Source: Streptacidiphilus carbonis (GTDB lineage: Bacteria > Actinomycetota > Actinomycetes > Streptomycetales > Streptomycetaceae). Taken from it: 37,537 nt of DNA. The position numbers and the translations under genes are program-made. The stretch is from assembly GCF_000787775.1 (NCBI RefSeq), contig NZ_BBPM01000009.1, positions 22,653-60,189 on the forward strand. The letters are read 5' to 3'. Shown here in pieces: positions 1 to 37,537 of the stretch. Below the pieces are notes generated by a model. It made no database searches and was not told where the DNA came from. It worked only from the letters and a program-made list of their open reading frames with translations. Within the stretch, counting starts at the first letter, position 1. Each line of letters opens with the position of its first letter.

Positions 1-473
1 CCACCTCCACCGCTCCCACCCCCAGCGCCTCCGCCAGTGCCGCCCCGGGCGGCTGGCAGGCGGTCGGGGGCGCGGACCACGGGACGATGAGCCAGGACTC
101 CGGGGTCTCGCGCAGCGGAGCCGGCTCACTCAGACTCACCGTCCCGGCCGGCGGGTACGTCTACGCCGACCTGGCCTCGCGGATGGCCGCCGAGCCCGGG
201 CCGCACACCTACGCCGCCTGGATCAGGACCGAGGGTCCCGCATACCAGCAGGTCTGCATGTACCTGCTGTTCTACGACGCCGCGGGCCGTCCGGTCGGCT
301 CGGCCCACAACGCGCTCGCCTTCGGCGGCACCCACGACTGGGAGTACGTCTCGATCACCCTGGACACGCCCAGTGGGGCGACCAGCGCCGATCTCCAGTT
401 GCGGCTCGACGACCGGGGACTGAGCCGGGGCGGCTCCGCCTGGTTCGACGACATCACGGTGGCGGGGTCGTGA
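1..473 (+). CDS. C-terminal end of a secreted carbohydrate-binding-like protein (5' truncated)
   Basis: The reading frame is open from the left edge of the window, so the start lies outside it; the first in-frame ATG (87) is internal. The visible part starts with a Thr/Ser/Pro/Ala-rich linker (reads TSTAPTPSASASAAPGG), the type that joins domains in secreted Streptomyces hydrolases. It is followed by about 135 residues with the features of a beta-jelly-roll carbohydrate-binding module: an early SLRLTV strand, a central YAAWIRTEG strand and a final WFDDITV strand, a common ending for CBM4/9/22-like and related galactose-binding-like modules. The catalytic or other upstream part is not visible, so enzyme activity cannot be called. 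The neighbour is a convergent secreted glucanase, which suggests a polysaccharide-degradation setting. Confidence is good for a coding C-terminus and moderate for the fold. Confidence 0.7.
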   Translation, partial: TSTAPTPSASASAAPGGWQAVGGADHGTMSQDSGVSRSGAGSLRLTVPAGGYVYADLASRMAAEPGPHTYAAWIRTEGPAYQQVCMYLLFYDAAGRPVGSAHNALAFGGTHDWEYVSITLDTPSGATSADLQLRLDDRGLSRGGSAWFDDITVAGS

Positions 474-496
474 GAATTCCCGGGGAAATGCCGGAG

Positions 497-524
497 CCCG
501 TAAGCCGACCGTAATGCTTGCGGG
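497..524 (+). terminator. Hairpin terminator after the truncated CDS
   Basis: A 9-bp stem with one G-U pair, left arm 497-505 and right arm 516-524, with a 10-nt loop, begins 24 nt after the stop of the upstream gene. There is no U tract, which is usual for Streptomyces terminators. Confidence 0.5.
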
Positions 525-711
525 TAACGGGTGAGCGGTTCCGAGCGGAACGGAATCACCCGGGGAGGGATTTACGGTGCGGGTGCGGGAATGCGGCACG
601 CGCGCGCGGCGGCCTGCGGAAGAGGACGTCGTCTGCCCGTTTCCCGCTGTCGGACTCGGTATCGTTCCGCGGCGCCGCGGCCGCGGCGCCGGCGAGCCCT
701 TCGGCGGGCGC

Positions 712-761
712 CCGGGCACCGCCGCGCCGACGGCCTCGGCCACCGGCGCGGCGGTGCCCGG
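712..761. terminator. Long perfect inverted repeat, likely bidirectional terminator
   Basis: Arms 712-728 and 745-761 are 17-nt perfect reverse complements, very GC-rich, with a 16-nt loop. The element lies 20 nt beyond the stop of the minus-strand GH64 gene and faces the convergent upstream gene, so it could stop transcription from both sides. Confidence 0.65.
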
Positions 762-780
762 ACAGCACTGCTGCCGACCG

Positions 781-2472
781 TCAACTGGCCTTGAAGGTGA
801 ACCAGTTGAGGTTGACGAAGTCGGCGGCCTGGCCGCTGCTGAAGGTGAGGCAGACGGTGTGCGTCCCGGTGGCGCCGCTGATCGCGGCGGGGACGGTCCG
901 CCAGGACTGCCAGCCGCCGGTGTTGCCGACCGAGAGGCTGCCCACGACCGGGCCGGTGGGGCTCGCGAGCCGGATCTGGATCAGGCCGCTGACCCCGGCC
1001 GCGGCTCCGGAGGCCACCCGGGCCTGGAACTGGGTGGCCCCGGCGCTGCCGAAGTCGATGTCGTCGTAGCTGAGCCAGTCCCCGTTGGCGATCCAGCCGA
1101 CGTCCTGGCCCCCGCCGGTGTCGCCGCAGGCCTCGGTCGCGGTGCCGGACTGCCCGGCGAAGGACTCGGCCTGGATGGTGCCGAACGCGCTGGTCCCGCC
1201 GCCCGCCGTCGCCGTTGCCGTGGGCGTGGGCGTCGGGGTGGCGGTCGACCCGCCGCTTCCGCCCTGCCCCGCACCGACGCTGATGGTGAGTGAGGTCGGC
1301 GACGCCGACTGCACCCGGCCCTCGAAGTCGACCCCGGCGGGGTGGACGTCGTCGTACGGGAAGGCGTAGCCCAGGTGGTCGGTGGCGGTCTGGTGCAGGA
1401 TCCGGGCGTAGTGGTTGGTCCGCGGCTGCTGGTAGAACGCGGACGGGTCCTCGCCGTCCGGCTGGTTGGCGTCGGCCAGCAGCGTGGTGCGGTTGAGGGC
1501 CGCGGCGAGTCGGGCGCTGAGGTTGCCCATCTCGTCGTTGCCGGTGGTGAACGGGGCGCTGCTGCAGTTGAACACCGCCGCGGTGCTGGGCTTGGTGAAG
1601 CTGCCCACGCCGGGGAAGTTCAGCACGCCGTTGCTCACGCGTCCGGTGGTGCTGCCCCAGGAGGCCTGGGTGTCGATCACCAGGTCGGTGCTCTGGTACT
1701 TCGTCCAGACCTGGTCGATGTAGCTGTCCAGGTATCCGCTGAACAGCGAAGGGGTACTGGTGATCGCGGTATTGGGGCTGAGCACCCGGAGCGCCGCGCC
1801 GGACGCGTCGGTGACGATCAGCTTGGCCCAGTCGCCGCCGTCGCTCGCCGCCTGGGCGCGCAGCGCGGACGCCACCGTTTCCAGCCCGCCGGCCGGCAGC
1901 CCGTTCACTGTCTGCTCGCCCTGGGGCGTCTGCAGGTCGAACGAGATCGGCACCGACGCGAAGTCGACATAGCTGATGTTGGCGTACAGCTGGTTCGTGT
2001 CGTAGGTGAACTCGCAGAAGCTGTACGGCGTGGCGATGTTGGGGTCGCTGGGATTGGACACCGACGGCATGGCGATGCCGGGGCCGGGGTTGACCAGGAA
2101 GGTGAGCTTCTTGCCGACGGAGAAGTAGATCCGTCCGCTGGCGAGGTGCGGGACGTAGATTGTGCGGGCCGGCGCGCCGGGGGCGGACAGGGCGATGGCG
2201 CAGTCGGCGCCGAGCGCCGCACCGGGCGCGCTGGGGGACGGCGGGTGGTACAGCGTGCTCCCGTCGGACTGCAGGAAGGCCCAGCTGTTGCCCTGGTTGA
2301 GGTCCAGGCCCAGGACGTAGGCGTAGACCGTGGCGGACGAGGTGTTGTTGGCCAGTTGGACGGGGAGGGTGGCGGCCGTGCTGGCCGAGGCGGTGCGGCG
2401 CACGGTGGTGAGCAGGACCGGGGCGGCGACAGCCGCTATCGAGGCGCTGATCAGCTTGCGGCGGGAGATCAC
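781..2472 (-). CDS. Secreted GH64 beta-1,3-glucanase with C-terminal CBM6
   Basis: Hydrolyses beta-1,3-glucan (laminarin, fungal cell wall), probably releasing pentasaccharides as characterised GH64 enzymes do. The 563-residue protein starts with SRRKLI and a hydrophobic stretch ending near ASA (residue 30), a Tat-like or Sec signal peptide. Residues about 35-395 are the GH64 domain. Glu154 (in SFCEFTYD) and Asp170 (in ISYVDFA) are 16 residues apart and, as far as I recall, carry the same numbers as the catalytic pair reported for the Streptomyces matensis enzyme. A Ser/Gly and Thr-Pro repeat linker (about 400-425) leads to a C-terminal domain beginning IQAESF and ending NLNWFTF, typical of CBM6. 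Its own transcription unit: terminator at 712-761, LacI-type operator candidate 117 bp upstream. Family call is firm; the exact product pattern is from family knowledge. Confidence 0.92.
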   Translation of the reverse strand: MISRRKLISASIAAVAAPVLLTTVRRTASASTAATLPVQLANNTSSATVYAYVLGLDLNQGNSWAFLQSDGSTLYHPPSPSAPGAALGADCAIALSAPGAPARTIYVPHLASGRIYFSVGKKLTFLVNPGPGIAMPSVSNPSDPNIATPYSFCEFTYDTNQLYANISYVDFASVPISFDLQTPQGEQTVNGLPAGGLETVASALRAQAASDGGDWAKLIVTDASGAALRVLSPNTAITSTPSLFSGYLDSYIDQVWTKYQSTDLVIDTQASWGSTTGRVSNGVLNFPGVGSFTKPSTAAVFNCSSAPFTTGNDEMGNLSARLAAALNRTTLLADANQPDGEDPSAFYQQPRTNHYARILHQTATDHLGYAFPYDDVHPAGVDFEGRVQSASPTSLTISVGAGQGGSGGSTATPTPTPTATATAGGGTSAFGTIQAESFAGQSGTATEACGDTGGGQDVGWIANGDWLSYDDIDFGSAGATQFQARVASGAAAGVSGLIQIRLASPTGPVVGSLSVGNTGGWQSWRTVPAAISGATGTHTVCLTFSSGQAADFVNLNWFTFKAS

Positions 2473-2588
2473 GTCATGCTCCTGGGGGCCGGACAGCCGG
2501 GCGTGGGGGTCGCAGGGCGGTCGTGACGGACGGTCAGAATGTCATGGACACTCTGGTACCGGCTTTCAGCCTCGTCAAGATCTGGCGC

Positions 2589-2604
2589 TTGAAAGCGCTC
2601 TCAA
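2589..2604. promoter_or_regulatory. LacI/CebR-like operator upstream of the glucanase gene
   Basis: The 16-mer TTGAAAGCGCTCTCAA is a palindrome with a single mismatched pair. It closely resembles actinobacterial LacI-family sugar operators (CebR: TGGGAGCGCTCCCA; BxlR-type sites with a central GAAAGCGCTTTC). It lies 117 bp upstream of the GH64 start and 75 bp upstream of the divergent regulator. No LacI gene is in the window, so any binding protein is encoded elsewhere. Confidence 0.5.
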
Positions 2605-2667
2605 TGCAACCTTAAATAAAACTCTTGAACGCTTCGGATGCCTCCCGAACTGTGCGCAAGGGCTGGA

Positions 2668-2673
2668 TAGCCT
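2668..2673 (+). promoter_or_regulatory. -10 element suggesting a leaderless regulator mRNA
   Basis: TAGCCT fits TANNNT and ends 6 nt before the ATG of the BTAD regulator, and no Shine-Dalgarno sequence sits at a normal distance. A leaderless transcript is likely. The -35 match is poor. Confidence 0.35.
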
Positions 2674-2679
2674 GTCCGT

Positions 2680-5600
2680 ATGACTGTTGCGCTGGTGCTC
2701 CTGCCGCGGGTCTGCTTTCGCGGCCGGGCGATCGGCGGAGCCAGGCTGCACGCTCTGCTCGCCCTGCTCGCCGCGGACCTGCGGGCGGGGTGCGGCAGCG
2801 CCGGGCTCGTGGAGGGCATCTGGCCGGACCAGCAGCCGGCCAACCCGGCCAAGGCGCTGCAGGTCCTGGTCTCGCGGGCAAGGGCGCAGCTCGGCCCCGG
2901 TGCCATCGTCGGCACTCCGCTGGGATACCGCCTCGCACTGGACGAGGACCAGGTCGACACCTCGGCCGCGCTGCTCAGGTCGGCCGCGAGCGCGCGGCAC
3001 GCGGCCGACGGCGACCATGCGGCGGCGCTCGCGCACGCGGAGGCAGGCCTGGCGCTGTGGGAAGGGGCCGGCGCCGCGACCGCGGACGTCCGGGCCGGCG
3101 ATGCGCTGTCCGCGCTCCGTGCGGCACGGGCGTCGACGTTCCGGTCGCTGTCGCGGGCCCGGGCACTGTCACTGTCCCGGCTGGACCGCGCCGCCGAGGC
3201 GGTCGAGCCCTTGGGCGAGCTGATCCGGGCGCGGCCCCGGGACGAGGAGGTGCTGGCGGAGCTGCTGCGCTGCGAGGCGGCCACGGTGGGTCCGTCCGCG
3301 GCACTGGCCAGGTACGACGCCTACCGGCGGGCGCTTCGGGACGAGCTCGGCAGCGATCCCGGCCCGGCCCTGCAAGGGCTGCACCGGCAGTTGCTGCAGG
3401 GCGGCAGGCCGGCACTCCGGCACGGCGTCCCGCATGAGCCCAACGCGTTGGTCGGCCGCGAGGACGACCTCGCTGCCGTCGCGGGTCTGCTGCGCAGTTC
3501 CCGGGTCACCTCGATCGTCGGCGCCGGGGGCCTGGGCAAGACCCGGCTGGCCCAGGCCGTCGCCCGCCGGGCGGCGCAGCGCGCGGTGCACCTGGTGCCG
3601 CTGGCCGGCGTCAGCACCGACGACGGCGTCGCCGCGGAGGTCGCGTCGGCGCTGGGCGTCGGGGAAGCCGGACCGGGCGCGGGCGGGCATCCGGTCGCCC
3701 GCCCGGTCGGACGTACGGCGGATGTGCTCACCGGTATCGTGCAGGCCCTCGGACCGGGTCCGGCGCTGCTGGTGCTGGACAACTGCGAGCAGGTGCTCCC
3801 GGGCGTCGCCGGGCTGGTGCGGGACCTGGTGTCGCTCAGCGGCGAGCTTCGGGTGCTCACCACCAGCCGGGCCCCGCTCGGTCTGTCGTCCGAATCCGTG
3901 TACCTGCTGCCGGAGTTGAGCCTGCCGACGGCCGTGGAGCTGTTCCGGCAGCGGGCCCGGGCCGCCCGTCCCGGGGTGCTGCTGCCGGTGGACGGGGTGC
4001 GCGAGCTGTGCGGCCGGTTGGACGGTCTGCCGCTGGCCGTGGAGCTGGCGGCGGCGCGGGTGCGGGTGCTGTCGGTCGCCGAGATCGCCCGCAGGCTGGA
4101 GGACCGCTTCGCGCTGCTGCGCGGCGGCGCCCGGGACGCGCCGGCGCGGCACCGGACCCTGCACGCCGTCATCGACTGGAGCTGGAGCCTGCTCGACCCG
4201 GCCGCGCAGGCGGCGATGCGGGCACTGTCGTTCTTCCCCGGCGGCTTCACCGCCGACGCCGCGCGGCACCTGCTCGGCGGCGCGGACGCGGCCGACGACA
4301 CGGACATGCTGGGGATCCTGGAGCGGCTGGTGGACCAGTCGCTGCTCAAGGTCGCCGACACTCCGTCAGGAGCCCGCTTCCGGATGCTGGAGACCGTGCG
4401 CGAGTTCAGCGCCGCCCGCCGGGGCGAGGCAGGCGGGAACGACCGGGTGGCGGACCGGTTCCTGGCCTGGGCCCGTGGCTTCGGCCTGGCCCGGCACGAG
4501 TCGGTGTACGGCCCCGACCTGGTCGGCGCGGTGCGGCTGATCAGGGCGGAGCAGGACAATCTGCTGCTGGCCCTGCGGCTCGGCCTGGACCGCGAGGACG
4601 GCGGGACGGTCGCGGCGTGCTCCGCGCTGCTGGGCGGCCTGTGGACGGCCGAGGCCAACTTCGCGCGGATGGCGACGCTGGGCGGGGAGACCGCCCGGGT
4701 GCTGTCGCACTTCCGCCCGGGCCCCGACTTCGTCGAGGTGGTCCGGACGGCCGCGGTGCTGGCGGCGATCAGCGCGTTCCTGCTCCAACTGCCCGGTGCG
4801 GCCCGCTCGCTGACCACCCTGCGCCGGCTGCCTGCGGCGCGGCCGGACACCCTGGTCAGGGCCATGGAGCTGGTAATGCGCGCCTTGACCGGGGCGCCGG
4901 GGTCGGAGCCGGCGGTGCTCCGGGAACTGAGCGGCAGCGACGCCCCGCTGCTGGCCGCCACCGCCGAGTACGTGGCCGGCTATGTGCACGAGCACGACAA
5001 CGACCTGGACGCGGCACTGGCAGCGGCCCGGCGGATGCTGGTCGCCTTCGACCGCAGCGGGAGCCCGTCGCTGTGGCTGCTGGCCCACTCCCGGGTCGGC
5101 GAGCTGTGCCTGCTGCTCGACCTGGGGAAGGAGGCGCGGCACCACCTGGGCGAGGTGCTGCCGGTGGTGGAGGAGGTCGGCGCGCGGTCCAGCGCGGTGC
5201 GGGTGCGCTGGGCGCTGGTGGGTGCGAACCTGCAGCTCGGCGCGGTGGACGAGGCCGAGTACTGGCTGGAACAGGCGGTCGACTCCGGCGGCGACGAGGC
5301 GGGCGGTCTGCCGATGTTCGACTCGGGCGTGCGCGCCGAGATCCTGCTGGCCCGCGGCGAGGCCGAGGCCGGCCTGCAGCTGTGGCGGCGGGCCGCCGAG
5401 CGGCTGCGGAGCGGCGGCAGCGGTCTGCCCATCGGCGGCCGCAGGCCCGAACTCGACCGGTACGGGTTGGAGATCCAGGCTGTCTCCGTGATCGCGCACG
5501 CCCAGCACGGTCGCCTGGACCTGGCGGGGCCCTTCGTCGGCGAGCTGCCCGGGACGCTGTCGCGGTTGGTCGCGCGGCCGCCCGCCGAACCGGGTGCGCC

Positions 5601-5913
5601 CTACTCGGACCTGCCCTTCTGCGGCGTGCTGCTGCTGGCACTGGCCGTGGTGGACCTGGCCGGTCCCCCCGGCCCGGGCGTCAACGGCACGGCGGTGCGG
5701 ATGATCGCGCTGGCCGAACGGCTGCGGTTCTCGCGCAGCTTCCAGCCGACCATGTCCGCCGCCCGGGCCCGGCAGACCGCCGAGCAGGCGGACCGGCCGG
5801 CCTACGCCGACGCGGTGTCGGAGTACGCTGGCCTCGGCCCGGACGCCCTGTGGGCCGCGGTGGCGGCCGCGCTGCTGACGCGGAGTCAGCTCACAGCCGC
5901 AGGTCCCGCTTGA
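2680..5913 (+). CDS. BTAD/NB-ARC transcriptional regulator (AfsR-like, large SARP type)
   Basis: A 1077-residue cytoplasmic regulator. Residues about 1-90 form an OmpR/SARP-type winged helix (LVEGIWPD, then ALQVLVSRAR and GYRLAL), and about 95-240 a bacterial transcriptional activation domain (EVLAELLRCEA, DELGSDPGPALQGLH). Residues about 255-560 are an NB-ARC/STAND ATPase: Walker A GAGGLGKT at 281-288, Walker B LLVLDNCEQ at 363-371, sensor RVLTTSRAPL at 391-400 and GLPLAVELAAAR at 449-460. The remaining ~500 residues are helical and TPR-like. Family members activate secondary-metabolite or export genes after nucleotide-driven assembly on direct repeats. The ATG follows a -10 box directly, suggesting leaderless translation. 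The last 23 bp overlap the convergent exporter permease gene. An 11-bp direct repeat before that exporter (7751-7776) is a plausible target. Confidence 0.9.
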   Translation: MTVALVLLPRVCFRGRAIGGARLHALLALLAADLRAGCGSAGLVEGIWPDQQPANPAKALQVLVSRARAQLGPGAIVGTPLGYRLALDEDQVDTSAALLRSAASARHAADGDHAAALAHAEAGLALWEGAGAATADVRAGDALSALRAARASTFRSLSRARALSLSRLDRAAEAVEPLGELIRARPRDEEVLAELLRCEAATVGPSAALARYDAYRRALRDELGSDPGPALQGLHRQLLQGGRPALRHGVPHEPNALVGREDDLAAVAGLLRSSRVTSIVGAGGLGKTRLAQAVARRAAQRAVHLVPLAGVSTDDGVAAEVASALGVGEAGPGAGGHPVARPVGRTADVLTGIVQALGPGPALLVLDNCEQVLPGVAGLVRDLVSLSGELRVLTTSRAPLGLSSESVYLLPELSLPTAVELFRQRARAARPGVLLPVDGVRELCGRLDGLPLAVELAAARVRVLSVAEIARRLEDRFALLRGGARDAPARHRTLHAVIDWSWSLLDPAAQAAMRALSFFPGGFTADAARHLLGGADAADDTDMLGILERLVDQSLLKVADTPSGARFRMLETVREFSAARRGEAGGNDRVADRFLAWARGFGLARHESVYGPDLVGAVRLIRAEQDNLLLALRLGLDREDGGTVAACSALLGGLWTAEANFARMATLGGETARVLSHFRPGPDFVEVVRTAAVLAAISAFLLQLPGAARSLTTLRRLPAARPDTLVRAMELVMRALTGAPGSEPAVLRELSGSDAPLLAATAEYVAGYVHEHDNDLDAALAAARRMLVAFDRSGSPSLWLLAHSRVGELCLLLDLGKEARHHLGEVLPVVEEVGARSSAVRVRWALVGANLQLGAVDEAEYWLEQAVDSGGDEAGGLPMFDSGVRAEILLARGEAEAGLQLWRRAAERLRSGGSGLPIGGRRPELDRYGLEIQAVSVIAHAQHGRLDLAGPFVGELPGTLSRLVARPPAEPGAPYSDLPFCGVLLLALAVVDLAGPPGPGVNGTAVRMIALAERLRFSRSFQPTMSAARARQTAEQADRPAYADAVSEYAGLGPDALWAAVAAALLTRSQLTAAGPA

Positions 5914-6673
5914 ACAGGGCCCGCGCCCACAGGTAGCCGATCAGCGCCAGCCCGACGGACCAGGCGCACGCGACCACTGCGCTGTGGCCGATCGGAGCAC
6001 CCGTCAGCAGCCGGCGGAGGGCGTCGATGATCGGGGTGAACGGCTCGTTCTGGGCGAACCAGCGCACCGCTCCGGACATCGAGCCGGTGGGCACGAAGGC
6101 GCTGCTGATGAACGGCAGGAGCTGGACCAGCAGGGTGAAGCCGCTGGTTCCCTCCGCGGTCCTGGCCGCCAGTCCGACGGCGACCGCCAGCCAGGTCAGG
6201 GCCAGGGCCACCAGCGCGAAGAGGCCTGCCACCGCCAGCCAGTCGAGCAAGCCGGCCGACGAGCGGAAGCCCATCAGCAGGGCCACACCGACCACCAGGA
6301 CCCCGGTGGCCAGCGTCCGGATCATGGCCCCGGCGACATGGCCGGTCAGCACCGCGGTACGGGAGATCGGCATGGTGCGGAACCGGGAGATGATCCCCTC
6401 GGTGGCGTCCCGGTTCACCGCCATCGCGGTGGAGGAGGCGCCGTAGCCGACGGTGATCAGCAGGATGCCGGGCATGACGAAGTCGATGTAGTGGCCGCCG
6501 CGCGGTACCGCCCCCACCCCGAGCGCGCCGCCGAAGACGCCGACGAACAGCAGCAGGAGCAGGATCGGCACCCCCAGGGACACGATGAGCGCCACCGGGT
6601 AGCGCAGGTTGTGGCGCAGATTGCGGCGCAGCATGGTCGCCGAGTCGCTGACGGAGTAACCGAGGGTGCTCAT
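5891..6673 (-). CDS. ABC-2 type exporter permease, DrrB family
   Basis: A 260-residue membrane protein, partner of the ATPase just upstream. It has about six hydrophobic segments (the first around VALIVSLGVPILLLLLFVGV, the last near the C-terminus), a conserved early stretch reading IDFVMPGILL, and a cytoplasmic loop with RFRTMPISR, all typical of DrrB/DevC-like drug-export permeases. Its ATG overlaps the ATPase stop (ATGA), so the two are translationally coupled. Substrate is unknown: the family exports antibiotics, lipids or glycolipids and can give self-resistance. The 3' end overlaps the convergent regulator by 23 bp, so read-through from either side would give antisense RNA. Confidence 0.9.
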   Translation of the reverse strand: MSTLGYSVSDSATMLRRNLRHNLRYPVALIVSLGVPILLLLLFVGVFGGALGVGAVPRGGHYIDFVMPGILLITVGYGASSTAMAVNRDATEGIISRFRTMPISRTAVLTGHVAGAMIRTLATGVLVVGVALLMGFRSSAGLLDWLAVAGLFALVALALTWLAVAVGLAARTAEGTSGFTLLVQLLPFISSAFVPTGSMSGAVRWFAQNEPFTPIIDALRRLLTGAPIGHSAVVACAWSVGLALIGYLWARALFKRDLRL

Positions 6674-7677
6674 CGCACTGCCTCCTTCTCGGTGGTCCCG
6701 GTGGTCCCGGTGGACTCGGTGGTGGTCCGGTCGGTCCCGGTGGTCGGGTGGCCGGTGAGGGCGAAGAAGACGTCGTCGAGGTCGGGTGTGTGCACCGACA
6801 GCTCCTGGACGTCGAGGCCGTCGCGGTCGAGCCGGTCGAGCAGCGCGCGAAGGGACCGCACACTGCCGTCGCCGGGGACCTGCAGGCTGAGCGCGTCGCG
6901 GTCCGGGGTGGCCCCCGCCAGCGCCCGGGCGGCCGCGTCGAGGCTGTCGGCGTCGGCGAACTGCAACTGGATGTGGCCGCCCGGGATCCGGCTCTTCAGC
7001 TCCGCCGCGGTTCCCTCGGCGACCAGTGTCCCGTGGTCGAGCACGGCGATCCGGTCGGCGAGCTCATCGGCCTCGTCCAGCTGCTGGGTCGTCAGGAAGA
7101 TCGTGGTGCCTCCCGCCGCGAGCCGGCGGATGATCTGCCACATGGTGCGGCGGCTGCGCGGGTCCAGACCGGTGGTGGGCTCGTCGAGGAAGATGATGCG
7201 CGGGTCGCCGACCAGCGTCATCGCCAGGTCGAGCCGGCGCCGCATGCCGCCGGAGTAGGTCGCGGCGGTCTTCCCGGCCGCCTCGGCCAGGTCGAAGCGC
7301 CGCAGCAGCTCGGCGGCGCGGCGTCGGCCCCCGACCCGTCCCAGGTGGTGCAGGTCGGCCATCAGGACCAGGTTCTCCTCGCCGGTGAGCAGCCCGTCGA
7401 CGGCGGAGAACTGGCCGGTGACCCCGATCGCCGCGCGCACCAGGTCGGGGTGGAGCGCCGGATCGTGGCCCCCGACGCGGATCCCGCCGCCGTCGGGGGC
7501 GCTCAGGGTCGACAGGATGTGGACGGTGGTGGTCTTGCCGGCACCGTTGGGACCGAGCAGCGCGAAGATCGTTCCCTCGGCGACCTCCAGGTCGATGCCG
7601 TCGAGCACCACCTGGTCGCCGAACGACTTGCGCAGCCCGGTCACCGCGATCGCCGGTGCGGATGCAGCGGGGGTCAT
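6670..7677 (-). CDS. ABC exporter ATP-binding protein, DrrA family
   Basis: Powers the permease encoded immediately downstream. The 335-residue protein has Walker A GPNGAGKT at 42-49, Q-loop GQF at 88-90, signature YSGGMRRRLD at 141-150 and Walker B IIFLDEP at 161-167. The switch position reads LTTQQLDEAD, with Gln in place of His as is common in DrrA proteins. The region after about 225, including HTPDLDDVFFALTG, is the DrrA-specific C-terminal domain. The last ~25 residues are a low-complexity Thr/Gly tail coded by imperfect repeats, probably species-specific. The start has an ideal ribosome binding site (GGAGG, 7 nt before ATG). Distinct direct repeats lie upstream at 7751-7776. Confidence 0.93.
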   Translation of the reverse strand: MTPAASAPAIAVTGLRKSFGDQVVLDGIDLEVAEGTIFALLGPNGAGKTTTVHILSTLSAPDGGGIRVGGHDPALHPDLVRAAIGVTGQFSAVDGLLTGEENLVLMADLHHLGRVGGRRRAAELLRRFDLAEAAGKTAATYSGGMRRRLDLAMTLVGDPRIIFLDEPTTGLDPRSRRTMWQIIRRLAAGGTTIFLTTQQLDEADELADRIAVLDHGTLVAEGTAAELKSRIPGGHIQLQFADADSLDAAARALAGATPDRDALSLQVPGDGSVRSLRALLDRLDRDGLDVQELSVHTPDLDDVFFALTGHPTTGTDRTTTESTGTTGTTEKEAVR

Positions 7678-7750
7678 GGTTCTTCCTCCGTACGGGTGGC
7701 GCCTGCGGCCACGACCACACCGAGGGTGCGCCCCACCGGACTCACCGCGA

Positions 7751-7776
7751 TTTCAGCGCGGTTTCACGGGCTTTCA
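7751..7776 (-). promoter_or_regulatory. Three TGAAA direct repeats at 10-11 bp spacing (SARP-like site)
   Basis: On the minus strand TGAAA occurs three times (plus-strand TTTCA at 7751, 7762 and 7772). The two proximal copies extend to near-identical 11-mers, GTGAAACCGCG and CTGAAATCGCG. Direct heptamers at 11-bp spacing are how SARP/AfsR-type regulators bind, and a BTAD regulator is encoded convergently. The distal copy overlaps the stop of the upstream enzyme gene. No clear -10 follows, so this is tentative. Confidence 0.4.
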
Positions 7777-8532
7777 GGCCAGCAGCCCCTCCACGGCGGT
7801 CTTCAGGTCGGCGATGGCGGCGCGGTAGAAGCGGGGGCCGTAGGAGACGCGGGCCACGCCCAGCTTCCTGAGCGCGGCCAGGTCCAGGGCGCCGGGGTTG
7901 CCGTTGACGGGTCCCGGCAGCTCGGCGACCAGGGTGGCGAGGTCGTCCGGCCGGGACACGCCGATCGGGTAGACGCAGTCGGCGCCGGCCTCGCGGTAGA
8001 GCCGGCCGCGGCGGACCGTCTCGGCGACCCGCTCCGGCTCCGGTACTCCGTTGGCGGGCAGGAAGGTGTCCACCCGGGCGTTGACGACGATCGGGATCCC
8101 GGCGTCGTCCGCGGCCGAGCGCACCCGGGCCAGCCAGTCGGCCTGCGCCCCGGCCTCGACCAGGCCGCCCGCCCGGTGGTCGGTGTCCTCCAGGTTGCAG
8201 CCCACGGCCCCGATCTCCAGCAGCCGGTCCACCAGCTCGCGCGGCTCCATGCCGTACCCGGCCTCGGCGTCCACCGTCACCGGGACCGGCACCGCCCGGG
8301 CGATCCGTCCGGCCGCGGCGAACATCTCCTGCCAGGGCGCGCCCTGGCCGTCCGGGAAGCCGAGCATCGCCGAGACGGCGGCACTGGCGGTGGCCACCAC
8401 GGGGAAGCCCGCTCCGGCCACGACCGCGGCGCTCGCCGCGTCCCAGACGTTGGGCAGCACCAGCATCCCGTCGTGGTGCAGCTCGCGCAGCCGCTCGGCC
8501 TGGGCCTTCAGGTCCTTGGTCTCAGTGGTCAT
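7774..8532 (-). CDS. Isocitrate lyase/PEP mutase family protein
   Basis: A 252-residue TIM-barrel enzyme of the isocitrate lyase/phosphoenolpyruvate mutase superfamily, which makes or breaks C-C or P-C bonds next to a 2-oxo acid with Mg2+. Characteristic features are LPNVWDAASA at 26-35, TASAAVSAMLGFPDG at 48-62, the metal-binding VDAEAGYG segment (Asp88 and Glu90) and NLEDT at 113-117 (Glu115). The catalytic KKCGH loop of true isocitrate lyases is absent, so glyoxylate-shunt activity is unlikely. It belongs to the widespread actinobacterial group of unknown substrate. Located 96 bp upstream of the exporter genes on the same strand, it could be cotranscribed with them, although the repeat between suggests a separate promoter. 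Confidence 0.87.
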   Translation of the reverse strand: MTTETKDLKAQAERLRELHHDGMLVLPNVWDAASAAVVAGAGFPVVATASAAVSAMLGFPDGQGAPWQEMFAAAGRIARAVPVPVTVDAEAGYGMEPRELVDRLLEIGAVGCNLEDTDHRAGGLVEAGAQADWLARVRSAADDAGIPIVVNARVDTFLPANGVPEPERVAETVRRGRLYREAGADCVYPIGVSRPDDLATLVAELPGPVNGNPGALDLAALRKLGVARVSYGPRFYRAAIADLKTAVEGLLA

Positions 8533-8666
8533 CGATGTCCTCCGGGTCGGTGCATCAGGTCGGAATCCGCCGGGCGCCCCATTGTCCGCCGCGGTCCCGC
8601 TCGGAGGTACGGATACCGCCCGCGCCGGAAACTCATCGGTCCGGACAGCGGGGTGGCAGGGTGCCT

Positions 8667-9677
8667 TCAGGATCCGGTCAGTCCCGGGGCCTTGAACAGG
8701 GCCGGGAGCACGGCGGCGAGATCGAGCTCGGCGCCTGCCTGCAGGCTCGCGGCGGCCCGGACGGCGTCGATGGCGATGGCCGCGGAGTTTGGGCTGTCCT
8801 CGACCTCCAGGCGCACCTCCATCGAGAAGGGCATCCCCAGGTAGCCGGAGCCCACGATCCGGATGTAGCCGACCTTCCGGTCCTTGAGCTGGGCGATGTG
8901 ATCGCTGGGGCCCAGGTCCATGGCCGTCTCCGGGGAGACGAGTTCGCGCAGGGCGGTGGCCTTGGTCACCCGCTTGGCCGCGGACCGGCCGGTGTCCCGC
9001 AGATTGAGGAAGTCGGTGTTGCCGCCGATGTTCAGCTGGTAGGTGGCGTCCACGGTGACGCCCTGCCTGTTCAGGGCGGACAGCAGGGCCTGGTGCACGG
9101 TGGTCGAGCCGATGTGGCTCTTCATGTCGTCACCAAGGAGCGTGGCGCCGGCGTCCCGGAAGCGCTGCTGCCAGGTGGCCGACCGCCCCAGCCGCGCCGG
9201 GGTGCAGTTGACCAGCGAGCACCCCGCCCGGACCGCCGCGTCGGCATACAGTTCGGCGGCGGCCTGTGCGCCGGTGGGCAGGAAGACGACCAGAATCTCG
9301 GAACCGGAGTTCCTCATTTCGGCCGCAATGTCGGCGGCGGTGGTCCGGTCTGCCGCCTCGTGGACCTGGACGATATCGGCGAGCGGTCCTGACACACCGT
9401 CCGCGAGCGCACCGACCGTGACCGGGGGCAGCGGCGCGGTGACGTCGACATAGTGCGTGGTGCAGTTCGGTTCGACCAGGATTGCCTTCTCCAGCGGCAC
9501 TCCGATTTTTCTGGCGTCGACATCGAAAGCGGCTGTGATCCGAATGTCGCGCACCGGAACGGATTCCAGGCCGGGGGCCAGATCGGTGTGCCGGACCGTG
9601 CCGTTGCTGACCCCGTGCAATGCCTGGACCAGGGCAGAACTGCAGTTTCCGATACCCGCTATGGCTATGTTGGGCAT
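8667..9677 (-). CDS. Inositol-3-phosphate synthase family protein
   Basis: Likely isomerises glucose 6-phosphate to myo-inositol 3-phosphate with bound NAD+. The 336-residue length fits the short prokaryotic type. Visible are an N-terminal Rossmann motif (AIAGIGNCSSAL, residues 5-16), the active-site block GDDMKSHIGSTTVHQ, the NIGGNTDFLNL segment and a C-terminal EVEDSPNSAAIAIDAVR, all matching the family. The start was moved from an upstream in-frame codon to ATG 9677, because GGAGGAG lies just upstream and the Rossmann strand follows at once. It is divergent from a glycosyltransferase-like/exporter operon, so its inositol phosphate may be dedicated to a product exported by that operon. Whether it is the housekeeping synthase (mycothiol, phosphatidylinositol) or a paralog cannot be decided from this window. 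Confidence 0.88.
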   Translation of the reverse strand: MPNIAIAGIGNCSSALVQALHGVSNGTVRHTDLAPGLESVPVRDIRITAAFDVDARKIGVPLEKAILVEPNCTTHYVDVTAPLPPVTVGALADGVSGPLADIVQVHEAADRTTAADIAAEMRNSGSEILVVFLPTGAQAAAELYADAAVRAGCSLVNCTPARLGRSATWQQRFRDAGATLLGDDMKSHIGSTTVHQALLSALNRQGVTVDATYQLNIGGNTDFLNLRDTGRSAAKRVTKATALRELVSPETAMDLGPSDHIAQLKDRKVGYIRIVGSGYLGMPFSMEVRLEVEDSPNSAAIAIDAVRAAASLQAGAELDLAAVLPALFKAPGLTGS

Positions 9678-9743
9678 ACGTCCACTCCTCCCGTGCGGTT
9701 GTCCTGACGCTCCAGCAGTAGATCGGAGTCCCGGGGCCGGCAC

Positions 9744-9769
9744 AAGACAGGGTGCGGACTGTCTGTCTT
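9744..9769. promoter_or_regulatory. Inverted repeat in the divergent promoter region
   Basis: AAGACAG (9744-9750) is repeated in inverse as CTGTCTT (9763-9769), and an overlapping AGACAG-N8-CTGTCT arrangement (9745-9764) is also present. It lies between the divergent inositol-phosphate synthase gene and the exporter operon and is a candidate operator for both. No known regulator consensus was recognised. Confidence 0.3.
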
Positions 9770-9910
9770 CGGGCGGTTGTTCGCCCTTGTCCGGCTATGG
9801 CCGCGCCTTGCATTATTCAAACCTCCTTGCGGAAATTGACGTATTGACATGCCGGAGGTGTTGGGGTTCGCTCGAAAGCCATGAATGCCTGGACGGGGGA
9901 GGCGAAATCC

Positions 9911-11029
9911 GTGCCGCAGGTCCGTTTATCGAGCGCTGTGATGGCGCATCCCAGCCGCGCCGGTGCGGCCTTCCGGCTCCGGAACGGCCTGGTCGATTTG
10001 GCGCCCGAGGTGGTATTCGACCCGGACCCCGAAGGGCCGCCGACCGCGCTGCGCACCGCCCGCCGCGCCTGGAGCGCGGTCGCGCCGGGCGCCACCCACC
10101 ACCTGGTGCTCCAGGACGACGCCGTGCCGAGTGCGGGCTTCGCCGCCCAGGCCGCCGCGGCCGCCGGCGCCAGGCCCGACGACGCGCTGGCGTTCTTCAC
10201 CGAGTGGGGGTCCCGCACCGCGCACATGGTCCGTATCGCCGCGCTCACCGGGGCCTCCTGGGCGCGTTCCGTGGACGAGTACGTACCCGCGCCGGTGCTG
10301 ATGCTGCCGGCTCACATCGCCGGCGGATTCGACGAGTACGCCGCGCTGAAGGCCGAGCCGGGCACACCCGACGACGTCGTCCTCGACGACTACCTGCGTG
10401 AACTCGGGGTCGGCTGCTACGTGTCGGTGCCGAACCTCGCCGACCACCTGGAGACGCCCAGCCTCACGGGCAACGACCACCTGGGCGCGCGCCGCTGCGT
10501 CTGCCTGCCGGCCGAGGCCGACCCGCCGCCGGACTGGACCGGCCCCGCGGTCGAGGCGCTGCCGATGGTGCCTCAGTTCTCCTGGTGGGAGGGGCTGTCC
10601 TGCATCCGGGTCCGGGACGGCGACCGCTACCGCAAGGAGTGGACCGCGCCGGTCCTGGCCGGCCGGGGGCTCGGCGCGGCCGAGTTGGACGCGGCGTGCG
10701 CGGCGGCGGTGCCGGCCGCGGTGCGCGAGATCGTCAGCGGGATGCTGATCCGGCAGTGGTGGCTGACCGCCTGCGCCCTGGGCATGGTCGCGGCCGATCT
10801 GGGCCTGTCCGCCGAGCGCGTCCCGGCCGCGGCCCGGCAGCCGGTCGCGGCCCGGGCGCTGGCGACGATGTTCCCCGGCGGGGTACGGCGGTTCCTGCCG
10901 GCCGGGCAGTTCGAGCGGGCCGCCGGCCTGATGCTGGAACCGCTGGTGGCGGCGCTGTGCCTGGGGGCGCAGTACGGCGGGGAGGCGTACCGGGACGCGG
11001 AGGACGTCGGGGGAGCAGTCCCGGCGTGA
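9911..11029 (+). CDS. Putative glycosyltransferase-like protein (unknown substrate)
   Basis: A 372-residue protein that I recognise only in outline. Its N-terminal ~200 residues resemble a GT-A-type nucleotide-sugar binding domain: SSAVMAHPSRA near the start, a DPDPEG segment, then HHLVLQDDAV with QDD at 68-70 in the position of the metal-binding Asp cluster, and later PDDVVLDDYLREL. The C-terminal half is helical and rich in Ala and Trp (QFSWWEG, IRQWWLTA). There is no signal peptide or membrane segment. GTG 9911 is chosen over ATG 9881, because GGGGGAGG lies 8 nt before it and nothing suitable precedes the ATG. It overlaps the next gene by 4 nt, so it is coupled to the exporter. Glycosylation of an inositol phosphate or derived lipid is an inference from context. 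Confidence 0.6.
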   Translation: MPQVRLSSAVMAHPSRAGAAFRLRNGLVDLAPEVVFDPDPEGPPTALRTARRAWSAVAPGATHHLVLQDDAVPSAGFAAQAAAAAGARPDDALAFFTEWGSRTAHMVRIAALTGASWARSVDEYVPAPVLMLPAHIAGGFDEYAALKAEPGTPDDVVLDDYLRELGVGCYVSVPNLADHLETPSLTGNDHLGARRCVCLPAEADPPPDWTGPAVEALPMVPQFSWWEGLSCIRVRDGDRYRKEWTAPVLAGRGLGAAELDAACAAAVPAAVREIVSGMLIRQWWLTACALGMVAADLGLSAERVPAAARQPVAARALATMFPGGVRRFLPAGQFERAAGLMLEPLVAALCLGAQYGGEAYRDAEDVGGAVPA

Positions 11030-12039
11030 CCGCGATCGAGGTGCGCGAGGTCAGCAAGCGGTTCCGGCTGCGGGGGCCGCTGCTCAGGCGCGGCAGGCAG
11101 CCGCGCCGGGAGACGGTCGCCCTGGACCGGGTGAGCCTGGAGATCGGCGCAGGTGAGTTCGTCGGACTGCTCGGGCAGAACGGCGCCGGGAAGTCGACGC
11201 TGGTCCGGGTGATGACCGGGCTGCTGGTGCCGGACAGCGGGACGGTGCGGGTGCTCGGGCTCGACCCCAACCGGGACCAGGTGCGGAATGCTGCCAACAT
11301 CGGAGTGACGTTCGGTCAGCGCACCCAGCTGTGGTGGGACCTGCGGGCCCGCGACTCCTTCGGGATCCTGCGCGACATGTACGGCCTGCCGGAGCCGGTG
11401 TTCGTCCGGCGGATGCGCGAACTCGACGACGTCCTCGGCCTGTCCGGGTTCTGGGACACCCAGGCGCGGCACCTCTCGCTGGGCCAGCGGGTGCGCTGCG
11501 ACCTGGCCGCCGCGGTGCTGCACCGGCCGCTGGTGCTCTTCCTGGACGAGCCGACCATCGGCCTGGACGTGCTGGTGCGGTCCCAGGTGCGGGCGATGCT
11601 CGCCGACCTGGCCCGCACCGGGGACCATGCGATCGTGCTGACCACCCATGACGTCGACGACGTCGAGGCGCTCTGCCCCCGGATCGTGCTGATCGACCGG
11701 GGGCGGCCGCTCTTCGACGGCACCCTCGCCGACCTGACCGGCATCGGCGGGCGGTCCGGCACGGTGACGGTGGAGCTGACGGCGGGCGGCGGCGGGCCGG
11801 TCCGGCTGCCGGGGGCCCGACTGCTGGAGCTGGACGGCGTCCGCGCCACCTACGCCCTGGATCCCGGGGTGGGCCAGGAGGAGTTCGCAGCCCGGCTGCT
11901 GGGCGCGGGCGGGGTGCGGTCGATCGACTTCGAGGGCGTCCGGCTGGAGGACGTGCTCCGCTCGGTCTACGCCGGCGACCACAGCCGGCTGGGCGGTCCC
12001 CCGGCACCCGTCCTTCCGGCCGCGCCGGCGCCGCCGTGA
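11026..12039 (+). CDS. ABC-2 type exporter ATP-binding protein
   Basis: A 337-residue ATPase driving the two permeases that follow. It has Walker A GQNGAGKS at 50-57, signature LSLGQR at 150-155, Walker B VLFLDEP at 170-176 and the switch histidine in TTHD. The stretch FGQRTQLWWDL after the Q-loop is typical of ATPases paired with permeases of the DUF990/ABC2_membrane_6 group rather than DrrB. A C-terminal domain of ~110 residues follows the core. The start is GTG overlapping the preceding stop (GTGA), and its own stop overlaps the next GTG in the same way, so expression of the whole cassette is coupled. Confidence 0.92.
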   Translation: MTAIEVREVSKRFRLRGPLLRRGRQPRRETVALDRVSLEIGAGEFVGLLGQNGAGKSTLVRVMTGLLVPDSGTVRVLGLDPNRDQVRNAANIGVTFGQRTQLWWDLRARDSFGILRDMYGLPEPVFVRRMRELDDVLGLSGFWDTQARHLSLGQRVRCDLAAAVLHRPLVLFLDEPTIGLDVLVRSQVRAMLADLARTGDHAIVLTTHDVDDVEALCPRIVLIDRGRPLFDGTLADLTGIGGRSGTVTVELTAGGGGPVRLPGARLLELDGVRATYALDPGVGQEEFAARLLGAGGVRSIDFEGVRLEDVLRSVYAGDHSRLGGPPAPVLPAAPAPP

Positions 12040-12833
12040 CCGGCGCCGTGCACCGGCTGGCCCGGATCGCGCCGCTCGCCGAGTGCATGCGCGGCACCAG
12101 GCTGGCGACGACCGGATTCGTGGTCGTCACCCAGGTCCTGCTCTACGCCGAGCTGTGGCGGGCGCTCTACGCGCACACCGCCGAGGTGGCCGGGCTGGAC
12201 GTCCGACAGGCCGTCAGCTACTCCACCCTGGCGACCCTGGCCACCACCGCCCGGGCCATGCGCGGTGCGACCGGGGAGTCCGTCAAGACCCGGATCCTGG
12301 ACGGCTCGATCGCCTACTGGTTCCTCCGTCCGGTGAGCGCGCGCCGGTACCGCGCCTGGTACGGGGTGGGCGAAGCGCTGTACTCCTCGGCCTGGGTGGC
12401 CGCCGGACTGGCGCTCGGGCTGGTCCTGGGGCTGGTCGCGCCGCCCGCCTCGGCCGCGGTGGCCGCACTGTCGGCGGTCAGCTTCGGGCTCGGCCTGGTG
12501 GTGCTCTACTACCTGACCCTGCTGATCGACCTGGTCGCCTTCTGGACGGTCTCCACGGAGGGCGTCACCCGGTTCTACGAGTTCGTGCAGGCGCTGCTGT
12601 CCGGGGCGCTGATCCCGCTGTGGTTCCTCCCCGGCCCGCTCGCCGCCGTGGTGACCCGGCTGCCGTTCGCGGCCGGGGTGTCGACCCCGGTCTCGCTGTA
12701 CGCGGGGCGGATCGCCCCGGCCGGTGCGGCGGGCCCGCTGGCCGTACAGGTCGGCTGGTGCCTGGTGCTGGCGGTGCTCACGGCCGCCGTCTGGCGCCGC
12801 GCGGGACGCCGTCTGGTGGTGCTGGGCGGATGA
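12036..12833 (+). CDS. ABC-2 exporter permease 1 (DUF990/ABC2_membrane_6-like)
   Basis: A 265-residue integral membrane protein with about six hydrophobic segments. ALYAHTAEVAGLD and SVKTRILDGSIAYWFLRPVSARRY in the first cytoplasmic loop are the hallmark pattern of this permease group (residues about 80-110). It starts at a GTG overlapping the ATPase stop and ends with ATGA overlapping the second permease. With its partner it should form a heterodimeric export channel. Confidence 0.87.
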   Translation: MTGAVHRLARIAPLAECMRGTRLATTGFVVVTQVLLYAELWRALYAHTAEVAGLDVRQAVSYSTLATLATTARAMRGATGESVKTRILDGSIAYWFLRPVSARRYRAWYGVGEALYSSAWVAAGLALGLVLGLVAPPASAAVAALSAVSFGLGLVVLYYLTLLIDLVAFWTVSTEGVTRFYEFVQALLSGALIPLWFLPGPLAAVVTRLPFAAGVSTPVSLYAGRIAPAGAAGPLAVQVGWCLVLAVLTAAVWRRAGRRLVVLGG

Positions 12834-13669
12834 CGGGGGTCGCGCGGACGACCGCGGGCGCGCGGACACGCCGGGCCTGGCGGGCCGCCGGGGCCACCGG
12901 CCGGGCCGGCCTGCGTGAACGGCTGGCCGACAAGGCGGACTTCGCCCTGGCGATCGTGAACGGGGTGACCTACCAGGTCACCGTGCTGCTGTTCGCGACC
13001 GTCGTGTTCACCCGGTTCCCGCCGCTGGCCGGCTGGACCGTGGGCCAGGTGCTGCTGGTGAGCAGCGTCCGGCTGCTGGCGCACGCCGTGTTCGTGCTGG
13101 GGTTCACCAATGTCAGGGAGATCCCCTATCTGATCCGTCAGGGACGGTTCGACAGCTTCCTGCTGCGCCCGGCGCCGGTGCTGCTGCAGGTGTGCACCAG
13201 CCGGTTCCCGCTGAACGCGGTGGGCGACCTCACCGTCGCCGTGACCTCGCTCGGCGTCTGCCTGTCGATGCTGCGGCTGGACTGGACCCCGGCCCGGGCC
13301 GGCTTCCTGGTCCTCGCGGTGGCGAGCGGAGCCGTGCTGGAGCTGGCGCTCGCGCTGTGCACGGCGGGCGTGGTGCTGCTCCGCCCCGGCAGCGAGGCGT
13401 TGTTCTCCTGGCTGGACACGGTGATCGGCTCTTTCGGCAACTACCCGCTGAACGTGTTCCCCGCGGTGCTGCGGGCGGCGTTCACCTTCGTACTGCCGGT
13501 GGCGTTCGTGGCGTTCTACCCGGTGGCGGCGGTGCTGGGGAAGGCGGACACGGTTCCGTACGGCCCGGCGCTGACCCTGGTGGCGCCGCTGGTCGCACTG
13601 GTCTGGCTGGGGGTGGGCCGCTGGGCCTGGCGCGCGGGGCTGCGGGCCTATCGGCGGCACGGGTGGTGA
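12830..13669 (+). CDS. ABC-2 exporter permease 2 (DUF990/ABC2_membrane_6-like)
   Basis: A 279-residue permease, second half of the channel. After a basic N-terminus (residues 1-35) it has about six membrane segments, with the family loop IPYLIRQGRFDSFLLRPAPV near residue 105 and the late GSFGNYPLNVFPAVL segment common to this group. Its ATG overlaps the stop of permease 1 (ATGA). It is the last gene of the operon: a strong hairpin follows 37 nt after the stop. Confidence 0.87.
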   Translation: MTGVARTTAGARTRRAWRAAGATGRAGLRERLADKADFALAIVNGVTYQVTVLLFATVVFTRFPPLAGWTVGQVLLVSSVRLLAHAVFVLGFTNVREIPYLIRQGRFDSFLLRPAPVLLQVCTSRFPLNAVGDLTVAVTSLGVCLSMLRLDWTPARAGFLVLAVASGAVLELALALCTAGVVLLRPGSEALFSWLDTVIGSFGNYPLNVFPAVLRAAFTFVLPVAFVAFYPVAAVLGKADTVPYGPALTLVAPLVALVWLGVGRWAWRAGLRAYRRHGW

Positions 13670-13705
13670 CCCAGCTGGTGGCGCGGGCGCTGACGCGGCA
13701 GCACC

Positions 13706-13748
13706 GCGCCCCCGTCCGGACCGCTGGACGCGGTACGGACGGGGGCGC
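13706..13748. terminator. Bidirectional hairpin terminator
   Basis: A 13-bp perfect GC stem (13706-13718 with 13736-13748) continues inward with four more pairs after one mismatch. It lies between the convergent exporter operon and the SPW-repeat gene and can end transcription from both. Confidence 0.65.
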
Positions 13749-13773
13749 CCGGTTGCCCCTTCGCGGGTCGGGC

Positions 13774-14226
13774 CTATCTCTTGGTGGGACGGCCCAGTGA
13801 CATCACCATCCCGACCGCGGCCAGTCCCAGCGCGCAGCAGACGCCGCCGATGACCACGTTGTTCCAGATCATTCCGGCCGTGGGGTGGTGTCCGACGGTC
13901 ACCACCCAGGGCGAGATGATCAGCCAGACGCCGATCGCCGCGACGACGCCGCTCAGCCGGAACATCCGCTCGGGCGCGAGCGTGAGCCCCATCCCGATCA
14001 CGGCCAGGGCGATGCCCAGGATGAGGTTGTTGACCAGCAGGTTGTTGTTGCTGGGGCCGAAGTGCACGACCCACGGGGAGATCGCCGCGTAGAGGCCGGC
14101 GAGGAGCACCAGGCCGTCGATGGCGACGACGCCACGGCGGCTCTCCATTCGGGCGTACCGCGCCCGCATCTCGGCCACGTCAGGGTGGGCCGCGATGTCG
14201 GGGCCACGATTCGCGATGTGAGCCAT
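13774..14226 (-). CDS. SPW-repeat membrane protein
   Basis: A 150-residue small membrane protein with four predicted membrane segments and two SPW motifs (ISPWVVHFG and ISPWVVTVG), one per repeat, each followed by an asparagine-rich segment (SNNNLLVNNLILG and IWNNVVIGG). This is the signature of the SPW repeat family, whose function is unknown. The chosen ATG (14226) has AGAAGG 8 nt upstream; an in-frame ATG nine codons further out lacks a good site. It neighbours an IHF-like protein and a PRC-barrel/DUF2382 protein, a grouping that suggests a stress or stationary-phase role by inference only. Confidence 0.88.
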   Translation of the reverse strand: MAHIANRGPDIAAHPDVAEMRARYARMESRRGVVAIDGLVLLAGLYAAISPWVVHFGPSNNNLLVNNLILGIALAVIGMGLTLAPERMFRLSGVVAAIGVWLIISPWVVTVGHHPTAGMIWNNVVIGGVCCALGLAAVGMVMSLGRPTKR

Positions 14227-14330
14227 TCTGATCGCCTTCTTCCGGAAAAGCATGAAAGGCCCTGTGTTCCTCCACTTTCCCCTTTATTGTCCGGTTCACT
14301 CATCTGCACGGCGCGTCTCTGTCCGAGCGA

Positions 14331-14666
14331 TCAGCCCACCGCGTCGCGGGGCACCGGCGCATGGCTCAGGGCCTCGGCGAGGGCCTGCCGCTGAGCCGCG
14401 GTGAGGTCCTGGAGGCACTGGTCGTCCCGCAGCCGGGCGCGCTTGAGCAGGTCGTGGGCGGTGAGCCAGTCCACCCCCGGCAGCGCCCGGAACAGCGCGC
14501 CGACCGGCATCGACGCCGCCGCCGGATCACCGCTGCCCGCGGCGATCAGCACCCGGGCCAGCCCGGTCACCCCGTCGGCGGCCACGGCGGCCAGCAGCCG
14601 CTCCTGTGCGCGGTGCTGCACGGACTGCTCCGGCACAGCGGGGTCACGGTCGAATTCGGTCGACAT
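14331..14666 (-). CDS. Divergent actinobacterial IHF-like nucleoid protein
   Basis: A 111-residue protein whose C-terminal part (VGALFRALPGVDWLTAHDLL through LTAAQRQALAEAL) follows the layout of the sIHF/mIHF fold: a V-AL--LPGV turn, a helix, then an R-rich turn and a final L--Q--AL helix. In sIHF the turn reads LPGVGKVRA and binds the DNA backbone; here the Gly-Lys is replaced by Asp-Trp, and the basic N-terminal helix of sIHF (KNRLKHS) is replaced by a more neutral HRAQERLLAAV. DNA binding may therefore be altered. ATG 14666 is chosen because GAGGAG lies 6 nt upstream; its length then matches sIHF. The family assignment is by pattern only. Confidence 0.6.
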   Translation of the reverse strand: MSTEFDRDPAVPEQSVQHRAQERLLAAVAADGVTGLARVLIAAGSGDPAAASMPVGALFRALPGVDWLTAHDLLKRARLRDDQCLQDLTAAQRQALAEALSHAPVPRDAVG

Positions 14667-14766
14667 GGCAGGCTCCTCACGGTCCGGGCCGACGGACGGC
14701 GTGCTCCCTTCCATTCTCGTCCTGTCCGGCGGCGCCGTCGGTGCCACTTCGGTACCGCTTCGACAG

Positions 14767-14816
14767 CGACGGCCGCGGGCCGGACACCGCGAAGGGTGTC
14801 CGGCCCGCGGCCGTCG
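14767..14816. terminator. 22-bp perfect hairpin terminator
   Basis: Arms 14767-14788 and 14795-14816 are perfect 22-nt reverse complements around a 6-nt loop (GCGAAG). The element starts one base after the stop of the PRC-barrel/DUF2382 gene and isolates the downstream IHF-like gene from it. Confidence 0.8.
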
Positions 14817-14817
14817 A

Positions 14818-15636
14818 TCAGGGCTTGCGCGGGTCGCCGAGGCGCCCCTCGCCGGCCTGCGCGGACCGGTGCGCCTGCCGCGTCCGCGCCATGTGCGCGT
14901 GCAGGGCCTCGTCCTCCTGGTAGTCGATCTGCTCGGTGCGGAGGTCCTCGGTGAAGGAGACGTCCTCGGTGACCTCCTCGACCCGCATCCGGACCCGCTC
15001 GACCGGGACGGTCTCCTTGCGGACCATGGCGCGCTCCTCGTGCAGCACCACGTCCTGCTCCTGCTCGGTCCAGTCGGGGACGACGCCGTCGGCCTCGGTC
15101 GAGCCGGCCACGATGGGGTCGCGCTCGATGCGCACCTCCTCGTGCTTCACCGGGATGGTGCGGGTGACCCGCTCGGTGGTGATCCACTTGTGCAGCTTGG
15201 CGTGGCCGACCTCGACGTTCTCGCTGTTGAGCCGCAGCCGCTCCTCGGAGCGGGTCAGGTACTCGCCCACCCCTCCACCGGTGCCGTCGCGCTCGGAGAG
15301 CTTCGCGGTCGGGAAACCGCCGTCGGAGCCGAGGCCGTAGTGCCGGTACAGCGCCAGTTCCTCGTCGGCGCTGAGCGGCCGGCCCGCGTCCAGGTCCGGA
15401 GCACCGTCCACCTGCGCGCGCCCGTAGGCGAGTTGCACGTCGTCCGCGACCAGGTGGGCACCGCTCATCGGCGCGAGGTGCCCCTTGCCCAACAGTCCGC
15501 TCTTGACCAGGATCCACTGCTCGTGCTCCGCCGAGCGGTCCCGGTAGACCTGGCCCGCCTGTCCGATCTTGTTCCCCGCGGCGTCGAGCACCTTGTGCCC
15601 GACAACCTGCTGGGGATCGAGGGTCGGAGTTCCCAT
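14818..15636 (-). CDS. PRC-barrel and DUF2382 (YsnF/AvaK-type) protein
   Basis: A 272-residue soluble protein. Residues about 8-90 form a PRC-barrel (VVGHKVLDAAGNKIGQAGQVY, then EQWILVKSGLLGKG); about 150-262 form the DUF2382 domain with its alternating LRLNSENVEVGHAKL / RTIPVKHEEVRIERDP / VVLHEERAMVRKETVPVERVRM strands. The family is linked to stress responses in Streptomyces, Bacillus and cyanobacteria, but no activity is known. ATG 15636 is preferred over the upstream in-frame ATG, because GGAGGAGG lies 5 nt before it. It is followed at once by a 22-bp hairpin terminator. Confidence 0.88.
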   Translation of the reverse strand: MGTPTLDPQQVVGHKVLDAAGNKIGQAGQVYRDRSAEHEQWILVKSGLLGKGHLAPMSGAHLVADDVQLAYGRAQVDGAPDLDAGRPLSADEELALYRHYGLGSDGGFPTAKLSERDGTGGGVGEYLTRSEERLRLNSENVEVGHAKLHKWITTERVTRTIPVKHEEVRIERDPIVAGSTEADGVVPDWTEQEQDVVLHEERAMVRKETVPVERVRMRVEEVTEDVSFTEDLRTEQIDYQEDEALHAHMARTRQAHRSAQAGEGRLGDPRKP

Positions 15637-15953
15637 GACAACCTCCTCCGAGGTGTGCGGTGGTAGGGGGTGAGACCGCCTCCGCCGCATCCGCGCGGCA
15701 GCGGATCACTTCTCCACCATGGGTCAGAGGCACACCGCGGGCAAACGCAAGCGCTGACGGCCAACCGGCTGACGGCGGGCGGGGAGCGCACGCACCCCGC
15801 CCCGCCTGCCGCCCGGGCATTGACGGCGCCGAGAAGTCGGCTCACCCGTTCGGCCCACAGGGCCGACCGACCGGCCGCCCAGGCGGTCGGTCATTCCTCG
15901 GCATATGTCGATCGCTTGACGACCACCCATGGATATGAGCCTTGATCGGCTGC
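15637..15953. other. Intergenic region, promoter side of the PRC/DUF2382 gene
   Basis: 317 bases hold the upstream region of the minus-strand PRC-barrel gene and the downstream hairpin of the RidA-like gene (15865-15892). I found no convincing -10/-35 pair or sigma-B-type box, and no short ORF with a good ribosome binding site. Confidence 0.5.
15865..15892 (-). terminator. Hairpin downstream of the RidA-like gene
   Basis: GACCGACCG (15865-15873) pairs perfectly with CGGTCGGTC (15884-15892) around a 10-nt loop, 62 nt beyond the stop of the minus-strand RidA-like gene. Confidence 0.45.
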
Positions 15954-16388
15954 TCAGGGTGTGGCGGGGCGGATCAGGCGGTCGTCGGGGATGACGGCGA
16001 CGCCGACGATCTCGATCAGGGCTTCGGGCTGCCAGAGGGCGGTGGTGCCGATGCCCGCCATGGCGGGGTAGACCGGACCGGCGAGTTCGCGCCAGGCCCT
16101 GCCGATCTCCTTGCCGTGGGCCTGGTAGTCGGGGATGTCGGTCAGGTAGATGGTGATGCTCACCAGGTCCGCAGGGACCCCTCCGGCCGTTGCGAGGGTG
16201 GTGAGGACATTGCCGAAGGCCTGCCGGAACTGCTCGACGATGCCGCCCGGGACGATCTTCATGTCCTGGTCGAGGGCCGTCTGGCCGCCCAGGTGGAGGG
16301 TGTTGCCGCTGAGCGTTCCGTGGGAGTAGCCGCTGGGCGTGGGCAGGGACGCCGGGTTGATCGGGATGGGTGTGGAGTCGGTCGTCAT
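15954..16388 (-). CDS. RidA/YjgF family protein lacking the catalytic Arg
   Basis: A 144-residue trimer-forming YjgF/RidA-fold protein (HLGGQTALD near 32-40, ITIYLTDIPDY at 78-88, EALIEIVGVAVI at 122-133). Classical RidA enzymes hydrolyse reactive enamines/imines using an arginine in P-A-R; here that position is Met110 (YPAMAGIG), so standard imine deaminase activity is doubtful and it fits the uncharacterised Rid subgroups better. Glu126 of the conserved VEI segment is kept. It is divergent from the aryl-CoA operon with a 90-bp shared promoter. A TAGCGT -10 sits 6 nt before the ATG and there is no ribosome binding site, suggesting a leaderless mRNA. A role on an enamine intermediate of that pathway is an inference. 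Confidence 0.87.
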   Translation of the reverse strand: MTTDSTPIPINPASLPTPSGYSHGTLSGNTLHLGGQTALDQDMKIVPGGIVEQFRQAFGNVLTTLATAGGVPADLVSITIYLTDIPDYQAHGKEIGRAWRELAGPVYPAMAGIGTTALWQPEALIEIVGVAVIPDDRLIRPATP

Positions 16389-16407
16389 GCCGCCACGCTA
16401 GCAGCTA

Positions 16408-16438
16408 TTGACAGATCTGTGACGGTCGGCGGAATAAT
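16408..16438 (+). promoter_or_regulatory. Candidate promoter of the aryl-CoA operon
   Basis: A perfect -35 TTGACA (16408-16413) is followed by AATAAT (16433-16438), with a longer than usual 19-nt spacer. On the other strand TAGCGT (16395-16400) could be the -10 of the divergent RidA-like gene. Both would flank the palindrome at 16409-16422. Confidence 0.4.
16409..16422. promoter_or_regulatory. Palindrome, candidate PaaX operator
   Basis: TGACAGATCTGTGA contains the perfect 10-bp palindrome ACAGATCTGT. It overlaps the -35 of the catabolic operon and the promoter spacer of the divergent RidA-like gene. The operon ends with a PaaX-family repressor gene, the obvious candidate to bind here. It is not the E. 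coli PaaX consensus. Confidence 0.4.
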
Positions 16439-16478
16439 GAAATAAGCACTGAGGGACAAGCAGGAAAGAAGAGGGCCG

Positions 16479-17312
16479 ATGCGCTTCGCGACTGTCTCGG
16501 GCACGACCGGGACCACCACCGCTGCGGTGCTCGACGGGGAGGGCTGGCGGGCGCTTCCGGCCGCCGACCTGTCGGCGCTGCTGGCCTCCGTGCCGCCGGC
16601 GGAGGTGGCCGCGACGGCGGCCCGGGCCGGTGCGGCCGTCGGCGGCGCCGTTCCGGTGCTGCCGCTGCCGGCTCCCGGCAAGGTGATCTGCTGCGGGCTG
16701 AACTACGGCGAGCACATCCGGGAGACCGGGCGCGAGCTGCCGGCCCACCCGACGCTGTTCACCAAGTACGCGGACACGCTGGTCGGCCCCGAGGCCGACA
16801 TCGTGCTGCCCGCCGGACTCGGCCTGCAGGTCGACTGGGAGGCCGAGCTCGCCGTCGTGGTCGGCACGACCCTGCGGCGCGCCGACCGGGCCACCGCACT
16901 GGCCGGAATCGCCGGCTACACCGTGGCCAACGACATCTCGGTGCGCGACTGGCAGTACCGGACCCTGGAGTGGTTCCAGGGCAAGGCCTGGGACCGGTCC
17001 ACCCCGGTCGGCCCGGTCGTGGTGACCCCGGACGAGATCGACCCCGTCGACGGCGTGGAGGTGGTCTGCCGGGTCAACGGCGAAGAGGTGCAGCGCGACA
17101 GCACCAGGACCCTGGTCTTCGACCCGGCCGAACTGCTCGCCTACATCTCGACGTTCACCGTGCTGCGCCCCGGCGACCTGGTGCTGACCGGCACGCCCGG
17201 CGGTGTGGGCGTGGCCCGCGACCCGCAGCGCTTCCTCGCCGACGGCGATGTCGTGGAGACCGAGATCCCCGGCATCGGCACCCTGCGCAACACCGTGCGC
17301 TTCACCGCCTGA
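16479..17312 (+). CDS. Fumarylacetoacetate hydrolase (FAH) family C-C hydrolase
   Basis: A 277-residue enzyme of the FAH superfamily, which hydrolyses or isomerises ring-opened dioxo acids with a divalent metal. Typical features are CCGLNYGEHIRETG (71-84, His79), FTKYADTLVGPEADIVLP (94-111), the metal ligands Glu121 and Glu123 in DWEAELAVVVG, Asp152 in ANDISVRDWQ, and late LVLTGTPGGVG. Length fits fumarylpyruvate, acylpyruvate and 2-oxohept-3-ene-dioate hydrolases; the substrate cannot be told from motifs. It is first in an operon with a cupin, a thioesterase, an aryl-CoA ligase and a fused aryl-CoA oxygenase/reductase. Its position suggests hydrolysis of the ring-cleavage or beta-diketone product. 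RBS AAGAGG precedes the ATG. Confidence 0.9.
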   Translation: MRFATVSGTTGTTTAAVLDGEGWRALPAADLSALLASVPPAEVAATAARAGAAVGGAVPVLPLPAPGKVICCGLNYGEHIRETGRELPAHPTLFTKYADTLVGPEADIVLPAGLGLQVDWEAELAVVVGTTLRRADRATALAGIAGYTVANDISVRDWQYRTLEWFQGKAWDRSTPVGPVVVTPDEIDPVDGVEVVCRVNGEEVQRDSTRTLVFDPAELLAYISTFTVLRPGDLVLTGTPGGVGVARDPQRFLADGDVVETEIPGIGTLRNTVRFTA

Positions 17313-17379
17313 CCCCGCCGACACCCCGACCCTGCCAACCCTCCGACCCAGACCCCTCCCGAGCGGCGAAGGAGCCACT

Positions 17380-17865
17380 ATGGAGCCCGACTTCAGCAAG
17401 TACGTCCTTGAGGGCGACAACTCGGTGTACGCCAACGCGAGCGGCCTGGTGGTGCCGGTGGTCACCCGGGCCGGCGCCGAGCCGGGGAACACCGGCCAGT
17501 CCGACGGCGCGGTCCGGATCTCCGGGGTGGGCCCGCAGCACACCCCGGCCAGGCGGATCTGGTTCGGCAAGGTCAGCAACGAGGCCGGCTACCGCTCGGT
17601 GCCGCACCACCACGGCGAGGCCGAGACCGGCGGCTATGTGCTGTCCGGCCGGGCCCGGATCTACTTCGGCGAGCGGTTCGCGGACTACATCGACATGGCC
17701 GAGGGCGACTGGGTGTTCGTACCGCCCTTCATGCCGCACGTCGAGTGCAACCTGGACCGCAACCACCCGCTGACCTGGATGACGACCCGCACCCCGGAGA
17801 ACATCGTGGTCAACCTCCCCCAGGTCGCCGACACCGACCTGCGCGACTGGACGGAGCGGAACTGA
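17380..17865 (+). CDS. Single-domain cupin protein (possible dioxygenase)
   Basis: A 161-residue single cupin. Motif 1 gives His76, His78 and Glu82 (VPHHHGEAETGG) and motif 2 gives His120 (VPPFMPHVECN), so all four usual metal ligands are present; the motif 2 glycine is Phe. This fits a metal-dependent enzyme rather than a plain binding protein. In this operon it could be a ring-cleaving dioxygenase acting on a hydroxylated aminobenzoate or gentisate-like compound, but it is much shorter than two-domain gentisate dioxygenases and I cannot assign a substrate. The start has GAAGGAG 6 nt upstream. TGATG overlap with the thioesterase gene couples translation. Confidence 0.85.
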   Translation: MEPDFSKYVLEGDNSVYANASGLVVPVVTRAGAEPGNTGQSDGAVRISGVGPQHTPARRIWFGKVSNEAGYRSVPHHHGEAETGGYVLSGRARIYFGERFADYIDMAEGDWVFVPPFMPHVECNLDRNHPLTWMTTRTPENIVVNLPQVADTDLRDWTERN

Positions 17866-18797
17866 TGACCGAGCCCACCTCCGAGGTGTTCACCGCCGCC
17901 GTCACGCTCACCCCCGCCGAGGCCGAGCACTTCGACCTCGCCTTCACCGCCGTCACCCAGCCCTGCCCGTGGCCCAAGGCGTACGGGGGAGACCTGGTGG
18001 CCCAGGCCGCGGCGGCCGCGATGCGCTCCGTCGCCGACGGCAAGACCCTGCACTCGATGCACTCCTACTTCATGCGCCCGGCCGACATCGGTGCCGAGGT
18101 CCGCTACGAGGTGGAGCTGCTGCGGGACGGCCGCGGCTACTCGACCCGCCAGGTGCGCGGCTACCAGAACGGCAAGCCGGTCTACGTCTGCCTGGCCAAC
18201 TTCGCCGCCGGGGAGCCGGGCGCCTCCCACAGCGACGCCCCGCCGCACTGGGCGGGTCCCGCGGAGCTCACGCCCCCGGAGAAGCTGCCCAGTTCCGCGG
18301 AGTACCTGGCGGACCGCAGCGGCGGGACGATGACCGAGGAGTCCAAGGCGTACTGGTCCGGTGGCCGCGGCTTCGACATGCGTCATCTGCCGGGCCCGGT
18401 CTACCTGGCCGTCGAGGGCGAGCGGGTGCCCCACCAGGCGCTCTGGGTCAAGCCGTTCGACACCCTGCGGCCGGTCGACGGGCTCAGCGACAGCCGGCGT
18501 GACCTGGCCGCCCTCGCCTATGTGTGCGACTACACCATCCTGGAGCCGCTGCTGCGGGTCCTCGACCTGCCCTGGGCGCGGGAGGGCCTGGTCACCGCCA
18601 GCCTGGACCACGCGATGTGGTTCCACCGCGCACCGGCGCCCGGCACGGCCGACGGCTGGCTGCTCTACGCCCAGCAGGCCGTCGCCGCCGACTCGGGCCG
18701 CGGCGCCGCGATCGGACGGTTCTTCACCCCGGACGGCGCCCATCTGGCCACCGTCGTCCAGGAAGGGATGATCCGCGACCTGGAGGGGGGCCACTGA
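17865..18797 (+). CDS. Acyl-CoA thioesterase, TesB-like double hotdog
   Basis: A 310-residue double-hotdog thioesterase related to TesB/acyl-CoA thioesterase II. The N-terminal hotdog contains AYGGDLVAQAAAAAM and LHSMHSYFMRPADIG; the C-terminal hotdog contains SLDHAMWFH (catalytic-type Asp), GRGAAIGRFF and VVQEGMIR (catalytic-type Gln). In this operon it probably removes CoA from an aromatic or ring-opened acyl-CoA. This would parallel conversion of gentisyl-CoA to gentisate in the salicylyl-CoA route of Streptomyces sp. WA46. Both ends overlap neighbours by TGATG junctions. Confidence 0.88.
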   Translation: MTEPTSEVFTAAVTLTPAEAEHFDLAFTAVTQPCPWPKAYGGDLVAQAAAAAMRSVADGKTLHSMHSYFMRPADIGAEVRYEVELLRDGRGYSTRQVRGYQNGKPVYVCLANFAAGEPGASHSDAPPHWAGPAELTPPEKLPSSAEYLADRSGGTMTEESKAYWSGGRGFDMRHLPGPVYLAVEGERVPHQALWVKPFDTLRPVDGLSDSRRDLAALAYVCDYTILEPLLRVLDLPWAREGLVTASLDHAMWFHRAPAPGTADGWLLYAQQAVAADSGRGAAIGRFFTPDGAHLATVVQEGMIRDLEGGH

Positions 18798-20467
18798 TGA
18801 CACAGCGACAGCCGCAGTCAAAGCCGCAGCCACTGGCACTGACTCGTTCCGGACACACCGACACCTTCGCCCGCGACCACCTGCCGCCCGCCGGGCAGTG
18901 GCCGGTGCTGGAGTTCAGCACCGAGCAACTCCAGTACCCGGAGCGGCTCAACGCCGCCACCGAGCTGATCGACGTGCCCACGGCGGCCTTCGGCCCGAAC
19001 CGCCCCGCGCTGCGCACCCCCGACGGCGAGGTCTGGACCTACGGCGAGCTGCAGCGGCGGGTCAACCAGATCGCCCAGGTGCTCACCGAGGACCTGGGCC
19101 TGGTGCCCGGCAACCGGGTGCTGCTGCGCTCCCCGAACACCCCCTGGACCGTGGCCGCCTGGCTGGCGACGGTCAAGGCCGGCGGCATCGTGGTCACCAC
19201 CATGGCCGCGCTGCGGGCCGGCGAACTGGCGCCGGTCGTGGCGAAGACCCGGCCCGTGGTCGCGCTGGTGGACCACCGCTGCCTCGACGACATGGCCGTC
19301 CTCACCGACACCGTCGCACCGGACCTGGTGGTCGTGTCCCACGGCGGTGACACGGCCGACGACCTCAGCCGCCGGGTCGAGCTCAAGTCGGGGGAGTTCA
19401 CCGCGGCCGACACCGCGGCGGACGACGTCGCGCTGTTCGGGCCGACCTCGGGCAGCACCGGCGTCCCGAAGATCACCACCCACTTCCACCGCGACCTGCT
19501 GTCGATCGACAACACCTTCGCCCGGAACCTGCTCGGGCTGGTCCCCGACGACCTGGTGGCCTGCACCGCGCCGATCGCCTTCACCTTCGGCCTCGGCATG
19601 CTGGTGGTCTTCCCGCTGCGGGCCGGGGCCTGCGCCTTCCTCACCGAGGCGGTGCCGCCGACGCGGCTCGCCGAGCTGGTGGCCGAGCACGGCGTGACGG
19701 TCCTGGCGACCGCGCCCACGGCGTACCGGCAGATCCTCACCTCCGGCGGGGTCCGGCAGCTCGCCGGGCTGCGCGCCGCCGTCAGCGCGGGGGAGCACAT
19801 CTCGCCCGACGTCTGGAACCAGCTGCGCGACCAGCTCGGCCTGCGGGTCATCGACGGGATCGGCGCCACCGAGCTGCTGCACATCTTCATCTCCGCGGCC
19901 GGCGACGACATCCGCCCCGGGGCGACCGGACGGCCGGTCCCCGGCTACCGCGCCGCGATCCTGGACCCGGACGGCAAGGAGCTCGGACCCGGCGTCGAGG
20001 GCTGGCTCGGGGTGATCGGCCCGGTCGGCTGCCGCTACCTGGACGACGAGCGGCAGGAGAACTACGTCCTCAACGGCTGGAACATCACCAGCGACATCTT
20101 CCTCCGGGACGAGGACGGCTACTTCTGGTACCGCTCGCGCAACGACAGCATGATCGTGTCCTCCGGCTACAACATCGCCGGACCCGAGGTCGAGGCGGCG
20201 ATCGACACCCATCCGGACGTCCTGGAGTCGGCGGTGGTCGCCGCACCCGATCCGGTGCGCGGCTCGGTGGTGTGCGCGTTCGTGGTGCTGCGCGAGGGCG
20301 TGGCCGGGGACCCGGCGAAGGCCAAGGAGATCCAGGACCACGTCAAGCGGCAGATCGCGCCGTACAAGTACCCGCGCGTGGTGCGCTTCACCGGTTCGCT
20401 GCCGCGCAACACCAGCGGCAAGCTGCAGCACTTCAAGCTCCGTCAGCAAGTGGAGGTACAGCCATGA
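18797..20467 (+). CDS. Aryl-CoA ligase (2-aminobenzoate/benzoate-CoA ligase type)
   Basis: A 556-residue ANL-family acid-CoA ligase that activates a carboxylate through an acyl-AMP. The P-loop TSGSTGVPK is at 217-225, the A5 motif reads GIGATELLHIF, the hinge region reads YRSRNDSMIVSSGYNI, and the catalytic lysine of the C-terminal domain is Lys542 (NTSGKLQHF). The overall pattern (ATELLHIFIS, SGYNIAGPEVE) is that of 2-aminobenzoate- and benzoate-CoA ligases. The downstream gene is a 2-aminobenzoyl-CoA/salicylyl-CoA type oxygenase, so the substrate is probably anthranilate, salicylate or a near relative. The ATG overlaps the thioesterase stop; the end overlaps the next ATG by 4 nt. Confidence 0.9.
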   Translation: MTQRQPQSKPQPLALTRSGHTDTFARDHLPPAGQWPVLEFSTEQLQYPERLNAATELIDVPTAAFGPNRPALRTPDGEVWTYGELQRRVNQIAQVLTEDLGLVPGNRVLLRSPNTPWTVAAWLATVKAGGIVVTTMAALRAGELAPVVAKTRPVVALVDHRCLDDMAVLTDTVAPDLVVVSHGGDTADDLSRRVELKSGEFTAADTAADDVALFGPTSGSTGVPKITTHFHRDLLSIDNTFARNLLGLVPDDLVACTAPIAFTFGLGMLVVFPLRAGACAFLTEAVPPTRLAELVAEHGVTVLATAPTAYRQILTSGGVRQLAGLRAAVSAGEHISPDVWNQLRDQLGLRVIDGIGATELLHIFISAAGDDIRPGATGRPVPGYRAAILDPDGKELGPGVEGWLGVIGPVGCRYLDDERQENYVLNGWNITSDIFLRDEDGYFWYRSRNDSMIVSSGYNIAGPEVEAAIDTHPDVLESAVVAAPDPVRGSVVCAFVVLREGVAGDPAKAKEIQDHVKRQIAPYKYPRVVRFTGSLPRNTSGKLQHFKLRQQVEVQP

Positions 20468-22854
20468 GGATCGCCATCGCCGGGGGCGGGCCGGGCGGCC
20501 TCTACTTCGCCGCCCTGATGGCCCAGTTGGACCCGGCGCACGAGGTCACCGTCTGGGAGCGCAACGCGCCCGACGACACCTTCGGCTTCGGCGTGGTCTT
20601 CTCCGACGAGACCCTCGGCGGCATCGACAATGCCGACGAGGTGGTCCACGCCCGGATGGAGCGCGGGTTCGCCCGCTGGACCGACATCGACATCGAGTTC
20701 GGCGGCCACCGGTTCAGCGTCGGCGGCCAGGGGTTCGCCGCGATGAGCCGCAAGGAGCTGCTGCGGATCCTGCAGGAGCGGGCCGCCGAGCTCGGCGTCA
20801 CCGTCCACTACCGGACCGCGGCGCCGGACGTGGACCAGCTGAGGGACCGGTACGACCTGGTGCTCGCCGCCGACGGGCTCAACTCCGCGATCCGGACCAA
20901 GCACGCGGACGTCTTCGAGCCGTCGCTGGACCGGCGCCGCAACAAGTACATCTGGCTGGGCACCGACCTGGTCTTCGAGGCCTTCCAGTTCTTCGTCAAG
21001 CAGACGGAGTGGGGCACCATGCAGATCCACGGCTACCCGTACTCCGACACCGGTTCGACCTTCATCGTGGAGATGCACGAGGACGTCTGGCGGCGGGCCG
21101 GCTTCGACCGGACCGAGGAGCAGGCGCTGCCGCCCGGCGTCTCCGACGAGTACGCGGTCGCCAGGATCGCTGAGATCTTCGCCGCGGAGCTGAAGGGCCA
21201 TCAGGTCCTCAGTAACAACTCCAAGTGGCTCAACTTCACCACGGTCCGCAATGAGCACTGGTACGACGGCAATGTGGTGCTGCTGGGCGACGCGGCCCAC
21301 ACCGCGCACTTCTCCATCGGCTCGGGCACCAAGCTCGCCATGGAGGACGCCCTGGCGCTGGCCGCCTGCCTGCACGAGCAGCCCACGGTGGCCGAGGCGC
21401 TGGCGGCCTACCAGGCCGAGCGCAAGCCGGTGGTGGAGTCGACCCAGCGGGCGGCGCAGGCCTCGCTGGAGTGGTTCGAGAACATCGGCATGTACGCGGA
21501 CCAGGACCCCGCGCAGTTCGCCTTCAACCTGCTCACCCGCTCGCGCCGGATCACCTTCGAGAACCTGCGCGAGCGCGATCCGGGGTTCGCCGCGCTGATG
21601 GAGGCCGAGTTCGCCCGGCAGCAGGGGGTTCCCGCGGAAGCCGCTGCCGCCGGGGGGACCGCCCCGGCGATGTTCCAGCCGGTGCGGATCGGCGCGCTGG
21701 AGCTGAAGAACCGCGTCATCGTCTCCCCGATGGACATGTACTGCTCGGTGGACGGCGTCCCCGGCGACTTCCACCTGGTGCACCTGGGCTCCAAGTCACT
21801 GGGCGGGGCCGGGCTGGTGATGAGCGAGATGGTCTGCGTGTCGCCCGAGGGCCGGATCACCCCGGGCTGCCCGGGGCTGTGGACCGACGAGCAGGGTGAG
21901 GCGTGGCGCCGGGTCACCGACTTCGTGCACCGGAACAGCACCGGGAAGATCGGCCTGCAGCTGGGCCACTCCGGACGCAAGGGCTCGACCAGGCTGATGT
22001 GGGAGGGCATGGACCAGCCGCTGGAGACGGGCAACTGGGAGGTGATCGCACCGTCCGCGATCCCCTACGGCAGCGGCTGCCATGTGCCGCGCGAGGCGAC
22101 CCGGGCCGACCTGGACCAGGTGGTGGCCGACTTCGCTGCCGCGGCGAAGCGCGCGGTGCGCGCCGGGTTCGACCTGGTCGAGGTGCACGCGGCGCACGGC
22201 TACCTGCTGTCGTCCTTCCTCTCGCCGGTCGCCAACGAGCGCACCGACGCGTACGGGGGCCCGCTGGAGAACCGGCTGCGGTTCCCGCTGGAGGTCTTCG
22301 ACGCGGTGCGGCGGGCCGTCCCGGCCGCGATCCCGGTGACCGTCCGGATCTCGGCCACCGACTGGGTGCCGGACGGCAACACCGAGCACGACGCCGTGGA
22401 GATCGCCCGGGCCTTCATCGAGCACGGCGCCGCCGCCATCGACGTCTCCTCGGGCCAGGTCACCCAGGAGGAGAAGCCGGCCTTCGGCCGCTCCTACCAG
22501 ACCCCGTTCGCCGACCGGATCCGGCACCGGGTGGCCGGGCCGGCCGGGGTGCCGGTGATCGCGGTCGGCGCCATCTCCTCCTACGACGACGTGAACTCGA
22601 TCCTGCTCGCGGGGCGCGCGGACCTGTGCGCGCTGGGCCGCACCCACCTCTACAACCCGCAGTGGACCCTGCAGGCCGCGGCCGAGCAGGAGTACCGGGG
22701 GGCGGGGGCGGAGTGGCCGGTGCAGTGGGAGGCCGGCCGCCGCAGGCCGCCGTCCGCCCGCACCGACAAGGTGCCGCCGCGGCTGTCGCTGCTGCGGGAA
22801 GGGACCGGGGGAGCGGTGCACCAGCGCTGGACGCCTGTTCGGCATACTGCCTGA
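20464..22854 (+). CDS. Fused aryl-CoA flavin monooxygenase/OYE reductase (ACMR-like)
   Basis: A 796-residue two-enzyme fusion. Residues 1 to about 385 are an FAD monooxygenase (GGGPGG at 7-12, VLAADGLNSAIR, GDAAHTAHFSIGSG from 275), related to salicylyl-CoA 5-hydroxylase. After an Ala-rich linker, residues from about 403 (MFQPVRIGALELKNRVIVSP) to about 770 are an FMN-binding Old Yellow Enzyme-type reductase (LQLGHSGRKG, HAAHGYLLSSFLSP). This order is that of 2-aminobenzoyl-CoA monooxygenase/reductase of Azoarcus evansii, which hydroxylates and then partly reduces the ring of aminobenzoyl-CoA. Similar proteins are often annotated as bifunctional salicylyl-CoA 5-hydroxylase/oxidoreductase. The start has GGAGG 7 nt upstream and overlaps the ligase stop. 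It is the key enzyme of this island. Confidence 0.92.
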   Translation: MRIAIAGGGPGGLYFAALMAQLDPAHEVTVWERNAPDDTFGFGVVFSDETLGGIDNADEVVHARMERGFARWTDIDIEFGGHRFSVGGQGFAAMSRKELLRILQERAAELGVTVHYRTAAPDVDQLRDRYDLVLAADGLNSAIRTKHADVFEPSLDRRRNKYIWLGTDLVFEAFQFFVKQTEWGTMQIHGYPYSDTGSTFIVEMHEDVWRRAGFDRTEEQALPPGVSDEYAVARIAEIFAAELKGHQVLSNNSKWLNFTTVRNEHWYDGNVVLLGDAAHTAHFSIGSGTKLAMEDALALAACLHEQPTVAEALAAYQAERKPVVESTQRAAQASLEWFENIGMYADQDPAQFAFNLLTRSRRITFENLRERDPGFAALMEAEFARQQGVPAEAAAAGGTAPAMFQPVRIGALELKNRVIVSPMDMYCSVDGVPGDFHLVHLGSKSLGGAGLVMSEMVCVSPEGRITPGCPGLWTDEQGEAWRRVTDFVHRNSTGKIGLQLGHSGRKGSTRLMWEGMDQPLETGNWEVIAPSAIPYGSGCHVPREATRADLDQVVADFAAAAKRAVRAGFDLVEVHAAHGYLLSSFLSPVANERTDAYGGPLENRLRFPLEVFDAVRRAVPAAIPVTVRISATDWVPDGNTEHDAVEIARAFIEHGAAAIDVSSGQVTQEEKPAFGRSYQTPFADRIRHRVAGPAGVPVIAVGAISSYDDVNSILLAGRADLCALGRTHLYNPQWTLQAAAEQEYRGAGAEWPVQWEAGRRRPPSARTDKVPPRLSLLREGTGGAVHQRWTPVRHTA

Positions 22855-22855
22855 G

Positions 22856-23707
22856 ATGAACGAGACCAAGGCCGACCGGCCTCCCGCGGCTGCGACCGCC
22901 TCCCGGACCGTGCTGGTGAGCTTCCTCGGTGCCACGGTGCGCAAGATGGGCAACTGGATGCCGATCGCGGGAACGGTGGCGCTGCTGGCCCAGTCAGGCC
23001 TGGACACCTCCAGCGTCCGCACGGCGGTGTTCCGGCTGAAGAAGCGCGGCTGGCTGGAGTCGGAGACCCGCGCGGGCATGCGCGGCTACTCGCTGACGCC
23101 GGCCGCGCTGGACGCCCTCGCCGTCGGCGACGAGGTGATCTGGCACGCCCGGCAGCCGGCAGACCTCGGCGACGGCTGGTGCCTGGTGAACTTCTCGGTG
23201 CCCGAGTCCGCCCGGGCGATGCGGCACCAGCTGACCGCGCACCTGACCTCGCTCGGCTTCGGCAACATCGGCTCGGCGGTGTGGATCGCCCCCGCCAGGA
23301 TGCTCCCGGCCGCCCAGCGTGCCATCGCCGAGCTGGACCTGACCCGGTACTGCGCCGTCTTCGTAGGCGACTACGCGGCCGGGCAGGAGCTCACCACCAT
23401 GGTCCGCAACGGCTGGGACCTGGACGGGATCGACCGCCGCTACCGGGAGTTCATCGAGGACTACCGCGACGAGGCCGACCGGCTGGCCGGCTCCGACGTG
23501 ATCGGCGGGCAGCACGCCTTCACCACCTACCTCGCGGTGATCGACCGCTGGCGCAAGCTCCCGTTCCGCGACCCGGGCCTGCCGAGTGAGGTGCTCACCG
23601 CAGACTGGAGCGGCCCGGCCGCCGTCCAGCTCTTCGAACGCCTGGTCACCATGCTGGAGGGCCGGGCCCTGGCCCACGCCGCCCCGTACTGGTCGGCGCA
23701 GCCGTAG
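22856..23707 (+). CDS. PaaX-family transcriptional repressor
   Basis: A 283-residue PaaX-type regulator: an N-terminal winged helix (about 15-85, with SSVRTAVFRLKKRGWLES as recognition region) followed by the PaaX domain (GWCLVNFSVPES, GSAVWIAPARM) and its C-terminal part (YREFIEDYRDEAD, FTTYLAVIDRWRKLPFRDPGLP). PaaX regulators sense aryl-CoA thioesters such as phenylacetyl-CoA. The gene starts one base after the stop of the oxygenase gene, so it is operonic, and it probably responds to the first CoA thioester of the pathway. A likely operator is at 16409-16422. It ends 5 bp from a convergent permease gene. Confidence 0.9.
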   Translation: MNETKADRPPAAATASRTVLVSFLGATVRKMGNWMPIAGTVALLAQSGLDTSSVRTAVFRLKKRGWLESETRAGMRGYSLTPAALDALAVGDEVIWHARQPADLGDGWCLVNFSVPESARAMRHQLTAHLTSLGFGNIGSAVWIAPARMLPAAQRAIAELDLTRYCAVFVGDYAAGQELTTMVRNGWDLDGIDRRYREFIEDYRDEADRLAGSDVIGGQHAFTTYLAVIDRWRKLPFRDPGLPSEVLTADWSGPAAVQLFERLVTMLEGRALAHAAPYWSAQP

Positions 23708-23712
23708 GCGGG

Positions 23713-24612
23713 TCAGCCTTTGACGGCGCCGGCGAGCATGCCGCTGATGAAGTGGCGCTGGAAGCAGAGGTAGACCAGGACGACCGGGGCGATCACGATC
23801 AGGGTCGCGGCGGCCAGCATGGGCACGTTGATGCTGTGGGCGCCGACGAAGAAGCCGAGGCCGGCCGGGGCGGTGCGCTCGGCGGGGTCCTGGATCAGGA
23901 CCAGCGCCAGCAGGAACTGGTTCCAGCCCCACAGGAAGTACAGCAGCCCCAGCGTGGTGATCGCGGGCCGGGTGCAGGGGACGAGCACCCGCCACAGCAC
24001 GGTCCAGCTGTCGGCCCCGTCGAGCGCGGCGGCTTCGAGGAGTTCGGCGGGAAGGGCCAGGAACTGCCGACGCATCCAGAACGCGCCGAACGGCATGAAC
24101 AGTCCGACCAGGGCGAGGACCATCGCCAGTGGACTGTCCGTCAGGCCGAACGCGCGCAGGTCGTAGTAGAGCGGGACGACCGCGGCCTCGTAGGGCAGCG
24201 TCAGTCCCAGCAACAGGAACCCGAACAGGGCCCCGCGGCCGCGGAACTCCATGGTCGCGAAGGCGTATCCGGCCAGGACCGCGCACAGCAGTGACAGCGG
24301 GACCACGCCGAGCACGACCACGGCGCTGTTGCGCAGCAGGCCGGCGAAGCCGGCGCCGGACCAGGCAGCGCCGAAGGTGGCCAGGGTCGGGTGCTCGGGC
24401 CAGGCCAGTCCGGAGACCACGGTGCCGGACGGGTTGAGCGCCGCCAGCACCAGCCCGGCGAACGGCAGCAGTACGGCGAGGGCGAAGGCGGCCATGACGA
24501 CGGGTCCGGACAGGGACGGGGCCCGGTGGCGGCGGCCGTGCGGAGCGGTGCTGCCGGGGGTCGCCGGGGGGACGGTGGGGGCAGGTGCGGTGGTGGTGGC
24601 GGTGCCGGTCAG
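23713..24612 (-). CDS. Sugar ABC importer permease (MalG type), probable CTG start
   Basis: A MalG-type inner-membrane permease with six predicted segments and the EAA loop (ELLEAAALDGADSWTVLWRVLVP), ending in FISGMLAGAVKG, a classic MalG tail. The first in-frame ATG (24495) has no ribosome binding site and would remove the whole cytoplasmic N-terminus, beginning inside the first membrane helix. An in-frame CTG at 24612 overlaps the stop of the upstream permease (CTGA, same geometry as ATGA) and has GGAGG 4 nt before it, giving 299 residues, the usual family length. I therefore annotate from CTG; the conservative alternative is 23713-24495 (260 residues). No ATPase gene is in the operon, as is common in Streptomyces, where a shared MsiK-type ATPase serves many importers. 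Confidence 0.8.
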   Translation of the reverse strand: MTGTATTTAPAPTVPPATPGSTAPHGRRHRAPSLSGPVVMAAFALAVLLPFAGLVLAALNPSGTVVSGLAWPEHPTLATFGAAWSGAGFAGLLRNSAVVVLGVVPLSLLCAVLAGYAFATMEFRGRGALFGFLLLGLTLPYEAAVVPLYYDLRAFGLTDSPLAMVLALVGLFMPFGAFWMRRQFLALPAELLEAAALDGADSWTVLWRVLVPCTRPAITTLGLLYFLWGWNQFLLALVLIQDPAERTAPAGLGFFVGAHSINVPMLAAATLIVIAPVVLVYLCFQRHFISGMLAGAVKG

Positions 24613-25487
24613 GTGTCCTCCCGCAGCAGTCGGCCGATGGCCAGGACCAGCAGGCAGATGAGCGTGCTCAGGACTACGGCCAGCGCGCAGGCGGCGCCGA
24701 CCTGTCCGTCGGTGAAGGCGAGGCGGTAGATGAGCACGCCCGGCACGGTGGTCGAGGTGCCGGGGCCGCCGGCGGTGGTGACGTAGACGATGTCGAAGCC
24801 GGCGAGTGCGGCGATCACGGTGACGGTCAGTGCGACGCGGATTTCGGCCCGTAGGCCGGGCAGGGTGACGGCGGCGAACTCGCGGAACGGTCCTGCGCCG
24901 TCCAGGCGGACGGCTTCGTAGAGGCTGGTGTCGATCCGCTGGATTCCCGACTGGAACAGGACCAGGGCCAGTCCGGTCATCACCCAGGTGCCGACGACGC
25001 CCACGGCGGCGTAGGCCCAGGTGAAGTCGCCGAGCCAGGCGCGGGTCAGCGAGCCGAGGCCGATGGCGCGCAGCGCCTGGTTGACGGTGCCGTCCGGCCC
25101 GTACATCCAGCGCCACATCACGCCGACCGCCACCAGCGGGACGATCTGGGGCAGGAACAGGACGGCGCGGGTGAGCGGGTAGCGGCGGCCGCCGCGGCCG
25201 CCGACGACCGCGGCCAGCAGCAGGCCGAAGGCGATCGGCAGCAGGGAGAAGAAGAGGACGAAGCCGAGTGCGTGCTCCAGAGCGGCGAGCATGGCGGAAT
25301 CGGTGAGGACCCGGCGGTAGTTGCCCAGCCCGTTCCAGGTGCCGATGGTGACGCCGTCCCAGGTGTAGAGCGAGATCCAGACGGTGTGCAGCCACGGCAG
25401 TGCGACGAACGCGGTGTAGACCGCCAGCGCGGGGGCCAGGTAGAGGTAGGCGACGGGGCGGCGCCGCGCTGCCGGTGCGCGGCTCAT
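24609..25487 (-). CDS. Sugar ABC importer permease (MalF type)
   Basis: A 292-residue permease with six membrane segments; the first is YLYLAPALAVYTAFVALPWL, and the EAA-loop sequence is YEAVRLDGAGPFREFAAVTLPGL. This is the MalF-type partner of the next gene. Its ATG overlaps the stop of the binding-protein gene (ATGA). Substrate is unknown, presumably a mono- or oligosaccharide. Confidence 0.9.
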   Translation of the reverse strand: MSRAPAARRRPVAYLYLAPALAVYTAFVALPWLHTVWISLYTWDGVTIGTWNGLGNYRRVLTDSAMLAALEHALGFVLFFSLLPIAFGLLLAAVVGGRGGRRYPLTRAVLFLPQIVPLVAVGVMWRWMYGPDGTVNQALRAIGLGSLTRAWLGDFTWAYAAVGVVGTWVMTGLALVLFQSGIQRIDTSLYEAVRLDGAGPFREFAAVTLPGLRAEIRVALTVTVIAALAGFDIVYVTTAGGPGTSTTVPGVLIYRLAFTDGQVGAACALAVVLSTLICLLVLAIGRLLREDT

Positions 25488-26830
25488 CCGTGCTCCCTGG
25501 CCCAGTCGGCCTGCAGCGCGGTCAGGAACTGGGCCGGGCTGGACCTGCCGCCGATCAGCTGCTGGCCGGCCGCGGTGAGGGTGTCGTTCATGGTGGGCGT
25601 GGCGTTGTTGAAGAACGGCACCAGGCCGTTGCCGCGGTCGACCCTCCGCCAGGCGGCGGCGACGTCGGCGAGCACGCTGCCGCTCGGCGCGGTGACCTGG
25701 TCGGCGTGGGCCACCGGCATGAACCCGGTGTCGAACTCCAACTGCGCGGCCTGTGCGCTGCCCATGAAGTCCAGGAAGGCGGCGGCCAGGTCGGGGTGTT
25801 CGGCCCGGGTCGGGATGGCATAGGCGATCGAGGTGCCGATGCCGGTCGCGGGCGACGAGGCGCTCGGCCCCGGCAGCGGGATGAACCCGGCGCGGCCCGG
25901 CATGGTCCGGTCGATGACGGCCGCGTCCCAACTTCCGTCGAACAGGAACAGGCTCCGGCCCTCGGCGAAGGCCGCCACCGAGCCCGGCAGGTCGGTGCCG
26001 TTGGCGCCGGCGGGGAGGTAGCCCTTCCTGGCCCAGTCGGACAGGGCCCGGGCGCCGGCGGTGCCGCCGGGGGCCTCGATGGTGGCGCCGGGGATGCCGT
26101 AGGCCCAGCGGCTGGCCGTTCGGGCGCCGCCCACCGAGTCGGTGACGGACTGGAACACCAAGGAGGCGTGGCCCTGCAGGTTGCCGAGCTGGACCGGGGT
26201 CTTCCCGGCCGCCTTGGCCTTGGCGAGGTCGGCCTCGAACGCGGCGAAGGTGGTCGGGGCGGTGATACCGAGCCCGGCCGCCACCGCCTTGTCGTAGTAG
26301 ACGCCGACGACCGAGAAACCGGCCGGAGCCGCCCACAGGTGGCCGGTGCCCAGCCGGACGCCGGTGTCGTCGGCCCGCCACTGTGCCAGCTCGGTGCCGG
26401 GGTAGGACCGGTCCCAGCCGTAGGCGGTCGCGCAGGGGTCCAGGCTGCGGACCAGGTCGGCCCTGACCGTGGTCCCGAGCATGTTGAGCAGGGCCAGGTC
26501 GGGGGCGTGGTCCGAGGACAGGGTGAGGTTCAGGCTCTTGTTGTAGTCGTCCACGGCCGTGTACCGGAAGTCGACCGCCACGCCGGGGTGCAGCTTCTCG
26601 AATGCCGCGGCCAGCGCCCTGGTGGTGCCCGAGTTCTCCGAGCTCACCACGGTCAGGGTCGCCCTGCCGGCCGGGACCGTGGTGGACACGGCCCAGCCCG
26701 GCACCGCGTGCACCTGGGTGAGCGCGCCGGGCGCGAGGACGCCGCATGAGGTCATTCCGGTCGCGGACAGGACGGCGGCCATGGCGACGGCTGCGGCGGC
26801 AGGCAGAGCGGGTCCGGAGGGTCTGCGCAC
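25484..26830 (-). CDS. Sugar-binding lipoprotein of an ABC importer (SBP family 1)
   Basis: A 448-residue extracellular solute-binding protein. The N-terminus is basic (RRPSG), followed by a hydrophobic stretch and a lipobox-like MTSC with Cys29 as the probable lipid anchor. The mature part has the family 1 pattern (LTVVSSENSGTTRALAAAFEK, DDYNKSLNLTLSS, ALLNMLG, FLFDGSWD, AYAIPTRAEHPDLAAAFLDF). GTG 26830 is preferred because GAGGAG lies 10 nt upstream; the in-frame GTG 26860 has no ribosome binding site and would add ten non-signal residues. First gene of the importer operon, divergent from an ECF sigma factor gene. Confidence 0.88.
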   Translation of the reverse strand: MRRPSGPALPAAAAVAMAAVLSATGMTSCGVLAPGALTQVHAVPGWAVSTTVPAGRATLTVVSSENSGTTRALAAAFEKLHPGVAVDFRYTAVDDYNKSLNLTLSSDHAPDLALLNMLGTTVRADLVRSLDPCATAYGWDRSYPGTELAQWRADDTGVRLGTGHLWAAPAGFSVVGVYYDKAVAAGLGITAPTTFAAFEADLAKAKAAGKTPVQLGNLQGHASLVFQSVTDSVGGARTASRWAYGIPGATIEAPGGTAGARALSDWARKGYLPAGANGTDLPGSVAAFAEGRSLFLFDGSWDAAVIDRTMPGRAGFIPLPGPSASSPATGIGTSIAYAIPTRAEHPDLAAAFLDFMGSAQAAQLEFDTGFMPVAHADQVTAPSGSVLADVAAAWRRVDRGNGLVPFFNNATPTMNDTLTAAGQQLIGGRSSPAQFLTALQADWAREHG

Positions 26831-26969
26831 GGTGCGGGGGCTCCTCGGCGGGTCGGGCACAGGAGGTTTTCACTGAGTTGTCACGTGGTCGAGTGTCAGG
26901 TACCAGCATGGCCGCCCACCGTCGAACTGCGCCGCACCGACGCGGAGCGTTGTGCGGCATGATGGCCGG

Positions 26970-27899
26970 ATGGAGCTGGAGCCGTACCGGGGCGAGTTGC
27001 TGGGGTTCTGCTACCGGATGCTGGGGTCCTTCCACGAGGCCGAGGACCTGGTGCAGGAGACGCTGCTGCGGGCATGGAAGGCCCGCGACCGGTACGACCC
27101 GGCGCGCGCGTCGGTACGGACCTGGCTGTACCGGATCGCGACCAATGCCTGCCTGACCGCCCTGGAGGCGCGTCGGCGGCGCCCGCTGCCGTCCGGGCTG
27201 GGGGCACCCAGCGAGGATCCGGCGGCGCCGCTCGTCCCGGCCCTGGACGTCCCCTGGCTGGAGCCGTTCCCCGACGCGCGGTTCGACACGGCGGTGCGGG
27301 CCGACCTGCGGCTCGCGTGGGTGGCTGCGGTGCAGCTGCTTCCGGCGCGGCAGCGCGCCGTACTGGTGCTGCGCGAGGTGCTGGAGTTCTCGGCCGCCGA
27401 GGTCGCCGGGCAGTTGGGTACCTCGGCCGCGGCGGTCAACAGCGCTCTGCAGCGTGCCCGCACCAGGCTCGCCGACGCGGGCGACGCCGAGGGTTTCCGT
27501 GAACCGGGCGATCCGGAGGTGCGCGCGGTGGTGCAGAAGTACCTGCGCGCCTTCGAGGCGGCCGATGTGCCCGCACTGGTGCGGCTGCTGGCCGACGACG
27601 CGGTGCTGGAGATGCCGCCGGTCCCGCTGTGGTACCGCGGCAGCCGGGCCTACGGCCTGTTCATGGACCGGGTGTTCGCGATGCGCGGACCCGGCTGGCG
27701 GATGCGGGAGCTCACGGCCAACGGGCAGCCCGCGCTCGCCGCGTACGCCCCGCGGCCCGCGGGCGGGCACTGGCTGCACACCCTGCAGGTCCTCACCGTC
27801 AGCGGCGGCCGGGTGAGCTGCAACGTGGTGTTCGCCGACCCGCGGGTACTTGCCGCCTTCGGCCTGCCGCAGGAGATTCCGCCCGCGGTCACAGGTTGA
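26970..27899 (+). CDS. ECF sigma factor with C-terminal SnoaL-like domain
   Basis: A 309-residue sigma factor. Region 2 covers about 5-70 (FCYRMLGSFHEAEDLVQETLLRAW, then TWLYRIATNACL) and region 4 about 120-175 (LPARQRAVLVLREVLEFSAAEVA, then AVNSALQRAR). The remaining ~125 residues (VRAVVQKYLRAFEAADVPALVRLLADDAVLEMPP...) form an NTF2/SnoaL-like domain, which in ECF41/ECF56-type sigma factors acts as a built-in regulator in place of a separate anti-sigma factor. ATG 26970 matches the usual family start; GTG 26952 has a GGAG at 4 nt and would add six residues. It is divergent from the sugar importer and may or may not control it. Confidence 0.88.
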   Translation: MELEPYRGELLGFCYRMLGSFHEAEDLVQETLLRAWKARDRYDPARASVRTWLYRIATNACLTALEARRRRPLPSGLGAPSEDPAAPLVPALDVPWLEPFPDARFDTAVRADLRLAWVAAVQLLPARQRAVLVLREVLEFSAAEVAGQLGTSAAAVNSALQRARTRLADAGDAEGFREPGDPEVRAVVQKYLRAFEAADVPALVRLLADDAVLEMPPVPLWYRGSRAYGLFMDRVFAMRGPGWRMRELTANGQPALAAYAPRPAGGHWLHTLQVLTVSGGRVSCNVVFADPRVLAAFGLPQEIPPAVTG

Positions 27900-27987
27900 T
27901 AACGTCCCGTCAGGCGTGCAGCGGCCGCGCCGTCCTCGTCGTCCGGTCCGGGTGCAGGGATACCCGAGGACTGGGGAGGAACGGGGG

Positions 27988-28011
27988 ATGAGGGTGGATG
28001 AGAGCCGATGA
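27988..28011 (+). CDS. Seven-codon leader ORF in front of a sigma factor gene
   Basis: ATG 27988 encodes MRVDESR and stops at TGA 28009-28011, inside the sigma factor gene that starts at ATG 27998. The best ribosome binding site of the area, GGAGG at 27975-27979, is 8 nt from this ATG but 18 nt from the sigma start. It may be a leader peptide giving translational coupling, or chance. Confidence 0.3.
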   Translation: MRVDESR

Positions 28012-28522
28012 GGCCGAGGAGTTCGCCGCGTTCGTGCGGGCGCGCTCGGCGTCGCTCCACCGCACCGCGCTGCTGCTGACCGGCGGCAGGCACGCCGCCG
28101 ACGACCTGGTGCAGGGGGCGCTAGAACGCGCCTGCCGGCACTGGTCCAAGGCCCGCCGCGCGGACTCGCCGGAGGCGTATGTACGGCGGATCCTGGTGAA
28201 CCTGGCCAACGACCGATGGCGCGGCCTGCGCCGCCGACCGGTCGAGGTCCCGCTGGCCGAGGACCGGCCCTCGGGGGAGGACCCGTACGGCCGGGTCGCC
28301 GAGCGCGACCAGTTGATGCGCAGGCTGCACGCCCTGCCGATCCAGATGCGGACGGTGCTGGTGCTGCGCTACTTCGACGACATGCCCGACGAGGGCATCG
28401 CGGACCTGCTGGGCGTCACGCCCTCCACGGTCCGCTCCCAGGCCTCCCGTGCGCTGGCGAAGCTCCGCGCCCCGGTCGGCCGCACCGACCCCGGACAGGG
28501 AGCCGACCATGCCCGAATCTGA
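27998..28522 (+). CDS. SigE-family ECF sigma factor
   Basis: A 174-residue two-domain sigma factor of the short actinobacterial SigE family. Region 2 (LHRTALLLTGGRHAADDLVQGALERAC and PEAYVRRILVNLANDRWR) and region 4 (LPIQMRTVLVLRYFDDMPDEGIADLLGVTPSTVRSQASRALAKLR) are complete. It overlaps the following membrane-protein gene by 14 nt, the usual arrangement of this family with its cognate regulator. The start is ambiguous: ATGs in all three frames occur at 27988, 27998 and 28008, and only 27998 is in the sigma frame. Confidence 0.92.
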   Translation: MRADEAEEFAAFVRARSASLHRTALLLTGGRHAADDLVQGALERACRHWSKARRADSPEAYVRRILVNLANDRWRGLRRRPVEVPLAEDRPSGEDPYGRVAERDQLMRRLHALPIQMRTVLVLRYFDDMPDEGIADLLGVTPSTVRSQASRALAKLRAPVGRTDPGQGADHARI

Positions 28523-29399
28523 CGCGTTCGAAAGGGAGTTGAGCCTCGCCATGGCCGAATACGCCGACAGCGTGCCCGCTCCCGTCTACCACCCGGGGGA
28601 CTTCCTGGCCGCGCCGCGCCGGGCCCGGGCCCGCTGGGCGCTGGCGGCCGTCGCCGCCGGTGTCGTCGCGTCCGGGGCGGTGCTGCTGGCCGGCGGTGGC
28701 GGCGGCCGGGGCAGCGGCCCTGCGGTCACCCCGACGCCGAGCAGCACGGCGGCGCCCTCGGCGAGCCCGACACCGAAGGCGACACCCGCGCCGTCGACGT
28801 CGAGCGGCGCGGCGGCCACCGATCCCTACACGGCCCGCACACTCGCCGCCCGGGCCCTGGTGGTCGCCGCCGAGCAGCAGGAGCACGCCGCGCTGCGCGG
28901 CCGGGTCCCGCTGCCCGCGGTGGAGGCGCTGTTCAGCAGCCACGCCGCGTTCACGGCCGGATGGGGCAGCGGGGGCCTGGGGGTGACCTGCGGTCAGGTC
29001 GCGGACGGGGCCGCGGGGGTGGACCCGAGCGCGATCCAGCTGTACCGCGGGGCCTCGCTCCTCGGTGGGGTCGTCACAGTGACGTTCGACCCGGCCACCG
29101 CCCGGATCACCGGCGTCAGCTGCGGGTCGGGCCAAGGGGGCTACAGCGACAAGACCCTCTCCGGCTATCTCGGCAACCTGGTCCAGGGCCGTACCGCGGC
29201 GGCCGGCCAGTGGCTCGCCGCCGGCCAGAAGGGGCTGAGTGCCTGCCGCTCGACGGCCCCGACCATCTGGTACGCCGACGACCCGGCCTCGGGCACGCTG
29301 ACCTCCGGCTGGAAGGTCGTGGTGGACGGCGGCGCACCGCTGGAGATCGGCGAGAACGACCACAGCAAGATCTTCGACATCACCTGTGCGGCCCCGTAG
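28509..29399 (+). CDS. Single-span membrane protein, probable partner of the SigE-type factor
   Basis: A 296-residue protein. Residues 1-40 are cytoplasmic and acidic (DAFERELSLAMAEYADSVPAP), about 42-62 form one membrane helix (ALAAVAAGVVASGAVLLAGG), then a long Thr/Pro/Ser/Ala linker leads to an extracellular domain of about 190 residues with four cysteines (TCGQ, SCGSG, SACRS, ITCAA), likely two disulfides. There is no zinc-binding anti-sigma motif. Position (14-nt overlap with the sigma gene, GGGAG ribosome site) and architecture suggest it holds or signals to the sigma factor. The outer domain resembles no family I know. Confidence 0.82.
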   Translation: MPESDAFERELSLAMAEYADSVPAPVYHPGDFLAAPRRARARWALAAVAAGVVASGAVLLAGGGGGRGSGPAVTPTPSSTAAPSASPTPKATPAPSTSSGAAATDPYTARTLAARALVVAAEQQEHAALRGRVPLPAVEALFSSHAAFTAGWGSGGLGVTCGQVADGAAGVDPSAIQLYRGASLLGGVVTVTFDPATARITGVSCGSGQGGYSDKTLSGYLGNLVQGRTAAAGQWLAAGQKGLSACRSTAPTIWYADDPASGTLTSGWKVVVDGGAPLEIGENDHSKIFDITCAAP

Positions 29400-29414
29400 T
29401 CGGCGAACCGGTCC

Positions 29415-29579
29415 TCACCGCTGCGACACCGACCGGCCGGCGTCCGCCCGCGGGGGGCCTCCGAGCAGTGCGTCGGCCAGGGTGCGCAGGGCCGCGGCGA
29501 GGCGTTCGCCCTCGCCGGCCACCGGATCCTGGACGACCGGGCACAGGGTCGGATCCTCCTGCTGCCGTGACTCAGGCAT
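29415..29579 (-). CDS. 54-residue small ORF coupled to the SDR gene
   Basis: A short ORF starting at ATG 29579, inside the last codons of the SDR gene in another frame, and ending at TGA 29415. It reads MPESRQQEDPTLCPVVQDP followed by an amphipathic helix candidate GERLAAALRTLADALLGG and a basic tail. An AGGTGA stretch just upstream could serve as a weak ribosome binding site, and the 8-nt overlap with the SDR stop would couple translation. Codon third positions are GC-biased in this frame. I do not recognise it. It could be a real small protein or the remnant of a longer gene. Confidence 0.5.
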   Translation of the reverse strand: MPESRQQEDPTLCPVVQDPVAGEGERLAAALRTLADALLGGPPRADAGRSVSQR

Positions 29580-30468
29580 TCACCTGCGGGCGCAGCAGGT
29601 CGTCCAGGCCGATGCGCCGGTAGAACGCGCTGCGGACCAGGTCGCCGACCCGGTTGACGGTCTCGGCGCCGTCGTCGGCGGGGTCGATGTGCACCCGGAA
29701 GGGGCGCTGCCCCTTGGGGGTGTCGACGACGCGAACGATGGCGGCGGCCACTTCGGACGGGTCGGCGTCCGGCGGGGTGATCTCCGCGAGACGGGCGGCG
29801 ACCTGCTCCGAAAGCCCCGCGTAGTGGGACTCGTAGGCCTGGACGACGTCCTGGTCGGCGGCGCGTCCGGAGTGGGCGAAGTGGTTGGTGCCGGAGGTGA
29901 ACGCGCCGGGGACGACGATCGTGGTGTCGATGCCGAACCGGGCGACCTCGGCCGCGTAGCTCACCGCGAGGGAGTCCATGGCGGCCTTCGCGGCGAAGTA
30001 GGGGCCGAGGTAGGGCGGGGTGCCGCCGCGGGTGCTGGTGGAGCCGACCCACAACATCAGGCCGTCGCCCTGCCGGCGCAGATGGGGCAGGACGGCGCGG
30101 TTGACCCGCTGGGTCGAGGCGGCGTTCACGTCGAAGACCTCGTGCAGCTGCTCCGGCGTGAACGCCTCCAGCGGGCCCAGGACCATGTGGCCGGCGTTGT
30201 GCACGACCACGTCGATGCGGCCCGATTCGGCGACGACCGCGGCGATCGCGGCGTCCACCGAGTCCTGGTCGCCGACGTCGAGTTCGACGCTCCGCAGGTC
30301 CACTCCATTGTCGGCGGCGTAGCGGGCGGCGTCGGCCACGGCGGGGCGGTTGCGGTCGGCGGTCTGCCGGATCCCGGCGTAGACGTGGTGGCCCGCGTCG
30401 GCCAGCGCGCGGACGGTCATGGCTCCGAACCCGCTGGAGGCTCCGGTGACGAGAACTATCTTGGACAT
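29572..30468 (-). CDS. SDR family oxidoreductase
   Basis: A 298-residue classical short-chain dehydrogenase. It has the cofactor motif TGASSGFG (8-15), VVHNAG in the middle, a catalytic Ser in WVGSTSTR, and the YxxxK pair in PYFAAK. The C-terminal ~70 residues (PPDADPSEVAAAIVRVVDTPKG, RPFRVHIDP) match the larger SDRs annotated as oxidoreductases of unknown substrate. The Arg after the first strand (YAGIRQTADRN) suggests NADPH preference. ATG 30468 with AAAGGA upstream is preferred over GTG 30477. It lies 49 nt behind the next SDR gene in the same operon and is probably controlled by the divergent TetR protein. Confidence 0.88.
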   Translation of the reverse strand: MSKIVLVTGASSGFGAMTVRALADAGHHVYAGIRQTADRNRPAVADAARYAADNGVDLRSVELDVGDQDSVDAAIAAVVAESGRIDVVVHNAGHMVLGPLEAFTPEQLHEVFDVNAASTQRVNRAVLPHLRRQGDGLMLWVGSTSTRGGTPPYLGPYFAAKAAMDSLAVSYAAEVARFGIDTTIVVPGAFTSGTNHFAHSGRAADQDVVQAYESHYAGLSEQVAARLAEITPPDADPSEVAAAIVRVVDTPKGQRPFRVHIDPADDGAETVNRVGDLVRSAFYRRIGLDDLLRPQVNA

Positions 30469-30517
30469 GCTGATCACATTCCTTTCGGGCTGGGGAGGAA
30501 GGGGCGTCGACCCGGGG

Positions 30518-31300
30518 TCAGATCACGCCGCCGTTGGCGTACAGGACCTGGCCGTTGACCCAGCGGGCCGGGCCGGCCAGGAAGGAGACGACCTCGGCGA
30601 TGTCGTCCGGGGCACCCAGGCGCTCCAGCGGCGACATCCTGGCCAGCTGTTCGACGGCGGCCTCCGGCTTGCCGTCGAGGAACAGCGCGGTCGCAGTCGG
30701 GCCGGGTGCGACGGCGTTGACGGTGATGTCTCGTCCGCGCAGTTCCCTGGCGAGGATCAGCGTCATCGCGTCGACGGCGCCCTTGGTGGCGGCGTAGGCG
30801 GTGTAGGTCGGCAGCGCGATCTTCGTCACCGAGCTGGAGAAGTTGACGATCGCCCCACCGGGGCGGAGCCGGCGGGCGGCCTGCTGTCCCACCACGAAGG
30901 TGCCGCGCACATTGATGCGGTGCATGCGGTCGAAGTCGGCCAGGTCGAGCTCGGCCAGCGGGGCGAGCAGCATGATCCCGGCGGCGTGCACGACGACGTC
31001 CACGCCGCCGAAGTGCTGCTCGGCCGCGTCGAAGAGCGCGGCGACATCGGCCTCGTCTGCGACGTCCGCCTTGACGGCGACGGCGGCGCCGCCGGCCGCC
31101 TCGATGGCCCGGACGGCCTCCTCGGCAGGCACCGGATTGCCCGCGTAGGAGACGACGACGGCCATGCCGTCGGCGGCGAGGCGTTCGGCCGCGACCCGGC
31201 CGATGCCGCCCGAGCCGCCGGTGACGACGGCGACCCGCGGGGCCGGGGCGGAGCCGGCGGTGGAGCTGGAGCCGGACGGAGAACTGGAGGTGACGGTCAT
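30518..31300 (-). CDS. SDR family oxidoreductase (3-oxoacyl-ACP-reductase-like)
   Basis: A 260-residue SDR with a ~20-residue Ser/Pro-rich N-terminus, TGGSGGIG at 27-34, ADVADEADV (acidic cofactor-region), VVHAAG, a catalytic SSSV and YAATK. It ends in NGQVLYANGGVI, typical of FabG-like reductases. The substrate is unknown. ATG 31300 has GAGGAG 7 nt upstream. First gene of the SDR operon; its promoter (-35 TGGACG 31375-31380 and -10 TAATAT 31352-31357 on the minus strand, 17-nt spacer) is covered by two palindromes, so repression by the divergent TetR-family regulator is very likely. Confidence 0.9.
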   Translation of the reverse strand: MTVTSSSPSGSSSTAGSAPAPRVAVVTGGSGGIGRVAAERLAADGMAVVVSYAGNPVPAEEAVRAIEAAGGAAVAVKADVADEADVAALFDAAEQHFGGVDVVVHAAGIMLLAPLAELDLADFDRMHRINVRGTFVVGQQAARRLRPGGAIVNFSSSVTKIALPTYTAYAATKGAVDAMTLILARELRGRDITVNAVAPGPTATALFLDGKPEAAVEQLARMSPLERLGAPDDIAEVVSFLAGPARWVNGQVLYANGGVI

Positions 31301-31336
31301 GACGGGACTCCTCTGGGCTGGTCGCCCATTCACTTA

Positions 31337-31353
31337 ATGGACGCTGCGTCCAT
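31337..31353. promoter_or_regulatory. TetR-type operator O1
   Basis: ATGGACGCTGCGTCCAT is a perfect 17-bp palindrome centred on T31345. It overlaps the downstream edge of the SDR -10 region. A near copy is centred 28 bp away. The flanking divergent TetR gene is the obvious source of the binding protein. Confidence 0.75.
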
Positions 31354-31380
31354 ATTAACCACATGTAGACGCTGCGTCCA
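31352..31380 (-). promoter_or_regulatory. Promoter of the SDR operon
   Basis: On the minus strand TGGACG (31375-31380) and TAATAT (31352-31357) are separated by exactly 17 nt. The -35 lies in operator O2 and the -10 touches operator O1. Confidence 0.55.
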
Positions 31381-31381
31381 T
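31365..31381. promoter_or_regulatory. TetR-type operator O2
   Basis: GTAGACGCTGCGTCCAT repeats the O1 palindrome with changes only in the outer left half-site. It covers the SDR -35 and precedes the TetR gene, whose possible -10 TATAAG is at 31381-31386. Confidence 0.7.
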
Positions 31382-31426
31382 ATAAGCTGGTGAAGTCGCA
31401 TCGATCCGACCGGAGGAGACCCCACA

Positions 31427-32074
31427 GTGACCACAGCACCACCATCGGGAACGAGCGGCGCGGACCCGCAGGAGTCGACGCCGCGGCCGGCGCCGGTACG
31501 GCGCGGCCGCGGCCGGCGCCCCGCGGACGAGGTGCGGCACGACATCCTGTCCGCGGCGGGCACGCTGCTGCTCAGCGAAGGGATGGCGACCTTCACGATC
31601 GAGCGGGTGGCGGCCACCGCGGGCGTCAGCAAGATGTCGATCTACAAGTGGTGGCCCTCGAAGGGGGCCCTCGCCCTGGACGGCTACTTCGCAGCGGTCG
31701 AGAACACCCTGGCCTTCCCCGACACCGGCGACATCGAGGCGGACCTGCTCACCCAGTTGCGCGCCTTCGTCCACCTCACCGCGGACACGCCGGCCGGCCG
31801 GGTCGTCGCCGAACTGATCGGCCAGTCCCAGACCGACCCGGACCTCGCCGCCGCCTTCCGCGAGCACTACTCGGGACCTCGACGGCGCCTGGCCGTCGAG
31901 GTCATGCAGCGCGCTCAGCTCCGCGGCCAGCTGCGCCCCGACGTCGACCCGCGCATCGTCGTCGACCAGCTCTGGGGCGCCTGCTACCACCGGCTGCTGA
32001 TACCGGACGAGCCGATCACCGAGGAGTTCGCGGCCGGTCTGGTCGCCAACCTGATGCGCGGCCTGCGCCCGTGA
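31427..32074 (+). CDS. TetR/AcrR family regulator
   Basis: A 215-residue repressor. After a disordered Pro/Arg-rich N-terminus (1-35), residues about 36-85 form the TetR DNA-binding domain (ILSAAGTLLLSEGMATFTIERVAATAGVSKMSIYKWWPSKGAL). The SIYKWWPSK form of the recognition region is typical of a large actinobacterial subgroup. The C-terminal ligand domain contains LRAFVHLTADTPAGRVVAELIGQSQTDP and a final VDQLWGACYHRLLIPDEP. GTG start with GGAGGAG 8 nt upstream. Divergent from two SDR genes; two palindromes in the shared promoter make autoregulation and SDR repression likely. The ligand is unknown. Confidence 0.92.
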   Translation: MTTAPPSGTSGADPQESTPRPAPVRRGRGRRPADEVRHDILSAAGTLLLSEGMATFTIERVAATAGVSKMSIYKWWPSKGALALDGYFAAVENTLAFPDTGDIEADLLTQLRAFVHLTADTPAGRVVAELIGQSQTDPDLAAAFREHYSGPRRRLAVEVMQRAQLRGQLRPDVDPRIVVDQLWGACYHRLLIPDEPITEEFAAGLVANLMRGLRP

Positions 32075-32111
32075 CCGGAGGACCGCTCAAGCACGCGTCG
32101 GTCGGTCGGCG

Positions 32112-32142
32112 CCGACTGATCGTCAGTACCGACTGATCGTCA
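32112..32142. repeat. 14-bp direct repeat at the end of the cyclophilin gene
   Basis: CCGACTGATCGTCA occurs at 32112-32125 and 32129-32142. The second copy codes for the last residues of the cyclophilin and the first overlaps its stop codon, so this looks like a small duplication or slippage event in the 48-bp gap to the TetR gene. Confidence 0.7.
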
Positions 32143-32845
32143 CCCGGCTGATGTCGACGGGGAGTGTGGGGAAGCCGTCGCCGGCGCCGTTCTGGTCGTC
32201 CTCGCCGGCGGCGGCGATCTTCTGCAGGGCGGCCAAGCCGCCCGTCACGCGGCCGAACGGGGTGTAGAGCGGCGGGAGCTTGGTGTCCTTCCAGACGAAG
32301 AAGAACTGGCTGCCGTTGGTGTTCGGACCGGCGTTGGCCATGGCCACGGTGCCGGCGGGGTAGGTGGCGCCGGTCAGGTTCTCGTCGTTGAACGAGTAGC
32401 CGGGGCCTCCGCTGCCGGTGCCGGTGGGGTCGCCGCACTGGAGCACGTAGATGCCCTTGGTGGTGAGCCGGTGGCAGTGGGTGCGGCTGTAGTAGTCGTG
32501 GGTGGCCAGGAATCGGAACGAGAAGGTGGTGCACGGCGCCTGGGCGGTCAGCGCCTGGAAGGTGACCCGGCCCTGGCTGGTGTGCAGCGTGGCCTGGTAG
32601 GGCTGTGCGGCCTTGGCGGCGTCGAAGACGGGGATGCCCTTGAAGCGATCGGCCGGGACAGCCGCGACGAAGCCGCAACCCGAGGGCGCGGGCGACGAAA
32701 CCGGGGCGGCGGCGGCAGCGGCCGGTCGGCCGGTCGAGGCCCGCGCGTTCGTTCCCGGTCCGACGCCCTGGGCCTGCGCGGCTCCGGTCAGGCCCAGCAC
32801 CAGGGAGGCCGCGGCGGCGAGCAGTACCCATTGCCTGTGCATCAT
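32123..32845 (-). CDS. Secreted cyclophilin-type peptidyl-prolyl isomerase
   Basis: A 240-residue exported PPIase. The signal peptide covers residues 1-25 (MMHRQWVLLAAAASLVLGLT..., cleavage after AQA). After an Ala-rich linker the cyclophilin domain (about 70-240) contains HCHRLTTKGIYVLQCGDPTG, TVAMANAGPNTNGSQFFFV and FGRVTGGLAALQKI. The active-site Arg and Gln positions are kept. The mature protein has four cysteines, two of them in the active-site block, consistent with extracellular disulfides. The start was chosen at the signal peptide, with GGAGG 7 nt before the first of two ATGs. It probably helps fold secreted proteins. The last codons overlap a 14-bp direct repeat. Confidence 0.9.
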   Translation of the reverse strand: MMHRQWVLLAAAASLVLGLTGAAQAQGVGPGTNARASTGRPAAAAAAPVSSPAPSGCGFVAAVPADRFKGIPVFDAAKAAQPYQATLHTSQGRVTFQALTAQAPCTTFSFRFLATHDYYSRTHCHRLTTKGIYVLQCGDPTGTGSGGPGYSFNDENLTGATYPAGTVAMANAGPNTNGSQFFFVWKDTKLPPLYTPFGRVTGGLAALQKIAAAGEDDQNGAGDGFPTLPVDISRVTISRY

Positions 32846-33076
32846 GGAAGAACCTCCGGTCGTTGCGGCGGCCGGACGGGGGAGCCGCGACTGTGCGCAC
32901 CAGTCCCCACCGCCCCGCCCGCACGCGTTGTCATGACCCCGGTGATTCCCCGGCCGGTAGCGATTCATGCCGTCCGGCACCAGGCGGCGTTCGGTGAACC
33001 ACCGTCAACTGCCGTGTCGGCACCACGTCGTACGGTCACCCAGGACCCAGGTGACCGCCCCTCTATGCTGGCGGTC

Positions 33077-33673
33077 GTGCAGGTACTGGGCATGAGCACG
33101 GAGGACGAGATGGTCGCCTGCTTTCTGAGCGGCGAACTGTCCAGCCGGAGGTTCGGGCAGAACCTCCGGCGCCGCCTGGCGGCGACCGGACAGGCCGAGC
33201 GGTTGCTGACGCATCCGGACCTCTCCGAAGCCGGAGCGAACCTTGCACGCCGCCGTCTGCTCGCTGACACACGCGGGTACGGCGAGAACCGCGACCTGTT
33301 CGAGAACTTCCCCGCTCGCGTCAGATGGAGCAGGGCAGTGCTCTCCGCCGACGAGGCGGCCGGTGTGCGCTACGTCGACTATTCCTACTGGGTCGAACTG
33401 TCGGGCGGCAGCCGCCGGCCGAACGACGCGGCCGCACGCATCAAGGCGGGGGTGCGGGCGTTCGACGTGCCCAATGAACCGTTCGTCGACGCCGCCCGCG
33501 CGCTGCTCGGCGGCGAGCGGTTCCCTGCGCTCATCCTCGTCGGCGAGAACCGGGACGACCTGGTCTGCCTCGAAGGCCACCTGCGCCTGACCGCCTACGC
33601 CCTCGTCGGCTTCCCGGTCGACGTCGAGTGCCTGATCGGCACCGCGCCGACCATGGGACGGTGGGCGCGGTAG
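33077..33673 (+). CDS. Unrecognised protein with a ParB-like segment
   Basis: A 198-residue soluble protein I cannot assign. The N-terminal half is charged and helical (FLSGELSSRRFGQNLRRRL, ANLARRRLLADTRGYGENRDLF); the middle has FENFPARVRWSRAVLSADEA and a WVELSGGSR segment. The C-terminal part reads ALILVGENRDDLVCLEGHLRLTAYALVGF, which recalls the nucleotide-binding box of ParB/sulfiredoxin-like folds (E-G-H-x-R-L-x-A); this is only a resemblance. GTG 33077 is preferred: TATGCT (33064-33069) could be a -10 for a leaderless transcript. ATG 33065 and ATG 33092 are in-frame alternatives. Single-gene unit, divergent from the cyclophilin gene. Confidence 0.65.
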   Translation: MQVLGMSTEDEMVACFLSGELSSRRFGQNLRRRLAATGQAERLLTHPDLSEAGANLARRRLLADTRGYGENRDLFENFPARVRWSRAVLSADEAAGVRYVDYSYWVELSGGSRRPNDAAARIKAGVRAFDVPNEPFVDAARALLGGERFPALILVGENRDDLVCLEGHLRLTAYALVGFPVDVECLIGTAPTMGRWAR

Positions 33674-33721
33674 TCCGGTCGCACAGGGAGTCCCAACCGC
33701 CGTTGGGCGTTCACCGCGACT

Positions 33722-33754
33722 GTGGGCCGCACCTCACGCCGAGGCGCGGCCCAC
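33722..33754. terminator. Bidirectional hairpin terminator
   Basis: GTGGGCCGC (33722-33730) pairs perfectly with GCGGCCCAC (33746-33754). It lies between two convergent genes that end at 33673 and 33776. Confidence 0.55.
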
Positions 33755-33775
33755 GGCGGATTCAACAGGCTGCGA

Positions 33776-34072
33776 CTACGACGCCGAGTGAGCGGTCGGC
33801 GTCCCGGGCTGAGCCGAGCCGGAGCGGCCGAGTCTGCGCAGCGCCAGGAGGCCGCCGATGCCGGGGATCACCGCGACGGCTTTGGTGGTGGTCGTGGCCT
33901 GTTTGAGGCGCCAGGTGGAGACGGTGACGAAGAGGTAGGCGCAGCCGTGGGTGGGGCCCATCAGGGCGGCGGCGGTTTGGAGGTGGACGGTGGCGAGGTT
34001 GGCCAACAGGACGGCCAGTGAGACGAGTTCGACCTGTGCTGCGATACGCAGGGGGCGGAGGTGCACGGTCAT
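33776..34072 (-). CDS. DUF3817-like small membrane protein
   Basis: A 98-residue integral membrane protein with three hydrophobic segments (AAQVELVSLAVLLANLATV, then MGPTHGCAYLFVTVSTW, then AVAVIPGIGGLLALRRL). The GPTHG...LFV segment matches the G-P-x-H-G pattern of DUF3817 proteins. ATG 34072 overlaps the stop of the upstream gene (ATGA). Last gene of a three-gene operon, with a hairpin downstream at 33722-33754. Function unknown. Confidence 0.78.
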   Translation of the reverse strand: MTVHLRPLRIAAQVELVSLAVLLANLATVHLQTAAALMGPTHGCAYLFVTVSTWRLKQATTTTKAVAVIPGIGGLLALRRLGRSGSAQPGTPTAHSAS

Positions 34073-34590
34073 GCTCCTGTGGTGGAACCGGGGCGGATGA
34101 TCATCAGGACGGTGACCGTGGCCCACAGCAGGTTGAAGACGCCGGTGAGCATCGCCAGTCGGGCGGAGGCTGGTGGGCCGGAGTCGCGCTCGGGGCGGCG
34201 GCCGGGGCCGGGCCCGGGCCCGGGCCCGGGAGCAGGGCCGGGGGGTTGGGCCTGAGCCTCGGTGAGGGCTGCGTCCTGGACGGGAAGGATCAGCAGCGCC
34301 AGGAGGGCGGCGGCCGCGGCGGTCAGCAGGATCGAGGTGATCAGCCAAGGGCTGCCGAGGACGCCGAGGCTGCTGGCAGTGGCGAAACCGAAGACGGGCA
34401 CGGCGATGCCGAGGGCCGCGTAGAGGCGGCAGATCCGGTGCAGGGTCTTCAGCGTGGCCAGGGCTTCGAGGTCGCCGGGGTCGTCGTCGGTGCGGCGCAG
34501 GGCGGCGGGGAACATGCTGGCGGCGATGGTGACGGGGCCGATGGCCAGGAGTGCGGCCAGGACGTGCAGCGACAGGAGGAGTTTCGTCAC
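34069..34590 (-). CDS. Four-helix membrane protein with a PG-repeat loop
   Basis: A 173-residue membrane protein, resembling DUF2269-type integral membrane proteins: LLLSLHVLAALLAIGPVTIAASMFP (an early His in the first helix), ICRLYAALGIAVPVFGFATA, LITSILLTAAAAALLALLILP, then a cytoplasmic loop with PGPAPGPGPGPGPG and a last helix FNLLWATVTVLMII. The Pro-Gly stretch is coded by three tandem GGGCCC hexamers and so is likely to vary in length. The GTG start overlaps the stop of the upstream gene (GTGA) and its stop overlaps the next ATG. Function unknown. Confidence 0.8.
   Translation of the reverse strand: MTKLLLSLHVLAALLAIGPVTIAASMFPAALRRTDDDPGDLEALATLKTLHRICRLYAALGIAVPVFGFATASSLGVLGSPWLITSILLTAAAAALLALLILPVQDAALTEAQAQPPGPAPGPGPGPGPGRRPERDSGPPASARLAMLTGVFNLLWATVTVLMIIRPGSTTGA
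34210..34230. repeat. GGGCCC hexamer tandem repeat
   Basis: Three perfect GGGCCC units plus GGG, within a longer Pro-Gly coding tract of the membrane protein gene. In-frame slippage would change the loop length without breaking the gene. Confidence 0.8.
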
Positions 34591-34841
34591 GGCCGCTTTC
34601 CCCTGGTCGGTGTGACGGTGCGTCGGCGGCCGGTGACCCTGGAGGCAGGCAGGCGGCCGGCCTTGGGGGTGGCCTGTCTCCAGGTGAGGTGGCCGCCGTT
34701 GAGAGCGATGTCGCTGAGTGCGATGTCGTGGAATGGGACCTCCCGGCCGCCGGAGGCGGTGCCGCCGGCGTAGAGCACTTCATGGGGCGCGACGGCGCCG
34801 AGCGGGTCGAGGCCGTCGAACGGGACGATCTGGGCGTGCAT
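34587..34841 (-). pseudogene. Truncated DJ-1/PfpI-like gene heading the membrane-protein operon
   Basis: An 84-residue ORF whose first ~30 residues (MHAQIVPFDGLDPLGAVAPHEVLYAGG) match the start of DJ-1/PfpI-family proteins (first strand, F-D-G-x-x-x-L-D-x-x-x-P-x-E-V-L). Full-length members have about 190-230 residues and a nucleophile elbow with cysteine; here the sequence leaves the family after ~32 residues and ends in an Arg-rich tail (SRVTGRRRTVTPTRG), without the active site. It may be a remnant left by an internal deletion, or a degraded gene still read as a short leader peptide. Its stop overlaps the next GTG, so its translation may drive the two membrane-protein genes. The divergent gene is a PfpI/AraC-type regulator. 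Confidence 0.55.
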
Positions 34842-34920
34842 GGGGGAGTCCTCGGGGGTTCGGCCGACCCGGTCGGCGCCGGCTGCACCCCGACGCTAAC
34901 CGGCCGCCACCACACCTCCC

Positions 34921-34958
34921 AGTGGCATTAGTGACAGCTTCCAACGGAAAAGTGCCAT
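34921..34958. promoter_or_regulatory. Paired TGGCA/TGCCA sites, candidate GlxA-type operator
   Basis: AGTGGCAT (34921-34928) and AGTGCCAT (34951-34958) lie 30 bp apart, about three helical turns, in the divergent promoter between the truncated PfpI-like operon and the GlxA-type regulator. They can be read as an inverted TGGCA/TGCCA pair. No known consensus was matched. Confidence 0.3.
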
Positions 34959-35048
34959 CCCTAGCCATGCACCCCTGAGCTGCGAAGACAGCGGATCCGC
35001 CGACTCAGATGGCGGGACGCTCGCCCGGCGGGAGGGTATCTTCGCGTC

Positions 35049-35987
35049 ATGCACACCGTCGCAGTCCTCGCGCTGGACCAGGTGATCCCGTTCGACCTGT
35101 CCACGCCGATCGAGGTCTTCACCCGCACCCGCCTCCCGGACGGCCGCCCCGGCTACCAGATCCGGGTATGCGCCGAGCAGCCGCAGATCGAGGCCGGAGC
35201 GTTCGCCCTGCGCGCGCCGTGGGGGCTGGAAGGCCTGAAGGGTGCGGACACGATCATCGTTCCGGGTACGACCGTCCCCGCCGCCCCCCTCACGGCTCCG
35301 GTCCGCGACGCCCTGCGGGCCGCCGCCCGGGACGGCACGCGGATCGCCTCCATCTGCACCGGAACCTTCCCCCTGGCCGCCACCGGACTTCTGGACGGCC
35401 TGCGGGTGACCACCCACTGGATCGCCGCCGACCTCCTCGCCGCCGCCTACCCGGACATCGAGGTCGACCCGGATGTCCTGTACGTCGACAACGGCCAGAT
35501 CCTCACCTCGGCGGGTGCCGCCGCCGGCCTGGACCTGTGCCTGCACATGATCCGCAAGGACTACGGCTCGGCCGTCGCCGCCCACGCGGCCCGACTGTCC
35601 GTCATGCCCCTGGAACGCGAGGGCGGACAGGCGCAGTTCATCGTCCACGACTACGCGCCCACCCCGCAGGGCGGCACCCTCGAGCCCCTCCTCGCCTGGC
35701 TCCAGGACAACCTCGCCAGCGACCTCACCCTGGCCGACGTCGCCGCCCACGCCGGAACCAGCACCCGGACGCTGATCCGCCGTTTTCGCGAGCAGACCGG
35801 CACCACCCCGCTCCAGTGGCTCCACCGCGCCCGCATCCGCCAGGCCCAGCACCTCCTGGAGTCCACCCACCACACCGTCGAACGCATCGGCGCCCAGGTC
35901 GGCTTCAGCTCACCCACTGCCTTCCGTGACCGCTTCAAGAAGACGACCGGCGTCAGCCCCCACAGCTACCGCCGAGCCTTCAGCTGA
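35049..35987 (+). CDS. GlxA-family transcriptional regulator (DJ-1/PfpI plus AraC HTH)
   Basis: A 312-residue regulator. Residues about 1-175 form a DJ-1/PfpI-like (class I amidotransferase-like) sensor domain with the elbow IASICTGTFPLAATGLLDG around residue 101, with a Cys in the nucleophile position. Residues about 210-310 carry two AraC helix-turn-helix units (LTLADVAAHAGTSTRTLIRRFREQTG, then VERIGAQVGFSSPTAFRDRFKKTTGVSPHSYRR). TATCTT (35039-35044) lies a few bases before the ATG, suggesting a -10 and a leaderless mRNA. It is divergent from an operon that begins with a PfpI-like fragment. GlxA-type regulators commonly control an adjacent PfpI-like or catabolic gene. Ligand unknown. Confidence 0.92.
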   Translation: MHTVAVLALDQVIPFDLSTPIEVFTRTRLPDGRPGYQIRVCAEQPQIEAGAFALRAPWGLEGLKGADTIIVPGTTVPAAPLTAPVRDALRAAARDGTRIASICTGTFPLAATGLLDGLRVTTHWIAADLLAAAYPDIEVDPDVLYVDNGQILTSAGAAAGLDLCLHMIRKDYGSAVAAHAARLSVMPLEREGGQAQFIVHDYAPTPQGGTLEPLLAWLQDNLASDLTLADVAAHAGTSTRTLIRRFREQTGTTPLQWLHRARIRQAQHLLESTHHTVERIGAQVGFSSPTAFRDRFKKTTGVSPHSYRRAFS

Positions 35988-36050
35988 CGTCCAGGACCGA
36001 GCCCGTCCTCCCGTCAGGAGCCCGTCGCGCATTCTCGGTCTCCCGGGCAG

Positions 36051-36566
36051 GTGCGACGGTCTTCGTCGAGGCGGCTATGGCCGTTTCCCGTACAAACCCA
36101 GACAGCCCGCCTCGCCCACCGGGACCTGGGACGGCACCGCGAGGCGTACACCGACAGCCACGCAGCACTGGCTCTGTACCGGACCGTGAACGACCGCCGG
36201 AGCCAGGCACTGGTTCTCGCCAACCTCGCCGAATACCAGCTCCACGACGGCGACATCCCTCTCGCCCTGGACCTCTACGGCCAGGAGTTGGAGATGGGCC
36301 GGCTACTCAGCGACGCCCGCCTCCAAGGCCAAGCCCACGAGGGCATCGGCGACGCCCACGCCGCCGCGGGCCGTAGTGATGCCGCGCACGAAGCCTGGAC
36401 GGAACCCCTCCTGCAATTCGACCGGATCGACCACCCCCAAGCCACCGTCCTGCGCCGGCGCCTCGATTCACCCTCCGTCGAGGACACCGGCCCAGCCGAA
36501 GCCGATGCCGGAGCTGATGCCGGAGCCGAAGCCGGAGCTGATTCCGGAGCCGCACATCGCCGATGA
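36051..36566 (+). pseudogene. TPR fragment of an AfsR-like regulator with a repetitive tail
   Basis: The 171-codon frame carries about two and a half TPR-like repeats (HRDLGRHREAYTDSHAALALY, then SQALVLANLAEYQLHDGD, then GQAHEGIGDAHAAAGRSDAAHEAWTEPLLQFDRIDHPQATVLRRRL), the usual C-terminal end of AfsR/SARP-type regulators. No DNA-binding, BTAD or NB-ARC part precedes it: the GlxA-type gene ends only 60 bp upstream, and the first ~15 residues do not look like protein. It is therefore most likely the stranded 3' end of a lost regulator. After the TPR part comes an Ala/Gly/Asp/Glu tail coded by a 12-bp repeat (36501-36548), which may have replaced the original stop. It could also be a real small TPR protein. 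Confidence 0.5.
36501..36548 (+). repeat. 12-bp tandem repeat, four copies
   Basis: Four consecutive 12-mers of the form GCyGAwkCCGGA (36501-36512, 36513-36524, 36525-36536, 36537-36548) code for A-D/E-A/S-G in the TPR-fragment frame. Partial units extend on both sides. It is a coding minisatellite with no inverted symmetry. Confidence 0.8.
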
Positions 36567-36659
36567 GACCGAGAACAGCTGATGCACGGTCATACGTGAT
36601 TCGTTCGGGATGTGGCCGATCCCCTGTGCCGGGGTGCTGTCCCGCGAGGGAGCAAGGAC

Positions 36660-37235
36660 TCAGCGGGCGGGAACCGGCTCGGACGACGAAGTCTGCCACT
36701 CCCGCCTGAGGAGCCCGTAGACCCACGAGTCGGAGACCTCGCCGTTCACGACGCAGTCTTCCCGCAACGTCCCCTCGCGTACGAAGCCGAGCTTCTCCAG
36801 CACGCGGGCAGAGGCCGCGTTGCGGGTATCGGCCTCAGCCTGGACGCGATTGAGGTCCAGCGTGTCGAACGCCCACCCCAGCAGAGCGCGCGCGGCCTCC
36901 GTCGCGTAGCCCTGGCCCCACGCCGCGTCGCCGTAGCAGTAGCCCAGCGACGCGCTGCGGTAGTCCGGATTCCACCCGTTCAGGGTGCACCACCCGATGA
37001 ACGCCCCGTCGGAGACACGATCCACGGCCAACCGCGCCCCGGTGCCCTCCTGCGCCATCTGCTCGCAGGCCGCAATGAACTTCTCGGCGCGCGCACGCTC
37101 GCTCCACGGCGGCGAGTCCCAGTAGCGCAGCACGTAGGCGCTGCTGTGCAGTGCGAAGAGGTCGTCCGCATCAGCGTCGCCGAAGGCACGCAGTCGAAGA
37201 CGAGCGGTGTGCAGCGTGGGGGTGGGCAGTGACAT
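36660..37235 (-). CDS. GNAT family N-acetyltransferase (RimJ/RimL type)
   Basis: A 191-residue acetyltransferase using acetyl-CoA. The N-terminus TARLRLRAFGDADADDLFAL is the classic RimJ/L-type start; motif A is LGYCYGDAAWGQGYATEAARALLGWAF, with the acetyl-CoA-binding Q-G-Y-A-T-E, and motif B is NRVQAEADTRNAASARVLEKLGFVREGTLRED. The C-terminus has DSWVYGLLRREW. Members acetylate ribosomal-protein N-termini or small molecules; the target is not predictable. ATG 37235 is chosen; a TTG eleven codons upstream is less likely. Single-gene unit, with no clear ribosome binding site. Confidence 0.92.
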   Translation of the reverse strand: MSLPTPTLHTARLRLRAFGDADADDLFALHSSAYVLRYWDSPPWSERARAEKFIAACEQMAQEGTGARLAVDRVSDGAFIGWCTLNGWNPDYRSASLGYCYGDAAWGQGYATEAARALLGWAFDTLDLNRVQAEADTRNAASARVLEKLGFVREGTLREDCVVNGEVSDSWVYGLLRREWQTSSSEPVPAR

Positions 37236-37362
37236 TCGAGTTCCGTCCCGTGATCGGTGGCCGATCAATCAGACATCCGATGCCGTTCACGCGCAACGGG
37301 ATTTCTCGGCGCGCGGGTTCAGGCAACTGCGGCAGCCTGCCGTCAGAGGCCGAAGGTGACGG

Positions 37363-37537
37363 TCACCGGGGCGGTGGGACCAGCGGGGCCACCAGCGGCG
37401 CATCGAAGTCTTCCGGTCGAGTGAGGAGTTGGGGGTGGGGGAGTGCGATCACCCGGAGGTGCCAGGCGGGTTGTCCTGCCAGCCCGCGGAGCGCCAGTGC
37501 TGGGGGTTGGCCGGGCGGGGGGACCGTCCGTGGGGGC
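37363..37537 (-). CDS. C-terminal end of an unidentified protein (5' end outside window)
   Basis: An open frame runs from the right edge to a TGA at 37363-37365, 58 codons. The sequence reads LALRGLAGQPAWHLRVIALP, then PQLLTRPEDFDAPLVAPL and a final VPPPR. It looks protein-like (alternating hydrophobics, acidic PEDFDAPL segment) with GC-rich third positions, unlike the other frames here. I do not recognise the family; the start and most of the gene lie beyond the window. Confidence 0.4.
   Translation of the reverse strand, partial: PPRTVPPPGQPPALALRGLAGQPAWHLRVIALPHPQLLTRPEDFDAPLVAPLVPPPR

Follow-up and report, generated by a model that had tools for sequence, protein, structure and literature searches.

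How does an actinobacterial operon that activates an aromatic acid as its CoA ester complete the degradation of the ring with no linked set of beta-oxidation genes? The question is raised by a locus in a 37,537-nucleotide stretch of DNA from the soil bacterium Streptacidiphilus carbonis, hereafter the window. All seven genes reported in an initial annotation were found at or near the positions given there, and together with a conserved intergenic stretch they are as follows.

15954-16388, minus strand: RidA-like protein of the Rid superfamily (PF01042, 73 bits)
16405-16444, no strand assigned: conserved promoter/operator-like stretch between the RidA and FAH genes, CTATTGACA ... GACGGTCG ... 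AATAATGAAATA
16479-17312, plus strand: FAH-superfamily hydrolase (PF01557, 235 bits)
17380-17865, plus strand: single-domain cupin of 161 aa (PF07883; Cupin_2/Cupin_1 just above the Pfam cut-offs)
17865-18797, plus strand: TesB-like two-hotdog acyl-CoA thioesterase (PF13622/PF20789/PF02551)
18797-20467, plus strand: aryl-CoA ligase (TIGR02262, benzoate-CoA-ligase family, 311 bits, below the cut-off of 375)
20464-22854, plus strand: FAD monooxygenase/OYE-type reductase fusion (NF006101, 1214 bits; PF01494 and PF00724)
22856-23707, plus strand: PaaX-family transcriptional regulator (PF07848, PF20803, PF08223)

We propose that the operon encodes the whole of an anthranilate degradation route through anthraniloyl-CoA and that this route ends without beta-oxidation, a reading on which we are evenly balanced. 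The cupin and TesB genes overlap by one base, as do those for TesB and the ligase, the ligase and fusion genes overlap by four bases, and a one-base gap follows the fusion stop before the PaaX gene, so a coupled unit is reasonable. The initial annotation had suggested looking for the same gene set in other genomes, and the genes for RidA, cupin, TesB, ligase and fusion do recur together in 74 of the 80 closest loci. Taken singly, the TesB-like gene is present in all 80, the RidA-like gene adjoins the operon in 79, and the ligase and the cupin are each in the cluster of 77. Such conservation excludes a chance grouping. Two points had been missed: operons like this are common in actinobacteria and do not mark a special island, and RidA is one of their core genes. 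The PaaX-type protein scores 148 bits against the cut-off of 264.55 for TIGR02277, the model of the phenylacetate regulator; it is therefore classed as PaaX-like and would act as a regulator, probably sensing an aryl-CoA. The conserved stretch at 16405-16444 is a possible PaaX or RNA polymerase site. As raw counts without a shuffled control, the octamers CTATTGAC and GACGGTCG occur in 35 and 27, respectively, of 78 intergenic regions of the RidA-FAH type, the window included; a search of 15 such regions for a palindromic PaaX operator found no inverted repeat consistent across them.

The substrate is probably anthranilate rather than salicylate, because the same operon lies on plasmid pAL1 together with a proven anthranilate-CoA ligase and because the genome has no gentisate-dioxygenase match. 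The window ligase, whose PDB relatives are 2v7b and 4wv3, is 63.8% identical to the pAL1 enzyme, which the available text of PMC3534580 describes as a demonstrated anthranilate-CoA ligase, and by analogy we propose the same activity for it. According to the same portion of that source, the pAL1 host Rue61a uses anthranilate, grows on neither salicylate nor gentisate, and contains hydroxyanthraniloyl-CoA-like and C7H8O4-CoA esters on anthranilate only (PMC3534580). Genes that could feed anthranilate into the operon are found beside it in some carriers: a tryptophan dioxygenase (TDO) with an aminotransferase-V gene, kynU, or the PQS dioxygenase gene aqdC1. Anthranilate is a by-product of tryptophan, from which it can arise via kynurenine in this organism, and the breakdown of tryptophan, of indole/auxin, of quinaldine and of quinolone signals all converge on it. 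Among the 80 loci, TDO was seen in 2 and iorA in 6, kynU and aqdC in none at 40% identity or more, and in most loci the stretch in view contains no such gene. Kynureninase and TDO genes are grouped together in the window's own genome. As a functional test, the co-occurrence of kynureninase is uninformative, since 144 of the 150 family genomes have one (E<=1e-60).

The fusion enzyme consists of an FAD monooxygenase (approximately residues 1-356) and an OYE-type reductase (approximately 403-740), and over residues 1-773 it exceeds the cut-off of NF006101 (1214 against 1078 bits), a family whose database name is 'bifunctional salicylyl-CoA 5-hydroxylase/oxidoreductase'. Its reductase residues H575, H578 and Y580, which we take from their roles in OYE/YqjM to be the active-site His pair and Tyr, are intact. 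In a family sample of 150 Streptomycetaceae-type genomes the fusion carries three endings, whose distribution tracks the fusion phylogeny: hydratase and acyl-CoA dehydrogenase (type I), cupin and TesB (type II, that of the window), and a gentisate-dioxygenase-like bicupin with thioesterase, FAH and C-N hydrolase (type III). His575 and Tyr580 are kept in all 62 type I and all 46 type II rows, and type III has lost His575 in 29 of 29 rows and Tyr580 in 28 of 29; RidA accompanies 16 of 16 type II, 51 of 59 type I and none of 28 type III loci. With an intact reductase and the usual RidA in types I and II, the window fusion should yield a non-aromatic product, which RidA should deaminate. We infer that the window protein is an anthraniloyl-CoA monooxygenase/reductase with 2-amino-5-oxocyclohex-1-ene-carboxyl-CoA as predicted product. 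The comparison suggests that the NF006101 name is given both to fusions whose reductase domain is intact and to fusions in which it is dead, that types I and II at least are more likely to act on anthranilate than on salicylate, and that the ending present in a genome can largely be read from the clade of its fusion.

The route that we propose begins with ligation of anthranilate to anthraniloyl-CoA, as shown for the pAL1 ligase and predicted for that of the window. The fusion would then use O2 and NADH to hydroxylate position 5 and reduce the ring, giving 2-amino-5-oxocyclohex-1-ene-carboxyl-CoA, as its family and intact reductase residues suggest. This reaction is reported for the Azoarcus enzyme; the accessible part of a review gives a non-aromatic CoA product for that fusion-type enzyme (PMC4539516). 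Hydrolysis of the ring enamine by the RidA-like protein would give ammonia and 2,5-dioxocyclohexane-carboxyl-CoA, which matches the C7H8O4-CoA of anthranilate-grown Rue61a. The TesB-like protein would remove CoA to leave dihydrogentisate, a cyclic beta-keto acid that can enolise. The cupin, depending on a metal and O2, could break the bond that joins the carbon carrying the carboxyl group to the adjacent keto carbon, which would yield 2,4-dioxopimelate (succinylpyruvate). This would be split into succinate and pyruvate by the FAH protein or, where FAH is missing, by a different acylpyruvase of the cell. The initial annotation had read the locus as an aryl-CoA island that combines a ligase, a dearomatising fusion, an enzyme for CoA release, a cupin and FAH, and this is supported. 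The order of steps that it gave (ligation, hydroxylation/reduction, CoA removal, then cupin plus FAH action) is the reading that we also prefer.

The RidA-like protein is proposed as a putative deaminase of enamines or imines, with the CoA ester as its substrate. It scores 40.5 bits, below the TIGR00004 cut-off of 106.25 for archetypal RidA, and its Met110 aligns with an Arg in three of four PDB RidA chains (3r0p, 3k0t and 8qok), presumably the conserved Arg of the RidA PAR motif; the best PDB match, 5v4f, also lacks Arg at this position. The TesB-like protein, for which CoA release after deamination is predicted, matches PDB TesB relatives at a best E of 5.7e-39 and is clear at the domain level, with 161.7 bits falling below the 292.85 of the TIGR00189 equivalog; it could also act at another point of the sequence. 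Taken jointly, these steps would make up an undescribed ring-opening strategy: de-aromatisation of a CoA ester, deamination by a Rid protein without the carboxylate-binding Arg, dispensable as the substrate is a thioester, CoA release, cleavage of dihydrogentisate by a small cupin to succinylpyruvate, and hydrolysis by FAH to succinate and pyruvate. Within it one fusion family would be re-used with three endings, in one of which the reductase has decayed, so that hydroxylation is all that the fusion performs and free 5-hydroxyanthranilate is the compound that undergoes ring cleavage. This joint picture appears to us plausible, at somewhat below even confidence.

The initial annotation had noted a single-domain cupin with a full metal-ligand set, and this was confirmed: H76-x-H78-x3-E82...H120 (three His and one Glu) is invariant in 48 sequences. 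In the family sample a cupin ortholog occurs in 17 of 17 genomes with a type II fusion, in 1 of the 80 whose fusions are all of other types and in 0 of 53 without a fusion, and we propose the protein as a putative ring-opening dioxygenase. It has no NCBIfam match at E<=0.001, only weak PDB matches by sequence, with oxalate decarboxylases first, and no detectable relation to the gentisate dioxygenases (hhalign probability of 1% against type III bicupins); by profile similarity it falls outside the gentisate/salicylate 1,2-dioxygenase family. An AlphaFold model from the 48 sequences has a mean pLDDT of 58.7, and Foldseek with this weak model returned generic cupins, including quercetin dioxygenase and oxalate decarboxylase, the nearest folds thus including non-oxygenases, so structure supports only 'a cupin'. 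Dke1-type beta-diketone dioxygenases have a three-His Fe(II) site and cleave beta-diketones with O2; against this general description of Dke1, and with a weak fold model, the window cupin has the His ligands plus a Glu.

For the FAH protein, a role as putative acylpyruvase (succinylpyruvate hydrolase) is proposed. E121, E123, D152 and K169 are invariant and H79 and E82, which we take to be the His-Glu lid pair, nearly so in 31 sequences; the spacing E121-x-E123 ... D152 equals E71-x-E73 ... D102 of FAHD1, and both the E-x-E ... D ligands and the lid pair expected of acylpyruvases in this superfamily are found. The closest PDB entries, over residues 1-275, are 6j57/6j5x, which we understand to be fumarylpyruvate hydrolase of C. 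glutamicum. FAH enzymes cleave 1,3-dicarbonyls, and this favours a hydrolytic opening, in which FAH (or TesB) would open the cyclic beta-keto compound by a retro-Claisen reaction and 4-oxopimelate, free or as CoA ester, would result. The cupin would then serve as a hydratase or tautomerase, and the remaining C7 chain would pass to general beta-oxidation, for which 15 hydratase-family matches lie elsewhere in the genome. Cupins can be hydratases, as in riboflavin catabolism (PMC12746152). The cupin is missing from the clusters of L022, L024 and L049, and L022 and L024 retain FAH with no cupin match in a whole-genome search; the L049 genome has a 53% relative 11 kb away. However, conservation is higher for the cupin (77 of 80 loci) than for the FAH ortholog (46 of 80, with a divergent FAH nearby in 6 more), and 34 loci with a cupin lack that ortholog; we consider hydrolytic opening unlikely. 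The nearest family relative has no FAH in its 15-kb stretch, and in 21 of the 34 FAH-less genomes searched the best FAH relatives are 41-57% identical. FAH as an obligatory ring opener is weakened because 34 of 80 loci have no ortholog.

The proposed oxidative route also has to be weighed against type I chemistry with unlinked beta-oxidation-like genes, with RidA, TesB, cupin and FAH in housekeeping or overflow roles. Beta-oxidation is the accepted Azoarcus scheme in the accessible part of the review (PMC4539516), and crotonase and thiolase genes are present elsewhere in the genome. The initial annotation had stated that the window holds no hydratase, dehydrogenase or thiolase, and had named a flanking beta-oxidation set as counter-evidence to its reading; neither hydratase (PF00378) nor thiolase (PF00108) has a match on the whole contig of the window. 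The dehydrogenase part does not hold strictly, as two places on the minus strand, 29905-30228 and 30521-31234, show weak SDR-like similarity (28-35% identity to references) 6 kb from the operon; ECH, ACAD and HADH reference proteins gave no match in the window. The linked hydratase and dehydrogenase of the Azoarcus scheme are absent beside the window fusion, and the misfit to the textbook 2-aminobenzoyl-CoA route that had been claimed therefore stands. In the family sample, type I operons have the hydratase and mostly the acyl-CoA dehydrogenase (55 of 59), whereas 0 of 16 type II loci have either at 38% identity or more to references, the types being partly defined by these very genes. TesB and the cupin track the type II fusion, and a thioesterase would strip off the CoA that beta-oxidation needs; we consider this explanation quite improbable.

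A salicylyl-CoA to gentisate route, as the above-threshold NF006101 name and the presence of thioesterase, cupin and FAH might suggest, is rejected as highly improbable, and with it the mixture with salicylyl-CoA/gentisate logic once read into the operon: gentisate 1,2-dioxygenase (TIGR02272) has no match at E<=0.001 in the 99.88% complete genome, the cupin has no detectable relation by hhalign to the type III bicupins, the intact OYE residues and RidA would be left without a role, and the same operon is carried on pAL1 by a strain that uses anthranilate and, in the available text, grows on neither salicylate nor gentisate (PMC3534580). The initial annotation had not seen that genes do combine in a 'gentisate-like' way in a clade of their own, type III.

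Among open-licence PMC papers we found none assigning the cupin, FAH, TesB or RidA step, and no assay of the enzymes in its second half is known to us. The first two steps, ligation and the fusion reaction, are known, and the cupin and hydrolase half would be the part newly proposed here. Closest is pAL1 of Arthrobacter sp. Rue61a (ARUE_113p00220/00230 and neighbours), with the same order of divergent RidA, FAH, cupin, TesB, ligase and fusion and PaaX genes on the flanks; it differs in a downstream hotdog gene not found in the window operon, and the available text assigns only ligase, fusion and PaaX regulators (PMC3534580). The 2-aminobenzoyl-CoA pathway of Azoarcus evansii shares the ligase, the fusion-type flavoenzyme and the non-aromatic CoA product, but the accessible part of the review continues it by beta-oxidation (PMC4539516), where the window operon has cupin, TesB and FAH. 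Type I operons of the family sample, Paracoccus, Ruegeria and Comamonas likewise have fusion, ligase and usually a Met-type RidA; they differ in hydratase and acyl-CoA dehydrogenase and in the absence of the type II cupin and TesB, and an SDR adjoins in the three proteobacterial records and in 7 of 59 family loci. The Streptomyces salicylyl-CoA/gentisate (Sdg) route, with a stand-alone hydroxylase, free gentisate and gentisate dioxygenase, shares CoA ligation before 5-hydroxylation, whereas the window hydroxylase is fused and gentisate dioxygenase was not found in its genome. Type III operons (family sample; Caballeronia pSBC1_4) share the fusion and the ligase (28 of 28 in the family sample), and thioesterase, cupin-class ring-cleaver and FAH recur together in them too; they differ in a bicupin akin to gentisate and 5-aminosalicylate dioxygenases, a C-N hydrolase, a racemase-family gene, a degenerate reductase site and the lack of RidA. 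Tryptophan degradation via anthraniloyl-CoA monooxygenase/reductase was left out of GapMind, a tool that annotates the use of carbon sources, as too thinly known, according to the available text of PMC9007349. The comparison of the three endings breaks this missing knowledge down into a few steps open to experiment, in which the Met-type RidA, the cupin and the FAH protein each gain definite candidate substrates.

The fusion of an FAD monooxygenase with an OYE-type reductase is attached to three different endings, only one of which is that of the window. In the sample of 150 genomes of the window's family, the fusion is present in 97 (E<=1e-200), with 108 copies in total, and the neighbourhoods of all but the window's own copy (107) were classified with reference proteins. 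A bicupin defined type III, the 161-aa cupin type II, and otherwise a hydratase or acyl-CoA dehydrogenase type I, so that all gene counts except those of the defining genes are results. Type I (n=59) carries a hydratase in 59, acyl-CoA dehydrogenase in 55, ligase in 56, PaaX in 53 and SDR in 7 loci; type II (n=16 besides the window, which is of this type) has TesB, RidA, ligase and PaaX in 16 each and some FAH in 14; type III (n=28) has a hotdog thioesterase, C-N hydrolase, FAH and ligase in 28 each, a racemase-family gene in 27 and PaaX in 24. Four of the 107 loci fit no type (L211, L224, L243, L244), and contig ends cut several others (L165, L178, L198, L227, L239, L241). Type III examples among the 28 family loci are L142-L145, L184, L199, L206, L218 and L220-L222; another is L129:8448-15323. 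The type III C-N hydrolase is nitrilase-type, the bicupin gentisate-dioxygenase-like, and the racemase-family gene (27/28) belongs to the Asp/Glu-racemase/Amdase family, a content that suggests the route 5-hydroxyanthranilate, maleamylpyruvate, maleamate, maleate, fumarate.

A maximum-likelihood tree was built from 141 fusions (the window, the 107 family loci, 25 of the 80 loci described below and 8 plasmid records), the 25 being labelled type II as a group, though L022, L024 and L049 are without cupin. One branch (SH-aLRT 99) sets apart all 46 type II rows, and the three labels need 3 changes against a minimum of 2. L129, the sole proteobacterial type III row, is placed next to a type I row, both branches being long, and therefore type III may have two separate origins. 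A cupin ortholog (E<=1e-30) is present in 17/17 family genomes with a fusion at least 74% identical to the window's, in 1/80 with other fusions (G055, 61%, partial and elsewhere in the genome) and in 0/53 without fusion.

The seven genes named in the initial annotation are all present, in frame and of the families assigned, and HMM scans refine this in two respects. The window fusion is a strong NF006101 member, and the ligase, RidA, TesB and PaaX match their Pfam families but do not reach the curated cut-offs set for the archetypal models. The genome (8.46 Mb, 139 contigs, completeness 99.88%) holds a single full-length fusion, its remaining matches covering one domain or part of one; the closest named fusions are in the Streptomyces records L009-L011 (85-87% identity). 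Further features of the window are:

7774-8532, minus strand, PEP mutase-family gene (PF13714), 7 kb upstream of the operon
16405-16444, divergent RidA/FAH intergenic region, conserved stretch CTATTGACA ... GACGGTCG ... AATAATGAAATA
29905-31234, minus strand, two weak SDR-like stretches 6 kb past the operon on the opposite strand, probably unrelated to it

Octamers of the intergenic stretch occur in 35/78 and 27/78 RidA/FAH intergenic regions, counted without a shuffled control.

A scan of genome contigs gave 311 loci with a fusion relative, of which the best 80 were retained and linked genes counted at >=50% identity within 6.5 kb. TesB is linked in 80/80, RidA in 79/80 (the exception, L065, is truncated by the end of its contig), cupin and ligase in 77/80 each and the FAH ortholog in 46/80. 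The search for the same gene set in other genomes, which had been proposed at the outset, thus recovered RidA, cupin, TesB, ligase and fusion jointly in 74/80, the set being incomplete in L019, L021, L022, L024, L049 and L065. Cupin and FAH occur together in 43 of these best 80 loci, cupin alone in 34, FAH alone in 3 and neither in 0. A divergent second FAH was found in loci without the orthologous one; it lies immediately past RidA in L056, L061, L062, L066, L082 and L088 (39-46%). In the same six, L147 and L156-L161, a divergent FAH (39-49%) sits beyond RidA, next to PaaX, and one FAH has possibly been replaced by another. A small hotdog thioesterase, not present in the window operon, was matched in 44/80, mostly directly after the fusion. 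The beta-oxidation reference set comprised ECH, ACAD, HADH and SDR, with thiolase left out. ECH, ACAD or HADH matched in 6/80 (L009, L010, L028, L033, L047, L079), about 1.8 kb or more past the fusion, and SDR in L027, L045, L047 and L079, all at 26-46% identity; among the best 80 of 311 loci, beta-oxidation genes are no regular component of the operon.

As to the substrate, the window's operon recurs on plasmid pAL1 of Arthrobacter sp. Rue61a in the order PaaX, RidA (minus strand), FAH, cupin, TesB, ligase, fusion, PaaX (minus strand), with 63.8% identical ligases and 70.9% identical fusions. Gene numbers of PMC3534580, which describes the Rue61a genome, were matched to the pAL1 record by gene order and the record's single fusion gene. 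According to that paper, the pAL1 ligase expressed in E. coli forms anthraniloyl-CoA, which was also detected in Rue61a on anthranilate. The CoA thioesters of a C7H7NO3 acid and a C7H8O4 acid were exclusive to anthranilate-grown cells; the authors interpret the former as hydroxyanthraniloyl-CoA and the latter possibly as cyclohexanedione-carboxyl-CoA. Anthranilate supported growth of the strain, whereas salicylate and gentisate did not. Rue61a also has a chromosomal ligase/fusion pair, which means that activity in the strain does not come from the pAL1 copy alone. Gentisate dioxygenase had no match in the window genome.

Neighbouring genes in some carriers likewise point to anthranilate: the operon adjoins a tryptophan dioxygenase with an aminotransferase-V gene, kynU, the quinolone-signal degradation gene aqdC1, or a cyclase with iorAB, the last of which would suit the isatin route that PMC9613470 reports at auxin (iad) loci. 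Such feeder genes are a minority among the best 80 of 311 loci at >=40% identity (tryptophan dioxygenase 2/80, iorA 6/80, cyclase 14/80, kynU 0/80, aqdC 0/80), and in the window genome kynureninase adjoins tryptophan dioxygenase on a contig other than the operon's. On Rhodococcus plasmid pRLCBG43 the PQS dioxygenase gene aqdC1 (L126:13776-14612) adjoins a type II set, so quorum-signal and anthranilate breakdown travel together there. An isatin-hydrolase-type cyclase (PF04199) and indolepyruvate-oxidoreductase-like iorAB lie near the type II operon in L013, L021, L022, L024, L030 and L049 (6/80) and at L125:13840-18674. The clusters of L021 and L049 are without ligase, as is the short locus L019; a shortcut from isatin through isatinate to anthraniloyl-CoA, requiring no ligase, is possible.

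The types also differ at the reductase site. His575 and Tyr580, spaced like the residues that bind the substrate and donate the proton in OYE enzymes, are invariant in the type I (62) and type II (46) rows of the fusion alignment, whereas Gln replaces His575 in all 29 type III rows and another residue replaces Tyr580 in 28 of them. Asp424 is replaced by Ala in 29/29 type III and 3/62 type I rows, and His578 is present in all rows. RidA is close to the fusion in 51/59 type I, 16/16 type II and 0/28 type III loci (Fisher p 2e-18 for sequences that are not independent). On the simplest reading, types I and II make a non-aromatic enamine, next hydrolysed by RidA, and type III halts at the aromatic 5-hydroxy product, keeping its nitrogen past ring cleavage until the C-N hydrolase frees it. 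In archetypal RidA the PAR arginine contacts the substrate carboxylate. This position is Met in 51/51 type I and 15/16 type II RidA proteins, the remaining one having Leu, and the arginine is present in 3/4 aligned PDB RidA chains but not in the best-scoring one, 5v4f. The replacement fits a RidA step preceding TesB, because a CoA thioester is without the carboxylate, and also fits the C7H8O4-CoA ester.

Deamination and CoA release would give a dihydro form of gentisate, which the cupin with O2 would cleave between the carboxyl-bearing and keto carbons to 2,4-dioxopimelate. This is an acylpyruvate and hence of the FAH-type acylpyruvase substrate class; its hydrolysis would yield succinate and pyruvate with no isomerase necessary. 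Cupin cleavage is supported by the complete metal-ligand set of the type II cupin and by a monocupin precedent, the 3-His 5-nitrosalicylate dioxygenase described in PMC10306065. The weak fold model and the fact that cupins can be hydratases (PMC12746152) limit this support, and the lack of any detectable relationship between type II cupin and type III bicupin counts against it. The window FAH shares the metal-ligand spacing of FAHD1 (PMC7116474), and its closest solved full-length relative is 6j57/6j5x. Type III, which likewise combines thioesterase, cupin-class ring-cleaver and FAH, supports both steps; models for gentisate and 5-aminosalicylate dioxygenases recognise its bicupin at sub-cut-off scores (L129), and in the PDB it matches the gentisate dioxygenase 3bu7 (L145). 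Against the FAH step counts its absence from the cluster in 34/80 (best 80 of 311 loci); in the 21 of these 34 genomes searched, the best FAH relatives are 41-57% identical. L146, the nearest family relative, has no FAH within 15 kb, and the L022 and L024 genomes gave no cupin match. Cupin relatives (53-61%) away from the usual operon place were seen on G055 contig C22 (L148, a separate locus left out of the type counts, with FAH about 6.5 kb away), in L081 at 3.1 kb and in L049 at 21.4 kb.

Already known, and covered by the review PMC4539516, are the ligase step, the fusion step and the Azoarcus beta-oxidation continuation. The review also cites early work that reported 5-hydroxyanthranilate and gentisate from Nocardia opaca, possibly an instance of type III. 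No assignment of the second half of type II or of the three-way split was found in the open-licence literature.
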